The translations under genes were made by a program, and so were the position numbers. Source: Sporocytophaga sp. (GTDB lineage: Bacteria > Bacteroidota > Bacteroidia > Cytophagales > Cytophagaceae). Taken from it: a stretch of 64,000 nucleotides of DNA. Where the stretch lies: assembly GCA_024707265.1 (NCBI GenBank), contig JANQAB010000002.1, forward strand, positions 392,188 through 456,187, read 5' to 3'. A model generated the notes under the pieces. It was not told where the DNA came from, searched no databases, and was given only the letters and a program-made list of their open reading frames with translations. Within the stretch, counting starts at the first letter, position 1. Each line of letters opens with the position of its first letter. Positions 1 to 64,000 of this stretch are shown here, piece by piece.

Positions 1-1
1 T

Positions 2-217
2 GAGTCTGCGGGTTTTTCATTTAGCTTGATTCAGCTTAAAAATGATAATGATTGCTGGGAAGGCCAAAAGATTAAGGAAAGGAAGGGACAGGATGACACA
101 TTTGTCAGTGTTTTTTCAGGATACCCTTCAAAGTTTAATAATACTCAGACAACAGCAATCGTTAAATTTAAGATTTATGAAAAAGAATATTATTTGAATG
201 ATTCAAAAGTATATTAG
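2..217 (+). CDS. C-terminal end of an unidentified protein (cut by window start)
   Basis: The frame is open from base 2 to the TAG at 215-217, so this is the tail of a gene that begins upstream of the window. About 71 residues are visible; they are mixed, charged and soluble, with no motif I recognise. A TTG at 26 could serve as a start but the open frame before it argues for a longer protein. A good hairpin terminator follows 17 bases after the stop, which supports the frame being a real gene end. Function unknown. Confidence 0.5.
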   Translation, partial: ESAGFSFSLIQLKNDNDCWEGQKIKERKGQDDTFVSVFSGYPSKFNNTQTTAIVKFKIYEKEYYLNDSKVY

Positions 218-233
218 GTAATTATTTTATAAT

Positions 234-266
234 GCTCCGGAGTTGCTCGCAATCCCGGAGCTTTTT
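234..266 (+). terminator. Rho-independent terminator
   Basis: GCTCCGG (234-240) pairs with CCGGAGC (255-261) across a 14-base loop and is followed by TTTTT. It closes the gene cut by the window start and faces the 3' end of the next gene, which is on the other strand. Confidence 0.75.
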
Positions 267-269
267 ATT

Positions 270-740
270 TTATTTTTTCTCTAAGATAAATCCCGACAGC
301 AAAACCAATAGTCCGGTAATCGCAAACATTCCACGATAATTGATATACGTTAGCCATTTTACTCTGATCGTTTCAAAGTTAATGGAGTCAGAGTTGAGAG
401 GGAAGTCATTTACAATTTTATTAAGCGGTAATGATTGAGTAACGATCAGATACACATCTGCAGATAAGCATAGAAATGATATTATAGTCGTGATAAAAAG
501 AAGCGATGTAGGTTTCTGAATTGTTGTAAGTGTCAGCAAAAGGCCTGTTATTAATGCAGAGTAGTATATAACTCTAAGGGGAGTAGAGATAACAGCATCA
601 ATTGCTTTCCTTTGCTCTATGAAACTTTCGAGTGATATACCCAATAGAGCTTTGCTTATGCCGGTGAGATAGAATATGCCCTGTGAAGCAATGATGATAA
701 AGAACAATAAATAAGAGATCCTTAATGTTGCTGTGATCAT
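270..740 (-). CDS. Four-helix membrane protein, DUF1772-like
   Basis: The 156-residue protein has four predicted membrane helices at about residues 8-27, 57-76, 82-104 and 134-153. A conserved-looking stretch, KWLTYINYRGMFAITG, precedes the last helix. This four-helix layout and the W..YIN.R..FA pattern resemble the DUF1772 / anthrone-oxygenase-like membrane family, which is often found beside stress regulators. The family assignment is from memory of the pattern and is tentative. It lies just downstream of the Crp-type regulator at 814-1410 on the same strand (74-bp gap) and may be transcribed with it. Confidence 0.6.
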   Translation of the reverse strand: MITATLRISYLLFFIIIASQGIFYLTGISKALLGISLESFIEQRKAIDAVISTPLRVIYYSALITGLLLTLTTIQKPTSLLFITTIISFLCLSADVYLIVTQSLPLNKIVNDFPLNSDSINFETIRVKWLTYINYRGMFAITGLLVLLSGFILEKK

Positions 741-813
741 GAATAATTAACTTTTAGTTTTTACAAATCTCAGCTAAAAGAAATTACCATGTCTTGATTT
801 TAATCAATTTCGG

Positions 814-1410
814 TTATGATCTGGTCGAAAGCTTCTTTCGCACACGGCTTAGTGTCTCCGGTGTCATGCCAAGAAAGGATGCTATTAATTTAAGCGGAAC
901 CCTCTGTATGATTGAGGGGTATTTGATCAGCATGTCCTGGTACCTGTCTTCCGGACTGTACAATAAGAAAGATACTTCTCTATTTTCTTTTCTGATAGCA
1001 AACTGTTCCACCAGCTTTCTGCCAAAATTGCTCCAGCAATGATAGTTGTCGTAAAGATTCATTAAGCCTTCATAATCTATTGTTACCAGTTCAGTGTCTT
1101 CCATTGCTATTACATTGAAGTGTGAAGGCTCTCTGGAGATGAAACTGGCGGTAGAACCAGTGAATGTGTTTTCGAAGCAAAAATCTTTTGTGACTTCTTC
1201 ACCTTGTATCAGAAAATATAGTCTGGTGAAACCTCTGGCAACGAAAGCCATTCTAGTGCATATCTCGCCTTCTTTAATAAAATGCTGGTTTTTTTTAAGT
1301 TTTTTTATCACCAGATGTTTTTCAAATTCCTGCCATTCACTTTCAGTGAAGGATATAACAGAAGTACAAAATGAATGAAAGGAAGCAATAGCTGAATTTT
1401 GAGTAGACAT
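814..1410 (-). CDS. Crp/Fnr-type transcriptional regulator
   Basis: The 198-residue protein has an N-terminal cyclic-nucleotide-binding-like beta-barrel (about residues 25-120, with the typical run F.KEGEIC...FV..GF.RLYF). A C-terminal helix-turn-helix follows, including LIASFLGMTPETLSRVRKKL at about 173-192. The nucleotide-binding phosphate loop is not of the classic cAMP type, as is usual for Bacteroidota members of this family, so the ligand is unknown. It is divergent from the SDR gene at 1486 with a 75-bp shared promoter region, which makes that gene a likely target. Confidence 0.85.
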   Translation of the reverse strand: MSTQNSAIASFHSFCTSVISFTESEWQEFEKHLVIKKLKKNQHFIKEGEICTRMAFVARGFTRLYFLIQGEEVTKDFCFENTFTGSTASFISREPSHFNVIAMEDTELVTIDYEGLMNLYDNYHCWSNFGRKLVEQFAIRKENREVSFLLYSPEDRYQDMLIKYPSIIQRVPLKLIASFLGMTPETLSRVRKKLSTRS

Positions 1411-1485
1411 CAGTAATTTTTTTAAGTAAATTTAATTCAATTATCTTATTGTTTAATTACTATATTACCTTTTTGATAAGAAAAT

Positions 1486-2238
1486 ATGACTGCAGAAAAG
1501 ATTATACTTATTACAGGAGCCAGCAGAGGCATCGGAGCTGCGACAGCGCTTATGGCAGCTTCCCGGGGGTATCATGTTTGTGTAAACTATGTCAAAAATG
1601 AAGTAGCAGCAAATGCCATTGTGAAAAAGATTGAAGATATCGGAGGTAAAGCTTTTGCTTATCAGGCAGACGTAGGAGACGAAGCACAGGTTAAAGAGAT
1701 GTTCAGACAAATTGATATTAAGCTGGGGCCGATAACAGCTTTAGTTAATAATGCAGGTACTCTGGAGTTGCAATCCAGGGTTGAAGGAATAAGTAATGAA
1801 AGATTTTTAAGAACCCTTAAAAATAATATCGTGGGTACTTTTCTTTGTTCCAAAGAGGCTATTATCCGCATGTCAACGCACAATGGTGGAAAGGGTGGGA
1901 GTATTGTGAATGTTTCCTCCATTGGAGCCAAAACAGGCTCTCCGGGAGAATATGTTGATTATGCTGCAGCTAAAGGAGCAATTGATTCGTTTACAATTGG
2001 TCTTTCCAAAGAGATAGGTTCTGAAGGAATAAGAGTGAATGCAGTAAGACCTGGTTTTATATATACTGACATACACGAGAGCGGAGGAGAGCCAGGAAGG
2101 GTAGACCGGATTAAATCATCCATTCCATTGCAGAGAGGAGGAAGTCCTGATGAAGTAGCAAGTGCCATACTTTGGTTGCTTTCAGATGAAGCATCTTATA
2201 CTTCGGGTACATTTATAGATATCGCAGGAGGCAAGTAA
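1486..2238 (+). CDS. SDR-family NAD(P)-dependent oxidoreductase
   Basis: At 250 residues this has the normal length of a classical short-chain dehydrogenase/reductase. It carries the cofactor-binding TGASRGIG near the N-terminus, the NNAG motif, a catalytic serine in VNVSSIG, the YxxxK active site in YAAAKGA, and the PGFIYTD motif after it. The substrate cannot be told. It resembles the 3-oxoacyl-ACP reductase / glucose dehydrogenase-like subgroup. It is divergent from a Crp-type regulator that probably controls it, and ends at a strong bidirectional terminator. Confidence 0.92.
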   Translation: MTAEKIILITGASRGIGAATALMAASRGYHVCVNYVKNEVAANAIVKKIEDIGGKAFAYQADVGDEAQVKEMFRQIDIKLGPITALVNNAGTLELQSRVEGISNERFLRTLKNNIVGTFLCSKEAIIRMSTHNGGKGGSIVNVSSIGAKTGSPGEYVDYAAAKGAIDSFTIGLSKEIGSEGIRVNAVRPGFIYTDIHESGGEPGRVDRIKSSIPLQRGGSPDEVASAILWLLSDEASYTSGTFIDIAGGK

Positions 2239-2240
2239 AA

Positions 2241-2277
2241 AAAATCCTTCCGGCAATCACTCTGCCGGAAGGATTTT
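2241..2277. terminator. Bidirectional Rho-independent terminator
   Basis: A 15-bp inverted repeat, AAAATCCTTCCGGCA (2241-2255) with its complement at 2263-2277, encloses a 7-base loop and has A and T runs on the two sides. It can stop both the SDR gene and the convergent gene at 2298-3257. Confidence 0.88.
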
Positions 2278-2297
2278 TTATCTATTGGATCTAAATA

Positions 2298-3257
2298 TTA
2301 TTTCAGAGCAAAAACTCCATCATCCTGCAATTGCTTCATATAAAGCAAGCTTCCTTTTTTATTCAGGTGAAGATAATCTGAGTAACATGTTTTGTCATTG
2401 GTAAAGCGGCAATAATCTCTCACCTCAACGCCCGTATGATTTTTAACTGCAGCAAGAAAATCCTTGATGTTATAAATCTTGTTCAGCCAGATAGAATGGT
2501 ATGGTGCTATGACGAATTCAACTTTGGCATTATGTTTCTTGGCTGCGTCCGCTATAGCTTTCAGGTTGTCAAGCCCTTTTTTCGTAATTACTACATTAAG
2601 GCTGTCGGCCAGGTTATCATGTATTAAAAGTTCATCTTTTATCTGTTTATCCAGAATCCAGTCGCCTTCCTGTTTTCCCAGGTAATACAACGCTCTGTGG
2701 AAGAGCTCTGAATTATACTGGTATAGTTTAGATATCTGGCAACCTCTGGCAGTCGCAGGAGACACCTTATGAATAAGTGCAGACATCTTTTCTGACTCGC
2801 TTATGTAAGGCCTGAAGCTGGTGATTACCGGATCTTCAGTTTTCATGACAAGGCTTACATCAACTATTAAAAGCTTTGCTTTATATCTTTCAAAATAATC
2901 TTCAATAAGGACCTGACCTACATCTCCCGGTAACGCATTGTAGCTTAAGTTGAGCGTTGTTTTTCCTGTGATTCTTCTGATCTCAGGCTCATAATAGCCG
3001 TTTCCTCTTGAGTTTCCAAGGATGACTATATCAGCTTCTCCTTTGCCATTGTACAGCTTGGAATAACGAATATTGCTTGACATGGTCAGGTATTCAAGGA
3101 ATGCACCAATGCCACGGTCTCCCAGAAATATCAGAGGAATCAACACCAGGTAAACCCAAAGTCTGCTCTTTTCCTTTTTTACAACTTCCGGTTGTATTTC
3201 AACTTCAATGGAAGGAACTTTTACTTCGCTGATATTTTCAATAACAGATTCTTTCAT
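2298..3257 (-). CDS. Membrane-anchored SGNH-like protein, partner of MBOAT acyltransferase
   Basis: The 319-residue protein has a cytoplasmic N-terminus, one membrane helix at about residues 34-50, and an extracytoplasmic domain. That domain starts with ADIVILGNSRGNGYYEP, which resembles block I of SGNH hydrolases (GDS, here GNS), and ends with a DYLHLNKKG stretch like the SGNH D..H catalytic block. Genes of this shape accompany MBOAT proteins in O-acetylation systems for exopolysaccharides (AlgJ/AlgX, DltD-like), and here an MBOAT gene lies immediately upstream (12-bp gap). I infer it transfers or removes acyl groups on a surface polymer. The Asp-to-Asn difference next to the Ser leaves the catalytic role open. 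Confidence 0.65.
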   Translation of the reverse strand: MKESVIENISEVKVPSIEVEIQPEVVKKEKSRLWVYLVLIPLIFLGDRGIGAFLEYLTMSSNIRYSKLYNGKGEADIVILGNSRGNGYYEPEIRRITGKTTLNLSYNALPGDVGQVLIEDYFERYKAKLLIVDVSLVMKTEDPVITSFRPYISESEKMSALIHKVSPATARGCQISKLYQYNSELFHRALYYLGKQEGDWILDKQIKDELLIHDNLADSLNVVITKKGLDNLKAIADAAKKHNAKVEFVIAPYHSIWLNKIYNIKDFLAAVKNHTGVEVRDYCRFTNDKTCYSDYLHLNKKGSLLYMKQLQDDGVFALK

Positions 3258-3269
3258 TGTCGCTGGCGG

Positions 3270-4691
3270 TTAGAATTGTATATAGATGAATTGAGAATCG
3301 CTGAATGTCCCGAATAGAGCGATCATCCAAAGAATTGCTGAAAATGTTATTATTTTAAAAGCCGGAGATTTTAATACCAGTGCTTCAAAATCATTGCTTT
3401 GATGAACATATTCCAGGATCATCAGAATGGATACCAATCCTAAGTTTTTAATAATAACGAACTTATTTGGAAGATGTCCGAACGACATATCATTAAAAGC
3501 GAAAACTCCTTTAATCATTTCAAAAGCGCTGTCAAAGTCATTGCTTCTGAAAAATATTCTTGAGAAACAGGTAAGGAGAAATACAATGATCATTGCTGAA
3601 GGGATAAACAATTGTCTTGGTACTATCTTGCCCATTCTTTCCGTGTATGGAAGGATCAGACGTTGAACAACAAGGTATACACCATTAAGCCCGCCCCATA
3701 CTACGAAAGTCCAGTTGGCCCCGTGCCAGAGGCCTCCAAGAAGCATTGTGATCATAAGGTTTCTGTAGGCATTGAATTTACCATTTCGGTTTCCTCCAAG
3801 TGGTATGTAAAGATATTCCCTCAGCCAGCTGGAAAGGGACATGTGCCAGCGGCTCCAGAACTCTGAAAAGTTTTTGGCCAGGTAAGGAAAGTTAAAGTTC
3901 TCAGGGAAACGGTATCCAAGAATTCTTGCTATTCCTATTGCAATGTCCGAATAACCTGAAAAGTCACAGTAAATCTGGAAAGAATAGAATATGATCCCGA
4001 TGATGAGATACAGAGAAGAGTATTTGTCAGGAAATGCAAAGGCTGTTCCTACAAAAGATCCCAGGGAATCAGCAATAATTATTTTTTTTGCAAAGCCTAA
4101 TAGAACTCTGGCAAGTCCTGTTTCAAAATTGTCCCATGTAAATTTCTGATCTGTTTTAAGTTGAGGTAAAAAGTCGTGAGCCCTCAAAATAGGTCCTGCT
4201 GTAAGCTTAGCAAAGAAGATCGAATAAACTGAAAATGCAGCAAAGTCAGTTTCTGCCTTTATCTTTCTTTTGTATACATCAGTTGTGTAACTGATTGCCT
4301 GAAAGGTATAAAATGAAATTCCAATAGGCAGAATTATATGGAGAGTGTTGTGAATGGTCCCTGTTCCGAATAAGCCTAAGACACTATTGGTAGAATCTAT
4401 AAAGAAATTAAAGTACTTGAAAAAACCTAAAATTACCAGATTAAATACTATGCTGGTAATAAGCAGCCGTTTTCTCTTTTTCTCATCTTCAGTTTTCTCT
4501 ATATACAATGCAAGATTATATTCAAATACTGTAGAGGCTAGTACCAGCGCAAGAAAGTTATAGTCCCAATAACCATAGAAAAAATAACTTGCCGCTAGTG
4601 TGAACCAGAGCCTGAGCTTCCCCTTGAAAAAGTAATATAATGGGATAAATATTAGAATAAATTCTAAAAAGTGGATGCTATTAAATATCAT
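3270..4691 (-). CDS. MBOAT-family O-acyltransferase (AlgI-like)
   Basis: This multi-pass membrane protein of 473 residues has the MBOAT signature region: an FWSRWHMSLSSWLREYLYIP stretch followed by GGNRNG, then GGLWHGANWTFVVWGG with the catalytic-type histidine. These proteins move acyl groups from a cytoplasmic donor across the membrane to an extracellular polymer, as AlgI does in alginate acetylation. I chose the ATG at 4691 because MIFNSIHFLEFI is the typical AlgI-like beginning; an upstream in-frame start at 4718 would add nine residues. It forms an operon with the SGNH-like gene downstream, so surface polysaccharide acylation is the likely role. Confidence 0.9.
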   Translation of the reverse strand: MIFNSIHFLEFILIFIPLYYFFKGKLRLWFTLAASYFFYGYWDYNFLALVLASTVFEYNLALYIEKTEDEKKRKRLLITSIVFNLVILGFFKYFNFFIDSTNSVLGLFGTGTIHNTLHIILPIGISFYTFQAISYTTDVYKRKIKAETDFAAFSVYSIFFAKLTAGPILRAHDFLPQLKTDQKFTWDNFETGLARVLLGFAKKIIIADSLGSFVGTAFAFPDKYSSLYLIIGIIFYSFQIYCDFSGYSDIAIGIARILGYRFPENFNFPYLAKNFSEFWSRWHMSLSSWLREYLYIPLGGNRNGKFNAYRNLMITMLLGGLWHGANWTFVVWGGLNGVYLVVQRLILPYTERMGKIVPRQLFIPSAMIIVFLLTCFSRIFFRSNDFDSAFEMIKGVFAFNDMSFGHLPNKFVIIKNLGLVSILMILEYVHQSNDFEALVLKSPAFKIITFSAILWMIALFGTFSDSQFIYIQF

Positions 4692-4918
4692 GCGCTTTTT
4701 GTATATATATGAAGGCAATAATACGGAATTTTGACCGGACTTCCAATTTAAGATGGGTGAGCGTGAGGTATTTTTAATCTTGGATAAATCCTAAATTTTC
4801 TGGTTTAAAACGACTGTTGCCGACCAACAACTTAAATTGTAAGTTAAATAGGCAACTATGTTCCATAACTTGGAGATATTCGTCTTGCGAGGATGGTATT
4901 TTTTGTTAATATTGAAGT

Positions 4919-5479
4919 ATGCCACACATAGCTATTATCTCTGCGAGCGTACGAAGAGACAGGAAAAGTCATCGCGCAGCACTCTACTTTAAAAATTTTA
5001 TAGAGTCAAATAATCTTGCCTCTGTAGAAATACTTGATTTACTGGAATATAATTTCCCTCTTTTTGATGAACGTCTAAGATTTCAGCCCAATCCTACTCC
5101 TCAAATGCTTGATTTTGCTTCAAAAGTAAAAAGTGCTGAGGGCGTATTGATTGTCACACCGGAATACAATGGTGGTTACCCTTCCAGTTTAAAAAATATA
5201 ATTGATTTGCTTTATGATGAATGGTACAGAAAACCTGTTGCTATTTCAACAGTATCAGGAGGTAGTTTTGGTGGCACACAGGTCATTACGTCCTTACAGT
5301 TTTCTCTATGGAAAATAAGGGCCTGGACAGTTCCGGCCATGTTTCCTGTACCAACAATTGATAAATCATTTGATGAGCAGGGTAATCCTGCTGACAAGGC
5401 CGGAACAGATAAGAGAGCTAATGCATTTATCAATGAATTGTTATGGTGCATTGAAGCAAAAAAGAGAATGGATACTTAA
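4919..5479 (+). CDS. NADPH-dependent FMN reductase family protein
   Basis: The 186-residue flavodoxin-fold protein begins with the phosphate-binding strand-loop of the family (AIISASVRRDRKSH) and contains TPEYNGGYPSSLKNIIDLL, the FMN-contact motif of NADPH-dependent FMN/azo reductases. It would reduce FMN, quinones or similar compounds with NAD(P)H in the cytoplasm. The SRPBCC gene follows 12 bases later on the same strand, so the two are probably co-transcribed. Confidence 0.88.
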   Translation: MPHIAIISASVRRDRKSHRAALYFKNFIESNNLASVEILDLLEYNFPLFDERLRFQPNPTPQMLDFASKVKSAEGVLIVTPEYNGGYPSSLKNIIDLLYDEWYRKPVAISTVSGGSFGGTQVITSLQFSLWKIRAWTVPAMFPVPTIDKSFDEQGNPADKAGTDKRANAFINELLWCIEAKKRMDT

Positions 5480-5491
5480 TCTGATATTGTT

Positions 5492-5978
5492 TTGTCCTTA
5501 ATTGTTCTTCAAACTACTATCAATGCTCCACTGGAAGTTTGTTTTGACTTGTCAAGAAGCATTGAACTCCATCAGATTTCAACAAAAAAATCTGAAGAGA
5601 AAGTTATTGCAGGTAAAATGTCTGGCCTTATCGGCCTTCACGAAACCGTGACCTGGAAAGCCAGACATTTTGGACTCTGGCTCCAGCTCACATCAAAAAT
5701 TACTGAGTATAAAGCACCGGATTTTTTTTGCAGATGAAATGGTCAGTGGGCCATTTAAGTCATTCAGGCATGAGCATGTTTTTGAGGTAAAACATGGCCG
5801 GACAATCATGACCGATCGATTTGAATTTCAATCCCCATTTGGTGTATTTGGTAAGGTTGTGAATGCTTTATTGTTAAAATTCTATATGAAGAAGTTACTT
5901 ATTGAGCGAAATCATGTGATTAAAGAATATGCGGAAGGAGATCACTGGCGGGAACTTTTAACCAAAACGGATGTCTAG
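5492..5978 (+). CDS. SRPBCC-family protein, frame broken in a T8 run
   Basis: Two overlapping frames together give one SRPBCC (START-like ligand-binding) protein of about 161 residues. The first frame ends APDFFCR and the second continues FADEMVSGPFKSFRHEHVF. Removing one T from the T8 run at 5722-5729 joins them as APDFFADEMVSGPF, a stretch typical of this family (cell-division-inhibitor-like SRPBCC proteins). The start is the TTG at 5492; no ATG fits. It follows the FMN reductase closely. The break is most likely a homopolymer error; a true pseudogene cannot be excluded. Confidence 0.75.
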
Positions 5979-6020
5979 TAATTATCAGACTATTTTTACA
6001 AATCATAAATTAAAATTCAT

Positions 6021-6819
6021 ATGAAAAAGATTTTTATTCTATCATTTCTTTTAACTGTATTTGCCTCCGGGCAACTTTTAGCATGTAGCTGGTTTACAAA
6101 ATCATTTTGCGAAACAATTAAAAATAAATCCTTTGTTGCAAAAGGGAAAATTGTCTCTTATCAGGAAAAGTCTATAAGAATAAAATTATTACAAACTCTC
6201 ATAGGCGAAGAAAGTGCAGATACAATAGTCGTGTGGGATGAAAAAGATTTTGAATGTAATGGTGATTTTTCCATGTCTGCAAATCATATGGGAGAGATAG
6301 GAGATACAATATTTTTTACGGTTGAAAAAATAGCTGAAAAAGAAGAATGACTGGGAGCAGATCAACGATTACAGATACCTGGGGCATTATCTGGAAACCA
6401 CGTTTCTGTACATTCAGAATGATACTGTAAACGGATTTATAAGCGGAGTTGACATGGCTCCTGATCAATATAAAATATTGAAAATGCATCAGGATCATTT
6501 TCTGGAGAAATTTCAGGACTGCAGAGAAAAGGGCGCTATCGTTATTACTTCAAATAAAAATGCTGAGGAACGCAAAGCATTAAATTTATTCCCAAATCCA
6601 GCTGAAAATCTACTCAATATAGATTTTACTTCAAGTCAAAATAAATATCAGTCTGTTGTAATTAAAAATCATTTAGGGCAACAGATGAAAACTATTGATA
6701 TATCACAGTCTGCAAATATGGTTCAGATAGATATTTCTGATATGGCTCCGGGAGTTGTATTTGTTGAACTTGTAGGTAATAAATATACGGATAGACGAAA
6801 GATCGTGAAGACACAATAG
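6021..6819 (+). CDS. Small secreted protein with T9SS sorting domain, frame broken
   Basis: The product has a signal peptide (MKKIFILSFLLTVFASG, cut near LLAC) and a cysteine-containing domain of unknown function. A C-terminal T9SS sorting domain starts at LNLFPNPAENLLNIDF and ends with a KIVKTQ-like tail. The first frame stops at 6350 and the second is open through WEQINDYRYLGHYLE before the later ATG at 6454. Dropping one A from the A5 run near 6337-6341 joins them into about 265 residues. It would be exported through Sec and then through the type IX system to the cell surface or medium. Confidence 0.7.
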
Positions 6820-6905
6820 GTGCTGGATTTTCTTTTGTTCTTCCCGTGATGTTAGTCTTTTGGCATGACACTTTGAGAAAATAAAAAATGAAATGATTTT
6901 GAGAG

Positions 6906-6957
6906 AAACCTTCGGTAGTTAATGCTATTATGTTTCGATAACAACCGAAGGTTTTTA
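6906..6957 (+). terminator. Rho-independent terminator
   Basis: AAACCTTCGGT (6906-6916) pairs with ACCGAAGGTTT (6944-6954), followed by a T run. It ends the T9SS-protein transcript. Confidence 0.8.
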
Positions 6958-7104
6958 CTCATCATTGTATAGCCAATAGTAAGGTGAATTGTTGTAACCC
7001 TAATGCTGTACTTTTAATAGGCTTTGTGAAAGCTTTTATTTTGCTGTATCCTAGATACATAACCATTATTTGTAGTCAATCCTCATTAATGTCCAAACAA
7101 GCAA

Positions 7105-7704
7105 ATGGATTCAGATAAACTCGTGTTGCAGCTCATTGACCATTTTCAAGAAGTTGTTGCTTTAGACAATAACGATATCGCATCCATCGTACCTAAATTG
7201 GAAATAAAGAAGCTAAACAGAAAGGAGTATTTACTCCAGCCCGGGCAGGTTTCCAGATACATGCGTTATATTGCGATAGGAAGCATGAGGGTTTACTACC
7301 TGGATGAAAAGGACCAGGAACACACATTGCAATTAGGTATAGAAAATTGGTGGGTCAATGACCTGTACAGTTATTTCAGCGGCAACCCTTCACGAATGTT
7401 TATTCAGGCCAATGAACCTACCACTCTTATACAAATCAGTAAGACAAACCTGGAAACATTGTATCAGGAGGTTCCAAGAATGTCAGATTTTTTTCGTTTG
7501 AAAATTCAATCCGCTTATGTTGCCTTGCAAGAACGTACAATTGAAAACATGAGCGTTGAAGCTTATGCCAGATATAATGCATTCATTTCAGAGTACAGGC
7601 ATCTGGAACAGCGTTTTCCTCAATATATGATTGCTTCCTATCTGGGAGTCACACCTGAGTTCTTAAGCTTTCTAAGGAAAAAACACATTACGGATATTTC
7701 TTAA
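7105..7704 (+). CDS. Crp/Fnr-type transcriptional regulator
   Basis: The 199-residue protein has an effector-type beta-barrel domain (about residues 25-115, LLQPGQVSRYMRYIAIGSMR) and a C-terminal helix-turn-helix (ASYLGVTPEFLSFLRKKHI). This is the common Bacteroidota Crp-like form without an obvious cAMP pocket. It is a different member from the one at 814-1410. The next two genes (a beta-barrel-type protein and DoxX) run in the same direction after a separate promoter-like site and could be its targets. Confidence 0.85.
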   Translation: MDSDKLVLQLIDHFQEVVALDNNDIASIVPKLEIKKLNRKEYLLQPGQVSRYMRYIAIGSMRVYYLDEKDQEHTLQLGIENWWVNDLYSYFSGNPSRMFIQANEPTTLIQISKTNLETLYQEVPRMSDFFRLKIQSAYVALQERTIENMSVEAYARYNAFISEYRHLEQRFPQYMIASYLGVTPEFLSFLRKKHITDIS

Positions 7705-7736
7705 GATAGCTTAATTTTTATCGTTTCTCCTCCCTG

Positions 7737-7744
7737 TACTTTTG
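7737..7744 (+). promoter_or_regulatory. Candidate -7 promoter element (TACTTTTG)
   Basis: TACTTTTG is an exact match to the Bacteroidota -7 consensus TAnnTTTG and lies 25 bases upstream of the ATG at 7770. No clear TTTG -33 element is visible at the usual distance. A transcript starting just after it would exclude the alternative TTG start at 7746. Confidence 0.4.
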
Positions 7745-7769
7745 CTTGTATCATTCAAACAGGCAAAAG

Positions 7770-8387
7770 ATGAGGGCAGAATATACATTGCTGATACTTT
7801 TTTTCTTATCAAAAGAACTTAACGCACAACAACTATCTTATACCCCAGACCTTGTAGCAGGACATCGCTCATTGATGTACCTGCATAATGTGAATTACTA
7901 TTTTAACAATAAAGTTAAGATAAACAACCTCACATTATTTGACACAGAATACAGGTCAGATAAAGCAAATATATTTTTTATACGGAATACCTTTTCTTAT
8001 AACGTCTCAAGAAAAGTTACTTTGAATGTAGCTGTTGGAATGAAAAATCCAGGTTCTTTCTTCTCCATTTCAGCACAATATCGAATAGTACAGCCCATCT
8101 ATTCTTTTGCTTATTCTTTAGGTGCGACTTATCAAAAAGGAGTCACGCTTGAACAATCCGTTGCCTTAGAATACTTTCCTTACCTGAATGAAAACCTGCA
8201 AGTTTATTTTAATCTTCTGGCTATTGCCAATATTAATTTAGAGGAATATCAAAGAGGTCTGCAATACGTTCGACTAGGATTGAAAGAGAATAAATTAGCA
8301 TACGGTCTAGCTTTAAATGCAGACCAATTCAACAATGGTAGAAAAATATTACTCAACACAGGAATCTTTATTAAACATAACTTTTAA
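7770..8387 (+). CDS. Exported beta-strand-rich protein of unknown function
   Basis: From the ATG at 7770 the protein is about 205 residues with a signal peptide ending near ELNAQQ. The mature part alternates aromatic and polar residues in strands (ITL.NVAVGMKNPGSFFSIS, YSFAYSLGATYQKG) and ends in NTGIFIKHNF, a pattern typical of small outer-membrane barrels. I do not recognise the family. An upstream in-frame TTG at 7746 is possible but the promoter-like TACTTTTG at 7737-7744 leaves almost no leader for it. DoxX follows after 11 bases, probably in one operon. Confidence 0.6.
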   Translation: MRAEYTLLILFFLSKELNAQQLSYTPDLVAGHRSLMYLHNVNYYFNNKVKINNLTLFDTEYRSDKANIFFIRNTFSYNVSRKVTLNVAVGMKNPGSFFSISAQYRIVQPIYSFAYSLGATYQKGVTLEQSVALEYFPYLNENLQVYFNLLAIANINLEEYQRGLQYVRLGLKENKLAYGLALNADQFNNGRKILLNTGIFIKHNF

Positions 8388-8398
8388 ATTTTATTGAC

Positions 8399-8800
8399 AT
8401 GAAAAAAAACATTGATTTAGGAATTTTTGTAACGAGAATTGCAATCGGATTTCCGATGCTGGTTTACGGAATCAGTAAATTGTTCTATGGAATAGACTTC
8501 ATCAAAGATATGCTTATAGAAAAAGGATTGCCTTCGTTTATTGCTTATGGTGTGTTTTTGGGAGAAGTAGTAGCACCTATACTTATCATCATAGGTTTTA
8601 GGACACGTTTAGCAGGTTTCGTATTTGCTGTAAATTGTCTTACCGCCATTTGCCTGACACAAATGTCAAATGCTTTCAAACTTAATGACTATGGAGGATG
8701 GGCCTTAGAATTATTAGCTATTTATATGCTTATTGCAACAGGTATTTTATTTACCGGGGGTGGAAAAATAGCTGTTTCAACCAATAACCAATGGGATTAA
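8399..8800 (+). CDS. DoxX-family membrane protein
   Basis: The 133-residue protein has four predicted membrane helices and the DoxX pattern: an N-terminal RIAIGFPMLVYGISKLF, then FLGEVVAPILIIIGFRTRLAG in the middle. DoxX proteins sit in the inner membrane, and some family members work with redox or thiol-stress proteins. The specific partner here is not evident. It starts 11 bases after the upstream exported protein and is likely in its operon. Confidence 0.85.
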   Translation: MKKNIDLGIFVTRIAIGFPMLVYGISKLFYGIDFIKDMLIEKGLPSFIAYGVFLGEVVAPILIIIGFRTRLAGFVFAVNCLTAICLTQMSNAFKLNDYGGWALELLAIYMLIATGILFTGGGKIAVSTNNQWD

Positions 8801-9007
8801 CAGGGACAGCGCATAAACATTGTATAAATTTATCGTAATTCTTCAAGATGCTATTATTTGCTCGTTTTCAGTGGGATTCCATGAATTGAAATAAGCATAT
8901 TGTAGTGCCTTGTTCATTTTGAGTATATTGCACAAGTCATTATTTTTTTTTCTGATAAAGCAAAGCGGTATGCTATGCGTTGTTGTAATTGTAAGATGAT
9001 ATTTGAT

Positions 9008-9421
9008 ATGAGTAATATGAACATTTATTTAAAAGAAATAACTCGCATAAAAAACAAGTGCTTCTTTAACCAGGGGCAGCTTGACACAGTTATTGGGACG
9101 CGTCATTTCATCAATAATAACTACGATAAGCAGTTAAACCTGGACTTACTTTCACATCTCAGATTTACATCAAAATTTCACCTGATAAGACTATACAAAA
9201 GATACTACGGTCAGACACCAGGACAATATCTTATTGACCGACGATTGGAAAAGGCAAAAGAACTTTTAAAAGAGGGACAGTCTGTAACAGAGACTTGTTT
9301 TGATATTGGCTTTGAAAGCCCAAGTTCTTTTAGCACGTTATTCAAATCTAAGTTTGGACTGACACCAACAGAATTTCAAAAAAGAGCAATTTTCACAAAG
9401 TCTGACAAGGAAGAATTTTGA
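9008..9421 (+). CDS. AraC-family transcriptional regulator (DNA-binding domain only)
   Basis: The protein is about 137 residues and consists almost entirely of an AraC-type double helix-turn-helix: LDLLSHLRFTSKFHLIRLYK for the first and VTETCFDIGFESPSSFSTLF for the second, then FGLTPTEFQ. There is no room for the usual effector domain, so it belongs to the short AraC group. The ATG at 9008 (MSNMNIYLKE) was preferred; an ATG at 8975 in frame would add a cysteine-rich leader. The VOC gene begins 33 bases downstream, so regulator and VOC protein are probably one unit. Confidence 0.85.
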   Translation: MSNMNIYLKEITRIKNKCFFNQGQLDTVIGTRHFINNNYDKQLNLDLLSHLRFTSKFHLIRLYKRYYGQTPGQYLIDRRLEKAKELLKEGQSVTETCFDIGFESPSSFSTLFKSKFGLTPTEFQKRAIFTKSDKEEF

Positions 9422-9454
9422 AATTTTACAGTCTAACCCTAAAATTTTAAAAGG

Positions 9455-9850
9455 ATGAAAATAAGAGTAATCAGCATTCCTGTACAAGACCAGGAAAAAG
9501 CCCTGAAATTTTACACTGAAAAATTGGGCTTTGTGAAGAAAATTGACGTGCCATTAAGTGAAGACAGCAGGTGGCTGACGGTTGTAAGTCCTGAAGAACA
9601 AGACGGACCGGAAGTTCTCTTGGAACCATCCCCTCTTCATTTTGAACCAGCAAAGGTTTATCAAAAAGCACTATTTGATGCTGGTATACCCTACACACAA
9701 TTCAATGTTGAAGATGTCCAGAAAGAATATGAAAGGTTGATAAAACTCGGAGTTGAGTTCAGTGTAAAGCCAACTGAAATGGGAACAGTAAAAATTGCTG
9801 TTTTTAACGATACATGTGGTAACAATATACAGATAGTGCAAATGTTATAA
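9455..9850 (+). CDS. VOC-superfamily (glyoxalase-like) protein
   Basis: The 131-residue protein has the paired beta-alpha-beta-beta-beta layout of the vicinal-oxygen-chelate fold. It opens with VISIPVQDQEKALKFYTEKL, includes GPEVLLEP, and ends with VAVFNDTCGNNIQIVQ. The closing GN.IQI segment is typical of the glyoxalase / bleomycin-resistance branch. The reaction is unknown. It directly follows a short AraC regulator; such AraC-VOC pairs are common in Bacteroidota. Confidence 0.88.
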   Translation: MKIRVISIPVQDQEKALKFYTEKLGFVKKIDVPLSEDSRWLTVVSPEEQDGPEVLLEPSPLHFEPAKVYQKALFDAGIPYTQFNVEDVQKEYERLIKLGVEFSVKPTEMGTVKIAVFNDTCGNNIQIVQML

Positions 9851-9940
9851 ATACAAGAATAACTATTTTCAACACTGATTTGACATGGGAGCTGACAAAG
9901 GATTCTTACAAGTTTAGCATTAATAATAAGAGGAATCGAA

Positions 9941-10378
9941 ATGAGAAAGAGGTACAAAATCCTTGTAATAATTATTGGAGTAATTGTTTTGTTCCCTTTT
10001 TTATATTCAAGGGTACAGATAATATTACTAAAGAGGGGAATAGATGGAGGCTGGTGTTCCGGTCGATATGTAGAAGTAAATTTAAAAGACTTAAAAATTG
10101 AAAAAAGATTCCCTTTCTCTGATGGTGAGTTTTTATTTTCAAATTTGGAAGATGAATTACCTCCCATTATGATAAGACTGAACCATAATAAGGAAATTGT
10201 TTGGGCTGTGCAATTTGAAATGGAGAAGGATTGTATCAATATGAATTCGATCACTGAGTTAAAGTACGATGAAAGCTATAATAGAATAGAGTTCTTTAAT
10301 AGTAACTATGGAGAGCCGGGAGTGATCCAATTAACCTTTGATTATGAAATTGCCTCTGTGTATACGAGTTATATGTAA
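9941..10378 (+). CDS. Hypothetical membrane-anchored protein
   Basis: The 145-residue protein has one N-terminal hydrophobic helix (about residues 6-22, ILVIIIGVIVLFPFLY) after a short basic leader, then a polar beta-rich domain. It contains a GGWCSGRYVEV segment and ends near YTSYM. Topology suggests an uncleaved signal anchor with the body outside the cytoplasm. I do not recognise the family. It stands alone between the VOC and YciI genes. Confidence 0.55.
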   Translation: MRKRYKILVIIIGVIVLFPFLYSRVQIILLKRGIDGGWCSGRYVEVNLKDLKIEKRFPFSDGEFLFSNLEDELPPIMIRLNHNKEIVWAVQFEMEKDCINMNSITELKYDESYNRIEFFNSNYGEPGVIQLTFDYEIASVYTSYM

Positions 10379-10476
10379 TTGATAAGGGATGCAATTATTG
10401 CCTCATCCTTAATTGATAAAACAGGTAAGGAATTGCATTCTGCATAATAAATCCAACTATTGAAATCCCTTCACAC

Positions 10477-10770
10477 ATGTTCATCGTTTCTCTATCATAC
10501 CAAAAACCTATCACCGAAGTAGAAAAGTTCATTGATCTTCATATCCGTTTTTTAGACAAATACTATTATGAAAAGAAATTCATTTTTTCCGGAAGGAAAA
10601 ACCCAAGGACCGGAGGTGTAATATTGGTTCGTAATGTGGACAGAGAAACATTAATGGGAATGATAGAAGAAGATCCTTTTTTTCAAAATGAAATTGCGGA
10701 TTATGAAATTACAGAAGTGATACCGACAAAGTATGATGAAGGCTTCGCTTGTTTTATAGAAGAAGCGTGA
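10477..10770 (+). CDS. YciI-family protein
   Basis: The 97-residue protein fits the small ferredoxin-like YciI fold. It begins FIVSLSYQKPITEVEKFIDLHI.FLDKYY, has FSGRKNPRTGGVILV in the middle, and ends with a DPFF..EIADYEITEV block (the DPF motif of the family). YciI proteins are small cytoplasmic enzymes of mostly unknown reaction, related to dehalogenase-like muconolactone-isomerase folds. Confidence 0.85.
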   Translation: MFIVSLSYQKPITEVEKFIDLHIRFLDKYYYEKKFIFSGRKNPRTGGVILVRNVDRETLMGMIEEDPFFQNEIADYEITEVIPTKYDEGFACFIEEA

Positions 10771-10902
10771 TTTTAATTTTTGGAGTTTGGTGTAAGTTTC
10801 AGATAGCTAGTTGATTAGTGAAGTTTGTTTGGAATGAAAGTTTTTCCTTATAACTTCGTTACTATTGTGATTAAAATGTAACCGAAATTTTAAAATAAAA
10901 TC

Positions 10903-11163
10903 ATGTTAAAAAATATATCCTTATCGCTTCTTCTGTTAGCCGGAGTTTTAGCAACTTCTTCATGTTCCTCACCTGAAAAGAACAAAGCTGAAAAGATTTC
11001 TATCGAAGTATCATCATTGGCCTTAGATACAGATCCTGTCTGCAAAATGCCGGTTGAAGGCCACCTGGCTGATACATTGAATATGGAAGGTAAAGTATAT
11101 GGTTTTTGCAACACTGCTTGCAAAAACGAGTTTGCGAAAGACCCTTCTGCTTATCTGAAATAG
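10903..11163 (+). CDS. YHS-domain lipoprotein
   Basis: An 86-residue lipoprotein precursor with a hydrophobic leader ending in a lipobox (ATSSC, cysteine at about 21), a short linker, and then a YHS metal-binding domain. The YHS signature is DPVCKMPV, followed by GKVYGFCNTACKNEFAKDP. YHS domains bind heavy metals such as copper through these cysteines, so an envelope metal-binding role is likely. A terminator hairpin follows at 11191. Confidence 0.9.
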   Translation: MLKNISLSLLLLAGVLATSSCSSPEKNKAEKISIEVSSLALDTDPVCKMPVEGHLADTLNMEGKVYGFCNTACKNEFAKDPSAYLK

Positions 11164-11190
11164 TAAAGAAATATTGACTACGTTTATGAG

Positions 11191-11216
11191 AGCTCCGAAA
11201 AACGGAGCTTTTTTTT
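11191..11216 (+). terminator. Rho-independent terminator
   Basis: AGCTCCG (11191-11197), loop AAAAA, CGGAGCT (11203-11209), then eight T. It ends the YHS-lipoprotein gene. Confidence 0.88.
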
Positions 11217-11292
11217 GTAAAAAAAGGTCTGCTGACATAAGGTTGTCACTGAACTACTTTTTATTTACAGAGTTAACCATAAAAAAATAAAA

Positions 11293-11724
11293 ATGAAAAC
11301 AGATCTGATTGCGCAAGCTTCCATAGAGATCAAGGCAGATATTAGAACTGTCTGGGATGCTCTCATTAATCCGAAAGTCATTAAAGAATATTTGTTCGGT
11401 ACAGAAACTTCCTCCGACTGGAAAGTAGGTAGCAGAATCTCATTCAAGGGTGTTTGGGACGGAAAACCTTATGAAGACGGTGGAATAATCACTGCCATAG
11501 AGCCAGAAGAGAGCTTCAAATACACTTATTGGAGCTCCATGTCAGGAACACCTGATGTGGAAGAGAATTATGCCAATATCTCTTATGATCTGGAAGAGTT
11601 GGAGTCAGGAGTCCGTTTGACTATAAGTCAGGATAACATTCAGAGTGAAGAAGCAAGAGCACATTCTGAAAAGAACTGGGCTATGGTACTTCAGTCTATG
11701 AAGCAGTTATTGGAAAAAAAGTAG
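11293..11724 (+). CDS. SRPBCC/AHSA1-family protein
   Basis: The 143-residue protein has the layout of the AHSA1-type START-like fold. An opening IEIKADIRTVWDALINPKVIKEYLFG is followed by DWKVGSRISFKG and a C-terminal helix (NWAMVLQSMKQLLEKK). Family members bind hydrophobic ligands; no ligand can be named here. It is a single-gene unit between two terminated neighbours. Confidence 0.88.
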   Translation: MKTDLIAQASIEIKADIRTVWDALINPKVIKEYLFGTETSSDWKVGSRISFKGVWDGKPYEDGGIITAIEPEESFKYTYWSSMSGTPDVEENYANISYDLEELESGVRLTISQDNIQSEEARAHSEKNWAMVLQSMKQLLEKK

Positions 11725-11748
11725 AAAAGATGCGGAGGCATCGAAACA

Positions 11749-12588
11749 TTAGCCTATTGCCGGTGCCTCTGCCTCACTTCCCATCTCCCTTAATTTCCAC
11801 TTAGTAGCGGTCATCAGTTTTCGTATATCATTCCAGATATTAAACGAATATAATCCCAAAGCTAAACCTAATATCAGTCGGACGATAATGTCAGTCCTTT
11901 GTCCTTTAGTCATGTCCCAGCACATCTTGCCATCAGGGTAAAAGCCGCCATAGTTGTATAATCTGAATAATTCAAAAGCGATAAGCGAAAAAGGAAGGAT
12001 AACAAGGAATGCCTGTAGAATATGTGCAACAATCCTATAGGAGGATTTCTTTTTGAAGTCTATCGTGTCAATATCTGACCCCGTGAGAAAAACAGATTGA
12101 TTTACAATTCCAAAGTAAAGGTATCTCTTGATATGTAGATTGTCTGAATTCCGTGATCTCTCCAGTAGTTCCGAAATGACGTGATGTTGCCTTCTTGCTG
12201 AGAAGTAATACCAGGTAGCAATTACAACAAAGCCCAGCATGCCCACAAGGATGATGTCGCTGACAGAAAACTGAACGCCTATAACAGGAATTTCTATGAG
12301 CTCAAATTTGTCATATATGATATTCTGAAAAGATTCCTGCTGCGGATCTTTAGTAAGACTTTTGTTCTTTCTGAAATAACGTAGCCAGCTAAAAACCCTG
12401 TTAAATTCAGCAATAAAAATGATGATACCTGCAATGTTGAGAATAAGGAATATTTGCCGCGTTCTCTTGGATGCATCTATGTATGCGGTAATAAGGCTCT
12501 CCAGAATCTTCTCTTCAAACTTGTCAATACTTTCCCTTGGAGGCTTTCTTAAAAGAGATGAAATCTTTTTTCTGACGTTTCTGAACAT
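11749..12588 (-). CDS. Multi-pass membrane protein of unknown function
   Basis: The 279-residue protein has about four hydrophobic segments, near residues 43-60, 108-126, 187-207 and 235-253. They alternate with charged cytoplasmic-type regions such as the N-terminal KKISSLLRKPPRESIDKFEEK. No signal peptide and no motif that I recognise. It is monocistronic: the convergent SRPBCC gene ends 25 bases away and the DJ-1 gene downstream is 118 bases further on. Function unknown. Confidence 0.6.
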   Translation of the reverse strand: MFRNVRKKISSLLRKPPRESIDKFEEKILESLITAYIDASKRTRQIFLILNIAGIIIFIAEFNRVFSWLRYFRKNKSLTKDPQQESFQNIIYDKFELIEIPVIGVQFSVSDIILVGMLGFVVIATWYYFSARRQHHVISELLERSRNSDNLHIKRYLYFGIVNQSVFLTGSDIDTIDFKKKSSYRIVAHILQAFLVILPFSLIAFELFRLYNYGGFYPDGKMCWDMTKGQRTDIIVRLILGLALGLYSFNIWNDIRKLMTATKWKLREMGSEAEAPAIG

Positions 12589-12705
12589 AGCCTGGAAAAG
12601 ACAAGGGCCACCTTTAGTCTTATCAAGGTTTAAAACACACTGTTGGATAAGATGTTTAATTCATGTATAAACATCTTCGCATTTCTATATAAATGGTATT
12701 GATCA

Positions 12706-13263
12706 TTAACCTCGGTAATCCATTCTTTTCCTTATCTCTTTGGCGGCATCATCTCCTGCCCATTTTTTACAAAGATAAAGTCCAAGGTCCAAAGAGGCTG
12801 AAACAGCACCGGCAGTAATTGTATCACCATCTTCAACGATTCTTTCCTTGCTTACAGTTTTGCAATAAGAGGCAAGGGCTTCATACTCCATGAAATTTAC
12901 AGTGGCAGTTTTGTCTTTTAAGTATCCTGCAGCTCCCAGAAGAAGGCTTCCGGTACAGATGGAAATTTTATATTTTACGTTTTTTGAGGTCTTCAGCCAA
13001 TTGATAAAGTCAGTATCAAATTGAAGCTTTCTTGTGCCAAATCCACCTGGAACGATGATGGCATCATATGCGCCAAGATTATTTTTTATTTTATTAGCTT
13101 TCACTTCAAGTCCAAAATTATCTTTATTACTTTCAGAAAAAGCACAAATGTCCCATTCCAGATCAGGAATATAATTAAGTGATTTGAGTCTGCTTAGCGG
13201 GTCGTATACTCCTATAAAATCAAGCCAGGTAATGCCATTAAAAATTATGTAAGCTATTTTCAT
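12706..13263 (-). CDS. DJ-1/PfpI-family protein
   Basis: From the ATG at 13263 (MKIAYIIFNGITWLDFIG) the protein is 185 residues, the normal DJ-1/PfpI length. The nucleophile elbow is present as ISICTGSLLLGAAG with the reactive Cys, and the preceding IIVPGGFG strand is typical. Such proteins act as glyoxalases, amidases or transcription-linked sensors. The longer open frame up to 13371 would overlap gapA and lacks homology, so I reject it. It lies directly downstream of gapA on the same strand. Confidence 0.87.
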   Translation of the reverse strand: MKIAYIIFNGITWLDFIGVYDPLSRLKSLNYIPDLEWDICAFSESNKDNFGLEVKANKIKNNLGAYDAIIVPGGFGTRKLQFDTDFINWLKTSKNVKYKISICTGSLLLGAAGYLKDKTATVNFMEYEALASYCKTVSKERIVEDGDTITAGAVSASLDLGLYLCKKWAGDDAAKEIRKRMDYRG

Positions 13264-13300
13264 GTTTAGAGGTATGTGAAAAATTAATATAAAAGTAATA

Positions 13301-13328
13301 AATCTCCGGTCAATAAAAACCGGAGATT
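13301..13328 (-). terminator. Probable terminator after gapA
   Basis: A 10-bp inverted repeat, AATCTCCGGT (13301-13310) with ACCGGAGATT (13319-13328), lies 17 bases past the gapA stop. The T run on the minus strand is weak, so some read-through into the DJ-1 gene is possible. Confidence 0.55.
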
Positions 13329-13345
13329 CAGATTGAAAATATTGT

Positions 13346-15414
<2,069 letters not shown>

Positions 15415-15881
15415 AAATTCCCTTGTTTTTATTATATAAGTCAAATGTAGAAGAAAAGGATCTTGGCAGCAATGACAATTTTGTTGCATTTTCTGCCAAT
15501 TTTAAAAATATTGAAATGAGAAATTTAAGTCAAATGTGCTGATCTTTAATATTTACTAAAACTGTGAATTACGGGAGAAATAATGACAATAAAGGGCCGT
15601 CTGTCGGACAGCCTTTATTGTTGAAGCAGAAAAAGATTTGTCTAATTTAGGTGATGTAAAAAAAGAAATTAACAAAGTATCTTCATTTAAAGAAATCTCT
15701 TCTGTTGCATCTTTGCAAAGTATATATGGCAATAACAGAAGTTGAAGGCAGAGAAGGAATTTCTTTTGAAGGATTTTTTCTTTAGTTTTTGCATTTATTT
15801 CTTGGGCAAGAGTTTTTGTCAATTCTCTGCCAGTAGGAGTCTTAAAAATTGAATCTCAATTTATTTTGTTATTATTAATTG

Positions 15882-16018
15882 TACCTGATCGGGTATAAAA
15901 TTACTGAAGTTTTCTGTTTTTGTACCCGATCAGGTATAAAAATGTAAAAAATTGTTATTTTTGTACCTGATCGGGTATAAAAGTAGCTTAGTTAGACTAA
16001 ATTATACCTTTTCGGGTA
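15882..16018. promoter_or_regulatory. Four palindromic operators upstream of hipB, 41-bp spacing
   Basis: Four 14-bp inverted repeats of form TACC-N6-GGTA lie at 15882-15895 (TACCTGATCGGGTA), 15923-15936 (TACCCGATCAGGTA), 15964-15977 (TACCTGATCGGGTA) and 16005-16018 (TACCTTTTCGGGTA). Their centres are exactly 41 bp apart. This matches in kind the TATCC-N8-GGATA operators of E. coli HipB, also four upstream of hipBA. The last site ends 15 bases before the hipB ATG, so it would cover the ribosome-binding region. Autorepression by HipB is inferred. Confidence 0.85.
15956..15963 (+). promoter_or_regulatory. Candidate -7 promoter element for the hip operon
   Basis: TATTTTTG is an exact TAnnTTTG match placed directly before operator 3. 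Transcription would start inside or just after that operator, so repressor bound there would block it. A similar but weaker TGTTTTTG precedes operator 2. No good -33 TTTG is seen. Confidence 0.45.
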
Positions 16019-16033
16019 TAAAACGCAGAATAA

Positions 16034-16279
16034 ATGGATAGTCAATTTTACCATACTGGATCTTTGAGCCAGTTTATAAAGGGGAGAAGAAAAGCGTTAG
16101 GGCTTACGCAACAAGATCTGGCAGATAAAGCAGGGGTAGGATTGAGGTTTGTAAGGGAGTTGGAAGCCGATAAACCTTCCATGCAAATGGACAAGGTTAA
16201 CCAGGTACTTTTGCTATTTGGATATAAATTAGGTCCTGTACCTATGGATCGGGAAAGGTTGATCAATGAGAAGAGCTAA
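16034..16279 (+). CDS. hipB: HipB-like helix-turn-helix antitoxin / autorepressor
   Basis: The 81-residue protein consists of a Cro/C1-type helix-turn-helix: LSQFIKGRRKALGLTQQDLA, then DKAGVGLRFVRELEADKPSM, ending in a short dimerisation tail (LFGYKLGPVP). This fits the Y4mF/HipB antitoxin group. It overlaps the next gene by 14 bases and is preceded by four inverted-repeat operators, so it is probably the DNA-binding repressor of the three-gene locus. In known HipBST systems HipB binds DNA while the small HipS protein carries the neutralising activity. Confidence 0.88.
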   Translation: MDSQFYHTGSLSQFIKGRRKALGLTQQDLADKAGVGLRFVRELEADKPSMQMDKVNQVLLLFGYKLGPVPMDRERLINEKS

Positions 16280-16595
16280 AGTTTACATGCATGAAAAATG
16301 GGCAGGAACGCTCATCGAAGATGAGAGTGGTTACCACTTTCAATACAGGAAAGAATATTTGGACGATAGTAAAGCTGAGCCAATCAGTTTAACAATTCCT
16401 TTGCAGGAAGCTCCGTTCCAGGACAAGGTCTTGTTTCCATTTTTTGATGGTCTTATTCCTGAAGGCTGGTTGTTGGAAATTGCAGAGAAAAACTGGAAAC
16501 TGAATCCAAGGGACAGAATGGGGTTATTATTAACTACTTGTCATGATTGTATAGGAGCAGTAAGCATAATACCGTTTGAAGGGGAAGAGCAATGA
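16266..16595 (+). CDS. hipS: HipS-like protein (stand-alone HipA N-terminal subdomain)
   Basis: The 109-residue protein matches only the N-terminal subdomain 1 of HipA: KVYMHEKWAGTLIEDESG at the start, SLTIPLQ in the middle and LFPFFDGLIPEGWLLE, then DRMGLLLTT..DCIGAVSI at the end. In classical HipA this region is fused to the kinase; here it is a separate gene overlapping the kinase gene by 4 bases (ATGA). By analogy with E. coli O127 HipBST, the small protein is expected to be the antitoxin that holds HipT. Assignment is by domain content and gene order. Confidence 0.85.
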   Translation: MRRAKVYMHEKWAGTLIEDESGYHFQYRKEYLDDSKAEPISLTIPLQEAPFQDKVLFPFFDGLIPEGWLLEIAEKNWKLNPRDRMGLLLTTCHDCIGAVSIIPFEGEEQ

Positions 16596-17549
16596 GCATG
16601 AGAAGATGTTTATACTGTTACCAATCCTTAGAGGAGGGAGATAAATTCGAGTACCATGGTACTTGTAGTAAAAAGATATTTGGTAACGCAGAACCACCGG
16701 AACTGGAATATAGCAATGATCAGATGTTGCAGCTTGCTGAAAAAGTAGTTCGAAGTCAGGTAACAATTACAGGTGTACAGCCAAAGCTATCTTTAGGGAT
16801 AAAGAATATGACAGGAAATGATGTTGCACAAAAGCTTACGATCACTGGTGTTTGGGGAGAATATATATTAAAGCCTCCAACTATACATTACCCGCATCTG
16901 CCTGAATTGGAAGATGTAACAATGCATCTTGCAGAAATAGCCGGGATAAAAACAGTGCCGCATGCTTTGATAAGACTTGCATCTGGAGAGCTGTCATACA
17001 TAACGAAACGTATCGACAGAAAAGGAAAGCAAAAGTTTCACATGGAGGATATGTGCCAGGTTACAGAAAGGCTTACTGAAGCTAAATACCGTGGTTCATA
17101 CGAACAGATAGGAAAGGCAATTATGAAGTATTCATCTAATCCCGGATTGCATCTGATCATTTTTTTTGAGCAAGTGATTTTTTCTTTTCTTACAGGAAAC
17201 AATGATATGCATTTAAAAAACTTTTCGCTGTTTAAAGATCCAAAGTTAGGTTATAGCCTTAGTCTTGCATATGATATGGTAGCAGCTGCACTTGTTGTGG
17301 AAAATGACGATGAAGAACTGGCTCTAAATCTTAATGGCAAAAAAGAAAAAACTTAGGCGAAAAGACTTTGAGGCATCAGCAGAACTTTTTAAAATGGATA
17401 AGAAGGTTCTTGATAACATTTTCAAACGAATGAAGAAAGCTTTGCCTAAGTGGCATACGTTTATAGAAATAAGTTTTTTACCGGAGGAAATGAAGCAGGC
17501 TTATCATGAGATGTTGGATAAAAAGGCGGGGCAGATAGGAATGATGTAG
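16592..17549 (+). CDS. hipT: HipT-like serine/threonine kinase toxin, frame broken near its C-terminus
   Basis: The kinase core lacks the HipA N-terminal subdomain. It starts with a CxxC...HxxC motif (Cys6, Cys9, His22, Cys25) that may bind zinc. The Gly-rich loop reads VTITGVQPK (Thr58, Thr60). An ILKPP lysine, the catalytic GNNDMHLKNFS and the metal-binding AYDMV follow. The frame stops at 17356 but continues in another frame to 17549 (RRKDFEASAELFKMDKK). Removing one A from the A6 run after AATGGC near 17339 gives NGKKKKLRRKDF, about 318 residues in total. HipT of E. coli phosphorylates tryptophanyl-tRNA synthetase; the target here is unknown. Confidence 0.85.
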
Positions 17550-17600
17550 ATGAGCTTGATGATTAGTGAGAGATTCTCCATATACCAATAAAGATAATTA

Positions 17601-17662
17601 CCAATGGGACTCGAACCCACGACCCTCCCGACCTCAGGTCGGGATGATCTACCCAACAGAAC
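17601..17662 (-). pseudogene. tRNA-like remnant with palindromic anticodon arm
   Basis: Read on the minus strand it has a D-arm-like AGTTCTGTTGGGTAGATCA, an anticodon arm CCCGA-CCTGAGG-TCGGG, a variable GGGTC and a perfect T-arm (GTGGG-TTCGAGT-CCCAT). There are no matching acceptor strands and no U33, so it is not a working tRNA. T-arm and variable loop equal those of the tRNA-His at 22582-22656. The arm is a 17-base near-perfect palindrome. The upstream GIY-YIG frame ends inside it. Confidence 0.7.
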
Positions 17663-17957
17663 TTTTATGCTTATTGATGTATTCTTTAACCTTCACTGGA
17701 TTCTTGAAGTTCTTTAGCTTTTTCTTGGTAGCTAACGCCTCAGCCCTTGTTAGAAATGTGAAATGATACAGAAGTTTCCAAGGTCCTTTATTCCGTGTAA
17801 ATACAGAACCTCCATAGTTATGACGTTTTACTCTGGCTTCTAAATTATCTGTTTGTTCAATGTAAAGGATTCCTGAAGTCTCAGACTGTAAAACAGAATG
17901 CCATAAAAAAGATAGATAACCTTGTTCTCGAAGAAGGTGAAGTGACTGGCCATGCAC
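17649..17957 (-). pseudogene. GIY-YIG endonuclease gene, N-terminus replaced
   Basis: The reading frame encodes a small GIY-YIG nuclease domain: SETSGILYIEQTDNLEARVK, then RHNYGGSVFTRNKGPWKL and FLTRAEALATKKKLKNFKN. The second motif is YIE instead of YIG, and the first 20 residues up to the GIY strand do not match the sister copy at 22087-22233 (YYTYILESETSG). The 5' end instead overlaps, on the opposite strand, a fragment of another gene. The stop codon lies inside the tRNA-like remnant. It is probably a decayed copy of a nuclease gene associated with tRNA sequences. Confidence 0.7.
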
Positions 17958-18151
17958 ACAGGCTAAGCGGATTGATAGAAGTGCTGGAGGAAAATTTATC
18001 TGAAAGACAAATTCTGTTCAGATTAGAAAAGAATGCTGTACTTACTCACGAAGAACATGATCGTATGGTACTGGATAAGGGTATTTACCTTAAAGTATCA
18101 CAAGTAGAGTATGATCCTTTTTCAAATATGATACACTGGATAAGAGATTAG
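17906..18151 (+). pseudogene. 5'-truncated conserved small protein (VTGHAHRL...THEEHD family)
   Basis: The frame is open and reads KKIDNLVLEEGEVTGHAHRL, then VLTHEEHDRMVLDKGIYLKV and QVEYDPFSN up to a stop at 18151. I recognise this H-x-H and HEEH arrangement from small conserved bacterial proteins of unknown function. The expected N-terminal strand is missing; upstream DNA belongs to the opposite-strand GIY-YIG remnant. The formal start would be the GTG at 17942. It is most likely a gene end left after an insertion or deletion at about 17900. Confidence 0.55.
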
Positions 18152-18614
18152 GAAGAAAAATGACTTACTCTTTGTTCTTTTTTTATTTGAAGAGATGAAT
18201 CAGGGAATGGAAAAAAGGTTAGTATTGTCAGTGTTCACAGATAAATTTTAAGTTTTTCATAATTTAAAAAGTAAGTGTTTTATTGGATGATACACGGAGA
18301 ATGAGTTCAAAGTTTGACTGAAAATATTTTAAAATATTATAAAGTTTTTTTGCTCTTTTATATGGTTGCTTTATTAATGAAAAGAATTAATTGTTTTAAA
18401 AGGATTATATATTTTTAGGGGCATCCATAGAATTATATTTTTGGAATTTTTCTTTAATCTTGTGGCATTGTCTGTGAGATTATTATGGTTTAAGGAAATT
18501 TAATTTTCTTAGCAGTATAATTTTTTACTTTTTTTGTGTCAATTTATATTTTGTTTGGGAAAAATAGCTTTTAGTCGCTTATTATTGTATGTTTGACGAC
18601 ATAAAACATGTAAT
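18152..18614. other. Gene-free AT-rich spacer
   Basis: These 463 bases are strongly AT-rich with many stops in all frames. I see no tRNA, clear hairpin terminator or repeat. The stretch just before 18615 presumably holds the promoter of the T9SS-secreted protein, but no exact TTTG/TAnnTTTG pair stands out. Confidence 0.6.
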
Positions 18615-20207
18615 ATGAAAAAAGCTTATTTTTATTCTTTAATCACATTCTTAACTTTTATAGTTTCTTTGACAAATATAAAAGCTGCGTCAGTTAGTGG
18701 TTTCTCAATTAATTCTCCACTCATTAATGGAAAAGTTGCAATGACCACAGATGGAAATACAACAATTAATTTTACGGTTAATTTTGTTAGAACGACATCG
18801 GAATATCCTACATTTTTAGTCAAACTTGTATCTGACAACGGAAATTTCAAAAACAAGGATCTTACTTCTATTATACAAATTAATTCAACTGAATTTGGAA
18901 CCGGAACTACTCTTTCCAAAACTTATTCAAGAGATGTTGCTATCTCCAACACCTATTATCCTAATGCAACTGCTGTACTACTACAATATAGTATAAATGG
19001 TAATGATTGGGTATTTTCAACAAATGCATATCAAGTTCAGTTTTGTGAACCAGTTACAGTATCTCCTTCAGTTGTAATTTGCCCTGGAAGCTCGACGACT
19101 CTCACTGCAAGTGGTGCAGACTCTTATACATGGTCTCCCGCAGAAGGGTTAAATACCACAACAGGTGCTACAGTTGTAGCAACACCATCAGTTACTACTA
19201 TCTATAATGTTGTTGGCAATAAAACCAATGGTTGTAGTTCAACTAAATCCGATACTGTCATTCTTTGGCCATTTAATATTTCACCCGATGTTACAACGTG
19301 TTATGGATCTCCAGTCAAATTAGTAGCAAAAGGTCCGGGTGTGCCCGGCTTTGTAAGGACTACCTATAGTTGGTCTCCTTCCGATGGGTTAAATACAACC
19401 ACGAATGATACAGTTATAGCAAATCCAAGTGTGACAACCACCTATACAGTAACGATGAAGTTTCTCACCTGTACAATTACCAAATCAGTTACTGTAACAG
19501 TTGCAGGGGTTTGTGGTACTTCTATGGAATATCCAATTAATTTAGGTACAATTCGTCCTTGTGACATGTTATCATTAAGCGGCAATACCACTGGGTTTGG
19601 AAATAACTATGGAAGTGACAAAACAAATGGCCAGCCAAGTCCAGATGTTTTTTATAAATTTAAAGGCTCTGGTATTGGCTCTGGCAATTATAGTATTTCT
19701 ACTTGTTCTAGCAGCTATTCAGGTGCAGATTTTGATACTTACCTACATTTGCTTACAAGTTCAGGTCAGTGGATTATATCAAATAACGATGCTTGTGGAA
19801 GTAATACATCTGAGATAAATGTAAATTTGCCTGGAGCCTCTTTTTATATAGTAGTAGAAGGTAATAACAGCTCTTCTGGAAACTATAATTTATTGTTAAG
19901 TCGGGGAGGCTCGTGTTTAAGATCCGGAAGTGACTTAAGCGAGTCAGAATCATATAATATGGAAATAAAAACGCAACTTGTTCCAAATCCTGCTACAGCT
20001 GATGATTTTAGATTGGTTTTGGCAAATGGTCTTCAAAAGGCAGCCAATGTTGCTATATATGATTCTAAAGGAGGGTTAAAGAAATCGATTAAAAATTACG
20101 ATTATGACACACCTATAACTACTAATGATTTGGAGAACGGTATTTATTTCGTTACGATCACAGATGAATTTAATACTGAGACAAAAAAACTTGTAGTTAA
20201 TAAATAA
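18615..20207 (+). CDS. T9SS-secreted multidomain surface protein
   Basis: The 530-residue protein has a signal peptide (MKKAYFYSLITFLTFIVSL, cut near NIKA) and an N-terminal beta domain (about 25-140). Two PKD-like repeats follow, sharing YTWSPAEGLNTTTGATV and YSWSPSDGLNTTTNDTV (about 145-295). A PPC-like beta-sandwich comes next (about 300-430, with DVFYKFKG and FDTYLHLLTSSGQW). A C-terminal T9SS sorting domain starts at LVPNPATADDF and ends KKLVVNK. No enzyme active site is visible. It is exported through the outer membrane and probably surface-bound; an adhesive role is inferred from the domain set. Confidence 0.85.
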   Translation: MKKAYFYSLITFLTFIVSLTNIKAASVSGFSINSPLINGKVAMTTDGNTTINFTVNFVRTTSEYPTFLVKLVSDNGNFKNKDLTSIIQINSTEFGTGTTLSKTYSRDVAISNTYYPNATAVLLQYSINGNDWVFSTNAYQVQFCEPVTVSPSVVICPGSSTTLTASGADSYTWSPAEGLNTTTGATVVATPSVTTIYNVVGNKTNGCSSTKSDTVILWPFNISPDVTTCYGSPVKLVAKGPGVPGFVRTTYSWSPSDGLNTTTNDTVIANPSVTTTYTVTMKFLTCTITKSVTVTVAGVCGTSMEYPINLGTIRPCDMLSLSGNTTGFGNNYGSDKTNGQPSPDVFYKFKGSGIGSGNYSISTCSSSYSGADFDTYLHLLTSSGQWIISNNDACGSNTSEINVNLPGASFYIVVEGNNSSSGNYNLLLSRGGSCLRSGSDLSESESYNMEIKTQLVPNPATADDFRLVLANGLQKAANVAIYDSKGGLKKSIKNYDYDTPITTNDLENGIYFVTITDEFNTETKKLVVNK

Positions 20208-20230
20208 AGGTTAGTTTAATTTTAAAAATA

Positions 20231-20272
20231 AAAAAACGAATAGTTTGAACAATATCAGCTATTCGTTTTTTT
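20231..20272 (+). terminator. Rho-independent terminator
   Basis: AAAAAACGAATAG (20231-20243) pairs with CTATTCGTTTTTT (20259-20271) and is followed by further T. It ends the T9SS-protein gene. Confidence 0.9.
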
Positions 20273-20334
20273 ATTTTAAATCATTCCTCACTTATTCTTC
20301 AATCAATTTAAAGGGTGGAGCGAAATGAAAAAGT

Positions 20335-20370
20335 AAAAAAAGCTGCCCTTTTTGAAGGCAGCTTTTTTTA
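20335..20370 (-). terminator. Rho-independent terminator of the truncated lipocalin gene
   Basis: AGCTGCC (20341-20347) and GGCAGCT (20357-20363) form the stem, with a run of T on the minus strand made by the A run at 20335-20340. It lies 20 bases past the stop of the lipocalin remnant. Confidence 0.8.
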
Positions 20371-20389
20371 TTAAAGGATTTACTATAAA

Positions 20390-20665
20390 TTATTTTTGAG
20401 CAGTCATTACTGTTTGATAAATGAGTGGAGCAGTACCAATACTGAATTTGAACGTTGAGCCATCAAGTTGATCAATCTTAAATGTTTCGTCATCTATAAT
20501 AATTTGAGTATCATTGTTCGTGAATTCCCATGTTCCAGGATTATTTCCTCCGCATTCATCTGTATTTGAATCTGTATAAGTTTTATCAGTTTTAAATATT
20601 TGAAGAGATGATTTATCACAATCTTCTAATGGGACATTCTGACCTGCTAGCGATTGGCTAGTTAC
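20390..20665 (-). pseudogene. 3' end of a lipocalin-like gene, cut by an insertion sequence
   Basis: On the minus strand a frame from the IS boundary to the TAA at 20390-20392 encodes about 91 residues, including DKSSLQIFKTDKTYTDSNTD, then GTWEFTNNDTQIIID and FKFSIGTAPLIYQTVM. This pattern (cysteine pair, GTW.F, a closing beta strand) resembles the small lipocalin-like domains of Bacteroidota lipoproteins. An in-frame stop and the start of the IS terminal repeat at 20666 interrupt it, so the signal peptide and first half are gone. It kept its terminator. Confidence 0.7.
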
Positions 20666-20721
20666 GGATCAATCGGAAAACCTGGGGGGAAAGTTAAAAA
20701 ATCTTTATTTTGTACAAAGTT

Positions 20722-21090
20722 ATGCAGAGTGAAGATTATAATTTAGTTAGTTTGGTACTCCCTTCAGGTATCCTTGATTTCTTTTTAATAACCAAAGTTG
20801 CTCATACAGAAGAAGTACTGAATATTTATCTTGAAGAGAAAAACATAAAACCGGAAGAGTTTAAGACAAGCAAGCTCACCAGCAAGGGCTTTTTTGATGA
20901 AATAAAAGTTCAGGATTTTCCAATCAGAGGCAAAGATGTATTCCTTTATATCAGACGCAGGAGGTGGGAAGATGAGGAGGGATCGATCGTTTATCGGAAC
21001 TGGGAACATGTAGCCAAAGGAACGCGAATGACAAAGGAATTCGCGGCTTTTTTAAAAGTTATATCTCGATTCCAAACCGGTAAGCTGTAA
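20722..21090 (+). CDS. IS transposase N-region protein
   Basis: A 122-residue protein from the ATG at 20722 (MQSEDYNLVSLVLPSGILDF). It contains the GFFDEIKVQDFPIRGKDVFL segment before a charged WEDEEG region and ends SRFQTGKL. It matches in form the separate N-terminal frame of ISAon1-type elements. The longer start at 20710 (TTG) is less likely. The catalytic frame continues after it in the +1 frame, with no good start codon of its own. Confidence 0.75.
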   Translation: MQSEDYNLVSLVLPSGILDFFLITKVAHTEEVLNIYLEEKNIKPEEFKTSKLTSKGFFDEIKVQDFPIRGKDVFLYIRRRRWEDEEGSIVYRNWEHVAKGTRMTKEFAAFLKVISRFQTGKL

Positions 21091-22049
21091 AGCTCTGGGA
21101 GATTATTTTGGAGTTGATGGTAAACTTCTGGAAGAACAATACAGAGACCATCTTAGCAATTTTCATTGCTGGGATCAACTAGAACATGCCGAGCAATGGA
21201 TTCTTTATGAAGATAATCTTGGCCCATATTTAAGTATAGACGAAACAGCTCTTTCTCAGGGAGAGCTGTATACAGTTGTCACTAATAAAGAAGCCAGAGG
21301 CCAAAAGGGATGTCTGGTAGCAATGATCAAAGGCACCAATAGCCAGACAGTACGTGAAGTTCTGAGCAGGATACCAGATTTCAAAAGGCATAAAGTAAAA
21401 GAAGTAACTCTGGATATGGCAGCTTCAATGGAAAATATAGTCAAATATTCATTTCCTAAAGCCACTCTTGTTACAGATAGATTCCATGTCCAGAAGCTTG
21501 CATTTGATGCAGTACAGGAAATGAGGATCCAACTTCGCTGGGAAGCGATAGAACAAGAGAATAAAGAGTTTGAGCTCAGTAAAGAATTAGGGAAAAAGTT
21601 TATTCCGGATATTTATGAAAATGGAGATTCATTGAAACAATTGTTGGCCCGTAGCAGGTACTTGCTATTTAAAGCAAAATCAAAATGGACCCCGTCACAA
21701 ATACACAGAGGTGAAATACTTTTCAGACTCTATCCATCCCTGGAAACTGCGTATAATCTATCAATACAGTTAGGCAATATATTTCAGACAACAAAAGATA
21801 AAAAGAGTAGCCTTCACTAAGCTGGCTCAATGGTATGATAAGGTAGATAAAGCAGGATTCAAATCATTTGCCACCGTGAGGAGATCAATTGAAGCTCATT
21901 ATCCCACTATTTTAAACTTCTTTGATAACCGCAGTACCAATGCTTCTGCTGAATCTTTTAATGCAAAAATCAAAGCCTTCCGATCTGCTTTCAGAGGAGT
22001 AAGAAATGTAACTTTCTTTTTATTCAGACTTGCAAATATCTATGCTTGA
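21056..22049 (+). CDS. IS transposase catalytic region (DDE, ISL3-like), frame broken
   Basis: The frame opens at 21056, runs through ALGDYFGVDGKLLEEQYRDH, then LSIDETALSQGELYTVVTNK and VTLDMAASMENIVKYSFP and LVTDRFHVQKLAFDAV. It is interrupted near 21811 and resumes as RVAFTKLAQWYDK to FFDNRSTNASAESFNAKIKA, ending at the TGA at 22047-22049. The DE and DM/DRFH segments look like the DDE acidic residues, and the closing N..A E.FNAKIK motif is typical of ISL3-type enzymes. Removing one A from the A5 run near 21811 restores the frame. Expression from the upstream frame would need a +1 shift. Confidence 0.75.
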
Positions 22050-22086
22050 AAAAATTATATCGCTCCCCAGAAATTCCGATTGATCC

Positions 22087-22233
22087 GAGAATCTTCCAAG
22101 GTCCTTTGTTCCTAGTATATAAGGATCCTCCATTGTTATGGCGGTTCAGTCGTGCCTGTAAGTTATCGGTTTGGCCAATGTAAAGTTTTCCGGAAGTCTC
22201 AGACTCAAGGATGTAGGTGTAGTAAATTTTCAT
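22087..22233 (-). pseudogene. GIY-YIG endonuclease gene, 3' half removed by the IS
   Basis: From the ATG at 22233 the frame encodes MKIYYTYILESETSGKLYIG, then QTDNLQARLNRHNNGG and SLYTRNKGPWKILGS, i.e. both conserved motifs (YTYIL for GIY, and YIG). It then runs into the IS at 22086. The missing C-terminal half is visible in the sister copy at 17649. The gene starts downstream of tRNA-His-derived repeats on the same strand. The first half looks intact and recent, unlike the sister copy with YIE. Confidence 0.75.
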
Positions 22234-22295
22234 AGCTGGATAAAAAATAATCTAAAATAAAAAAAGCGACTTAATTTAGTCGCTTTACTTTTAAG

Positions 22296-22370
22296 GGTGG
22301 CCAATGGGACTCGAACCCACGACCCTCCCGACCAAGGTCGGGATGATCTAACCATCTGAACTATTATAGT
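22296..22370 (-). pseudogene. tRNA-His-derived pseudo-tRNA, copy 1
   Basis: T-arm (GTGGG-TTCGAGT-CCCAT) and 3' acceptor strand (TGGCCAC) equal those of tRNA-His. The anticodon arm is the palindrome CCCGACC-TT-GGTCGGG with no readable anticodon. The 5' acceptor region is replaced by GAACTATAATAGTTC, another palindrome, so no acceptor stem can form. Confidence 0.75.
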
Positions 22371-22438
22371 TCGAATAGAGGATCATAAAGCGACTGAAAT
22401 AAAAAAAGCGACTTAAATTTAGTCGCTTTACTTTTAAG

Positions 22439-22513
22439 GGTGGCCAATGGGACTCGAACCCACGACCCTCCCGACCAAGGTCGGGATGATCTAACCATCT
22501 GAACTATTATAGT
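22439..22513 (-). pseudogene. tRNA-His-derived pseudo-tRNA, copy 2
   Basis: Same structure as copy 1, shifted by 143 bases. Conserved T-arm and 3' acceptor strand, palindromic CCCGACC-TT-GGTCGGG in place of the anticodon arm, palindromic GAACTATAATAGTTC in place of the 5' acceptor strand. Confidence 0.75.
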
Positions 22514-22581
22514 TCGAATAGAGGATCATAAAGCGACTGAAATAAAAAAAGCGACTTAAATTTAGTCGCTTTACTTTTAAG

Positions 22582-22656
22582 GGTGGCCAATGGGACTCGA
22601 ACCCACGACCCTCAGAACCACAATCTGATGTTCTAACCAGCTGAACTATGGCCACC
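22582..22656 (-). tRNA. tRNA-His (GTG)
   Basis: On the minus strand the cloverleaf is complete. The acceptor stem is GTGGCCA/TGGCCAC with the extra G at -1 expected for tRNA-His, and the D-arm is GTTC-AGCTGGTTA-GAAC. The anticodon stem TCAGA/TCTGA holds loop TTGTGGT (anticodon GTG), and the T-arm is GTGGG-TTCGAGT-CCCAT. CCA is not encoded. Two defective tandem copies follow downstream on the same strand. Confidence 0.95.
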
Positions 22657-22721
22657 GTTTTACTTTAGGTGTGCAAAGATATAAGAACGAATTTTAATTT
22701 ACAACAAAATATTTCATAAAA

Positions 22722-24064
22722 TTATATTCTGTTGAAAGAAAGTCGTTTACCATAATTGCTTTCGTCAAATTTCCCTTCTTCATACACTAAATTACCACTA
22801 ACAAGGGTATGGGTTACTTTAGAATGGAAATTTACTCCCTCGAAAGGAGACCAACCACATTGATATAAAATGTTGTTTTTAGCTACTTCATATGAAGCTT
22901 CCAGATCCACTAAAACAAGATCAGCCCAATAACCTTCTCTGATATATCCTCTCTTTTCTATCTGGAAACAAATCGCAGGGTTGTGACACATCTTTTCAAC
23001 TACTTTCTCCAAACTGATTTTTCCTTGTTTGTAAAACTCGAGCATGGCATTAAGGCTATGCTGAACCAATGGTCCGCCTGAAGGAGCTTTCCAATAGTTC
23101 TGACTCTTTTCCTCTATAGTATGAGGAGCGTGGTCCGTAGCTATAATGTCAAGATGATCATCAAGCATGGCTTTAAAAAGCGCTTCTTTATGTCTTTTTT
23201 TCCTTTACTGCAGGGTTCCACTTTATCCTGGTTCCAAGTCTGTCATAATCGCTGCTGTCAAACCACAAATGATGTACGCAAACTTCAGCAGTAATCCTTT
23301 TTTTCACTTAAGGGCTTTGAATTATCAAAAAGGCTGATCTCTTCTTCCGTAGATATATGAAGGATATGCAGCCTTGAGTTAAATTTTTTTGCCAAAGCTA
23401 CAGCCATAGAAGAAGATTTGTAGCAGGCTTCTTCATTTCGTATAATAGGATGGATCGAAGCAGAAGGATTTTCTCCATATTTTTCCTTTGCCAATGCAGT
23501 GTTTCTCTGAATCGTTTGTTCATCTTCACAATGCGTTGCAATGAGCATTCCGGCGTTTTTGAATATTTCTTCAAGCGTCTTTTCATTGTCAACCAACATG
23601 TTACCTGTAGAAGAACCCATGAATACTTTTAACCCACAGACATTTTGAGGATCCGTTTTCAATGCTTCCTGTAAGTTGTCATTTGAAACGCCCATGAAAA
23701 AAGAATAATTGGCTAAGGATGTTTGCGCAGCCCTGGCATATTTTTCTGCTAACAGCTCCTGAGTCAGTGTATTAGGAACTGTATTCGGCATTTCCATGAA
23801 AGAGGTTATGCCTCCGGCAACAGCTGCTTTAGCTTCAGAATAAATAGTTGCTTTATGTGTTAAACCTGGTTCTCTGAAGTGTACCTGGTCATCTATAACG
23901 CCTGGAATCAGATACTTTCCTTTCGCATCAATTATTTTATCGGCCGGTTTGGAAGAGAGGTTCTGACCAATTTCCGCAATAAATCCGTTTTCTATAAAAA
24001 TATCACCTGAAGAGATCCGCCCTTCATTTACTATATTTGCATTAAGGATAAGTATTTTTTTCAT
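22722..24064 (-). CDS. pyrC: Dihydroorotase (class I type), frame broken twice
   Basis: The enzyme closes carbamoyl-aspartate to dihydroorotate in pyrimidine synthesis. The N-terminal part (from [15 protein letters not shown]) includes [15 protein letters not shown] and THCEDEQ, and the C-terminal part includes IIATDHAPH with the metal-site Asp and [10 protein letters not shown]. Between them the frame is lost twice. Removing one T from each T7 run (near 23195-23201 and 23288-23294) joins [15 protein letters not shown] and [19 protein letters not shown]. The product is then about 445 residues, normal for the family. The usual HxH metal motif reads QVH, which I recall as usual for the Bacteroidota form. 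Confidence 0.88.
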
Positions 24065-24135
24065 TCTTGAAAATATTTGTCACAAGATACAACCTGCTTC
24101 ATCTTGGGGCAACAATAATATCGCTATAATAGATC

Positions 24136-25522
24136 ATGTCCAATTTATTTGAAAATTTAAAGCTTAATAAGCAACTACTTAACGCCATCGAAGATGCTGG
24201 TTATGAAAAACCTACTGAAATTCAGGAGAAGGCCATTCCTCAGATTATGGCAGGGCATGATATCCTCGGTATCGCTCAGACAGGTACCGGTAAAACAGCA
24301 GCGTATTTGTTGCCATTGCTGATGAAAATAAAATATGCTCAGGGAATGAATCCTAAAGCATTGATCCTTGCCCCGACCAGAGAGCTTGGAATTCAGATAA
24401 ATGAAGAAATCAAAAAGCTGGCTAAATATACCGACATCAGAACAGTAGCTGTTTTCGGGGGAATTGGTCCTAAGCAGCAAATTGAAGAAATCAGGAAAGG
24501 TGTGGATGTAATAGTCGGTACACCGGGAAGATTTATGGATCTCTACAGGGCAAAAGAATTGGTTGTAAAAGAAATCAAGACACTCATTCTGGATGAAGCG
24601 GATAAGATGATGGATATGGGCTTTATGCCGCAGATCAGGCAAATCCTTGAAGTGGTGCCAACGAAACGCCAGAACTTACTGTTCTCTGCTACTATGCCTT
24701 CTAAAGTGGAGTCATTAACAGAAGAATTTCTCGAATATCCTATGAAAATAGAAGTAGCTCCTCAGGCTACTACTGTTGAAGCAATAGAACAGGAACTATA
24801 TAAAGTCCCCAACTTCAAAACCAAAATAAATCTTCTTGGACATCTATTAAGAAATCAGGAGTTAACCAGAGTTATCGTTTTTGTGAAGACAAAGGAGACG
24901 GCAGAGAATGTATTCAAATTCATAGAAAGAAAAATATATTCTGAAGTCAGGGTTATTCATGCAAACAAAGGGCAAAACACCCGCATCAATTCAATAGATG
25001 CATTTAAGGAGGGAAATGTAAGAATACTTGTAGGGACCGATGTGGCAGCAAGAGGAATAGACGTTTCTAAAGTTAGTCACGTAATCAATTTTGATGTGCC
25101 ACTCATCTATGAAGATTATGTACACCGAGTAGGAAGGACAGGAAGGGCAAGTGAGAGCGGTGTTGCTATAACTTTTGCATTGCCAAATGAAGCTTACCAC
25201 ATCGAGCAGATTGAAAAGCTTATTCGTAAAAATATTTCTGTCAAAGAAATTCCGGAGAAAGTTTTTATAGAAGAAACTCCATTTGAAGAAAAGCAGGAAA
25301 TGGATAGGGAATTGGATGATCTTAAAAAAGAGACTTAATCCTGAATTTAAAGGAGCATTCCACGAGAAAAAATATCCGAGAAAAGATTTTCCGGGTAGAA
25401 AGGATACTGGTAAAAAAGGCACAGGACAGAAAGGGAGAAAAGAGACTCAGGGTAAATCCGGAAGCGCCAGAGGCAAAGCCGGACTTAAAGGTAAGGCTCC
25501 AAAAGGAAAATTTAGAAAGTGA
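24136..25522 (+). CDS. DEAD-box RNA helicase, frame broken before the basic tail
   Basis: A full helicase core carries the Q motif (PTEIQEKAIP), AQTGTGKT, PTRELG, LDEADKMMDMGF, SATMP, and HRVGRTGRAS near the end of the second RecA domain. The frame stops at 25338, but a lysine- and glycine-rich tail continues to 25522 in another frame. Removing one A from the A6 run near 25323-25328 gives DDLKKRLNPEFKGAFHEKK, a stretch typical of Bacteroidota DEAD-box proteins, for about 461 residues. It would unwind RNA during ribosome assembly or cold growth (RhlE-like). Confidence 0.9.
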
Positions 25523-25619
25523 TTTTTAACTTTGACTAATAGAATTTTACAATAATCGAGATTATGTTTTTATTAATCTAAAAATATGGCGTTGTAACAG
25601 CTAATCGTCTATATTAGTA

Positions 25620-26681
25620 TTATAGTTTTTTGGTTGAATAATTATTAACAACTTTCCATAGCTGGTTGAAAGATCTTGGGGTTGAGTCGGGGATCCCTCC
25701 TCGCTTGCCCCAAGTTTCCTTTATTAGGTATCTTAAAAGCAGCTTCTTCAGTTTTCCTCCTATTCTATTAGCAATATTGGTTTTGAGCATTGTAAATCTG
25801 AAAATCTTAGTCAGCACATGTTTCTTTTTAGACTCTGCAGAAAAGACATCTTTCCTTTTCATAATCAATAAGGTCTGAAGGTCTATTTTCACAGGACAGG
25901 CAAGAGTACAGTTACCGCAAAGAGTACAGGAATAAACAGGGTGTTGTATTACATTATCAGGGGTGGTAATAGATTTGACAGGAAACTGGATTTGTTCTGT
26001 TAGGTTTATCGGACATACAGAAACACATTGCATGCAATCTATGCAAGAAACAAGCTGTCTTTTTAAAGGATCCGGAAGAAGATCAGTCTTGCCTCCGTCA
26101 ACCAGAATTACAATGAGTCTTTGAGTCGGCGACAAAGGGCCGGACAGCATCTGGAACGGAAGAGGCTTTTCGGGTGAAGAAAAGAAATCAAGGAAAAGAG
26201 GAAGGTCTTTTCCTGAAGGAATCACCTTGTTGATATCTGCTATAAGTATAGATGCCTGCCCTGCCGCAAAGAAGTTCAATGCTTCTCCTGTTATAATCGC
26301 ATTGCCGGATTCTGCTATTAGAAAGGCGGCTTCAGAGATGCTCAATACCCTTTTTTCTTCAGATATTGGATTTTTTTTGCTGATTATTTCAAGGCCAAGA
26401 TTCTCTAGTTTGCCTGGTAAACTCTGAGGAAGCTTTGATGTTGCTTTAGCAGAGAGGTTGAATTTTTTAAGAGAAAATTTTTCAGCAAGCCTTATGATTT
26501 CATTCTGGGCATCATCGTAGGTAGCACACCAGATCAGATGACCTCCTTTTTTTGAGAAATTTGTCTCAAAATCTTTGAGGTGTTTTTCAAGATTTGATAC
26601 TGTAATCTCTCTGATATAGGATGCTCTTTTCCTTGCCAGCGAAGGATTGCTGAAGTTTTCCAGATATGCAGGTTTGGTCAT
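25620..26681 (-). CDS. LutB-like iron-sulfur protein (LUD domain plus two 4Fe-4S sites)
   Basis: The 353-residue protein has an N-terminal LUD (DUF162) domain (about 45-205, with AFLIAESGNAIITG). A ferredoxin-type domain follows with CIDCMQCVSVCP and CTLCGNCTLACP at about 215-270, then a basic tail. This is the LutB/LldF architecture used in lactate oxidation to pyruvate, but shorter than the usual 460 or so residues. No LutA or LutC neighbour is in the window. It ends 3 bases after the M28 peptidase on the same strand, so the two are probably co-transcribed; the link is unclear. Confidence 0.8.
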   Translation of the reverse strand: MTKPAYLENFSNPSLARKRASYIREITVSNLEKHLKDFETNFSKKGGHLIWCATYDDAQNEIIRLAEKFSLKKFNLSAKATSKLPQSLPGKLENLGLEIISKKNPISEEKRVLSISEAAFLIAESGNAIITGEALNFFAAGQASILIADINKVIPSGKDLPLFLDFFSSPEKPLPFQMLSGPLSPTQRLIVILVDGGKTDLLPDPLKRQLVSCIDCMQCVSVCPINLTEQIQFPVKSITTPDNVIQHPVYSCTLCGNCTLACPVKIDLQTLLIMKRKDVFSAESKKKHVLTKIFRFTMLKTNIANRIGGKLKKLLLRYLIKETWGKRGGIPDSTPRSFNQLWKVVNNYSTKKL

Positions 26682-26684
26682 CGA

Positions 26685-28251
26685 TTATTTCTTTCCTCCG
26701 TCAACTTTAATTGTTTCCTCTCTATTGGCCAATTCCCATGCCGTAGCAAAGATCAATTTGGTAATCTTGGCAGCTTTGTCAAAAAGAATTTTATCTACAG
26801 TGTCTGTAGGTTGGTGATAGTCTTTATGTACTCCGCTAAAATAGAAAATCACAGGGATGTTGTTTTTTGCAAAGTTATAGTGATCAGACCTGTAGTAAAA
26901 CCTGTTAGGGTCATCAAACCTGTTAAACTTATAATCCAGTTCTAATTGAACTCCGTTTTTATTGGCATTTTCATTAATCGTATGAAGGTCTGAAGAAAGA
27001 CGGTCACTGCCTATGATATAGACATAGTTTTCATTATTGGCATGCTCTTCATCCAACCTTCCGATCATGTCTACATTAAGGTTAGCAACAGTTTTGTTAA
27101 GTGGGAAAACAGGATGGTCCGTATAGAACTCTGATCCCATAAGACCTTTCTCCTCAGCAGTTACAGGCATTATCAGAATACTTCTTCTCGGTCCTTGTCC
27201 GTTTTTCTTTGCGAGTGCAAAAGCCTCTGCCATTTCAAGAAGGGCAGCAGTTCCACTACCATCATCATCTGCTCCGTAATGAATCTTGCCATTTTCAATT
27301 CCAAGATGGTCATAATGAGCAGTAAGTATTACTACTTCATCTTTCTTATCCGTACCTTCTATAAGACCAAGTACGTTTTCTGTCTCTACTGCAGATTCAA
27401 TTACTTCCGCTTTATAGACCAATTTTGCTGGCTTAAAAGAAGGTTTGTAATTATTACCTTCCTTTGCTATTTCTTCCTTCTGAGCCAAAAGTTTTTCCTC
27501 AGTTGTTTTGAGCAACTCAGCAGCAAGCTTGGTGCTGATAAACAAAGCACTTCCTCCTCTTGATTTATGCGAAAAACTAAGATATGGCTGAGCGATGTGG
27601 CTTTTCAGCTGATTCAACCTTGTTTCATAATCATTAAAGTTATTTCCTACAATAATAAAAACTTCCTGAGCGCCCAGTTTCCTTGCCTCTGATGCTTTTT
27701 TTCCTCCAGTCATTGCCCCAGTCAGATGCTTGCGTCGTGCCTGTTACCAATGATTTTCCCTCTTTTACAGGTTCCCCCATAAATATAATAACAGCCTTTC
27801 CTTTTAAGTCTTTGTTTTTATAATCCGAATAGTCAGGAGTATTAATTCCATATCCACCGAAGACAACGGGAACTTTTATTTCCTTAGGAACTTTTATATC
27901 TCCATAAGCATAGAAGTCTTTAAGGAAAACTTTCTTTTCCTTTCCGATTTTAAGATATACATCACCCCAGGATCTCTTTACCAGGATAAACTTCTGAAAG
28001 AAAGATTTCTGTCCATCCGGAGTTGTTACAGCCGGTTGTAAACCAAGTTGTTGAAAGTGGTTTTTGATATATTCGGCAGCCTTCTTTTGACCTGCCATCC
28101 CGGTTTCTCTTCCTTCAAGGCTGTCAGAAGCCAAGATATGAAGATGTCGGGAAAGGTCATTGGCTGTAATGGTATTCTCATAGGTTGAAACCTGGGCAGA
28201 GGCCTGGTTCAACAAGGTAAAAAGACTGAAAATAATGAGTAATCTGTTCAT
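26685..28251 (-). CDS. Secreted M28-family aminopeptidase, frame broken in a 7-base run
   Basis: The product has a signal peptide (MNRLLIIFSLFTLLNQASAQ) and a PA-type insert. The catalytic zinc region includes ILTAHYDHLG, GADDDGSGTAALLEMAEA, TAEEKGLMGSEFY and LNVDMIGR, and the domain ends FYFSGVHKDYHQPTDT with the last metal histidine. Two frames overlap at 27640-27713. Removing one A from the A7 run near 27698-27704 (on the minus strand) gives DWRKKASEARKLGAQEVFII and a protein of about 520 residues. It likely releases N-terminal residues from peptides in the periplasm or outside. Confidence 0.87.
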
Positions 28252-28440
28252 GCAGTAAATTTAATTATAGGCCTGGCGTAAAAAAAGAAACTGGTGAATA
28301 TAATTGACAGAACGGAAAAAAGGTTCAGCTAATTTGAACTAATTATTTAATGTTTGAGAATCAACAAGAATTGGGGCCAAGGCTGTGCAATAGTTATCCA
28401 CACCCTTTTCTTTTGCTTATAATCTCTCTTTAAATTTAAG

Positions 28441-28448
28441 TACTTTTG
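28441..28448 (+). promoter_or_regulatory. Candidate -7 element upstream of gcvP
   Basis: TACTTTTG matches TAnnTTTG exactly and lies 32 bases before the gcvP ATG. The nearest TTTG upstream (28412-28415) is 25 bases away, longer than the normal spacer, so the match is only partial. Confidence 0.4.
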
Positions 28449-28480
28449 TAAGATAGAAATGCATAATTGGAATCCTGTTT

Positions 28481-31378
28481 ATGAAAATTAACCTTAACCA
28501 AAAATCAGGCTTTAACGAAAGACATATAGGACCTTCAAAAAACGATCAGAAGGAGATGCTAGATCTGATAGGCGTTAAAAGTCTGGATCAGTTGATCAAT
28601 GAAACCATCCCTGAGTCTATTCGCCTCAAAAGGGAGCTTAGCCTTCCTGAGCCACTAACTGAATTTGAATTCCTTAAACATTTTGGTTCATTGGCAAATG
28701 AAAATAAAATCTATAAGTCATACATCGGTTTAGGTTATTATGGCTGTATTACACCTCCTGTTATTCAGAGAAATATCCTGGAAAATCCGGGTTGGTATAC
28801 AGCCTATACACCATATCAGGCAGAGATTGCTCAGGGTAGACTGGAAGCATTGATCAACTATCAGACAATGATCACAGATCTGACCGGAATGGAGCTTGCA
28901 AACGCTTCTCTTCTTGATGAAGGAACAGCAGCTGCAGAAGCTATGAATCTGATGCATTCCGGAAGAGCGGGTTCGAAAAAGAATGCAAATACTTTTTTCG
29001 TTTCGGAAAATTGTTTCCCTCAAACCATAGAAATTCTTAAAACAAGATCTACTCCTCTTGGCATTACGCTTAAGATCGGTGATGTCAATTCCTCTGAAAC
29101 TTTAGGTGCTGATATCTTCGGTATCTTGCTTCAATATCCTGATGCTAACGGTGAGGTGATTAATTATAAAAATCTTACGGACGCTGCACATAAACAGGAT
29201 ATTATGGTTGGTGTGGCCGCAGATCTTTTGAGTCTTACAATCCTTATATCTCCGGGTGAATTTGGAGCGGACGTAGTCGTCGGCTCTACTCAGAGATTCG
29301 GAGTTCCTATGGGATATGGCGGGCCTCATGCTGCCTATTTTGCTACTAAAGATGAATTTAAAAGAAGTATACCGGGAAGAGTAATCGGAGCTTCAGTAGA
29401 TGCTCAAGGTAAGCATGCTTATCGTATGGCCTTGCAAACAAGAGAGCAACATATCAGAAGAGAAAAAGCAACTTCAAACATCTGTACTGCCCAAGTACTC
29501 CTTGCTGTAATAGCGGGAAGTTATGCTGTTTACCATGGCCCTCAAGGTTTAAAAAACATTGCGCTAAAAGTGGCAGGATTGACTAAGCTTCTGAATAATG
29601 CTTTAACCGATTTAGGGTTTACTCAATCTAACAAGCTGTTCTTCGATACTCTGAAAATAGAAACAGGTAACTTGACTGATGCTGTAAAGAAGGCTGCAGA
29701 AGCAAAAGAAATCAATTTCCGTTATTCTGAAACCAGCACATTCATTACACTTGATGAAACTGTAGCTTTAGAAGCTATTAAAGATATTATTTCTGCATTT
29801 GCAGAAGTAAAAGGGAAGAAGGCTGAAGATATTTTATCAAAACTTTCAGAAGACGTTGATATTACTTTTCCGGGATTGGAAAGAACTTCATCTTACCTTC
29901 AACATCCTGTCTTCAACTCTTATTATTCAGAGCACGAAATGCTCAGATATCTGAAGAGATTAGAAAATAAAGATCTTTCATTAGTTCATTCCATGATTTC
30001 ATTAGGATCATGTACTATGAAGCTGAACGCTACTACTGAGATGATTCCAGTGACCTGGGAGAAAATAGGGCAGATACATCCTTTTGTTCCGGCTGCTCAG
30101 GCTGAAGGGTACAAGAAGATCTTTACCAATCTTGAGAATTGGCTTTCTGAAATCACAGGTTTTGCGGGCGTTTCTTTGCAGCCAAACTCCGGAGCTCAGG
30201 GAGAATACGCAGGACTCATGGTTGTGAGAGCGTATTATCAAAACAAAGGTGAAACACACAGAAATGTGGCGCTTATTCCTAGCTCTGCTCATGGTACTAA
30301 CCCAGCTACTGCTGTCATGGCAGGTATGAAGGTAGTAACGGTGAAATGCGATGAAAAAGGAAACATTGATATTGCCGACTTAAGAAGTAAAGCAGAACAG
30401 TACAAGAACAATCTTTGTGTACTGATGGTCACTTACCCTTCTACACATGGAGTTTTTGAAGAAGGTATCAAAGAGATTTGTCAGATTATTCATGATGCAG
30501 GTGGTCAGGTATATATGGATGGGGCAAACATGAATGCTCAGGTAGGGCTTACCAGTCCAGCCAATATCGGAGCGGATGTATGTCATTTGAACCTTCATAA
30601 GACATTCTGTATACCACACGGTGGTGGAGGTCCTGGTGTTGGTCCTATTGGTGTGGCAGCTCATCTGAAGCCATTCCTTCCGGGGAACCCTTTGGTAAAA
30701 ACCGGTGGTGAAAAAGCTATTCATGCTGTATCTGCAGCTCCTTGGGGAAGTGCAAGCATATTGCCGATTTCGTATGCCTATATTGCAATGATGGGGGCTG
30801 ATGGTTTAAAGAGTTCTACTCAGCATGCTATTCTGAATGCAAATTATATAAAGGCAAGGCTGGAGAAATTCTATCCAATATTATATACAAACACCAAAGG
30901 TCGTTGTGCTCACGAGTTTATACTTGACTGCAGAGAATTTAAGCATTCCGTCGGAGTTGAAGTAGAGGACATTGCAAAAAGGCTGATGGATTATGGATTT
31001 CATGCGCCTACTGTTTCATTCCCTGTGCCGGGTACACTTATGATTGAGCCTACGGAAAGCGAATCTAAAGAAGAACTTGACAGGTTCTGTGAGGCAATGA
31101 TTCAGATCAGAGAAGAGATCAGGGAAATAGAAATCGGAAAGGCTGATAAAACCAATAACGTACTTAAGTTTGCTCCTCATACAGCAGAGGTAATCATGGC
31201 TGATAACTGGACAAGACCATATGCCAGAGAGAAAGCAGCTTTCCCGATTGAGTGGATTAGACAGAGAAAGTTCTGGCCTTCTGTAAGCAGAATTGATAAT
31301 GCTTATGGTGACAGAAATCTTGTTTGCACCTGCCTTCCTGTCGAATACTATGCTTCGCACGAAGAGGTAGTTCAATAA
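28481..31378 (+). CDS. gcvP: Glycine dehydrogenase (decarboxylating), P protein of the glycine cleavage system
   Basis: The full-length 965-residue homodimeric-type P protein decarboxylates glycine and hands the aminomethyl group to the lipoylated H protein. It opens with [18 protein letters not shown]. The PLP site lies in [16 protein letters not shown] (Lys707), preceded by MYDGANMN-like VYMDGANMN, with typical [20 protein letters not shown] in the middle. No H or T protein gene is nearby. lipA, which makes the lipoyl cofactor needed by the system, is in the same window at 39298. Confidence 0.97.
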
Positions 31379-31404
31379 TAGATTTAAGATTTCCTTAATA
31401 AAAT

Positions 31405-31437
31405 ATAGGGAGGTTGTCCATTGGATAACCTCCCTAT
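31405..31437 (+). terminator. Probable terminator after gcvP
   Basis: A 15-bp arm ATAGGGAGGTTGTCC (31405-31419) pairs with GGATAACCTCCCTAT (31423-31437), with one G-T wobble and a 3-base loop. The T run after it is weak. Confidence 0.65.
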
Positions 31438-31637
31438 TATTTATGGCTGTGAAGGATTTGGGTAAGTATTTGCCGATGCATAAAAATTTAAACCTTATAT
31501 GACAGGAAGCATGGTTCCATAATTCTATTCTAATATGAATCAGGATTTTGGATGGTAATTTAAAAGAAAAGGAAGATTTATCTTAACTCAATATAGTTAT
31601 TAGTGATGATGTTGTTGTCTAATTACTTTTTGTATTA

Positions 31638-32153
31638 TTATTTATCATTATGATATCCTAATTTTTCATTCTTGTCTCTGATCAGACTGTATAATTCAAA
31701 ATAGTTTCTACTTTCAAATGCCCACTTGGTAATTAAATTCATGATTTCTTCCATATCTTGAATATATGCCATGCGACTGTCTGCTCCTCGTATTCCATTC
31801 TCATTAAGCTTTTGGCCACGGGTAAGAAATATTTTTTTTTCCTCCCTGATTAAATCTCTGGCAGACTTAAATTTTTGACCTTGAGGTAAGAGGTCTCTCA
31901 GGAGGCGTTCAATTCCTTTGTAATAGACATTATACTTTTCAGCAGGATCGTCTGGAATGTGGCCTAATGCAAACTCTTTTAACTCATTTTGAGTTTTGAG
32001 TTCGCCAATGTCATCAAGCACCAATTGTTCACCAGTTCTACTATTAGCTTCATGAAGTATTTCTTCAATTTCTCTTAGTCTTTTTTCCTTTTCTAGTTTT
32101 TTTTGTTCCTCAGACTTTTTCTTTTGTTCGTTATCGTTATTTTCTTCAATCAT
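31638..32153 (-). CDS. Coiled-coil protein of unknown function, partner of the ImmA/IrrE-like gene
   Basis: The 171-residue protein begins with a highly charged, Glu/Lys-rich coiled-coil segment (about residues 5-35, KKKSEEQKKLEKEKRLREIE). A mostly helical domain follows, including YYKGIERLLRDLLPQGQKF and MEEIMNLITKWAFESRNY. No signal or membrane segment. I do not recognise the family. It starts 2 bases after the stop of the metallopeptidase gene, so translation is probably coupled. Confidence 0.65.
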   Translation of the reverse strand: MIEENNDNEQKKKSEEQKKLEKEKRLREIEEILHEANSRTGEQLVLDDIGELKTQNELKEFALGHIPDDPAEKYNVYYKGIERLLRDLLPQGQKFKSARDLIREEKKIFLTRGQKLNENGIRGADSRMAYIQDMEEIMNLITKWAFESRNYFELYSLIRDKNEKLGYHNDK

Positions 32154-32155
32154 AA

Positions 32156-33334
32156 TTAAATCAGTTCTAAGTTATTTTTAATTTCTAATACTATTTCATT
32201 TATTGTTTGCTTATCGTACGGTATTGCATTGATTTTTTGAACAGATGCGTCTAATCCGGGGTCGTATTTATTGTATCCCGGCCAATATGATGGATTGTCA
32301 TAACAATAAAAATTGTAAATAATACATGGGTGGATATCCCATTCTTTAGCATATTTCTGAACGATATAGTGATTTGAAATTGAAGGGACTATGAATTTAT
32401 ATCGTTCTTCAGGTAAAAAATATCTTCGGGCAAATTCATCAGCTTCTTCTTCATTATCTAGCCATAAATCTGCTTCACCGCTAAGGTGAAATGAGCGAGT
32501 TTTTATATCATCTAAATGATATAATGCATGAAATAATTCATGAAGTAATGCAAACCAAATTGTTCCATATCTCTTAAATAAGTCTGTAATAATTATACAT
32601 GGTTTGTTGTTTATTACAAATGTCGCACCTCTAATTTGTGTATTAGGAACTCCTCTTTGAAAGATGACAGTAACGCCTGCATGATAAAGAGCTTTACATA
32701 CTGTAAAAAAGCCATCTTTTTCATTCCTTGAATATGGTTTTATTCGCCCAATTAATTGTTTTAAGCGATCTCGATCAAATTCATATGGATTGTTTATGGT
32801 TTTAAATTGAGTATATGCTGTGCGGATCCAGAATGCTTTTAATTTATCGTTTGCAGAAATTTTAGATTTACTAAATGCAACTTGAGTAAGTATTTCATCT
32901 TGGTAATCAAATATTTCATTTAGACCGAAGAAGGATATGATTCTTTCTTCAATTTCAACCAAGTTCTTTATATCATTAATGAATCCAAGTTTTTTAAGAC
33001 CATTAAGATCAAAGTTTTCAAAAATAAATTTGGCCTTCCGCGTTTTATTTAATTCTCTGGTTTTCTCAGCTGTATTTTGATTAAGGTAGATTTCAATTGT
33101 TTCTCTCAAATCAAGGTTTAGAAATTCACCTATTTTTAAAAGTTTAATTGTGTCTACTTGTTTCGCTTCATTCTCTAGTATTGGTTCAATAGATTTCTTA
33201 TCCATCTCCAAAGCATCATACGCCTGAGATTTGGTTATATTCAATTGGTTTATTCTCTGCTCAAATAATTCTTTTAAACTGGGAGAATCTTCCTTTCTGA
33301 ATATGTCTTCTAGAAGTTTATCTATTTCATTCAT
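32156..33334 (-). CDS. XRE-like / ImmA-IrrE-like zinc metallopeptidase
   Basis: The 392-residue protein has an N-terminal helix-turn-helix-like region (about residues 18-80, INQLNITKSQAYDALEMDKK, then LLKIGEFLNLDL) and a central helical part. An ImmA/IrrE zinc peptidase domain contains the HExxH site in FALLHELFHALYHL, then the ADEFARRYFLPEERY block where the family has its third zinc ligand. Relatives cleave phage or stress repressors, or act in toxin-antitoxin pairs. Here the natural partner is the small coiled-coil protein encoded directly downstream. Cleavage target unknown. Confidence 0.82.
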   Translation of the reverse strand: MNEIDKLLEDIFRKEDSPSLKELFEQRINQLNITKSQAYDALEMDKKSIEPILENEAKQVDTIKLLKIGEFLNLDLRETIEIYLNQNTAEKTRELNKTRKAKFIFENFDLNGLKKLGFINDIKNLVEIEERIISFFGLNEIFDYQDEILTQVAFSKSKISANDKLKAFWIRTAYTQFKTINNPYEFDRDRLKQLIGRIKPYSRNEKDGFFTVCKALYHAGVTVIFQRGVPNTQIRGATFVINNKPCIIITDLFKRYGTIWFALLHELFHALYHLDDIKTRSFHLSGEADLWLDNEEEADEFARRYFLPEERYKFIVPSISNHYIVQKYAKEWDIHPCIIYNFYCYDNPSYWPGYNKYDPGLDASVQKINAIPYDKQTINEIVLEIKNNLELI

Positions 33335-33944
33335 AAGGGAAATTTCCTTTGTAAGTTAATTTAAGTGTGTATTTAGTTTGTCAAATATAGGGAAATTTTC
33401 CTATGTTTTTATTGTTTGGTAAAAATGTTTGGGAATGAGTGGGAGGGAAGCTAAAAGATCTGGAAATATCATCCTTATTATTAATTTACATGATTTTTCT
33501 GATCTTAGAATTTTGAATTAGGTTAGTTATCAAAATTAAAGTTTGAGAATTGTGAAAGTTAATTGCCTTGCCAGGCCTCTGAAGTTTAGAGTAATTCTAT
33601 TAATCAATAAGAAACCCTAAGCATTTAAAATCAAAGAAGTGTTGCAAATGACAAGTGATTTTTTTATTGGATTTTTTAGTGATTGTTTACTGGTATACTT
33701 CAAGAACTAAGCTTTTGATAGCATGGTAAATACTTATTCATTTCAGAATGGATTAAATTTAAATAAAAATGAACAATTGTAATTTTGCGAAGTTTTTTTT
33801 GTTTGTGAGTGATTTAATTTAAATTTTTCATAAAAATATTTATATTTTTGATTTCCTGTTGCCCTACGTAATCTGATTATTTCAGGTTTCATGGGGTAGT
33901 ATTTATTTGTTTTTTTAAACCGCATAAAAAACATAAAAACAACA
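33335..33944. other. Gene-free AT-rich spacer before the CBM6 protein
   Basis: About 610 bases with stops in all frames and no hairpin, tRNA or repeat that I can see. A TATTTTTG (33843-33850) matches the -7 consensus but stands 95 bases before the ATG with no TTTG at the right distance. The length leaves room for regulatory sites serving both divergent genes. Confidence 0.55.
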
Positions 33945-36900
33945 ATGAAAAAAAAAGTTTTACTCTTTTTGTCACTTGCCATTCTGGGACAAGCCTGGAA
34001 TGCAAGGGGTTCAACACTACCCAAAGTCGGGACATCTCTCTCGGTTAATCTGAAAACAAATTCAACACCAACGGTTTCGCTGGTATCTCCTGCTGCCAAC
34101 GCAACATATGCTGTAGGACAATCTGTTACGATAACTGCAAGTGCCTCGGATCCTGAGGAAGTTATCAGCAAAGTTGAGTTTTATCTTGGTTCCGTTAAAA
34201 TCGCGGAAGATCTTTCCAGCCCTTATAGTATTATATGGAACGATGTACCTGAAGGAGCTTATGCCATTACTGCAAAAGCATATAATGAAAGCGGAGCATC
34301 AGCAACTTCTTCAGAAGTAGCATTTACGGTGGGTGAAAGAGTTAATCTTTTTCCTGTTGTTTCGATTGTAAGTCCTGCTTCCAATGCTTCAATTGCAGAA
34401 GGAGAAACAATAGTCGTCTCTGTAAATGCTTCAGATGCAGACGGAAATATTGCAAAGGTAGAGTTGTTTAACGGCTCCACAAAAATTGCAGAAAGAACAT
34501 CACTGCCTTATACTTTTAATTGGACAGACGTAGCAAACGGTACATATTCAATTACTGCGAAAGCTACGGATAATGAAGGTGCAGAATCCGTTTCCTCGAG
34601 CGTAACATTTACTGTTAAAGCAGCAGCTCAAGGCGCTGCACCTGTAGTTAAGATTACTTCACCGTCTACAAATTCAACATTTCAGGAAGGAAAAGTAATC
34701 ACTATCAATGCAGATGCATCGGATTCTGATGGTACTATTTCTGTAGTAGAATACTACAATGGTACTGAGAAAATCGGTCAGGAATTGCTTGAACCTTATT
34801 CACTATTATGGAACAATGCATCAGTTGGAACGCACTCTATAACTGTTAAAGCCATTGATAATTCCGGACTTTTCACTATTTCAGATCCGATCACTATAGT
34901 AGTGAATGAAAGATCTGCTTTAAAGGAACCATATCATGGTACTCCTGCTGAAATCCCGGGAAGGATTGAAGCCGAAGATTTTGACAAGGGTGGACAAAAT
35001 CTTGCATATTATGATGATACTCCTGATAACAAAGGTGGTCAGTATAGAACCGATGAGTATGTTGACATTGAAAAATGTGCTGAAGGAGGCTATGATATCG
35101 GATTCATGGATATCGGAGAATGGCTGGATTATACAGTAGACGTAAAAGTGGCCGGTATTTATGATCTTGGAGTGCGTGTTGGTTCTCCGAATACAGGTAA
35201 AGTCCTTCATATAGAAATGGACGGTGTTGATATTTCTGGCCCAGTAACCATACCAAATACAGGTGATTGGCAGAAGTATATAACTGTTAAAATTCCAGAT
35301 ATTCATTTAGCAGCAGGTATTCAGACAATGAAAATTGTAATGGATTCAGCAGAGTTTAATCTGAATTATGTTGAATTCAAGAAAGTATCATCACCTAACC
35401 CAAACCCAACAGTTTCTACTCCGTATCATGGCACTCCTGCACTGATCCCAGGCAGAATCGAAGCAGAAGACTATGACCTAGGAGGTTTGGATATAGCTTA
35501 CTATGATGATACCCAGGATAACAAAGGCGGTAAATACAGAGACGATTTTGTAGACATTGAAGAATGTGTAGAAGGTGGTTATGACATCGGCTTTATGGAT
35601 ATCGGTGAGTGGTTAAACTATACAGTACAAGTAGATTCAGCAGGTACTTATGAACTTGGAGTGCGTGTAGGTTCACCAAATACAGGTAAGGTTCTTCACA
35701 TAGAAATGGACGGCGTTGACATTTCAGGTCCTGTTACTGTGCCGAACACAGGTGACTGGCAGAAGTATGAAACCGTTAAGATTCCAAACATCCAGCTTAC
35801 AGCAGGTGTGAAGGTTATGAAGATAGTAATGGATTCAGCAGAGTTTAATCTGAATTATGTTGAATTCAAGAAAGTATCATCACCTAACCCAAACCCAACA
35901 GTTTCTACTCCGTATCATGGCACTCCTGCACTGATCCCAGGCAGAATCGAAGCAGAAGACTATGACCTAGGAGGTTTGGATATAGCTTACTATGATGATA
36001 CCCAGGATAACAAAGGCGGTAAATACAGAGACGATTTTGTAGACATTGAAGAATGTGTAGAAGGTGGTTATGACATCGGCTTTATGGATATCGGTGAGTG
36101 GTTAAACTATACAGTACAAGTAGATTCAGCAGGTACTTATGAACTTGGAGTGCGTGTAGGTTCACCAAATACAGGTAAGGTTCTTCACATAGAAATGGAC
36201 GGCGTTGACATTTCAGGTCCTGTTACTGTGCCGAACACAGGTGACTGGCAGAAGTATGAAACCGTTAAGATTCCAAACATCCAGCTTACAGCAGGTGTGA
36301 AGGTTATGAAGATAGTAATGGATTCAGCAGAGTTTAATCTGAATTATGTTGAATTCAAAAAAGTATCATCACCTAACCCAAACCCAACAGTTTCTACTCC
36401 GTATCATGGCACTCCTGCACTGATTCCAGGCAGAATTGAAGCAGAAGACTATGACCTAGGAGGTTTGGATATAGCTTACTATGATGATACCCAGGATAAC
36501 AAAGGCGGTGAATACAGAGACGATTTTGTAGACATTGAAAAATGTGCAGAAGGCGGTTATGACATCGGCTTCATGGATATCGGTGAGTGGTTAAACTATA
36601 CAGTACAAGTAGATTCAGCAGGTACTTATGAACTTGGAGTGCGTGTAGGTTCACCAAATTCAGGCAAGGTCCTTCATATAGAAATGGACGGTGTTGACAT
36701 TTCAGGTCCTGTTACTGTGCCGAACACAGGTGACTGGCAGAAGTATGAAACCGTTAAGATTCCAAACATCCAGCTTACAGCAGGTGTGAAGGTTATGAAG
36801 ATAGTAATGGATTCAGCAGAGTTTAATCTGAATTATGTTGAATTCAAGAAAGTATCATCACCTAACCCAAACCCAACAGTTTCTACTCCGTATCATGGCA

Positions 36901-38606
36901 CTCCTGCACTGATTCCAGGCAGAATTGAAGCAGAAGACTATGACCTAGGAGGTTTGGATATAGCTTACTATGATGATACCCAGGATAACAAAGGCGGTGA
37001 ATACAGAGACGATTTTGTAGACATTGAAAAATGCGCAGAAGGCGGTTATGACATCGGCTTTATGGATATCGGTGAGTGGTTAAACTATACAGTACAAGTA
37101 GATTCAGCAGGTACTTATGAACTTGGAGTGCGAGTAGGTTCACCAAATACAGGTAAGGTTCTTCACATAGAAATGGACGGCGTTGACATTTCAGGTCCTG
37201 TTACTGTGCCGAACACAGGTGACTGGCAGAAGTATGAAACCGTAAAGATTCCAAACATCCAGCTTACAGCAGGTGTGAAGGTTATGAAGATAGTAATGGA
37301 TTCAGCAGAGTTTAATCTGAATTATGTTGAATTCAAGAAAGTATCATCACCTAACCCAAACCCAACAGTTTCTACTCCATACCATGGAAGTCCGGCACTC
37401 ATCCCAGGCAGAATTGAAGCAGAAGACTATGACCTAGGAGGTTTGGATATAGCTTACTATGATGATACCCAGGATAACAAAGGCGGTGAATACAGAGACG
37501 ATTTTGTAGACATTGAAAAATGCGCAGAAGGTGGTTATGACATCGGCTTTATGGATATCGGTGAGTGGTTAAACTACACTGTTGAAGTAAAAGAGGCAGG
37601 TAATTATGAATTGGGAGTACGTGTAGGTTCACCGAATTCAGGAAAAGTCCTTCATATAGAAATGGATGGTGTTGATATTTCCGGTCCTGTAACTGTACCG
37701 AATACAGGTGACTGGCAGAAGTATGAAACCGTAAAGATCCCAAACATCCAGCTTACAGCAGGTGTGAAGGTTATGAAAATCGTTATGGATTCAGCAGAGT
37801 TTAACCTGAATTATGTTGAGTTTATTCCAGTACAGAAACCTTCGGATTCAACAGGAGCTAAATGTCTGCTTACAGAAACTCCGGATGCTTCAAAATTTGT
37901 AATAAGAAATGCGTATGCAGATCAGTACAGCGGAGCAGGTTTAAGCAATGTTGATGGGGCTCTTCAGATTACGCAAAAACAATGGGGACAATCGTACATT
38001 TATGTTATCGAAAGTGCTAGTAAATATTCTGTAGAAGCAGGAAAAGCATACACCATATCATTTGACTTTAAAGATAATGAAGTAAATAGAGTTGCTTCAA
38101 TAGAAACTGGATTTGCTAAATCTATTGAGTGGAATGGTCCGGTAAATGCTCAGCCATTAACTTCAATTGCAGGTTCATTCAGCTCTGCTGGTTTTGAAAA
38201 GCAGGCTGTAACTTTTAATGCACTTTCAACAGGAAGCTATTATTTGGTTGTGAAGCTAAATTGGACAAGTCAGCCTAATGCTAAAACAACAAATTATATC
38301 AAAAATATTTCTGTTTGCGAAGAAATTGCAATGCCTTCAACAGCATTAGCAGCAAACCAGGAAATGACTATTGCAGGTCCAAATCCATTTAATGATGAAA
38401 CACTGGTATATATCCCATTTGCCGGAAACGGCAATGCTGAAGCGAATGTGAATATAACAGATGTTTATGGAAAGCCTGTGACATCTTATTCTACTCCGTT
38501 TGAGGGGCAATTGCTTCCAATAGGAAAAGGACTTGCTATTGGAATTTATATTGTTACTGTTTCTTATGAAGGTCAGGTTTACACCACCAGAGTGATTAAG
38601 AATTAG
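33945..38606 (+). CDS. Giant T9SS-exported protein with Ig-like domains and six CBM6-like modules
   Basis: 1553 residues. There is a signal peptide (about 1-23) and three Ig-like repeats (about 44-140, 141-230, 233-325, each with a KVEFYLG or KVELFNG core and Y.FNW.D). Six CBM6-type modules start at about residues 329, 493, 656, 819, 982 and 1145. A further beta-sandwich lies at about 1305-1465, and a T9SS sorting domain (GPNPFNDETLVYIPF) ends RVIKN. Each CBM6 module has R-I-EAEDYD, FMDIGEWLNYTV and a closing NLNYVEF, residues that line glycan-binding sites. No catalytic domain is visible. It likely binds plant or cell-surface polysaccharide outside the cell. Confidence 0.92.
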   Translation: MKKKVLLFLSLAILGQAWNARGSTLPKVGTSLSVNLKTNSTPTVSLVSPAANATYAVGQSVTITASASDPEEVISKVEFYLGSVKIAEDLSSPYSIIWNDVPEGAYAITAKAYNESGASATSSEVAFTVGERVNLFPVVSIVSPASNASIAEGETIVVSVNASDADGNIAKVELFNGSTKIAERTSLPYTFNWTDVANGTYSITAKATDNEGAESVSSSVTFTVKAAAQGAAPVVKITSPSTNSTFQEGKVITINADASDSDGTISVVEYYNGTEKIGQELLEPYSLLWNNASVGTHSITVKAIDNSGLFTISDPITIVVNERSALKEPYHGTPAEIPGRIEAEDFDKGGQNLAYYDDTPDNKGGQYRTDEYVDIEKCAEGGYDIGFMDIGEWLDYTVDVKVAGIYDLGVRVGSPNTGKVLHIEMDGVDISGPVTIPNTGDWQKYITVKIPDIHLAAGIQTMKIVMDSAEFNLNYVEFKKVSSPNPNPTVSTPYHGTPALIPGRIEAEDYDLGGLDIAYYDDTQDNKGGKYRDDFVDIEECVEGGYDIGFMDIGEWLNYTVQVDSAGTYELGVRVGSPNTGKVLHIEMDGVDISGPVTVPNTGDWQKYETVKIPNIQLTAGVKVMKIVMDSAEFNLNYVEFKKVSSPNPNPTVSTPYHGTPALIPGRIEAEDYDLGGLDIAYYDDTQDNKGGKYRDDFVDIEECVEGGYDIGFMDIGEWLNYTVQVDSAGTYELGVRVGSPNTGKVLHIEMDGVDISGPVTVPNTGDWQKYETVKIPNIQLTAGVKVMKIVMDSAEFNLNYVEFKKVSSPNPNPTVSTPYHGTPALIPGRIEAEDYDLGGLDIAYYDDTQDNKGGEYRDDFVDIEKCAEGGYDIGFMDIGEWLNYTVQVDSAGTYELGVRVGSPNSGKVLHIEMDGVDISGPVTVPNTGDWQKYETVKIPNIQLTAGVKVMKIVMDSAEFNLNYVEFKKVSSPNPNPTVSTPYHGTPALIPGRIEAEDYDLGGLDIAYYDDTQDNKGGEYRDDFVDIEKCAEGGYDIGFMDIGEWLNYTVQVDSAGTYELGVRVGSPNTGKVLHIEMDGVDISGPVTVPNTGDWQKYETVKIPNIQLTAGVKVMKIVMDSAEFNLNYVEFKKVSSPNPNPTVSTPYHGSPALIPGRIEAEDYDLGGLDIAYYDDTQDNKGGEYRDDFVDIEKCAEGGYDIGFMDIGEWLNYTVEVKEAGNYELGVRVGSPNSGKVLHIEMDGVDISGPVTVPNTGDWQKYETVKIPNIQLTAGVKVMKIVMDSAEFNLNYVEFIPVQKPSDSTGAKCLLTETPDASKFVIRNAYADQYSGAGLSNVDGALQITQKQWGQSYIYVIESASKYSVEAGKAYTISFDFKDNEVNRVASIETGFAKSIEWNGPVNAQPLTSIAGSFSSAGFEKQAVTFNALSTGSYYLVVKLNWTSQPNAKTTNYIKNISVCEEIAMPSTALAANQEMTIAGPNPFNDETLVYIPFAGNGNAEANVNITDVYGKPVTSYSTPFEGQLLPIGKGLAIGIYIVTVSYEGQVYTTRVIKN
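34929..37830 (+). repeat. Six tandem CBM6-coding repeats, 489-bp period
   Basis: The CC(A/G)TATCATGG start of each unit lies at 34929, 35421, 35910, 36399, 36888 and 37377 (the last begins CCATACCATGG). The first interval is 492 bp and the next four are exactly 489 bp (163 codons). Units 2 and 3 appear almost identical over their full length; I noticed one base difference. Unit 1 and the second half of unit 6 are more diverged. The units are joined by a SSPNPNPTVSTPYHG linker. Confidence 0.93.
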
Positions 38607-38653
38607 TGATGATATTATAAGTTCACTTTAGATTAAGTTTTACTATGTACCAG

Positions 38654-38688
38654 AAAAGGGGCAGCCAGAAAGAGGCTAGCCCCTTTTT
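38654..38688 (+). terminator. Rho-independent terminator
   Basis: AAAAGGGGC (38654-38662) pairs with GCCCCTTTT (38679-38687), extended by an inner AGCC/GGCT, followed by T. It ends the CBM6-protein gene. Confidence 0.85.
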
Positions 38689-38781
38689 GCATTTAGTAGT
38701 GTATCTCCCTTGATAATAACTGCTCCAGAACCTAATAGAGAATACCAAGGTTTTGATAGAAGATGTTAAAAGCAAAAGTAT

Positions 38782-39213
38782 ATGATTGATCAGATTTTAA
38801 AACTAGCAAAAGACAATCTGGGGCCGGTTCTTCAGCAAAAAGAACAACTGAATTCTCAGCAGGTAGATAAAACCGTGGAAGTTGCCGGAGAGTCTTTTAA
38901 TGGAGGATTGCAGAGTATGGCATCATCAGGTAATGCTAATCAACTCTTGAACTTATTTAACGGAAAGAGTGACCCGGAAGGGAAGCAGAATTTCTCTAAT
39001 TCAATCATGAAGAAATTTGTTCCTTCTTTAGCCACTAAATTAGGCATTGACGAAGCCAAAGCTCAGTCCATTGCAAATTCTGTAGTGCCATTTCTGCTGG
39101 ATAAATTTTCTTCTGAAGGTGGACAAGCTAAAGATAGTGGGGATTTACTGAAAAAGTTTGGAATAGGTGGAGTGGGTTCTGTTGCAGAAAAAATCGGAGG
39201 CTTTTTTAAATAA
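38782..39213 (+). CDS. DUF937-like small helical protein
   Basis: The 143-residue protein is alpha-helical and Gln/Ser/Gly-rich. It starts MIDQILKLAKDNLGPVLQ and has a helical centre with SIMKKFVPSLATKLGIDEAK. Its C-terminus is glycine-rich (KKFGIGGVGSVAEKIGGFFK). It resembles the DUF937/YidB-like proteins, whose role is unknown. No export signal. It is a single-gene unit with a strong terminator after it. Confidence 0.65.
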   Translation: MIDQILKLAKDNLGPVLQQKEQLNSQQVDKTVEVAGESFNGGLQSMASSGNANQLLNLFNGKSDPEGKQNFSNSIMKKFVPSLATKLGIDEAKAQSIANSVVPFLLDKFSSEGGQAKDSGDLLKKFGIGGVGSVAEKIGGFFK

Positions 39214-39235
39214 GTAAAAGCTAATTCAGTAATCT

Positions 39236-39289
39236 AAAAAAAAGAAAGTTGATTGGCTGGTTTAACAAGTCAATCAACTTTCTTTTTTA
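39236..39289. terminator. Bidirectional Rho-independent terminator
   Basis: An 18-bp stem, AAAAAAGAAAGTTGATTG with its complement CAATCAACTTTCTTTTTT (about 39237-39254 and 39271-39288), lies between convergent genes and serves both. Confidence 0.9.
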
Positions 39290-39297
39290 TATAATCA

Positions 39298-40170
39298 TCA
39301 AATATGTCTTTCGGCATGATAAGAGGATCTTACCAATGGTCCGGATTCTACATAATTGAATCCTTTTTGAAGACCTACTTCTTTATATTTTTTAAACTGA
39401 TCAGGATGGATGAAATTAACGACTCCCAGGTGCATCTTGGTAGGCTGAAGATATTGTCCCAGTGTTAATACATCTAGTCCATGAGCAAGAAGATCATCCA
39501 TTGCTTCATAAACCTCTTCTTCAGTTTCGCCTAACCCTAGCATGATCCCTGATTTGGTTCTTTTTCCAAAGTTCTTTATTCTTTGGATCTGCTCAAGGCT
39601 TCTTTCATATTTGGCCTGTGGTCTTACAAGTCTGTACAGCCTCTTGACAGTTTCCACGTTATGAGATACCACTTCCTGGCCTGCACTGATCATTCTTTCG
39701 AGTGCCTCCCAATTGCCTTTTACATCCGGAATAAGGGTTTCGATGGTTGTCTGAGGGGAAACTTCTTTGATGGCTTTTACTGTCTGATACCAGACCTCAG
39801 CGCCACGATCTTTAAGCTCATCCCTGTTGACTGATGTGATTACACAGTGTTTTACAGTCATCAGTTTAACAGCTTCAGCAACCCTTCTTGGTTCATCAGT
39901 GTCGTATTCAGTGGGCCTTCCTGTTGCAACAGCACAGAAAGAGCAACTTCTGGTACATATATTACCAAGGATCATAAACGTGGCCGTTCCTGCTCCCCAG
40001 CATTCGCCCATATTAGGGCAATTCCCACTCTGACAGATTGTATGAAGTTTATGATCATCAACAAGCTGTCTTACTTTTGCATACTCTTTTCCAACAGGAA
40101 GCTTTACCCTTAGCCAATCAGGTTTGCTTTTTCTTGTTGTTTCTGAGTTGTTTACAACTTCTTCGGCCAT
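39298..40170 (-). CDS. lipA: Lipoyl synthase
   Basis: The 290-residue radical-SAM enzyme inserts two sulfur atoms into octanoyl groups on lipoyl domains. It has the auxiliary cluster motif [12 protein letters not shown], the radical-SAM CTRSCSFC, and the C-terminal RSSYHAERH with the conserved Arg-Ser-Ser-Tyr. Its product is needed by two systems encoded in this window, the glycine cleavage system (gcvP) and the ketoacid dehydrogenase (43287-45266). Confidence 0.97.
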
Positions 40171-40281
40171 TCTATTACTATTTGAAATTTACGAAAAATA
40201 AGAAAGTTTTTTACCAAATCCTAAGCAAGGACCGGCTTCTCACTAACAATCCAGAGAATCAATAAATTTGGTAAAAAGCAA

Positions 40282-41016
40282 TTATTTTCTTCTTCCGTAA
40301 AATATAGTCACGTACAAAGAAGTAAAAACAGATTTATTTTGATAGGAGTGATTAATATCATCAAGGATTACCATTTTCTGAGGATAAGCTTCTATCAGAG
40401 TACCTATTTCCAGACCGGATACATTACTGGTAAAGCTTCCGAACTCAAAGCTGATTCCTGCTTTCACATTTAATCCTGGAACTATTTTCATTTGATCAAA
40501 ACCTGAGAAAATTCCACCGGTGCCCAGGATTTTATTGGTATTGGTGTGCTTCTCAGGGTCGTAGGGCTCTACTGCAATGTAGGAATCATAATCATATTCA
40601 ATAGTATAGGGCTTAAGGATTCCAAGCGAAAGGCCTCCTGCGAAAACTGCATCAACCTGCACCCCTTCTTCAGGAGCTTTATGAAATAAAATTATAGTTC
40701 GGCCATATTGTAATCTCACGGGAAAAAGATAATTTTTCTTTTGTTGCACGTAAGGACTACCATTTGAACTTGCATATTTCGCCTCCTTCGGATGTTTTAC
40801 ATTTGCTATTTCGACCCCGAAAGTTTCATAAATATTGTTCTTTTTTAACCTCGAAAATTTTCCGTTTAATCCACCTATAAAACCGGCATTGGTATTAAAA
40901 TTCAAGCCAATAAGAAATTCCCTTTTATAGGGTGGTTCCAGCACCTGAGCCTTTGTTTCTGAGAGACTAATAGAAACAAGCATTAGGATATAAAAAACTA
41001 CCTTTATAAATTTCAT
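40282..41016 (-). CDS. Exported outer-membrane-type beta-barrel protein
   Basis: The 244-residue protein has a signal peptide (MKFIKVVFYILMLVSISLSE, cut near TKAQ) and a mature part of alternating strands, such as REFLIGLNFNTNAGFIGG and VNVKAGISFEFGSF. It closes with SLYVTIFYGRRK, typical of a membrane-inserting last strand. It resembles Bacteroidota outer-membrane beta-barrel proteins of no assigned function. It lies upstream of lipA on the same strand with a 111-bp gap. Confidence 0.65.
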   Translation of the reverse strand: MKFIKVVFYILMLVSISLSETKAQVLEPPYKREFLIGLNFNTNAGFIGGLNGKFSRLKKNNIYETFGVEIANVKHPKEAKYASSNGSPYVQQKKNYLFPVRLQYGRTIILFHKAPEEGVQVDAVFAGGLSLGILKPYTIEYDYDSYIAVEPYDPEKHTNTNKILGTGGIFSGFDQMKIVPGLNVKAGISFEFGSFTSNVSGLEIGTLIEAYPQKMVILDDINHSYQNKSVFTSLYVTIFYGRRK

Positions 41017-41069
41017 TTTAATTAATTTTCTAATTTTAATCTTAACTTAAAAATCAAGTTTTTGGTCTG

Positions 41070-41477
41070 ATGTTTTCAATAAAAAATAAATATCTGGGAG
41101 ATTTGAGAACCGAAGCGGTTCATCTGAAGTCTGGTAATACAATTATTACTGATGCTCCTCTTGACAATAACGGAAAAGGGGAAGCTTTTTCACCCACAGA
41201 TCTGGTTTCTGCTGCGCTTTGCAGTTGCATGATGACCATCATGGGAATTACTGCAAGAAAGGAGAACCAACTTATTGACGGAGTGGAAGCGGAGGTAACC
41301 AAGGTTATGACTGCCAATCCGAGAAAGATTTCTGAAATTCATGTAAACTTTACTTTCCCTGCCGGCTTAAGCCTGAGCAAAGAAATCAAGGAGAAACTTG
41401 AACACGCCGCTCATACCTGCCCGGTTGCTTTAAGCTTAGATCCTACGATTAAACAGATAGTTACTTTTAATTACTAA
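41070..41477 (+). CDS. OsmC/Ohr-family peroxiredoxin-like protein
   Basis: The 135-residue protein has the two conserved OsmC cysteines, in ALCSCMMTIMGI and AAHTCPVALSLDP. Between them is the usual beta-sheet and helix arrangement, with FSPTDLVSAAL before the first cysteine. OsmC proteins reduce organic hydroperoxides with these cysteines. The stop codon overlaps the end of the convergent ytxJ gene by 4 bases. Confidence 0.92.
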   Translation: MFSIKNKYLGDLRTEAVHLKSGNTIITDAPLDNNGKGEAFSPTDLVSAALCSCMMTIMGITARKENQLIDGVEAEVTKVMTANPRKISEIHVNFTFPAGLSLSKEIKEKLEHAAHTCPVALSLDPTIKQIVTFNY

Positions 41478-41814
41478 GCGGAAAGCTGTTTTTTAATTTC
41501 CTCATAGTTAATTCCCATATGTGAGGCATGGTAAACACAATTGCCATTTTTAATAATCAGTAGTTGTGGTGATTCATGCCTTACTTTAAACACATCTTCA
41601 ATTTTATTAGAAATATTTCTAAAGGATATCAAGTCAAGATAAAAAGGTTTAATTCCGTTTACTTCCTCTGGTTTCAGGATCTTTCCAGACGATTCAATGC
41701 TGTTGAGCTTATTGAACATCTGGTACTATGCTTAAATATAACCACAGGTTCTCCGGAGGATAAATCCTTAATATGGTTTAGTTGCTGCTCTTCTTTTAAT
41801 TCCTGCCATTCCAT
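41474..41814 (-). CDS. ytxJ: YtxJ-like (bacillithiol-associated) thioredoxin-fold protein, frame broken
   Basis: The true start is the ATG at 41814 (MEWQELKEEQQLNHI). The first half carries the single-cysteine redox motif FKHSTRCSISSTAL and the second half (from about KPEEVNGIKPFYLDLISF) continues in a different frame with SPQLLIIKNG. Adding one G after TCCTG near 41685 would give LERSWKPEEVNG, as expected for the family (about 113 residues). This is the only frame break in the window that looks like a lost base. Monothiol thioredoxin-like proteins of this group work with low-molecular-weight thiols. It is the third gene of an operon with two uncharacterised exported proteins. Confidence 0.82.
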
Positions 41815-41816
41815 AA

Positions 41817-42944
41817 TTAATACCAAATTTCAGCTTCTTTTTTATCGTGTCTAGGCTTTCTATCCTTTTTCTTCATATAGTTTGCATCCTCTACACCGCT
41901 GTTTCTTCCATATTTCTTCAACATACGTTTTCTGTATCTTTCTTTGGCCTGGTATGAATTTTTAACCTTGCCGCCTCTATATACAGAGCTTGGGTGCATT
42001 CCCTTTTTCTTCCCTCTTACAACAATGTCTCCCTGGTAATTAGCAATATCCTTTTGCTTCTTCCTTATTTTTCTTGCCTTCTGGTTTAAAGATCTAACTA
42101 AGATATCGCCCTTATAGTTTGCTAATTGTCTGCTCTTCTCTACACGCATGGCTGTGCGTTTCTCAAGAAAATTATTGGCAAGGTCTCCTTTATAATTGGC
42201 AATTTGCTTTCCCTGTTTTCTATCGATTTCCCTTACTTCCACTAAAGCTCCAGAATTCCTAGGTCCCTGCATTCTCGACTCTCCTGGAACAATATCTCCC
42301 TGGTATTTAGCCATTTGTTTGCTTAGCTTGCGCTCCTTTTTATGATTTACTACAACATAGTTATCATGAACAGGAGGTTTCATTCTTGATTCAGGCTGAG
42401 ATAAGTCTCCCTGGTACTTAGCCATTTGCTTGTTGAGCTTTCGGTCTTTTTTGTCATTAATTAAGACAGTTGTTCCTGCGGTATTTCTGGGTGCTTGTTG
42501 CCGAGACTCTGTTGGTTTTACATCTCCTCCGGATCCTTTATTTATATTCTGTGAAGTTCTTTTTCCTCCATCTCTTGCTTTTACAGTCCCATCTCCGCTC
42601 CTGGGAGCCTGCTGCCTGGATTCTGTCTGTTTGGTGTCTCCTCCGGAACCTTTATTAATGTTTTGTGAAGTACGTTTGCCTCCGTCTCTCGCCTTAACCG
42701 TACCGTTCCCATTTTTCGGAGCTTGTTCTCTGGATTCAGGCGCCTTTGATTTGGTCGATTTCTTTAGCGATTGTTTATCTGTCTTTCCTGTTCTTTGTTT
42801 TACTTTAACAGTAGGACCTCCTCCATCCGAATTCTGTGAATAAGTTGATTGAGGGATGCTGTAGGCCAACAACAAGGAAAACAGGCATGTTAAAAGATGC
42901 CTGTTCGAATATTTCTGGATAATGTTTGAGCGGAGTAAATTCAA
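41817..42944 (-). CDS. Exported basic repeat protein of unknown function
   Basis: The 375-residue protein has a signal peptide (hydrophobic HLLTCLFSLLLAYSIPQS, cut near TYSQ). A very basic, low-complexity body follows. Two or more copies of KARDGGKRTSQNINKGSGGD with ESRQQAPR lead into a series of five segments built on AKYQGD, ANYKGD or ANYQGD. The C-terminal tail is rich in Lys and Arg (RKRMLKKYGRN). I do not recognise the family. The repeats suggest a structural or nucleic-acid/polyanion-binding extracellular protein, which is inference only. It lies 11 bases after the small lipoprotein gene and 2 bases before ytxJ, all on the minus strand. Confidence 0.65.
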   Translation of the reverse strand: MNLLRSNIIQKYSNRHLLTCLFSLLLAYSIPQSTYSQNSDGGGPTVKVKQRTGKTDKQSLKKSTKSKAPESREQAPKNGNGTVKARDGGKRTSQNINKGSGGDTKQTESRQQAPRSGDGTVKARDGGKRTSQNINKGSGGDVKPTESRQQAPRNTAGTTVLINDKKDRKLNKQMAKYQGDLSQPESRMKPPVHDNYVVVNHKKERKLSKQMAKYQGDIVPGESRMQGPRNSGALVEVREIDRKQGKQIANYKGDLANNFLEKRTAMRVEKSRQLANYKGDILVRSLNQKARKIRKKQKDIANYQGDIVVRGKKKGMHPSSVYRGGKVKNSYQAKERYRKRMLKKYGRNSGVEDANYMKKKDRKPRHDKKEAEIWY

Positions 42945-42955
42945 GGTCAGATGAT

Positions 42956-43216
42956 TTAAATATGCGTTTTCCTTGGAGCGTTAAGTCTCTTATGCTTTTT
43001 CTTGTTTACAAGACCTGTGTTCTTATCGATTCTGCCTCTTTTCTTTTTGGCAAGCCTGGGATCTTTCACTGCTCCGCTATCATCAAACATGTTGAAGTCG
43101 GCCTCGTTGTTTTTACCCAAACCAGGGCATGGATAGTCCTTTTTTCTACATCCTGTTCCAAGGATTAAACCGACAAAAAGTACTATTAACGAGAAATAAT
43201 GTAATTTTTTCACCAT
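42956..43216 (-). CDS. Small basic lipoprotein of unknown function
   Basis: An 86-residue lipoprotein precursor whose hydrophobic leader ends in GTGC (lipobox cysteine at about 23), followed by DYPCPGLGKNNEADFNMFDD and a Lys/Arg-rich tail (KKKRGRIDKNTG, KKKHKRLNAPRK). No known domain. It is the first gene of the three-gene operon with the basic repeat protein and ytxJ. The shared basic tails of the first two products suggest they act together in the envelope. Confidence 0.65.
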   Translation of the reverse strand: MVKKLHYFSLIVLFVGLILGTGCRKKDYPCPGLGKNNEADFNMFDDSGAVKDPRLAKKKRGRIDKNTGLVNKKKHKRLNAPRKTHI

Positions 43217-43286
43217 TTAATTATAGGATAAAATAAAGAAATCTAAAGTATGAATCAAATCTTTCAAAAGCAACCCTTTAACATTT

Positions 43287-45266
43287 TTAGTAAAGAAGGA
43301 GCTCTTCAATCTTCTCTTTCATACGTTTTTTCGGCAGAAAGTTTTCTTCCAAAGCCGGAGAAAACGGAACAGGAGTATCCAGACTTCCTACTCTTACCAC
43401 CGGGGCATCCAGGTATTGGAAACAATTTTCCCCGATATAGGCTGCAATTTCTGAAGCAATACTTCCTGTAAGTGTATCTTCAGTGATGACAATTGCCCTC
43501 CCGGTTTTCTTAACGCTGTTTTCTACCGTTTCCTTATCCCAAGGTAATAAAGTTCTTAAATCGATGAGATCAGCAGAATAATTTCCCAGATTTGCCACAA
43601 TTTCTTTCGCCCAAATCACCGGAAGTCCATAAGTAATAATGGATATATCGCTTCCCTCTGATACCATTCGGGCTTTTCCTATCGGTTCTGTATAATAGCT
43701 TTCCGGAATCTCTTCAGAAACAGATCGATAAAGGAATTTGTGTTCAAAGAAAAGCACCGGATTGGGATCTTCAATGGACGCGTTTAAAAGGCCTTTGGCG
43801 TCATACGGTGAAGATGGAAAAACTACTTTAAGACCGGGAGTATGAACAAACCAGGCTTCATTTGACTGAGAATGAAATGGTCCCGCCGCTGTACCCGCTC
43901 CTGTTGGCATTCTTACTACGAGATCTGCATTTTGCCCCCAACGGTAATGAATTTTTGCAAAATTATTGACAATCTGGTTAAAACCGCTTGTTACAAAGTC
44001 TGCAAACTGCATTTCTATAATAGCCTTGTAATTATTGATTGACAACCCTAAGCCAGCGCCAAGGATTGCAGATTCACAAAGAGGGGTGTTAATGATTCTT
44101 TTTTTTCCGAATTTTTCAAGCAGTCCTTCAGTAACCTTAAATACACCTCCATATTCTGCCACATCTTGTCCCATGAGTACCAGTTTCGGATACTTCTCCA
44201 TGCTTTCCCTGATGCTGTCGGAGATCGCATCAACATAGCGTCTTTTAACTTTTTTTTCTGATGATGGCTTAATTAAAACCTGGCTAAAGGGAGCGTAAAC
44301 ATCTCCTAATTCAACAGAAGTATCTGCGCTTACTTTGGGAGCTTTGGCAACCTGAGCCCATGCGTCATCGATCTCTTTTTTAATTTCTTTCCTCATCTCC
44401 TGCATCTCGGAATAGGTTAGAACTTTTTGTTCAAGCAGGTATTTTTCGTAATTGTCTACTGGATCTTTTTGTGACCATTTTTCGAAAAGTTCCTGGGGAA
44501 CATATTTCGTTCCGGAAGCCTCTTCGTGGCCTCTCATTCTGAAAGTAAGAGCTTCGATAAGGATGGGACGTGGCTTATTGCGAATAGCTGTAGCTGCCTT
44601 TTTTACTGCATCATAAACTTCAAGGATGTTATTCCCGTCAATTTGCAAAGCATCAATGCCATAAGCCGGACCTTTATCTGTAAAACTTTTGAATCTGAAC
44701 TGCTCATTATTGGGGGTAGATAGGCCATAGCCATTGTTCTCTATCATGAAAATTACCGGCAGATTCCACACTGCAGCAACATTTAGAGCTTCATGAAAGT
44801 CTCCCTCGCTGGTTCCTCCGTCTCCGCTAAATACAAGAGTAGCTTTATTTTTATTTTCAAGCAGGTCTGCCAGTGCGATACCATCTGCTACAGCTAGCTG
44901 AGGGCCAAGATGTGAAATCATCCCAACGATGTGGTGCTCTTTTGTGCCAAAGTGAAAGGAACGATCTCTGCCTTTTGTAAACCCGGTAAGCTTACCCTGG
45001 AATTGCGAAAATAGTCTGAACAAAGGCACTTCTCTGGACGTGAAGATTCCAAGGTTTCTGTGAAGAGGAAGAATATATTCATCTTTTTCCATCGCCATGG
45101 CAGAGCCAACAGCTATGGCTTCCTGGCCAATTCCTGAGAACCATTTGCTTATTTCGTTCTGCCTAAGGAGAATAAGCATTTTTTCTTCTATAAGCCTGGG
45201 TTTCAAAAGCCCGGAATAAAGGCTTATCAGTATATCGTCGGAATATAATTTCCTATTGAAATTCAT
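43287..45266 (-). CDS. Thiamine-dependent ketoacid dehydrogenase E1, fused alpha-beta subunits
   Basis: One 659-residue chain holds both E1 subunits. The alpha half (about 1-320) has the thiamine-diphosphate motif GDGGTSEGDFHEALNVAA...ENNGYG and RMRGHEEASG. The beta half (about 335-659) starts RRYVDAISDSIRESM and contains MGQDVAEYGGVFKVTEGL. This fusion is a well-known Bacteroidota form, annotated as pyruvate or branched-chain 2-oxoacid dehydrogenase E1; substrate cannot be decided here. It needs a lipoylated E2 made functional by LipA, also in this window. Confidence 0.93.
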   Translation of the reverse strand: MNFNRKLYSDDILISLYSGLLKPRLIEEKMLILLRQNEISKWFSGIGQEAIAVGSAMAMEKDEYILPLHRNLGIFTSREVPLFRLFSQFQGKLTGFTKGRDRSFHFGTKEHHIVGMISHLGPQLAVADGIALADLLENKNKATLVFSGDGGTSEGDFHEALNVAAVWNLPVIFMIENNGYGLSTPNNEQFRFKSFTDKGPAYGIDALQIDGNNILEVYDAVKKAATAIRNKPRPILIEALTFRMRGHEEASGTKYVPQELFEKWSQKDPVDNYEKYLLEQKVLTYSEMQEMRKEIKKEIDDAWAQVAKAPKVSADTSVELGDVYAPFSQVLIKPSSEKKVKRRYVDAISDSIRESMEKYPKLVLMGQDVAEYGGVFKVTEGLLEKFGKKRIINTPLCESAILGAGLGLSINNYKAIIEMQFADFVTSGFNQIVNNFAKIHYRWGQNADLVVRMPTGAGTAAGPFHSQSNEAWFVHTPGLKVVFPSSPYDAKGLLNASIEDPNPVLFFEHKFLYRSVSEEIPESYYTEPIGKARMVSEGSDISIITYGLPVIWAKEIVANLGNYSADLIDLRTLLPWDKETVENSVKKTGRAIVITEDTLTGSIASEIAAYIGENCFQYLDAPVVRVGSLDTPVPFSPALEENFLPKKRMKEKIEELLLY

Positions 45267-45404
45267 ATTTTTAAAAAGTAGATTAGCAAAAATAAAGTAT
45301 TCGTAATTTTCCTGTTATTAAATGGGAAGGTTTTTTTATTTTTCGCCCCCAAATATGATCATAAATGATTAAAGAGGGTTATTGTTTAAAATCAGGAACG
45401 TGAG

Positions 45405-46658
45405 ATGATAGAATATAAGAGTTTTGTGTTGGAAAATGGATTGAAGGTTTTTGTGCATGAAGATTCATCCAGTCCCCAGGCGGTAATTAATATTTTGTAT
45501 AATGTTGGCTCAAAGGATGAGTCGGAAGTGAAAACTGGTTTTGCTCACTTATTCGAGCATCTTATGTTCGGTGGATCAGTTAATATCCCATCTTACGATG
45601 AACCTTTAGAAAGGGCTGGAGGCGAAAATAACGCTTTTACTTCTACTGATATCACCAACTATTACATTACGATTCCTTCTGTAAACATTGAAACTGCCTT
45701 TTGGCTGGAATCCGACAGAATGCTTTCTCTTTCCTTTGACCAGAAAACACTGGATATTCAGAAAAGCGTTGTGATTGAGGAGTTTAAGCAACGATACTTA
45801 AACCAGCCTTATGGAGATGTTTGGTTAAAGTTAAGGCCACTTGTCTACAAACAGCATCCTTATAAGTGGGCAACAATAGGTAAAGAAATTAGTCACATCG
45901 AAAGCGCAGAAATGCAGGATGTGAAAGATTTTTTTTATAAGTTTTACATTCCCAATAATGCAATTCTTGTTGTCGCCGGCGATATTACTTTTGATCGTGC
46001 CAAAGCATTGACAGAAAAATGGTTCGGTCCTATACCAGCTGGGAAACCTTATGTGAGAAACCTTCCGGTTGAACCGGTGCAAAAGGAAGAAAGAAGACAA
46101 GAAGTGATCGTTGATGTGCCTTTGGACGCTCTCTATAGAGTCTACCATATGCCTGGAAGAAAAGATCCTGAGTATTATTCCTATGATCTTTTGAGTGATA
46201 TTCTAGGGAGAGGGAAGTCCTCAAGGCTTTATGATAAACTTGTAAAAGAAAAAGAAATATTCAGCTCTATATCCGCCCATGTTTCAGGCACGGCAGATCC
46301 GGGATTGATTATTATTGAGGGAAAGCTTAATGGGAATTATACATTGGAAGTCGCCGAAGCTGAAGTACAGAAAGTGATTGATGAGTTGGTGGCAGGGAAT
46401 ATTTCTGATGATGAAGTAACAAAAGTTAAAAACCAGTCGGAAGCATCAGTATTGTTTGGTGAAGTAGAATTGCTTAATCGTTCTATGAACCTTGCATATG
46501 CAGCGTTTTTAGGGGACCCTGAAATTGTAAACAAAGAATCTGAAATGATTCAGAGTGTTACAAAAGAATCAATAATAGCTGCAGCTAAAAGAACATTTAA
46601 AATTGAAAACAGCAGTACTCTTTATTACAGAGCAAAATCGAAAGTGAATGAAAATTAA
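45405..46658 (+). CDS. M16-family (insulinase/pitrilysin) zinc peptidase
   Basis: The 417-residue single-half enzyme has the inverted zinc motif in HLFEHLMFGG (HxxEH) near residue 47 and the downstream glutamate in VVIEEFKQRYLNQPYG. A second M16 fold has GRGKSSRLYDKLVKEKEI, the region that helps bind substrate. No signal peptide, so it acts in the cytoplasm or periplasm-facing side depending on export not visible here. Its last bases overlap the ispF start by 11 bases on the same strand, so the two are translationally linked. Confidence 0.92.
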   Translation: MIEYKSFVLENGLKVFVHEDSSSPQAVINILYNVGSKDESEVKTGFAHLFEHLMFGGSVNIPSYDEPLERAGGENNAFTSTDITNYYITIPSVNIETAFWLESDRMLSLSFDQKTLDIQKSVVIEEFKQRYLNQPYGDVWLKLRPLVYKQHPYKWATIGKEISHIESAEMQDVKDFFYKFYIPNNAILVVAGDITFDRAKALTEKWFGPIPAGKPYVRNLPVEPVQKEERRQEVIVDVPLDALYRVYHMPGRKDPEYYSYDLLSDILGRGKSSRLYDKLVKEKEIFSSISAHVSGTADPGLIIIEGKLNGNYTLEVAEAEVQKVIDELVAGNISDDEVTKVKNQSEASVLFGEVELLNRSMNLAYAAFLGDPEIVNKESEMIQSVTKESIIAAAKRTFKIENSSTLYYRAKSKVNEN

Positions 46659-47127
46659 AGTTGGGTTTGGGTATGATGTACATCAACTTACAGAAGGCCG
46701 TGACCTTTGGCTGGGTGGTGTAAAAATAGAAGCAAAGTTAGGTCTGCTTGGCCACAGTGATGCAGATGTCCTGATTCATGCAATTTGTGATGCTATCCTG
46801 GGAGCTGCTAATATGAGAGATATAGGCTTTCATTTTCCCAACACTGATCCACGATGGAAAGGTGCTGATAGTAAAATTCTTCTAAAGGAGGTGTGCAGAT
46901 TGATAAGAGAAAAAGGTTGGGAGATCAGCAATATAGACGCCAGCCTTTCAATGGAGAAGCCTAAAATTAATCCACATATTCCCAAAATGCAGGAAGTACT
47001 TTCTGAAGCAATGAATATACCTCAGGAAGATATATCTATCAAAGCCACTACTAATGAAAAGCTAGGATATATAGGCAGGGAAGAAGGAGCGAATGCATTT
47101 GCGGTAGCATTAATCTTTAGAAGCTGA
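46648..47127 (+). CDS. ispF: 2-C-methyl-D-erythritol 2,4-cyclodiphosphate synthase
   Basis: The 159-residue enzyme of the MEP isoprenoid pathway has the metal-binding GYDVHQL near the N-terminus, LLGHSDADVLIHAI with the second metal residues, and the closing IKATTNEKLGYIGREEGA. All family residues appear present. The last 50 bases of the gene (47077-47127) are the first part of a 171-bp tandem repeat that extends past the stop. It follows the M16 peptidase without a gap. Confidence 0.96.
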   Translation: MKIKVGFGYDVHQLTEGRDLWLGGVKIEAKLGLLGHSDADVLIHAICDAILGAANMRDIGFHFPNTDPRWKGADSKILLKEVCRLIREKGWEISNIDASLSMEKPKINPHIPKMQEVLSEAMNIPQEDISIKATTNEKLGYIGREEGANAFAVALIFRS

Positions 47128-47931
47128 AAGCAAAAAGCTTAAAGCGGAAAGTAGACAAAAGCTACTTTAACTTTAAGCTTTCCGCTTTGTGCTTTTCGCT
47201 TACAATGCGGAATCGGATCTGCTGTTTCGCCTCTGTCATTTATAAACAGGGAAGAAGGAGCGAATGCATTTGCGGTAGCATTAATCTTTAGAAGCTGAAA
47301 GCAAAAAGCTTAAAGCGGAAAGTAGACAAAAGCTACTTTAACTTTAAGCTTTCCGCTTTGTGCTTTTCGCTTACAATGCGGAATCGGATCTGCTGTTTCG
47401 CCTCTGTCATTTATAAACAGGGAAGAAGGAGCGAATGCATTTGCGGTAGCATTAATCTTTAGAAGCTGAAAGCAAAAAGCTTAAAGCGGAAAGTAGACAA
47501 AAGCTACTTTAACTTTAAGCTTTCCGCTTTGTGATTTTCGCTTACAATGCGGAATCGGATCTGCTGTTTCGCCTCTGTCATTTATAAACAGGGAAGAAGG
47601 AGCGAATGCATTTGCGGTAGCATTAATCTTTAGAAGCTGAAAGCAAAAAGCTTAAAGCGGAAAGTAGACAAAAGCTACTTTAACTTTAAGCTTTCCGCTT
47701 TGTGATTTTCGCTTACAATGCGGAATCGGATCTGCTGTTTCGCCTCTGTCATTTATAAACAGGGAAGAAGGAGCGAATGCATTTGCGGTAGCATTAATCT
47801 TTAGAAGCTGAAAGCGGAAAGCTTAAAGCGGAAAGTAGACAAAAGCTACTTTAACTTTAAGCTTTCCGCTTTTTGCTTTTCGCTTACAAATGCGGAATCG
47901 GATCTGCTGTTCCGTCCGGGTCATTTTTTAC
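47077..47931. repeat. Five copies of a 171-bp tandem repeat spanning two gene ends
   Basis: Units begin at 47077, 47248, 47419, 47590 and 47761, an exact 171-bp period. Each unit contains the last 50 bases of ispF, then an imperfect hairpin (AAGCGGAAAG ... CTTTCCGCTT) rich in AAAGC-type words. The last part resembles the end of the convergent S8 protease gene (GCGGAATCGGATCTGCTGTT). Unit 1 is in ispF and the last merges into the true protease end at 47884. The internal copies are non-coding. Copies 3 and 4 share GATTTTCG where 1 and 2 have GCTTTTCG. Confidence 0.93.
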
Positions 47932-49084
47932 AAACCCATCTTTCTTAAAATTCTTTCCGCGCATCAGAAGGATTCCGGCCATGTGAGGAGCTGCCATCGA
48001 AGTTCCGCTTATCGTTGCATAGCCACCACTCTTATAGGTTGAAACAATTTTTACTCCCGGAGCACAGTAGTCAACACTTTTACCATAGTTGGAAAATGAT
48101 GCAAATGTATCTGTTGAATCCATTGCAGAAACCGTATAAATATTGGGATGATTTACTTTTGCCGGTGAAGAACTGTCTGTTTTAATGCCAGAGTTTCCTG
48201 CTGCTATGGAAAATACAAATCCTTTATTAGCTGCATTCAGCACTTCTTTATCCAGAGAGGGGGAATATCCTCCCCCTAAGCTCATATTAATTACATCGCC
48301 AGCTTTCCCATACTGCTCAATGTGCTGCACTGCTGCAATTATATTTGAAATACTTCCTTTACCTTGTGCATCCATAGATTTTAATGCAATTACAGTAGCT
48401 CCTGAGGCAACTCCTACAACTCCAAATCCGTTGTCTTTTGCTGCAATGATGCCGGCGACGTGTGTCCCATGTCCATGATCATCATTAACTGTTGTGCCGG
48501 AGATAAAAGATCTTGACTTATAAGCATCTACTACCAGATCAGGATGGCTAAGATCAACTCCTGTATCTATAATCCAGACATATTTTCCGGATCCTTCGGC
48601 ATGTCCCACTCTCTTTGCTCCCCAGCCTGGTGCCTGATATTCTACACGGGCAGGACAATCGCTGATGGATACGATCTTATCGTGCTCAAGATATTCTATA
48701 TTGGGATCTTTCTTTAGTTTTTCTACTTCACTGGATTCAAGCTTAATGGCAACGCCTTTAAGATTGCCTTCAAAAGTGCGAAGTATCTTTTCCGGATCAA
48801 TTCTGTTTGTCCTTAGTACTTTATGAAAAGCCCTGGTGCCAAGTTTCTCGCCTGTTTCAGCATATTTTACAATATACTGGCCTGGAATAACTTCCCCGTT
48901 GTTCAGTGCTGATGCTGTAAGGCATTCGTCTTTATCTCCGCTAGACGGAGGTGTGGTTGGTGTAGATGGTGTTTGTGTAGTCGGTTCCACTTCTCTTTCC
49001 TTTTTACAAGCTGAAAATAGGAGCGTTAAAGCAAGTGAATAGGGGATGATTTTTTTTTCCTTTTCTTAAAAGATTTGAAAACAT
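47884..49084 (-). CDS. S8-family serine protease lipoprotein, frame broken in a T9 run
   Basis: The mature protease has an I9-type propeptide region followed by the full subtilisin triad: Asp in WIIDTGVDLSHPD, His in DDHGHGTHVAGI, Ser in ISGTSMAAPHMAG. The ATG at 49084 gives MFSNLLRKGKKIIPYSLALT. Removing one T from the T9 run at 49050-49058 joins it to LLFSACKKEREVEP, a lipobox with cysteine. The protease is thus a lipoprotein of about 400 residues, probably on the periplasmic or outer face. Its last bases end in the 171-bp repeat block. Confidence 0.87.
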
Positions 49085-49354
49085 AGAGGATATTTAAGAT
49101 TAATCAGGCTCAACATCCTGCCTGAATTATTTATAAACCCTAAACATAATCCTTGTGTGTGATGGTTCAGTTGAATGAAAAATTGTAAAGTGAAAAGCTG
49201 AAGGCTTAAAGTTGAAAGCTGAAAGTGAACTCCGTAATGGCTGGTCTTTCTCTCAACTCACTTGAAAGTGTGTCAGGTTGAAAGGTCTGACATTGTGGGG
49301 ATACTTAAGGGAAAGAAATATCTCGAATTTATTTTGCAATCCTTAAGGGATTGA

Positions 49355-49432
49355 ATGTTTATAGAAAGAGGGCTTAGCGTTGATGCGACCCCGAAGGGGT
49401 CGTATGTATTTTTAGGGATTATCTATAAACAT
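49355..49432. repeat. Small palindromic element with inner GC hairpin
   Basis: An 11-bp inverted repeat, ATGTTTATAGA (49355-49365) and TCTATAAACAT (49422-49432), encloses a GC-rich hairpin CGACCCC-GAA-GGGGTCG (49386-49402). Size and form fit a small non-autonomous repeat (MITE-like or REP-like). Only one copy is seen in this window and it carries no reading frame. Confidence 0.55.
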
Positions 49433-49509
49433 GTGACCTCTTCAAGGTTTTAACCTTTCTCAAAAAAGGATGATGTTAAAAAGCCAGGCAGAAGTAACTG
49501 CCTGGGTTT

Positions 49510-49548
49510 GTTATTGATGCCATCGCTTAGAGCGATGGCATCAATAAC
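49510..49548. other. Perfect 18-bp hairpin without T run
   Basis: GTTATTGATGCCATCGCT (49510-49527), loop TAG, AGCGATGGCATCAATAAC (49531-49548). The stem is perfect and very stable but lacks the T run of a terminator. It lies between the palindromic element and the cysN terminator. Confidence 0.7.
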
Positions 49549-49555
49549 ACTTCAT

Positions 49556-49590
49556 AAAAAAAGCGAAGAGATCATCTTCGCTTTTTTTTG
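49556..49590 (-). terminator. Rho-independent terminator of the cys genes
   Basis: AAGCGAAGA (49561-49569) pairs with TCTTCGCTT (49575-49583), flanked by A and T runs. On the minus strand the stem is followed by a T run, 20 bases after the cysN stop. Confidence 0.88.
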
Positions 49591-49610
49591 TATTTTTTAA
49601 AAGAGGATTC

Positions 49611-50888
49611 TTAAATAATCATTCCGGCGCCTACAGTTTCATTGGTAAACTCATCAACAAGTATTACGCTTCCTGTAGATCTGTTATTCTTATAGCTATC
49701 GAAGAACAAAGGACTGGTTGTTCTTATAAGGATTCTTCCGATATCATTAAGCCCGATAGATTTATCATCTTCTATTTTATGCAGGTTGTTGATGTTTACT
49801 TTGTAACGAACATCTTTTACAACACATTTAGCTTCTCGTGAAGTATGTCTGATGATATATTTTGAAGCCGGATTTAATTTTTTATCGTTTAACCAGCAGA
49901 TCATCAATTCGACATCCTGTCCGGAGGTAGGTTGATTGTTCGGTTTCACAATCATGTCTCCACGGCTGATATCAATATCGTCTTGAAGTGTTATTGTTAC
50001 TGACATAGGAGGGAATGCTTCTTCAAGTTTTCCGTCAACAGTTTCAATAGACTTAATTTTTGAAGTAAATCCTGAAGGAAGCGCAACCACTTCATCTCCT
50101 GGTTTGAAAACTCCGCCTTCAACTCTTCCGGCATAACCTCTGAAATCGTGATACTCCTCACTCAACGGACGAATTACCCACTGAACCGGGAATCTTGAAT
50201 CAATATAATTAAGGTCTGAATTGATATTTACATTTTCCAAGGTATAGAGAAGTGTTCCTCCTTTATACCAAGGCATGTTTTCAGATTCATCCACTACGTT
50301 ATCTCCGTGCAAAGCAGAAATTGGGATGTAACGGATATCAGGTACAGCTAATTTAGAGGAAAAGTCAGAAAACTGCTGTTTGATCTTTTCAAAAACTTCC
50401 TCTTTATAGTCAACAAGGTCCATCTTGTTAACACAAATGATAATGTGTTTTATCTGAAGCAAAGATGCAATAAACGCATGTCTGCATGTCTGCTCTACAA
50501 CTCCATGTCTTGCATCCACAAGCACGATAGCAAGGTTTGCTGTAGAAGCTCCTGTTACCATGTTTCTTGTATACTGAATATGGCCAGGGGTATCAGCGAT
50601 GATGAATTTTCTTTTTGGAGTGGCAAAATATCTGTAAGCCACATCTATGGTAATACCTTGTTCTCTTTCAGCCCTAAGTCCGTCAGTAAGTAGTGCAAGG
50701 TTTACATAGCCGTCTCCTCTTTGCTCACTGGTTCTTTCAATGGCTTCCAGCTGGTCTTCAAAGATAGATTTAGAATCGTAAAGCAGTCTTCCTATCAGGG
50801 TACTTTTTCCGTCGTCTACACTTCCCGCTGTGGTGAACCTTAGAAGGTCCATTTCAAGATAGCTATTTTTAGTTTGTGTTTCAGTCAT
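49611..50888 (-). CDS. cysN: Sulfate adenylyltransferase subunit 1 (GTPase)
   Basis: The 425-residue regulatory GTPase of ATP sulfurylase works with CysD to make adenosine 5'-phosphosulfate from sulfate. It has the GTP-binding P-loop in TAGSVDDGKSTLIGRLLYD, DTPGHIQYTRNM, the NKMDL guanine motif, and a translation-factor-like C-terminal barrel pair. It lacks the fused CysC kinase; that enzyme is a separate gene here. It is last in the minus-strand cysC-cysD-cysN cluster, which ends at the terminator at 49556. Confidence 0.97.
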   Translation of the reverse strand: MTETQTKNSYLEMDLLRFTTAGSVDDGKSTLIGRLLYDSKSIFEDQLEAIERTSEQRGDGYVNLALLTDGLRAEREQGITIDVAYRYFATPKRKFIIADTPGHIQYTRNMVTGASTANLAIVLVDARHGVVEQTCRHAFIASLLQIKHIIICVNKMDLVDYKEEVFEKIKQQFSDFSSKLAVPDIRYIPISALHGDNVVDESENMPWYKGGTLLYTLENVNINSDLNYIDSRFPVQWVIRPLSEEYHDFRGYAGRVEGGVFKPGDEVVALPSGFTSKIKSIETVDGKLEEAFPPMSVTITLQDDIDISRGDMIVKPNNQPTSGQDVELMICWLNDKKLNPASKYIIRHTSREAKCVVKDVRYKVNINNLHKIEDDKSIGLNDIGRILIRTTSPLFFDSYKNNRSTGSVILVDEFTNETVGAGMII

Positions 50889-50953
50889 TGCTTTAAGGCT
50901 GTTATAATTTCAGTCGGCTAACTGTTTGAATTGTACGTCTTGAAATTGATTTA

Positions 50954-51859
50954 TTAAAAATATCCTTGTTTCTTTCTGTCTTCCATTGCAGCTTCTGATC
51001 TTTTGTCATCAGCTCTGGTGCCACGTTCAGTCTGGCGCGCAACAGCAACTTCCTGGATGATTTCATCAAGTGTAGAAGCTTCTGATTCAACGGCTCCTGT
51101 ACAAGTCATATCGCCAACGGTTCTGAATCTGATAATTCTCTCTTCGTAATATTCATCTTTTAGAAGAGTGATATAATCGGATTTTGCTAAAAGCATTCCG
51201 TTTCTGTCAACAATGGTTCTTTTATGAGAAAAATAAATTGTTGGAATTTCAAGTTTTTCCATGGCTATATATTGCCATACATCCATTTCAGTCCAGTTAC
51301 TCAAAGGGAAAATTCTGAAGTGCTCGCCCTGGCTCTTTTTGCCATTGAAGAGATTCCAGAGTTCCGGTCTTTGATTTTTTGGGTCCCACTGGCCGAACTC
51401 GTCTCTGTGAGAGAAGAAACGCTCTTTCGCTCTTGCTTTTTCTTCATCTCTTCTGGCCCCACCGAAGCAGGCATCAAACTTAAATTCTTCAATGGCATCA
51501 AGAAGCGTAATGGTCTGAAGTCCGTTTCTACTTGGGTTTGGTCCTTTTTCCTCAACAGCTCTTCCTTGATTTATTGAGTCCTGTACATTTCTCACAATAA
51601 GTCTTGCGCCAACTTTTTTCACAAGATCATCTCTGAAGTCGAGAGCTTCCTGAAAGTTGTGTCCTGTATCGATATGCATCAATGGAAATGGAAGCTTTGC
51701 AGGCCAGAATGCCTTCTGAGCAAGTCTTACCATCACAATAGAGTCTTTTCCTCCCGAAAAAAGTAATGCAGGTCTTTCAAACTGTGCGGCCACTTCTCTC
51801 ATGATGAATATCGCTTCCGCCTCAAGCTGTTTCAGGTGACTTAAATTGTAGGAAATCAT
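50954..51859 (-). CDS. cysD: Sulfate adenylyltransferase subunit 2
   Basis: The 301-residue ATP pyrophosphatase-fold subunit carries the SGGKDS motif in LLFSGGKDSIVMVRLAQKAF. The family tail TVGDMTCTGAVES and GTRADDKRSEAAME are present. With CysN it converts sulfate and ATP to APS. It is 50 bases downstream of cysC and 65 bases upstream of cysN on the same strand. Confidence 0.97.
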   Translation of the reverse strand: MISYNLSHLKQLEAEAIFIMREVAAQFERPALLFSGGKDSIVMVRLAQKAFWPAKLPFPLMHIDTGHNFQEALDFRDDLVKKVGARLIVRNVQDSINQGRAVEEKGPNPSRNGLQTITLLDAIEEFKFDACFGGARRDEEKARAKERFFSHRDEFGQWDPKNQRPELWNLFNGKKSQGEHFRIFPLSNWTEMDVWQYIAMEKLEIPTIYFSHKRTIVDRNGMLLAKSDYITLLKDEYYEERIIRFRTVGDMTCTGAVESEASTLDEIIQEVAVARQTERGTRADDKRSEAAMEDRKKQGYF

Positions 51860-51909
51860 AGGTTATAGGGTTTGAAAGCCAATTTGGCTTAACTATTACA
51901 ATTTTAAGG

Positions 51910-52515
51910 TTAATTTATTTTTATCTTTTTGTAAACTGAAGTCAGGATCTCTTCTTTGCACATATCCAAAGGTTTAAGATCTGTCCTTACTTCCAGACTA
52001 GGATTTTGTGGCTCTTCAAAAGGTGAATCCAATCCGGTGAAATTTTTTAATTCTCCATTTCTGGCCTTGCGATACAATCCTTTTACATCTCTTTGCTCAC
52101 ATACTTCAAACGGACAATTCACATACAGCTCAAAGTAATCTTCAGCACCGATAATATTTCTGGCCATATTGCGGATTTCTTCTGTCGGACTTATTAAAGA
52201 ACAGATAGTTATAATGCCGCAGTTGAGAAATAATTTTGAAACCTCTGCTGCTCTTCTGATATTTTCTATTCTGTCAGCTTCAGAAAAACCAAGATTATTA
52301 TTTATCCCTGTTCTTAAATTGTCTCCATCCAGTAACTGTGTCAGGAATCCGTTTTTATGTAGATCTTGCTCAATGGCTTTCGCTAAAGTACTTTTTCCGG
52401 AACCAGAAAGACCTACCATCCAGATCACAACAGATTTCTGGCGTAAAATCGTTTCCTTATCTTCCCTTTTAAGAATTCGATCAAATATTGGGTGAATATT
52501 TTCCAATGGATGCAA
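51910..52515 (-). CDS. cysC: Adenylyl-sulfate kinase
   Basis: The 201-residue kinase phosphorylates APS at the 3' position to form PAPS. It has the P-loop GLSGSGKSTLAKAIE, the DGDNLRTGINNNLGFSE substrate motif and the family FEVCEQRDVKGLY segment. It is the first gene of the cysC-cysD-cysN unit and divergent from cysQ (95-bp gap), so all four probably share a promoter region. No PAPS reductase gene (cysH) is in the window. Confidence 0.96.
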   Translation of the reverse strand: MHPLENIHPIFDRILKREDKETILRQKSVVIWMVGLSGSGKSTLAKAIEQDLHKNGFLTQLLDGDNLRTGINNNLGFSEADRIENIRRAAEVSKLFLNCGIITICSLISPTEEIRNMARNIIGAEDYFELYVNCPFEVCEQRDVKGLYRKARNGELKNFTGLDSPFEEPQNPSLEVRTDLKPLDMCKEEILTSVYKKIKIN

Positions 52516-52610
52516 AGAAATTTTAATCTGTAAAATTACTACATTTTCAGTAAAAAAAAGAGAGAATGACCAAAATTATCTAAATTTGAAACTCAATAAA
52601 AAGAGGATTC

Positions 52611-53393
52611 ATGCAACTGCCTGAAATTAATTTTGATAAGGTACAAGAAATCGCCCTGGGGGCAGGCAAACTCATAATGGAAGTCTATAGGCTGCCAGAT
52701 TTTACAGATCTTATTGATACTAAAGCCGATAATTCACCATTAACGCTCGCTGACAAAAAATCTAATGATTATATCGTTGCAGGTTTAAATAGTCTTACGC
52801 CACAGATACCAATCATATCCGAAGAAGAAAAAGAAGTTCCATTTGATGTAAGAAAAAACTGGTCAATATTCTGGCTGGTCGATCCTCTGGATGGAACTAA
52901 AGAATTTATTAAAAGAAACGGTGAATTTACTGTAAACATAGGACTTATCGTGAATGGGTACCCTGTAGCGGGTGTTATATATGCTCCTGCTTTGGATGAA
53001 ATGTACTATGGCCAGATTGGAAAAGGCAGTTTTAAAAGTAGTAACGGAAAAACTTTTCCAATAAAAGTAAGCGATAGAAAAACAAACCTTATTGCCGTTG
53101 GAAGCCGCTCGCATGCTGCAAAAGAGGAAGAAGAGTTTTTCTCAAAATTTAATGTGGCAGACAGGATTTCCAAAGGAAGTTCATTGAAGTTCTGTCTGCT
53201 TGCTGAAGGAAGCGCTGATCTTTATTATCGCCATGGTCCTACGATGGAGTGGGATACCGGCGCAGGCCAGGCTATCGTGGAAGCAAGTGGTGGGGTTGTT
53301 GTAAATCTGGGCAAAAAGAGATTTGAATACAATAAAGAATCTTTGCTTAATAGTAGTTTTATCTGTGCTTCTGACGAAGTATTTCTTAGCTGA
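52611..53393 (+). CDS. cysQ: 3'(2'),5'-bisphosphate nucleotidase
   Basis: The 260-residue inositol-monophosphatase-fold enzyme removes the 3' phosphate of PAP (and PAPS), the by-product of sulfotransferases. It has the metal glutamates in SEEEKE, the DPLDGTKEFIKRNGEFTVN motif and WDTGAGQAIVEASGG at the third metal site. It starts a plus-strand run of four genes (glycosyltransferase, WbqC, sulfotransferase) with short gaps, which suits a role in recycling PAP made by the sulfotransferase. Confidence 0.95.
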   Translation: MQLPEINFDKVQEIALGAGKLIMEVYRLPDFTDLIDTKADNSPLTLADKKSNDYIVAGLNSLTPQIPIISEEEKEVPFDVRKNWSIFWLVDPLDGTKEFIKRNGEFTVNIGLIVNGYPVAGVIYAPALDEMYYGQIGKGSFKSSNGKTFPIKVSDRKTNLIAVGSRSHAAKEEEEFFSKFNVADRISKGSSLKFCLLAEGSADLYYRHGPTMEWDTGAGQAIVEASGGVVVNLGKKRFEYNKESLLNSSFICASDEVFLS

Positions 53394-53413
53394 CAGCTGC
53401 ATAAAGTTTTAAT

Positions 53414-54349
53414 ATGATTTCCTCTGAAATTAGTTATTCTGTTGTTGTTCCTGTATTTAACAGTTCGCATTCTCTCGTAGAATTGAGAGACAGAATTGAT
53501 GCTGTTTTCAAAAATGAAATGAAGGAAACATACGAGCTTATTTTTATTGATGATGGCTCTGAAAGTGAACTAACATGGCCATTTTTAAATGGTCTTTCAA
53601 AAAAATATAAAGAAGTTACAAGCATCCGCCTAATGAGAAATTTTGGTAAACAAGGTGCTTTGCTTTGCGGTTTTTCTAATGCTAAAGGTCGTTACATTAT
53701 TACAATAGATGATGATCTTCAGCATTTTCCAGAAGATATTCCATCTCTTGCAGCTCTGAATGCTCATGATGTGGTCATTGGAAGGTTTGAGAATAAAGAA
53801 CACAATTTAAGTAAAAGAATTTTTAGTCGAGTAAATAATTGGTTTGAAACAAAGTTGCTCGGCAAACCTGAGCATATCACAAATAGCCCATTCAAGCTTA
53901 TAAGAGCTGAAGTAGTGAATTCATTTCTGCAAATTAAAACTCCGAATCCATCTTTAAGCGCTTTGCTGTTTTTTGTTACCAAGGATGTGAAGAATGTATC
54001 TGTCCGCCATGCAAAAAGACCATATGGCAAATCAGGTTTTACACTTAAAAAGATGTTCGAAACCTTTGCTAGTATGCTTTTCAATAATAGCAGCTTTTTA
54101 TTAAAGCTTATTGCATATGCCGGTATTTCTATTTCATTTTTCAGCTTTCTGCTGGCATTGATCTATTTTATAAAGAAGCTTACAGTAGGCATACCGGTTC
54201 CAGGTTATGCATCTTTAGTCACAGTGACCTTGTTTATTGGAGGGCTTATGCTATTCTCCATAGGCATAGTCGGAGAATATCTGATCAGGATTATTAATGG
54301 TGTCGAATTGAAACCTGCTTACGTTGTCAGGGAAAAATCCGAAGGATAA
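53414..54349 (+). CDS. Family 2 glycosyltransferase, DPM1/GtrB-like with two membrane helices
   Basis: The 311-residue protein has a GT-A domain (VVVPVFNSSHSLVELRDRID, then FIDDGSES and TIDDDLQHFPEDIP with the DxD metal site). Two C-terminal membrane helices follow (about 235-258 and 272-295). This is the layout of polyprenyl-phosphate sugar transferases (GtrB, ArnC, DPM1), which load a sugar onto a lipid carrier. The gene follows cysQ by 20 bases. Confidence 0.9.
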   Translation: MISSEISYSVVVPVFNSSHSLVELRDRIDAVFKNEMKETYELIFIDDGSESELTWPFLNGLSKKYKEVTSIRLMRNFGKQGALLCGFSNAKGRYIITIDDDLQHFPEDIPSLAALNAHDVVIGRFENKEHNLSKRIFSRVNNWFETKLLGKPEHITNSPFKLIRAEVVNSFLQIKTPNPSLSALLFFVTKDVKNVSVRHAKRPYGKSGFTLKKMFETFASMLFNNSSFLLKLIAYAGISISFFSFLLALIYFIKKLTVGIPVPGYASLVTVTLFIGGLMLFSIGIVGEYLIRIINGVELKPAYVVREKSEG

Positions 54350-54350
54350 G

Positions 54351-55040
54351 ATGAAAAAGACTGTAGTCATCCTTCAGTCAAATTATATTCCTTGGAAAGG
54401 ATATTTTGATTTAATCAACATCGCAGATGAGTTTATCTTCCTGGATGATGTGCAGTATACTGTGAGAGATTGGAGAAATAGAAACAGGATCAAAACGGAA
54501 ACAGGCTTAAAATGGTTAACGATTCCTATTGGTAACAAGCGTGACAAAGATATCAATAAGGTATATTTTTCTGATGATAGATGGAAACATAAGCATTTAC
54601 AGCAGCTTAAGCTAAGTTATATGCAGGCCCCTTATTTCAGAGATACGATGGATCTTATTGATGATATTTACAAAAATCCCACCAATAGCTTGTCAGAGTT
54701 CAATCAATTTGCAATAGCGAAAATAGCTGCAGGGCTTGGAATTAAGACTGAGTTTAAGGATTCTTCAACTTTTCATGCAAAGGGGAAGAGCACTGAAAGA
54801 CTTATAGATATCCTAATTAAAACGGGAGCAACCCATTATCTGAGCGGTCCCGCGGGGAGGGGTTATATCAATAGCACTCTATTTGAAAAGGCTGGGATTG
54901 AACTTGAGTATTTTGATTATTCAGGCTACCTTGAATACCCTCAGTTATTCCCTCCATTTGTTCATGAAGTAACAATTCTTGATTTGATTTTCAATACTGG
55001 TCCTAAAGCCATTCAATATTTTAAAAGCTTTAAACCATGA
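54351..55040 (+). CDS. WbqC-family protein
   Basis: From the ATG at 54351 the product is 229 residues: VVILQSNYIPWKGYFDLINI, then DEFIFLDDVQYTVRDWRNRN, and later THYLSGPAGRGYIN. These are the hallmark stretches of WbqC, found in O-antigen and capsule gene clusters; the exact reaction is not established. The upstream in-frame start at 54324 overlaps the glycosyltransferase and is less likely. Its stop overlaps the sulfotransferase start by 4 bases. Confidence 0.9.
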   Translation: MKKTVVILQSNYIPWKGYFDLINIADEFIFLDDVQYTVRDWRNRNRIKTETGLKWLTIPIGNKRDKDINKVYFSDDRWKHKHLQQLKLSYMQAPYFRDTMDLIDDIYKNPTNSLSEFNQFAIAKIAAGLGIKTEFKDSSTFHAKGKSTERLIDILIKTGATHYLSGPAGRGYINSTLFEKAGIELEYFDYSGYLEYPQLFPPFVHEVTILDLIFNTGPKAIQYFKSFKP

Positions 55041-56092
55041 ATTTCTTTTTAATAACCGGATTATATAGGTCAGGCACAACCCTCCTGGAAAAGTTTCTAT
55101 TTCAGCATCCTTCTGTAAGCATTGCATCTCAGCCATATCCGTCTTTTTATCATTTGGTGAAAAAGAGATTTAATGAAAGTCAGAATATTTCATCTATTTA
55201 TCCTATCAACACGCGGTTGGATAATGAGTATTATGAAATGAAAGATTTTATTGGGTTTCTTAATCATTTTAGACTTAACGAGGCAGGCAAGTTGAATTCA
55301 GGATTTGAATCATCGCTTCATTTCAATCATGTATTTGTTGATTTATTTAAACAGCTGCAGCTGACAGCAGGGAAGGGGCTGATTACAAATGAAACAATAT
55401 ATGCTGGAAGTAAGGAAATATTATGTGAAGATTTTATAGGTACACTTCTTGAAAATGGTGTACGGGTAATTCACATTGTAAGAGATCCCAGAGATGTGCT
55501 TTGTTCTGCAGCTTTAGGAAAAGAATATACAGGGAAAACCAGGCCATTGTTATATACAATAAGGATGTGGAGGAAGTCTGTCGCGTTTCGTATACAATAT
55601 GCAGCGCATCCACTTTATTATTCTGTCAGATATGAAGATCTTGTTAAATATCCTAAGGCAACATTGAAGGAATTAGCTGGCTTTATGAATATACCAGAAA
55701 TAGAACTGCAACCGAAACTTCTGGATCAGCAGGGGAATATTTGGAAAAGCAATTCATCATTCGTGCAAAGCGAACTTATTTCCTCTTCATCTATAGGCAA
55801 GTATAAAGAGATTCTGAATGCAAATACTATCTCTTATGTCAATACCCTTTGTGCACCTGAGTTGAAATATCTGGATTACGAATGTGACGACATCAAAGAT
55901 CTAAAAGAAGTTTTCGATGGATTTATAGAACCATTCCCTATAGACCATGATTTGTTTCAGCAAGATTATTCAGTTAGTGAAATGAATCAAACCATTGAAA
56001 TTAAAAGAGCAGGGCTTCTAAAGGGCGCCGGTCTATCCCACAAAGAAATAGAAAAGTATTATCAGTTTGAATTGGTATATAAAATTTTTTAA
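55037..56092 (+). CDS. PAPS-dependent sulfotransferase
   Basis: The 351-residue cytoplasmic-type sulfotransferase has the 5'-phosphosulfate-binding loop at its N-terminus (ITGLYRSGTTLLEKFLF) and the 3'-phosphate motif HIVRDPRDVLCSAALG. It would transfer sulfate from PAPS to an acceptor; sugar or lipid cannot be told. Its position after GT2 and WbqC points to a surface glycan. The PAPS source (cysC, cysD, cysN) and the PAP cleaner (cysQ) are within 6 kb. Confidence 0.9.
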   Translation: MNFFLITGLYRSGTTLLEKFLFQHPSVSIASQPYPSFYHLVKKRFNESQNISSIYPINTRLDNEYYEMKDFIGFLNHFRLNEAGKLNSGFESSLHFNHVFVDLFKQLQLTAGKGLITNETIYAGSKEILCEDFIGTLLENGVRVIHIVRDPRDVLCSAALGKEYTGKTRPLLYTIRMWRKSVAFRIQYAAHPLYYSVRYEDLVKYPKATLKELAGFMNIPEIELQPKLLDQQGNIWKSNSSFVQSELISSSSIGKYKEILNANTISYVNTLCAPELKYLDYECDDIKDLKEVFDGFIEPFPIDHDLFQQDYSVSEMNQTIEIKRAGLLKGAGLSHKEIEKYYQFELVYKIF

Positions 56093-56097
56093 AAAGC

Positions 56098-56776
56098 ATG
56101 CAATCTAAAATTGAAATAATAAAAACGGAAGATGGGTCTCATTCTCTTTATATACCAGATATGAAAGAAACTTATCACTCAACACACGGAGCCTTGCGTG
56201 AATCAGAATACGTTTTTATAAAAAACGGGCTGGATCTGATAGCAACAAGCAATGAAATTAATATTCTTGAAGTAGGCTTCGGGACAGGTCTCAATACATT
56301 TTTGACATTCCTGGAAAGCGAAGAAAAAGCATTAAAGATTTATTATCAAACGATCGAACCCTATCCTTTAGAAGAAGATATATTTTCAGCACTGAACTAC
56401 CCTGATATAATAGCTCCCGATAAAAGCAGATTTTTTTATGATTTTCACAAGGCCCCTTTTGGTGAAAAAGTACAGTTTATCAAAGAGTTTGTCTTCCAAA
56501 AACATTTTCAAAAACTTGAAGACCTTCAATTGAAACCTAACCAACTCGATCTCGTATACTTTGACGCTTTCGCTCCTTCAAAGCAACCGGAACTTTGGAG
56601 TTTGGAAAATTTTGAAAAAATATTCGGTTGGATGAAAAAGGAAGGAGTGATTGTAAGTTATTGTGCCAGTGGACAATTTAAGAGGAACTTAAAGTCAGCA
56701 GGCTTTTTTGTTGAGACACTTCCAGGCCCTCCGGGAAAAAAAGGAGATGACCAGAGGTAAAAAAAAGTTGTCGTAA
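56098..56776 (+). CDS. mnmD: tRNA 5-(methylaminomethyl)-2-thiouridine methyltransferase domain protein, frame broken at its end
   Basis: The 225-residue methyltransferase completes the mnm5s2U modification at tRNA position 34. It has a SAM-binding EVGFGTGLNTFLTFL and the catalytic-type YFDAFAPSKQPELWS, then GVIVSYCASGQFKRNLKSAG. The visible frame ends GKKGDDQR. Removing one A from the A7 run near 56739-56745 gives PGKKEMTRGKKKLS and a stop at 56774-56776, matching the PPGK.EMTR ending of the family. It follows the sulfotransferase by 5 bases but is functionally unrelated. Confidence 0.9.
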
Positions 56777-56836
56777 CATTAAAAAACTGTATTTTTGAAA
56801 CCTAATTATTTTTAAGTACATATTTTAATTCTAACC

Positions 56837-57634
56837 ATGAGGAAAATTTCAGTAATCTTTTTGCTGGTATTAATGGCCAGTGCATCATTTGCCCAATTGT
56901 CAGACAGGGTAAACGATAACAGTTCTTACAAAATCGGTGCTAGACCTGTAGAAGGCAGCAAAGTGTTAACGTTTGGTTTTAATGTAAACCAAAGTGTTTT
57001 CGACAATTACAATAACCTTAAACAAGGTGGTCTTATCAGTGGTAAATACTTCATTAAGGATGATGTAGCAATCAGAGGAGGTATCAGAATTACTAAAGAA
57101 TCTACTTTTTCAAAAGGTGATATTGATCAAGATCTTAATCCTGGTGTAAAAAGCGCAGAATCAAAATCAAGCATCAGAGAATATGTACTTGTGCCAGGTA
57201 TTGAGAAACACTTTAACAGCGGAAATATCTTTGATGTTTACGGTGGTGGTGATCTTTTCTTAGGTTTCAAGAGAGAAGTTTTTAGAGATAATGTTGATCA
57301 AGTCGATGGAGACTTTAACCATTATTCTGAAAAAACTCCTTCTACTTTAGTAGGACTTGGTGGAGTTGTTGGTTTCAACGTATTTGTTCTTGACCTTCCA
57401 TTGTCTATTGGTATGGAGTATGGTCTTCAAGGACTATGGACACTTGGTGGAAAAACACACGTTGAATCTGAGACAAAAGTAGGTGGTGTATCAACTACTC
57501 AGGATTATTACACTCAAACTTCCAATGGAGCAGGAAATCCTGACGCTTTCGGTTATAGCAAGTTGAAAAAGAGATCAACAACCTGGGATACCAACAGCAA
57601 CCTTAGAGTAATTGTAAATATTTATTTTAACTAA
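56837..57634 (+). CDS. Exported outer-membrane-type protein
   Basis: The 265-residue protein has a signal peptide (MRKISVIFLLVLMASASFAQ) and a beta-strand-rich mature part with repeated Gly/aromatic alternation (KVLTFGFNVNQSVFDNYNNL, GGGDLFLGFKREVF). It ends RVIVNIYFN as outer-membrane barrels do. No function assigned. It is followed 5 bases later by a lipoprotein gene, probably co-transcribed. Confidence 0.7.
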   Translation: MRKISVIFLLVLMASASFAQLSDRVNDNSSYKIGARPVEGSKVLTFGFNVNQSVFDNYNNLKQGGLISGKYFIKDDVAIRGGIRITKESTFSKGDIDQDLNPGVKSAESKSSIREYVLVPGIEKHFNSGNIFDVYGGGDLFLGFKREVFRDNVDQVDGDFNHYSEKTPSTLVGLGGVVGFNVFVLDLPLSIGMEYGLQGLWTLGGKTHVESETKVGGVSTTQDYYTQTSNGAGNPDAFGYSKLKKRSTTWDTNSNLRVIVNIYFN

Positions 57635-57639
57635 TCAGA

Positions 57640-58065
57640 ATGAAGAGCATTTTTAATAAATTATTCATAGGCGTCTTATTTTTGAGCCTGGCTACTTCAT
57701 GTAAAATGTATTATAAAGCAGTGCCAGTTGCTCCAATGGATGCCAGAGTTAATTTCACTACCGGAGATCTTGAATATCTGGGTGAAATTAAAGGGTCTGC
57801 GACCCAAAGCTACCTTTTAGGATTTATACCTGTTGGCGGAAGGAGATTCTACTACAGTTCTCCAGGACTAAGTCCTACAGGCGTATTCAATTTCAGTATT
57901 CGTGGAAGAGGATTTAACAACGCATATTATGATGCATTGCAATCTAAGCCAGATGCGGATTTTGTTCTGCCTTTGGGCTTTACTCAAGAGGTAGATAGAA
58001 TGTTCCTTGGAAGAAAGGTAACAATCCATGTAAAAGCAAAAGCTTTTAAATTAAAAGAAAAATAA
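57640..58065 (+). CDS. Small lipoprotein of unknown function
   Basis: A 141-residue lipoprotein precursor with leader KLFIGVLFLSLATSC (lipobox cysteine at about 21). The mature domain starts KMYYKAVPVAPMDARVNF and contains LLGFIPVGGRRFYYSS. No known domain. It pairs with the upstream barrel protein, which suggests an envelope complex; this is inference from gene order. Confidence 0.7.
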   Translation: MKSIFNKLFIGVLFLSLATSCKMYYKAVPVAPMDARVNFTTGDLEYLGEIKGSATQSYLLGFIPVGGRRFYYSSPGLSPTGVFNFSIRGRGFNNAYYDALQSKPDADFVLPLGFTQEVDRMFLGRKVTIHVKAKAFKLKEK

Positions 58066-58100
58066 AAGCAACTTATTGTTGCCTGAAATTAAACAATAAA

Positions 58101-58130
58101 AAAAACCTAAGATCTTCTTAGGTTTTTTTT
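58101..58130 (+). terminator. Rho-independent terminator
   Basis: ACCTAAGA (58105-58112) and TCTTAGGT (58116-58123), with A run before and a long T run after. Confidence 0.85.
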
Positions 58131-58145
58131 TTAATTTTAAATCAA

Positions 58146-58961
58146 ATGATAAAATCCAGAATAATTTTTGTATTTCTTCTTTCAGCTATACTTTTTCAAA
58201 ACTGTAAAAAGGAAGACCCGGATCCTTTAATTACCTCCATTAGTCCTGCTCAACAGGTAATGAATGGAAATGCCGGTGAAGTTAAAAACTTTTATTTTAA
58301 TGCCTCCTCCAAAGATGGGCTCAACAGATTGATCATATCACAACAGGAAGTTGGCAGTGCATCAAAGGTCATATTAGATTCCATGTTGCATGGCATCAGA
58401 AATTCAACCTACAGACTTGAATATGTTATTCCTGAAAAACAAAAAGATTATACCCTTCTGTTAATGTTCAGGATTATTGATAATGAGGGCCGTGATAAAA
58501 CTGAAGCAAGAAAAATTCTAGTCAAAGGCAAAGAAATATTGCTGACAGAATTTTCCGGAGCCACTATTTATTCCAAAGCTTCTGGCAATGCAGATGCATT
58601 TGACCTGGTAGCCATGACTGCAAAATTTTCAGGTCTTTCTCCCGATAGTTTAAGAGATGTTCAGATGTTTTCAGAAAATGATACTTCTTCGGTATTATCC
58701 AAATCCATTATTAGCCCGGCGGGAGGACAGTTTGTTCTGTTTAATGGATTTGACTATGTAAATGCAACAGCTTTGTCTTTGCAGGAAGCTTATAACTCCG
58801 GACAAAAAGTAGATAAAATTTCTAATCTAGAGCAGGGGCAGATTATTTTAACCAGATTGGGTAGAAAATCGAATTCTTCTTATGCTGCTATTAAAATAAC
58901 GGACGTCTTAGATCTCCCTGGATCAAAAGATGATAAGATTCTGTTTAATATTAAAAGATAA
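58146..58961 (+). CDS. Lipoprotein of unknown function
   Basis: The 271-residue lipoprotein precursor has leader IIFVFLLSAILFQNC (cysteine at about 20), then a KKEDPDP linker and a beta-rich body with the segment YTLLLMFRIIDNEGRDKTEA, which reads like an Ig-like fold. The second part (about 140-265) contains ADAFDLVAMTAKFSG. Family not recognised. Its own terminator follows. Confidence 0.7.
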   Translation: MIKSRIIFVFLLSAILFQNCKKEDPDPLITSISPAQQVMNGNAGEVKNFYFNASSKDGLNRLIISQQEVGSASKVILDSMLHGIRNSTYRLEYVIPEKQKDYTLLLMFRIIDNEGRDKTEARKILVKGKEILLTEFSGATIYSKASGNADAFDLVAMTAKFSGLSPDSLRDVQMFSENDTSSVLSKSIISPAGGQFVLFNGFDYVNATALSLQEAYNSGQKVDKISNLEQGQIILTRLGRKSNSSYAAIKITDVLDLPGSKDDKILFNIKR

Positions 58962-58987
58962 AATAATTTAATTCCAAATGAATAAAT

Positions 58988-59018
58988 GAAAAAGGAGCTG
59001 ACATACAGCTCCTTTTTT
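58988..59018 (+). terminator. Rho-independent terminator
   Basis: AAAAAGGAGCTG (58989-59000) and CAGCTCCTTTTT (59006-59017) form the stem with a T run. Confidence 0.87.
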
Positions 59019-59102
59019 TATTCAGGCTTTTCCCCTGATTGTAATCAAGACTTATGTAAATTTGATCACCTTTATTAACTTTGAGAAAAAAAGAAATCTA
59101 TA

Positions 59103-59474
59103 ATGCTTTCGATAGACAGATCTCTTGATAAATTAATAGTAGTTGGAGACAGAGTATTAATAAAGCCCAAAACGTTAACCGATAAAACTTCTTCAGGCCT
59201 GTATCTTCCTCCGGGAGTAATCGAAAAAGATAGGATACAGAGTGGATATGTGATTAAAGTTGGGCCGGGATACCCTATTCCTGTTCCGGATGAAAGTAAT
59301 CAGGAACCCTGGAAAGAAAAACAAGATTCAACCAGGTACATACCCTTACAGGCACAGGAAGGAGATCTTGCCATTTATCTGCAGAACGGTGCTTATGAGA
59401 TTACCTTTAATAAAGAGAAGTATTATATAGTGCCTCAGCCAAGTATATTAATGCTTGTGAGAGAGGAGTTGTAA
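59103..59474 (+). CDS. GroES-like co-chaperonin family protein
   Basis: The 123-residue protein has the GroES barrel signature (VVGDRVLIKPKTLTDKTSSG, then LYLPPGVIEKDRIQSG and VIKVGPGYPIPV) plus an insertion (about residues 60-85) not present in classical GroES. Bacteroidota carry such longer GroES-like proteins beside the normal groES. No groEL is adjacent. A TAACTTTG -7-like element lies 20 bases before the start. Confidence 0.85.
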   Translation: MLSIDRSLDKLIVVGDRVLIKPKTLTDKTSSGLYLPPGVIEKDRIQSGYVIKVGPGYPIPVPDESNQEPWKEKQDSTRYIPLQAQEGDLAIYLQNGAYEITFNKEKYYIVPQPSILMLVREEL

Positions 59475-59475
59475 A

Positions 59476-59624
59476 AAGCGGAAGGCTGAAAGCAGAAAGC
59501 GTAAAGTTGAAAAAAATAATTATAAAGGGCATTATTACTCATTAACCAAATTTAAAAAAAGAGGTAGATGTGGTTACATCTACCTCTTTTTTACTTTCAG
59601 CTTTTAGCTTTCCGCCTTCCGCTT
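59476..59624. repeat. Outer inverted repeat of AAAGC-type words around a terminator
   Basis: AAGCGGAAGGCTGAAAGC (from 59476) is matched by its near complement GCTTTCCGCCTTCCGCTT (ending 59624). The arms extend to about 34 bases with mismatches. The inner hairpin is the real terminator (59555-59592). The same kind of AAAGC words occurs at 47130-47170 and 49185-49228. Confidence 0.6.
59555..59592. terminator. Bidirectional Rho-independent terminator
   Basis: AAAAAAGAGGTAGATGT (59555-59571) and ACATCTACCTCTTTTTT (59576-59592) enclose a 4-base loop between the convergent GroES-like gene and hemB. Confidence 0.9.
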
Positions 59625-60591
59625 AATAATTTGAAAGTACGGCAAATTCCTTTGCAAAATAAGTAAGGATAACTTTTGCACCAGCTCTTTTCATACTTAA
59701 TAAAGCTTCCGCCATTGCTTTTTCTCCGTCAATCCAGCCCTTTTCAGAAGCAGCTTTTATCATCGCATATTCTCCACTTACATTATAAGCTGCAATCGGG
59801 AGTTCATAATTATCATATAAAAGCTTAATGACATCAAGATAAGCCAAAGCTGGTTTCACCATGAGGAAATCCGCACCTTCAGCAAAATCAAGTTCTGCTT
59901 CTATCAACGCTTCCGCCTGGTTGGCAGGGTCCATCTGATAAGTTTTTTTATCACCGGCTTTTGGGGCAGAATCTAATGCATTTCTGAATGGACCGTAAAA
60001 AGCGCTTGCATATTTGGCAGTGTAAGACATTATAGAAACATCTTCAAAGCCTTGATTGTCGAGCATTTCTCTGAGATATCCGACCCTGAAATCCATCATG
60101 TCAGAAGGTCCGATAATGTCAGCTCCTGCTTCTGCCTGCGCTAAAGCCATTTTTCCCAACACCTCAAGCGTGGCATCGTTCAGGATTTTTCCATTTTTTA
60201 ATATGCCATCATGACCATCAGAGCTGTAGGGGTCCATTGCAACATCTGTCATAATGCAGGCTTCAGGAAGCTCGGATTTTATAGCTTTTATTGTCTTTAA
60301 ATAAAGACCTTTTTCATTATAACTTTCTTTGGCAAAAGGATCTTTTAATGAATCTTCTATTTTAGGGAAAAGTGCAAATGTCTTCAGACCAAGCTTCATA
60401 CAAAGCTCTATTTCCTTGATTAACAGATCAGGAGTATATCTGAAAATGCCAGGCATACTAGATATTTCAGATCTTTCATTTTTACCTTCCTGCATAAACA
60501 TTGGATAAATCAGGTCGTTGGTACTTACCTGATGTTCTCTTACCATAGATCTGATGGTTTCAGATTTTCTGTTTCTTCTCGGACGACGCAT
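59623..60591 (-). CDS. hemB: Delta-aminolevulinic acid dehydratase (porphobilinogen synthase)
   Basis: The 322-residue enzyme joins two aminolevulinates to porphobilinogen in haem synthesis. It starts with RRPRRNRKSETIRSM, has the active-site lysine in FLMVKPALAYLDVI, and the first lysine region in VSIMSYTAKYASAFYGPFR. The MTDVAMDPYSSDGHDG metal-site stretch lacks cysteines, so it is the magnesium type. It is 19 bases downstream of rocD on the same strand. Confidence 0.96.
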   Translation of the reverse strand: MRRPRRNRKSETIRSMVREHQVSTNDLIYPMFMQEGKNERSEISSMPGIFRYTPDLLIKEIELCMKLGLKTFALFPKIEDSLKDPFAKESYNEKGLYLKTIKAIKSELPEACIMTDVAMDPYSSDGHDGILKNGKILNDATLEVLGKMALAQAEAGADIIGPSDMMDFRVGYLREMLDNQGFEDVSIMSYTAKYASAFYGPFRNALDSAPKAGDKKTYQMDPANQAEALIEAELDFAEGADFLMVKPALAYLDVIKLLYDNYELPIAAYNVSGEYAMIKAASEKGWIDGEKAMAEALLSMKRAGAKVILTYFAKEFAVLSNY

Positions 60592-60610
60592 GTTTATTCA
60601 GGTTTTTAAA

Positions 60611-61843
60611 TTAAAATTCAATAATTGTTTTTTCGATAATATCGCAACACTCATTTAACTGAGCTTCATTAATCACCAAAGGAGGTGCGAATCTGATAAT
60701 GTCTCCGTGTGTAGGTTTCGCCAAAAGACCTTTGTCTTTTAAAGCTACACATACATCCCATGCAGTTCTACCGTCATTCGTAGGTTTAATTACAATTGCG
60801 TTTAATAACCCTTTTCCTCTAACTGCGAGCACATGGTCTGTTTTTTCCTGAAGGTCAGTCATTCTCTTTCTGAACAACTCTCCCATTTTAGCCGCATTTT
60901 CAGTAAGCTTTTCATCCCGAATTACCTCCAGTGAAGCCTGAGCTACAGCACATGCCACAGGATTACCGCCAAACGTGGATCCATGCTGACCTGGCTTAAT
61001 CGTTAGCATGATAGGGTCATCTGCAAGTACTGCTGATACAGGATATGTACCGCCAGAAATTGCTTTGCCTAAAATCAGAATATCAGCTTTTACCTCTTCA
61101 TATTGGGAGGCAAGCAATTTTCCGGTTCTACCAATTCCGGTCTGAATCTCATCAATGATAAACAGTACATTATATTTTTTGCAGAGTTCTTCTGCTTTTT
61201 TTAGATAACCTTCTGTAGGTACATAAACACCTGCCTCACCTTGAATAGGCTCTACAAGAAATGCACAGACATTGGGATTCTTCAGAGCGTTTTCAAGCGC
61301 AGTTGTATCACTGTATGGGATAATCTGGAAACCAGGATTGAAAGGACCAAAATCTTTTGTCGAATCAGGATCTGTTGATGCGGCAATAACTCCAGTTGTT
61401 CTTCCATGAAAATTTTTTTCTACAGCAATAATCATAGCCTGGTTATCAGGAATATTTTTAACAGTATAGCCCCACTTTCTTGCCAGCTTAATCGCGGTTT
61501 CAACTGCTTCAGCCCCAGAGTTCATCATGAGCACTTTGTCATATCCAAAGTATTCAGTTATAAATTTCTCGCATTCACCAAGACGCTCATTATAAAATGC
61601 ACGACTTGTTAACGTAAGTTTCTGTGCTTGAGCTATAAGAGCGTTAATTATTTTAGGATGACAATGTCCTTGGTTTACAGCACTATATGCAGACAGGAAA
61701 TCATAATAACGTTTCCCCTCAACATCCCAGACAAATACTCCTTCTCCTTTGGAAAGCACAACGGGAAGAGGGTGATAATTATGTGCTCCATATTTTTCTT
61801 CCAGCTCAATAGCCTGTGCAGTTGCAGAAATAGTCCCCATCAT
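60611..61843 (-). CDS. rocD: Ornithine aminotransferase
   Basis: The 410-residue class III PLP aminotransferase converts ornithine to glutamate semialdehyde in arginine and proline metabolism. It has the PLP lysine in [17 protein letters not shown], the [20 protein letters not shown] motif and the [13 protein letters not shown] region. Start choice [20 protein letters not shown] is the usual N-terminus. It precedes hemB in one transcription unit; glutamate-derived metabolism links them loosely. Confidence 0.95.
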
Positions 61844-61859
61844 AAGTTTGTTATTTTAA

Positions 61860-62268
61860 ATTGAAAAAAGGAAAATATCCTGAAAATATCATTTCCCATT
61901 CCAGTTTTCCGCAGAAACAGGATCAGGATTATAAGGAAATTTTTCAGGAAAGAATTTCAAATTTAGAAATAAAAGTATTCTTTTCTTAATCATTTAAATG
62001 GTTTCCTGAAAATAGAAATGAGATTTTTGGGGTATTAAAAAAGGGGTATTAAAAAAATAAGAGAAGGATAACTATTTTATTGAAATTTAACAGAAGACGG
62101 AACACACTTTTATTATATAAAGGATAGAGGAACCTATTTATTCGAAATATATTTTCCGAAATGCACTTTTTAACGTAATTTTGTGAAGAATAACCCAAGG
62201 ATAAAAGCATTTACACCTCACTGAGCGGGAAAGATTACTTTTGTCCGAAAGAAAAAATAAATCTTAAT
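61860..62268. other. Gene-free spacer before the ribosomal protein genes
   Basis: About 410 bases with stops in all frames, AT-rich, no terminator or tRNA. It separates the rocD start from the rpmB promoter. Confidence 0.6.
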
Positions 62269-62299
62269 TTTGTATTTAGATTTTATTTTCGCATCTTTG
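62269..62299 (+). promoter_or_regulatory. Promoter of rpmB-rpmG
   Basis: TTTG (62269-62272) and CATCTTTG (62292-62299, one mismatch to TAnnTTTG) are 19 bases apart, the spacing of Bacteroidota primary promoters. The ATG of rpmB lies 30 bases further down. Confidence 0.6.
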
Positions 62300-62328
62300 C
62301 AACCCTATAATATAAAAAAATTAGAAAA

Positions 62329-62565
62329 ATGGCTAGAGTTTGTCAAATTACAGGAAAGAGAACAAGAGTAGGAAACAACGTTTCTCACGCCAACAACAAG
62401 ACAAAGAGAAAATTCTATCCTAATCTTCAGACTAAGAAATTTTTTATTCCTGAAGAAAATAAATGGATAACTCTTAAAGTGTCTGCATCTGCTTTAAGAA
62501 CAATTACAAAAAAAGGCATTAGCGCTGTATTAAAAGAGGCTAAAGCAAACGGCATGGCCGTTTAA
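62329..62565 (+). CDS. rpmB: Ribosomal protein L28
   Basis: The 78-residue 50S protein starts [20 protein letters not shown] with the family [13 protein letters not shown] and ends with a helix [10 protein letters not shown]. It heads the rpmB-rpmG-DUF4295-ftsY block that is common in Bacteroidota. Confidence 0.97.
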
Positions 62566-62600
62566 TTATTTGGTTTTTACAAGAGAAATTGCAATAAATC

Positions 62601-62783
62601 ATGGCAAAAAAAGGTAACAGGATTCAGGTGATTCTGGAGTGTACCGAGCACAAAAACAGTGGTCTACCTGGTACAAGCAGATATATCACTACTAAAAACA
62701 GGAAAAATACTCCTGAAAGGATTGAATTAAAGAAATTTAATCCTGTGTTAAAAAAAGTGACCATCCATAAAGAAATTAAATAA
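62601..62783 (+). CDS. rpmG: Ribosomal protein L33
   Basis: The 60-residue 50S protein has the L33 pattern [12 protein letters not shown]...[12 protein letters not shown] and ends [10 protein letters not shown]. It has only one of the four cysteines of the zinc-binding form, so it is the C-minus type. It lies 35 bases after rpmB. Confidence 0.96.
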
Positions 62784-62785
62784 CC

Positions 62786-62941
62786 ATGGCAAAGAAGGTA
62801 GTTGCTACCCTGAAGAAGGCTGAAGCTGGAAAAGGGTTTGCCAAAATTATTAAGGCAGTAAAGAATGATAAAACCGGAGCTTACACTTTCAGAGAAGAAA
62901 TTGTGCCGGTTGATCAGGTTCAAGAAGCGTTGAAGAAATAA
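62786..62941 (+). CDS. DUF4295 small basic protein
   Basis: A 51-residue basic protein, MAKKVVATLKKAEAGKGFAK, then IIKAVKNDKTGAYTFREEIV and VDQVQEALKK. Proteins of this DUF4295 type are found between rpmG and ftsY in Bacteroidota and are considered likely ribosome-associated. It starts 2 bases after the rpmG stop and ends before a terminator. Confidence 0.9.
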   Translation: MAKKVVATLKKAEAGKGFAKIIKAVKNDKTGAYTFREEIVPVDQVQEALKK

Positions 62942-62967
62942 TTGCTTCTTCGTAAATTATTAATGAT

Positions 62968-62992
62968 AAAGTCCCTTATAGGGACTTTTTTA
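62968..62992 (+). terminator. Rho-independent terminator
   Basis: AAAGTCCCT (62968-62976), loop TAT, AGGGACTTT (62980-62988) and a T run end the ribosomal protein unit. Confidence 0.88.
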
Positions 62993-63024
62993 TTATTTTA
63001 GTGTTTTAAGAAAAAGATTATTTC

Positions 63025-63979
63025 ATGGCGCTGTTTAATTTCTTTTCAAAAGATAAAAAGGAGTCTCTGGATAAAGGTCTGGAAAAAACCAAGGATAGCT
63101 TCTTTTCTAAGCTAACCAAGGCCATGGTGGGAAAATCCAAGGTCGATGACGAAGTCTTGGACAATCTGGAAGAAATGCTCGTTACCTCTGATGTCGGCGT
63201 GCAGACTACTTTGAAGATTATCAAAAGAATTGAACAGAGAGTAGAAAAGGATAACTATGTGACGACTTCCGATCTGGATAAAATCCTGAAGGAAGAAATT
63301 GCCGGACTGCTTGCTGAAAATAACTCGGAGGATTTGTCTGACTATGAAGTTCCAAAAGTACCCGGGCCATATGTAATTCTGGTAGTAGGGGTAAATGGAG
63401 TTGGTAAAACAACTACGATTGGTAAACTGGCTGCTCAATTTAAAAAGAAAGGCAAAAAAGTAGTTCTCGGAGCTGCAGATACTTTCCGGGCCGCCGCAGT
63501 GGATCAATTAAAAATGTGGGGAGAAAGGGTAGGCGTACCTGTAGTATCTCATGGAATGAACACTGACCCTGCTTCTGTTGCATTTGATGCAACAAAACAA
63601 GGCGTTGATCAGCAAGCCGATATAGTAATTATTGACACTGCCGGGAGATTACATACCAAAGTCAACCTCATGAATGAGCTTTCTAAAATAAAAAGGGTCA
63701 TTCAGAAATTCATACCGGAAGCGCCTCACGAAGTTCTTTTTAGTATTGGATGGAAGTACAGGGCAAAATGCATTTGTCCAGGCTACCGAATTTACCAAAG
63801 CTACGGAAGTTTCGGCACTTGCAATCACGAAGCTGGATGGAACTGCAAAAGGAGGGGTTGTTTTGGGAATTTCAGATCAGTTCAAAATACCAGTAAAATA
63901 TATCGGAGTAGGAGAAAAGGTAGATGACCTTCAGGTCTTTAATAAACATGAGTTCGTTGACTCTCTCTTCACCAGGTAA
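63025..63979 (+). CDS. ftsY: Signal recognition particle receptor FtsY, frame broken in a T5 run
   Basis: FtsY docks ribosome-SRP complexes at the membrane. The first frame carries the N domain, the P-loop GVNGVGKTTTIGKLAAQF, DTFRAAAVDQLK and IDTAGRLHTKVNLMNEL. It then runs into FSIGWKYRA, while a second frame gives DGSTGQNAFVQATEFTKATE and ITKLDGTAKGGVVLG to the end FVDSLFTR. Removing one T from the T5 run near 63737-63741 gives HEVLLVLDGSTGQ, the expected sequence, and a 317-residue protein. A broken ftsY would be lethal, so this supports a sequencing error. The acidic N-terminal A domain is short. Confidence 0.94.
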
Positions 63980-64000
63980 TAAAATAATCCTGCTTTTGGG

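Follow-up and report, generated by a model that had tools for sequence, protein, structure and literature searches.

What are the four palindromes that stand in an even row directly 5' of a hipB gene in Sporocytophaga sp., and what fixes the distance between them? Multi-operator control is thought to govern the timing of Hip toxin release, and to our knowledge few such Hip promoters have been mapped. The locus lies in a stretch of 64,000 nt (the window; positions 392,188–456,187 of the forward strand of contig JANQAB010000002.1, from the 6.76 Mb assembly GCA_024707265.1). Coordinates below are window positions.

The array and its operon

Exact matching confirmed the four TACC-N6-GGTA palindromes of a first-pass annotation, with centres at 15888.5, 15929.5, 15970.5 and 16011.5 and hence an exact 41-bp period; these four are the only exact copies in the window. 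The features of the locus are as follows.

15880–15897 (core 15882–15895), plus strand: distal operator, fourth from hipB, TGTACCTGATCGGGTATA, exact match
15921–15938 (core 15923–15936), plus strand: third operator from hipB, TGTACCCGATCAGGTATA, exact match
15956–15963, plus strand: -7-like box TATTTTTG (TAnnTTTG), adjoining the second operator from hipB
15962–15979 (core 15964–15977), plus strand: second operator from hipB, TGTACCTGATCGGGTATA, exact match
15998–16004, plus strand: -7-like TAAATTA, adjoining the proximal operator
16003–16020 (core 16005–16018), plus strand: proximal operator, TATACCTTTTCGGGTATA, exact match
16034–16279, plus strand: hipB, 81-aa Cro/XRE-type HTH antitoxin/repressor (TIGR03070, 83.1 bits; cut-off 71.65)
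16266–16595, plus strand: hipS, 109 aa, HipA N-terminal domain alone (PF13657, 97 bits; TIGR03071, 110 bits)
16592–17356, plus strand: hipT, 254 aa, HipA_C kinase core (PF07804, 138.5 bits), ending early at a frameshift
17334–17549, plus strand: displaced ORF that carries on the conserved hipT C-terminus (alignment with 11 relatives)

The array is not due to chance. When one mismatch was allowed, the window held 24 sites as compared with a shuffle mean of 10.35, a level reached in none of 100 shuffles. The 14-bp core is common genome-wide (120 sites, as compared with 103 for the reversed control pattern); pairs of cores 24–54 bp apart occur in the array alone in the whole genome (three pairs; control, none). 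The operator is better described as 18 bp, TRTACC-N6-GGTATA: the 18-bp pattern TRTACC-N6-GGTAYA has five sites in 6.76 Mb, four of which are the array (control, two). Since the fifth stands alone, this HipB probably regulates its own promoter only.

Comparison with E. coli hipBA in the first-pass annotation had implied a hipBA operon, a reading that we revise. From its predicted products the operon is a tripartite hipBST, in which the HTH gene hipB comes first and a separate HipS, together with a HipT that has no N-terminal subdomain, replaces HipA; hipB and hipS overlap by 14 nt, and hipS and hipT by 4 nt. Both split genes were present in 111 of 132 related hipB loci and the fused form in none. 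The best solved relatives of HipT are the HipBST-type kinases 7vkb, 8ezr (HipT(Lp)) and 7wcf, followed by 7ab3. In the Hip kinase tree of PMC8262856, HipT proteins make up clade III; in hipBST systems HipS neutralises HipT, and HipT phosphorylates TrpS. In the AlphaFold2 model of HipB (mean pLDDT 80.7), helices span residues 26–33 and 37–44; we take the second of these HTH helices, about residues 37–44 (LRFVRELE), as the recognition helix. A Foldseek search of the PDB gave HipB(Lp), 8ezt, as the nearest solved fold, with the E. coli and Shewanella HipBs among the next.

The HipT reading frame is not intact: it is lost after about residue 250, with an A-rich tract near 17337–17352. The frameshift may reflect mutation, assembly error or recoding. 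The operon is a broken copy of hipBST, not some different system, and given the frameshift it may be decaying. HipB matches were found in eight of 58 other genomes searched and in none of the three same-genus genomes among those searched. A link to phages was considered and dropped, HipB having no match in a phage collection and three weak relatives in viral contigs. Just 3' of hipT lies a tRNA-like fragment (17601–17668), which has tandem copies about 4.7 kb downstream (22301–22647) and shares 91% identity with two of these and 81% with the third; ARAGORN calls only a tRNA-His at 22581–22655. The fragment may lie at the border of a mobile insertion. Beside it is an ORF with a GIY-YIG domain (17649–17957, minus strand).

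Linkage to hipB and the recognition helix

If the palindromes are operators of HipB, the array should accompany the gene. At least two TACC cores (one mismatch allowed) were found upstream of 39 of the 48 TIGR03070 matches over the cut-off in 296 Bacteroidota genomes. Among the remaining nine, one (L144) has an array detectable by a looser method only and the others (L176–L183) have palindromes of other classes. A blind search for site pairs in 395 genomes, with 30 matches listed (L092, L095–L123), led to an intact hipB 13 times and once to a hipB broken by stops (L102). The period was 41–42 bp at all 14 of these loci; at the other 16, hipB was absent and periods were scattered from 26 to 54 bp. 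Raw pair counts were dropped as evidence, since the reversed control also has matches in many of the 395 genomes and coding sequence supplies the dominant share of pairs; against that control, nothing stands out except pairs some 40–42 bp apart beside hipB.

Of 15 array-like places chosen by hand, 13 adjoin hipB, as do none of five hand-chosen places unlike arrays. The two exceptions are L138 (period 37) and L137 (period 40). The latter, at about 1538–1591, is a two-site TATACC array with TATA flanks and has no hipB within about 1.5 kb; it adjoins genes that we take to resemble an AbiE-type toxin–antitoxin pair. Nine other loci have a 40–42-bp array and hipB (L023, L054, L071, L135, L163, L169, L179, L184 and L186), with no hipS, hipT or remnant of either detectable in the 1.4–2.7 kb downstream. 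Remnants of hipS are kept at L035, L095 and L119. An intact hipBST with a 41/40-bp array is carried by the conjugative plasmid pRUNSL02 of Runella slithyformis (L200).

Loci were pooled from the relatives, a genome-contig scan (76 loci), the blind pair search and the TIGR03070 survey, giving 151 with a hipB frame and 132 once identical ones were removed. Six of these 132 HipBs were mixed; the main classes of recognition helix, with their operators and the distances between successive sites, are as follows.

G-x-R-F-x-R: TACC operators in 98 of 104 scorable HipBs (two more loci too short); 39–42 bp in 183 of 197 distances, mainly 40–42
A-L-T-V-I/V-R: TATATG/C operators in 9 of 9; 39–41 bp in 20 of 21 distances
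x-N-T-L-Y: ATCACA operators in 2 of 2; 61 bp in 3 of 3 distances
G-K-T-x-V/I-F/Y: TTACYG operators in 9 of 9; 70–73 bp in 14 of 15 distances, mostly 71–72

Judged from these sequences, the letters of an operator are matched to the recognition helix of its HipB. One locus, L066, is miscalled in this strict table, its TACC sites being plain by eye, and five loci with the G-x-R-F-x-R helix scored no array: by eye, L029, L056 and L071 have changed half-sites, and L059 and L077 have one site each. A first version of the table, which allowed three mismatches, was set aside for the stricter one, as it gave nine R-F loci A+T-rich motifs, mostly wrongly. As the first-pass annotation proposed, the palindromes are almost certainly operators of the adjacent HipB: throughout the phylum the array accompanies hipB, and the operator letters change with the recognition helix.

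Known Hip promoters place this array. The closest precedent is the HipBST array of Legionella pneumophila rather than E. coli hipBA. HipB(Lp) binds, in gel shifts, three evenly spaced 18-nt operators with 53-bp gaps and thus a 71-bp step, the first of which overlaps the predicted promoter (PMC10653801). Both systems have a tripartite operon and, at even intervals upstream of hipB, 18-nt inverted repeats whose arms are six bases long; they differ in operator number and step (three at 71 bp as compared with four at 41 bp here) and in the recognition helix, which is GKTVIY in HipB(Lp), unlike LRFVRELE here. As a G-K-T helix with a 71-bp array, HipB(Lp) fits the table, in the building of which it was not used.

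E. coli K-12 hipBA likewise has four operators, autorepression by HipB and cooperative binding (PMC3376134). It consists of two genes, however, and the contrast in motif and spacing that the first-pass annotation drew is borne out: the E. coli operator is TATCCN8GGATA as compared with TRTACC-N6-GGTATA here, and the O1–O2 step, read off the oligonucleotide sequence given in PMC3376134, is 28 bp as compared with 41 bp. The HipBST of E. coli O127:H6 resembles the Sporocytophaga operon in gene order, in its overlapping genes and in its HipT, the kinase relative 7ab3 (PMC10627512, PMC6581861). Its HipB represses its own promoter; leaky expression of hipBST or hipBT is enough, and that of hipB alone must be high (PMC10627512). 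The Legionella motifs are described as absent from this system (PMC10653801). In alphaproteobacterial plasmid hipBA operons with a Y4mF-type antitoxin, rows of about three CCCG-rich palindromes similarly lie 5' of hipB; these operons differ in having a fused HipA and, mostly, a step of 49–50 bp.

We found no published work on HipB operators in Bacteroidota or on HipB operator phasing, in a search that covered mainly freely available literature. A multi-operator HipBST promoter is already known; the Bacteroidota motif, the four-turn step and the helix–operator matching were not found in print within the same coverage.

Spacing across Bacteroidota and between HipB clades

Homologous loci preserve both the motif and its spacing, and the array thereby passes a check that the first-pass annotation had set. 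At 107 loci with a [GSN]xR[FLY]xR helix, scored with spacing unconstrained, 199 of 209 distances between successive sites fell at 39–42 bp: 39 bp twice, 40 bp 101 times, 41 bp 89 times and 42 bp seven times. Shuffled controls, five per region, gave six distances overall and none at 39–43 bp. The ten outlying distances were 51, 60, 62, 81, 83, 92 (twice), 94, 105 and 120 bp. Those of 81 and 83 bp equal twice the usual step, the site in between being weak or absent. In Prevotella, L038 has a 41-bp step followed by one of 51 bp, and by eye L048 and L064 have 41 plus 51, summing to 92; the 51-bp step at these three loci is a change of 10 bp, one helical turn.

Spacer identity between loci was 0.38 as compared with 0.35 for shuffled sequence (192 spacers). 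Spacer lengths are therefore steady while spacer letters are near random, and length is conserved without sequence; from this pattern, spacing itself appears to be under selection. That the array is a functionless relic of recent tandem duplication is accordingly very improbable, even though all 18 bp of the distal operator recur unchanged in the second operator from hipB, for spacers that are nearly shuffled-like nevertheless keep to 39–42 bp. Operators were also counted by a chained definition, which accepts 39–43 bp by design and is circular for spacing, the unconstrained counts being used there. By this definition, 70 loci have three operators, 15 have two, 14 have four and one has five; three is usual and the window's four is a minority count.

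The step differs between clades. In a tree of 58 HipBs, the A-L-T, G-K-T and N-T-L-Y groups each fall on one side of a supported branch, and a 40-bp super-group is split from the 61/71-bp group with support of 97/97; the tree has few columns and long branches that meet, so its deeper order is uncertain. The 61-bp step belongs to a hipBST clade with ATCACA-N6-TGTGAT palindromes (L191, L193). The alphaproteobacterial plasmid operons have steps of 49–50 bp at L210, L213, L216 and L218, and by eye at L203; the exceptions are L204 (40 and 50 bp) and L215 (38 bp), and no array was found in plasmid regions L206–L209.

The steps of the various systems differ by roughly whole turns. It is possible, at somewhat short of an even chance in our judgement, that each HipB clade inherits its own array step, set near whole helical turns, with operator letters tracking the helix and the step tracking the clade. 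The classes in this joint reading would be about four turns (39–42 bp; TACC and TATATG/C), five (49–50 bp; alphaproteobacterial hipBA), six (61 bp; ATCACA) and seven (71–72 bp; TTACYG and Legionella), with jumps of a single turn such as that from 41 to 51 bp in Prevotella. A strict integer-turn law was rejected, since 28 bp (E. coli hipBA) and 49–50 bp fit multiples of 10.2 bp imperfectly. If the step is clade-specific, this would point to neighbouring HipB or HipBST assemblies touching on the DNA in a way peculiar to each clade.

Promoter geometry and the origin of the step

The Bacteroidetes -7 consensus is TAnnTTTG (PMC7366714). The first-pass annotation had noted a -7-like sequence next to its third operator, the second from hipB; counted by eye, this is TATTTTTG at 15956–15963. 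It is the better box of the window, the TAAATTA beside the proximal operator being imperfect, and transcription could start upstream of the proximal operator here. Many relatives have TATATTTG, TATATTTA or TATATTG at the latter position, and TAnn(T)TTR lies directly next to 54 of 99 proximal operators as compared with 29 of 195 others (Fisher p 3e-12, with kinship ignored). In 52 of 100 loci the proximal core ends 4–7 bp before the start codon; in the window this distance, to the ATG at 16034, is 15 nt. No separate -33 motif was visible across the surveyed loci. The right half of the next operator occupies the -33 region, and dimers on a neighbouring pair of operators would hence cover this region as well as the start region. 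That the sites lie on one face of the DNA, from which the first-pass annotation derived a possible stacking or bending by bound dimers, is only approximately so: the step is close to four turns, but 41 bp comes to 3.9 turns when a turn is taken as 10.5 bp, and four sites drift by about 100° in relaxed DNA.

We consider it very likely that the array serves hipBST as its autoregulatory operator region, through which HipB represses its own synthesis in an ordered manner. Each TATACC-N6-GGTATA palindrome would be bound by a HipB dimer by way of the helix residues L37-R38-F39-V40-R41. In many relatives the proximal operator, just 3' of a TAnnTTTR -7-like box, would overlie the expected start of transcription, and its neighbour 40–41 bp upstream would cover the -33 region; the promoter would then be enclosed by a pair of adjoining dimers, with the one or two sites farther out lengthening the bound array. 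A step of about four turns would hold successive dimers, or HipB–HipS–HipT complexes, on nearly the same side of the DNA, and this placement would permit a cooperative build-up in which repression tracks the level of HipB and HipBST. Several observations stand against autorepression by an ordered array: L137 has an array without a nearby hipB, a helix of 10.5 bp per turn puts the sites slightly out of phase, the -7-like sequence at the window's proximal operator is imperfect, and the frameshifted operon may be decaying. In Legionella, moreover, O1 is still bound after its symmetry is abolished, and possible intermediate occupancy was set by the authors against the cooperativity of E. coli HipB (PMC10653801).

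The step might instead reflect how large the whole HipBST complex is, with heterohexamers touching via HipT or HipS in a DNA-bound row that stores inactive toxin. The maximum dimension of the E. coli HipBST hexamer in the crystal is 135 Å (PMC10627512) and 41 bp of B-DNA is about 139 Å, so direct contact between neighbouring complexes is geometrically possible; the hexamer also partly dimerises in solution (200 Å; PMC10627512), and HipT and HipST join HipB on DNA in vitro (PMC10653801). We nevertheless think this rather unlikely, because the nine loci without hipS and hipT hold arrays at 40–42 bp, although their loss may be recent, and because other HipBST clades with the same three genes have steps of 61 or 71 bp.

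The same 61–72-bp clades, having the same operon, weigh against a reading in which 40–41 bp is a promoter unit, repeated in tandem and blocked each time by its own dimer, so that RNA polymerase geometry sets the spacing. The box beside 54 of 99 proximal operators, and that beside the window's second operator, would suit such units; its presence at just 29 of 195 other operators and the lack of a visible separate -33 motif make tandem promoters improbable. Replication iterons or a short CRISPR-like array can scarcely be credited: the repeats are short and evenly spaced and some hipBST operons are on plasmids, but the units are palindromic, usually three or four in number, lie 5' of hipB and vary with the HipB helix.

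Autorepression by HipB through an ordered array thus remains our preferred reading. The row of sites is genuine, conserved and regulatory, a form of the HipBST multi-operator promoter in which length is constrained with unusual clarity. About a hundred natural arrays, with a fixed step, a varying motif and occasional one-turn jumps, make helically phased HipB cooperation directly testable; the helix-to-operator table would allow operators to be predicted from HipB sequence, and the orphan hipB genes that have kept their arrays provide a toxin-free test.

Follow-up and report, generated by a model that had tools for sequence, protein, structure and literature searches.

At its tRNA-His gene, the genome of Sporocytophaga sp. 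probably carries a minimal, isotype-specific and homing-like element that encodes a small GIY-YIG nuclease and keeps its target tRNA gene whole by duplicating one half of it. The window analysed here, a stretch of 64,000 nucleotides from contig JANQAB010000002.1 (assembly GCA_024707265.1), would on this reading hold a decaying copy of the element, its array inactivated by an insertion sequence (IS) and by rearrangement.

Anatomy of the tRNA-His locus

Apart from the IS, the features of the locus lie on the minus strand and are described in that direction. The left flank, the 3′ part of pyrC (dihydroorotase; 22722–23168), is conserved and anchors the comparison with empty sites. It is followed by the target gene, an intact tRNA-His (GTG) at 22581–22655, which is kept whole (ARAGORN; Rfam RF00005, 66.4 bits; synteny with pyrC across the family). 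Directly past it lies a terminator recognised from its sequence, T1 (22544–22572), and then come two tandem 143-bp units, each a tRNA-His remnant plus a terminator: an ORF-less unit with remnant A (22438–22507) and T1 copy 2 (22401–22429), and a second with remnant B (22295–22364) and T1 copy 3 (22259–22286), the latter placed ahead of ORF1, which starts at 22233. In the remnants of the window the anticodon arm has been swapped for a palindrome (TCCCGACC..GGTCGGGA), which reads TCCCGACCTTGGTCGGGA in remnant A (22469–22486) and likewise in remnant B (22326–22343).

ORF1 (22088–22233) covers the first ~49 residues of a GIY-YIG nuclease (PF01541 match to the frame 22087–22233, E = 6.5e-12) and is 96% identical in nucleotide sequence to an intact ORF in a genome of the same genus (G142, below). 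The initial annotation had it downstream of tRNA-His-derived copies, which proved to be the two 143-bp units. The rest of the gene is cut off at 22087 by an ISL3-family IS on the plus strand (20666–22086; PF01610, E = 4.5e-27; inverted repeat I5) with a frameshifted transposase; comparison of the ends of this IS gave no matching 8-bp flanks. A second nuclease copy, ORF2 (17649–17885; 80% identity to the G142 ORF), is found with a tRNA-His 3′ remnant 4.1 kb farther along the strand. It has lost its 5′ end and reads YIE in place of YIG, so that both nuclease ORFs in the window are broken, although PF01541 still matches the frame 17649–17957 (E = 4.7e-06). That this gene ends inside a tRNA-like remnant, as was first noted from the sequence, is borne out: its TAG stop codon (17651–17649) is supplied by the D-loop of remnant C (17601–17663), which extends from the D-arm to the T-arm and the start of the acceptor stem, has lost the acceptor end and carries the palindrome TCCCGACCTGAGGTCGGGA (17626–17644). 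ORF1 and ORF2 have 118 bp in common, 79% identical, which rules out two halves of one gene split by insertion and, together with their matches to the intact G142 ORF (96% and 80%), identifies them as two copies. The tRNA-His 3′-end sequence GGTCGTGGGTTCGAGTCCCNNTGG occurs four times in the genome, every time at this locus, and the other GIY-YIG genes of the genome lie away from tRNAs.

Occupied and empty sites across Bacteroidota

An ancestral unit of tRNA, GIY-YIG gene and tRNA-like 3′ part had been proposed from the window, and it is found intact in G142, where pyrC and tRNA-His are followed by remnants, an intact ORF, a tRNA-His 3′ remnant and the original terminator. This ancestral terminator, T2, has been pushed to the right end of the element and differs from the element's own; the empty allele has T2 and lacks T1, which is brought by the element. 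Empty, occupied and scar alleles are present across four species of the single genus, with an empty site in one other species and a scar in G103. Among related species, the pyrC-tRNA-His site is occupied in two, scarred in one and empty in 11. These 11 empty sites all belong to the family, and the T2-like sequence of a sister genus suggests that the empty state is ancestral. The intact tRNA is identical in occupied and empty alleles of this site; in occupied alleles the displaced half is altered by the palindrome while the whole tRNA is unaltered. The enzyme should therefore cut the copy of its own host, and occupied alleles give no clear sign of the immunity that a homing allele ought to have.

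We surveyed 132 loci in Bacteroidota, these being the best-scoring matches, and 114 of them lie within 200 bp of a tRNA gene on the same strand, with 16 isotypes represented. Chance would account for approximately 0.4% (arithmetic from 37–45 tRNA genes per genome), so accidental closeness is ruled out. Two layouts are seen, mirror images of each other, and both leave the host one intact tRNA gene. In the U layout, the ORF comes after a complete tRNA gene plus a terminator and is itself followed by the displaced 3′ part of the tRNA, whereas in the D layout the 5′ part of the tRNA precedes the ORF and the whole tRNA follows it. The duplicated half was detected at 90 of 96 U loci and 23 of 24 D loci. 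A unit measures ~300–380 bp and comprises one ORF of about 80–90 codons and half a tRNA gene; the complete units at L010, L014, L031 and L066 contain the GIY-YIG ORF alone, without an integrase. Some insertion junctions fall within the anticodon loop. Tandem arrays occur at 36 of the 132 loci, and several intact tRNAs are present at L020 and L027.

An independent site of the D layout, yqeY-tRNA-Arg, is occupied in four cases and empty in 17. The enrichment near tRNAs and the variation in occupancy between relatives, both of which the initial annotation had proposed to look for, are thus present, and the genes are not confined to one fixed and invariant place. A search with the single G142 protein, in which phyla beyond Bacteroidota were poorly sampled, returned an Omnitrophota MAG as its sole match. 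With tblastn, the family was not found in plasmids and gave one weak match in phages, while of two scans of viral contigs one yielded three partial relatives and the other none.

The nuclease, the palindromes and how the element may spread

Across the family, the GIY-YIG catalytic residues Y7, Y18, G20, H32, E64 and K68 are invariant and R28 is nearly so, and PF01541 scores above its curated cut-off in 20 of 20 members, while TIGR01453 scores far under its own. In the 80–90 aa ORFs Pfam detects the GIY-YIG domain alone, with a weak T5orf172 overlap, and no separate C-terminal DNA-binding domain of the I-TevI/Seg type. The nearest solved relatives in a profile search are the UPF0213 proteins 1zg2 (E = 6.8e-17) and 1ywl (E = 1.2e-14), followed by SLX1 (E = 1.3e-08). 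On these matches the enzyme is classed as a single-domain GIY-YIG protein, UPF0213/SLX1-like, and because of its single domain it is not filed under the I-TevI/Seg enzymes. With no separate DNA-binding domain, and with UPF0213 and the structure-specific SLX1 as nearest relatives, specificity for a long site is not obvious.

The ORF is under purifying selection, as shown by dN/dS values of 0.16–0.6 between loci with enough change and by 268 synonymous versus 201 non-synonymous differences within arrays. On the nuclease tree, built from 64–80 columns with the C-terminal columns excluded and with many weak forks, tRNA isotype changes 36 times against 87 when shuffled (minimum 80), and host family 70 times against 89. 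In 72 of 120 cases, against 10 expected, a nuclease shares its isotype with its closest relative from another host family. These sequence comparisons show that nuclease lineages track tRNA isotype, not host family, and cross host families.

In most displaced halves one tRNA arm has given way to a new palindrome, which as a rule lies ~24 nt from the junction. Its sequence varies and the position of the arm is fixed (70 of 93 U remnants and 18 of 28 D remnants); about one-quarter of U and one-third of D remnants are palindrome-free. Similar TCCCGA palindromes are scattered through many genomes, also outside the elements. They are abundant in certain genomes where elements are rare or missing, which does not support the idea that they are products of these elements.

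The initial proposal of an element that targets a tRNA and regenerates it holds for the anatomy. The insertion patterns and the target-specific spread are shown; cleavage, homing and movement driven by the nuclease are inferred. The nuclease would cut its tRNA gene where no element is present, and repair from an element-bearing donor would copy in the ORF and the half-tRNA, rebuilding the tRNA. Further cutting, or unequal exchange among the direct repeats, could then expand the array or delete the element, leaving scars such as that in G103. On the displaced half, the palindrome in place of one arm probably both marks the nuclease site and abolishes it.

Purifying selection and the 36 arrays would also suit a domesticated amplifier of tRNA dosage, in which the nuclease is kept since, by cutting tRNA genes, it causes segments to amplify and so raises tRNA copy number when useful, as for SegB in T6, with the remnants as by-products. 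SegB-driven amplification of segB-tRNA-Tyr has a similar geometry (PMC13096335). However, the arrays multiply mostly the ORF and a palindrome-disabled half-tRNA rather than functional tRNAs (L020 and L027 notwithstanding), and the patchy presence of the element also makes this explanation unlikely. Passive hitch-hiking is likewise rather improbable: one copy of a tandemly duplicated tRNA gene would have been invaded or overrun by a small nuclease ORF that serves some other function, arrays arising by unequal crossing-over and the nuclease having no role in movement. Direct repeats by themselves suffice for expansion and deletion, cleavage is a step that we supply, and the related small UPF0213 GIY-YIG proteins are ordinary chromosomal genes. 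Yet hitch-hiking would not be expected to produce isotype-specific lineages common to several host families, or dozens of genomes with an identical pair of layouts, and it sits poorly with the terminator of the element in G142, which differs from that of the site, and with the distance from tRNAs of the other GIY-YIG genes in the window's genome.

The fixed-position palindromes, their dispersed TCCCGA counterparts and the structure-specific SLX1-like relatives could point to transposition driven by the palindrome, the hairpin being the recognised end of a hairpin-dependent element (cf. REP/RAYT and IS200/IS605) and the GIY-YIG enzyme its processing nuclease. We consider this quite improbable given that palindromes are also plentiful away from the elements and where elements are scarce or missing, and given the palindrome-free remnants and a second end and target duplication that were not identified. 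The remains of a tRNA-targeted IME/ICE or phage, with the integrase lost and the GIY-YIG gene as surviving cargo, would explain the attL/attR-like repeats of the U layout, but ~300-bp units without an integrase, an atypical D layout that duplicates the 5′ half and the lack of a larger parent in plasmids or phages make this very improbable.

Returning to the homing-like reading, we tentatively raise a broader possibility: a class of chromosomal mobile element that has so far gone unrecognised, spread through Bacteroidota and probably into one or more further phyla, whose isotype-dedicated lineages insert inside a tRNA gene and keep it whole by duplicating its 3′ or 5′ half. The arm-replacing palindrome might then be integral: a GIY-YIG nuclease of a single domain, perhaps one that recognises structure, would use it to mark the cut or to signal processing, in an intron-like parasitism of tRNA without splicing. 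A full-text literature search, with bioRxiv and most subscription journals outside its scope, gave no description of such elements. Transfer RNA genes are among the most conserved sequences of any genome, and on the homing-like reading a very small element (one ~85-codon gene and half a tRNA) exploits them phylum-wide, with a built-in means of sparing the tRNA of its host. This would account for many of the small GIY-YIG genes, and of the arrays of tRNA pseudogenes, in Bacteroidota and provide a natural panel of 80–90 aa nucleases, each of which may prefer a different tRNA gene. With such a panel two questions become directly testable: by what means so small a GIY-YIG domain locates its site, and how a homing element can live with its own target.

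Comparison with known systems

By profile, the solved structures nearest to the nuclease are those of the minimal UPF0213/YhbQ-like proteins and SLX1. The latter, a eukaryotic nuclease of DNA repair, has an additional domain and, to our knowledge, UPF0213 genes are neither tied to tRNA genes nor repeated in arrays, whereas the genes of the element adjoin tRNAs and form arrays. Integrative elements with tyrosine integrases also target tRNA genes and make them whole again with a piece of tRNA that they bring along, but the present units are far smaller (~300–380 bp), lack an integrase and occur in layouts that duplicate either the 3′ or the 5′ half. No REP/RAYT or IS200/IS605-type Y1 (HUH) transposase is present in the unit, whose sole ORF is the GIY-YIG gene.

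Group I introns with homing endonucleases interrupt tRNA genes as well (PMC3984707), which recalls the junctions in the anticodon loop, and the cleavage positions of I-TevI lie 23 and 25 nt from the point of insertion (PMC2988022), a distance comparable with the ~24 nt between junction and palindrome. Here, however, the tRNA is kept by duplication of a half and not by splicing, and a group I intron is ruled out by an Rfam scan of the window, which gives tRNA only. SegB of T-even phages, a homing endonuclease of the GIY-YIG type that is freestanding and lies at tRNA genes (Brok-Volchanskaya 2008, as cited in PMC13096335; PMC2988022), is the closest functional analogue. It amplifies the segB-tRNA-Tyr segment via recombination of the 5′ region of the tRNA with the 3′ region of segB (PMC13096335). 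Both nucleases are freestanding, reside among tRNA genes of many isotypes and are linked to segmental amplification between tRNA 5′ and nuclease 3′ regions. SegB, though, is a phage enzyme encoded between tRNA genes and reportedly lacks isotype preference, whereas the nucleases described here are chromosomal, single-domain proteins of 80–90 aa, encoded inside a tRNA gene with a duplicated half, and their lineages are isotype-specific.

Association with tRNA genes and two mirror layouts

Relatives of the small GIY-YIG nuclease were present in 44 of 241 genomes of the order by protein search, and a profile (A1) recovered them from 246 of the 395 genomes in a phylum-wide sample. From the best-scoring matches, in genomes taken one per species and including several drafts, we examined 132 distinct loci with flanks, chosen regardless of tRNA proximity. 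The ORF match had a same-strand tRNA gene within 70 bp at 97 of these; 114 had one within 200 bp and 119 within 500 bp. With 37–45 tRNA genes per genome, simple arithmetic predicts that a random position falls within 200 bp of a same-strand tRNA in roughly 0.4% of cases. In most of the 12 loci that lack a same-strand tRNA, an ORF sits within ~520 bp of one end of the retrieved sequence; L036, also among the 12, has a tRNA on the antisense strand 186 bp away. Sixteen tRNA isotypes are represented.

The ORF is accompanied by a displaced part of the tRNA gene in either of two layouts. The whole tRNA lies upstream of the ORF in 96 loci (U layout), 90 of which have a duplicated tRNA 3′ part after the ORF, usually together with the terminator. 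In 24 others it lies downstream (D layout); 23 of these have a duplicated 5′ part ahead of the ORF, and in 14 of the 24 the ORF stop codon falls inside the intact tRNA gene. At 36 loci the ORF is present in two to five copies, with the regular spacing (e.g. L070, L147, L135) expected from recombination between direct repeats. Exact junctions are blurred by decay. A D-type unit was also seen at tRNA-Met(CAT) on an Omnitrophota MAG contig (L247, 1250–1830), with a palindrome in its 5′ fragment and an ORF running into the intact tRNA-Met; the element's range therefore probably extends beyond Bacteroidota.

Occupied, empty and scar alleles

The element is inserted inside tRNA genes while an intact copy of the tRNA is preserved, is present or absent at a given site, forms arrays and decays. 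Four genomes of the same genus were compared at pyrC–tRNA-His. In the occupied allele of G142 (L010/L152), pyrC is followed by tRNA-His, a terminator (T1), three units of a tRNA remnant plus T1, an intact ORF of 88 codons, a tRNA-His 3′ remnant and a different terminator (T2), with an opposite-strand gene beyond. The empty allele of G154 (L151) consists of pyrC, tRNA-His, T2 and the same opposite-strand gene, while G103 (L153) carries a scar: tRNA-His, T1, a short stub ending in CCATTGGCCAC, which is the tip of the tRNA 3′ end, and T2. Family-wide, the 14 sampled pyrC–tRNA-His loci comprised 11 empty, two occupied and one scar, and an empty site in a different genus (L174) has a T2-like terminator. 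This is most simply explained if the site was ancestrally empty and T1 arrived with the element. The order pyrC, tRNA-His, GIY-YIG ORF also occurs in another family, at L018 (G064), with no tRNA remnant detectable at the locus, representing either an independent insertion or an old relic.

For the D layout, empty sites were sought at yqeY–tRNA-Arg(TCG) in another family, where the 30 fetched loci included 17 empty, four occupied and nine uninformative ones. Three occupied loci (L217, L227 and L230) carry tRNA positions 1–~21, a palindrome, positions ~22–35, the ORF and the whole tRNA, the 5′ fragment ending in the anticodon loop; the fourth (L237) is an array built likewise, but its junction comes earlier.

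The window lies within contig 5 of a 6.76 Mb genome. Its minus strand carries, in order, the pyrC 3′ end, the intact tRNA-His(GTG) (22655–22581), T1, two 143-bp units each made up of one tRNA-His remnant and T1, and a GIY-YIG gene (ORF1) that starts at 22233 and is interrupted at 22087 by an insertion sequence of the ISL3 family (IS; 20666–22086). The 8-bp flanks to the left and right of this IS do not match, which makes a later rearrangement of the region probable. About 4.1 kb beyond ORF1, ORF2 (17885–17649, minus strand) has lost its 5′ end and has YIE in place of YIG; its stop codon lies in the D-loop of a tRNA-His 3′ remnant (17663–17601, minus strand). ORF1 and ORF2 are two copies, since they overlap, at 79% identity, and match the intact G142 ORF at 96% and 80%, respectively. 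The window's tRNA-His remnants retain the D-arm side and the 3′ end, with the anticodon arm swapped for a perfect palindrome. None of the remaining GIY-YIG genes of this genome is near a tRNA.

Several further features were observed. Between the intact tRNA and the ORF, the window (22258–22580) and L152 carry two to three ORF-less units of tRNA-His remnant and T1, which are possibly non-autonomous derivatives. The window's pyrC (22722–24064) is split into two ORFs of 148 and 259 aa in different frames; it is a single frame of ~450 aa in three same-genus genomes, so the split reflects a frameshift or a sequencing error. Adjoining ORF2, a HipA-like operon (HTH, Couple_hipA and HipA pieces; 16034–17549) appears to be broken by frameshifts. 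Elsewhere in the window's genome, on contig C7, tRNA-Val remnants carrying a palindrome like that of the tRNA-His remnants occur without an ORF at 107700–108900 (L209) and 131200–131900 (L210). The L209 array abuts one end of apparently the same ISL3 IS as that in the window, which suggests that IS-linked rearrangement is recurrent at such arrays.

The palindrome

A GC-rich perfect palindrome, most commonly starting TCCCG, is present in 70 of 93 U remnants versus five of the 93 corresponding intact tRNAs, and in 18 of 28 D fragments versus five of 28. Its position depends on the junction: of the 59 U remnants that begin in the D-arm, 41 have it in the anticodon arm; all 13 that begin at or after the anticodon have it in the variable/T region; and 13 of 18 D fragments have it in the D-arm. 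In U loci the palindrome is centred a median of 24 nt from the junction, and cleavage by I-TevI falls 23 and 25 nt away from the site where it is inserted (PMC2988022), a parallel that is suggestive only. Genome-wide, TCCCGA(N1-10)TCGGGA is highly enriched over a reversed-pattern control in some genomes (236 versus 1 in G002; 222 versus 2 in another) and absent from others. The observation is order-wide (e.g. G002, G110, G091, G237). Similar palindromes are dispersed in many genomes, some of which have few elements or none; the elements are therefore not their sole source.

Target specificity, mechanism and relation to known systems

A nuclease tree was built from 64 columns, leaving out the C-terminal ones; it is shallow and its single forks are unreliable. 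Isotype required 36 changes on this tree, against a shuffled mean of 87 and minimum of 80, and host family required 70, against a shuffled mean of 89. The nearest relative outside a nuclease's own host family shared its isotype in 72 of 120 cases, where 10 would be expected, which is the pattern that target-specific spread leaves. Catalytic positions are invariant in the aligned nucleases, dN/dS is ~0.16–0.6 for pairs with usable divergence, and the ORF copies of arrays differ by 268 synonymous and 201 non-synonymous changes. Isotype-specific spread of the element and selection on its nuclease ORF are both shown. By the proposed homing mechanism, the nuclease would cut an empty tRNA gene and repair would then copy the element into the cut gene; low-level cutting, if continued, could also account for the arrays. 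The main gap in this proposal is that the intact tRNA of the occupied allele resembles a target that has not been cut.

The element is best placed among homing-like nuclease elements, a known kind, with a fair chance that it merits a class of its own; full-text searching found no description of it in the papers covered. PF01541 matched all 20 aligned members, which had no other domain except a weak T5orf172 overlap, and the closest solved proteins are UPF0213 (1zg2, 1ywl) and SLX1. The nuclease therefore lacks a separate DNA-binding domain, whereas I-TevI-like enzymes have one. The closest functional analogue is SegB, a phage enzyme, but SegB is situated between tRNA genes and reportedly has no isotype preference, whereas the element lies inside tRNA genes and its lineages are isotype-specific.
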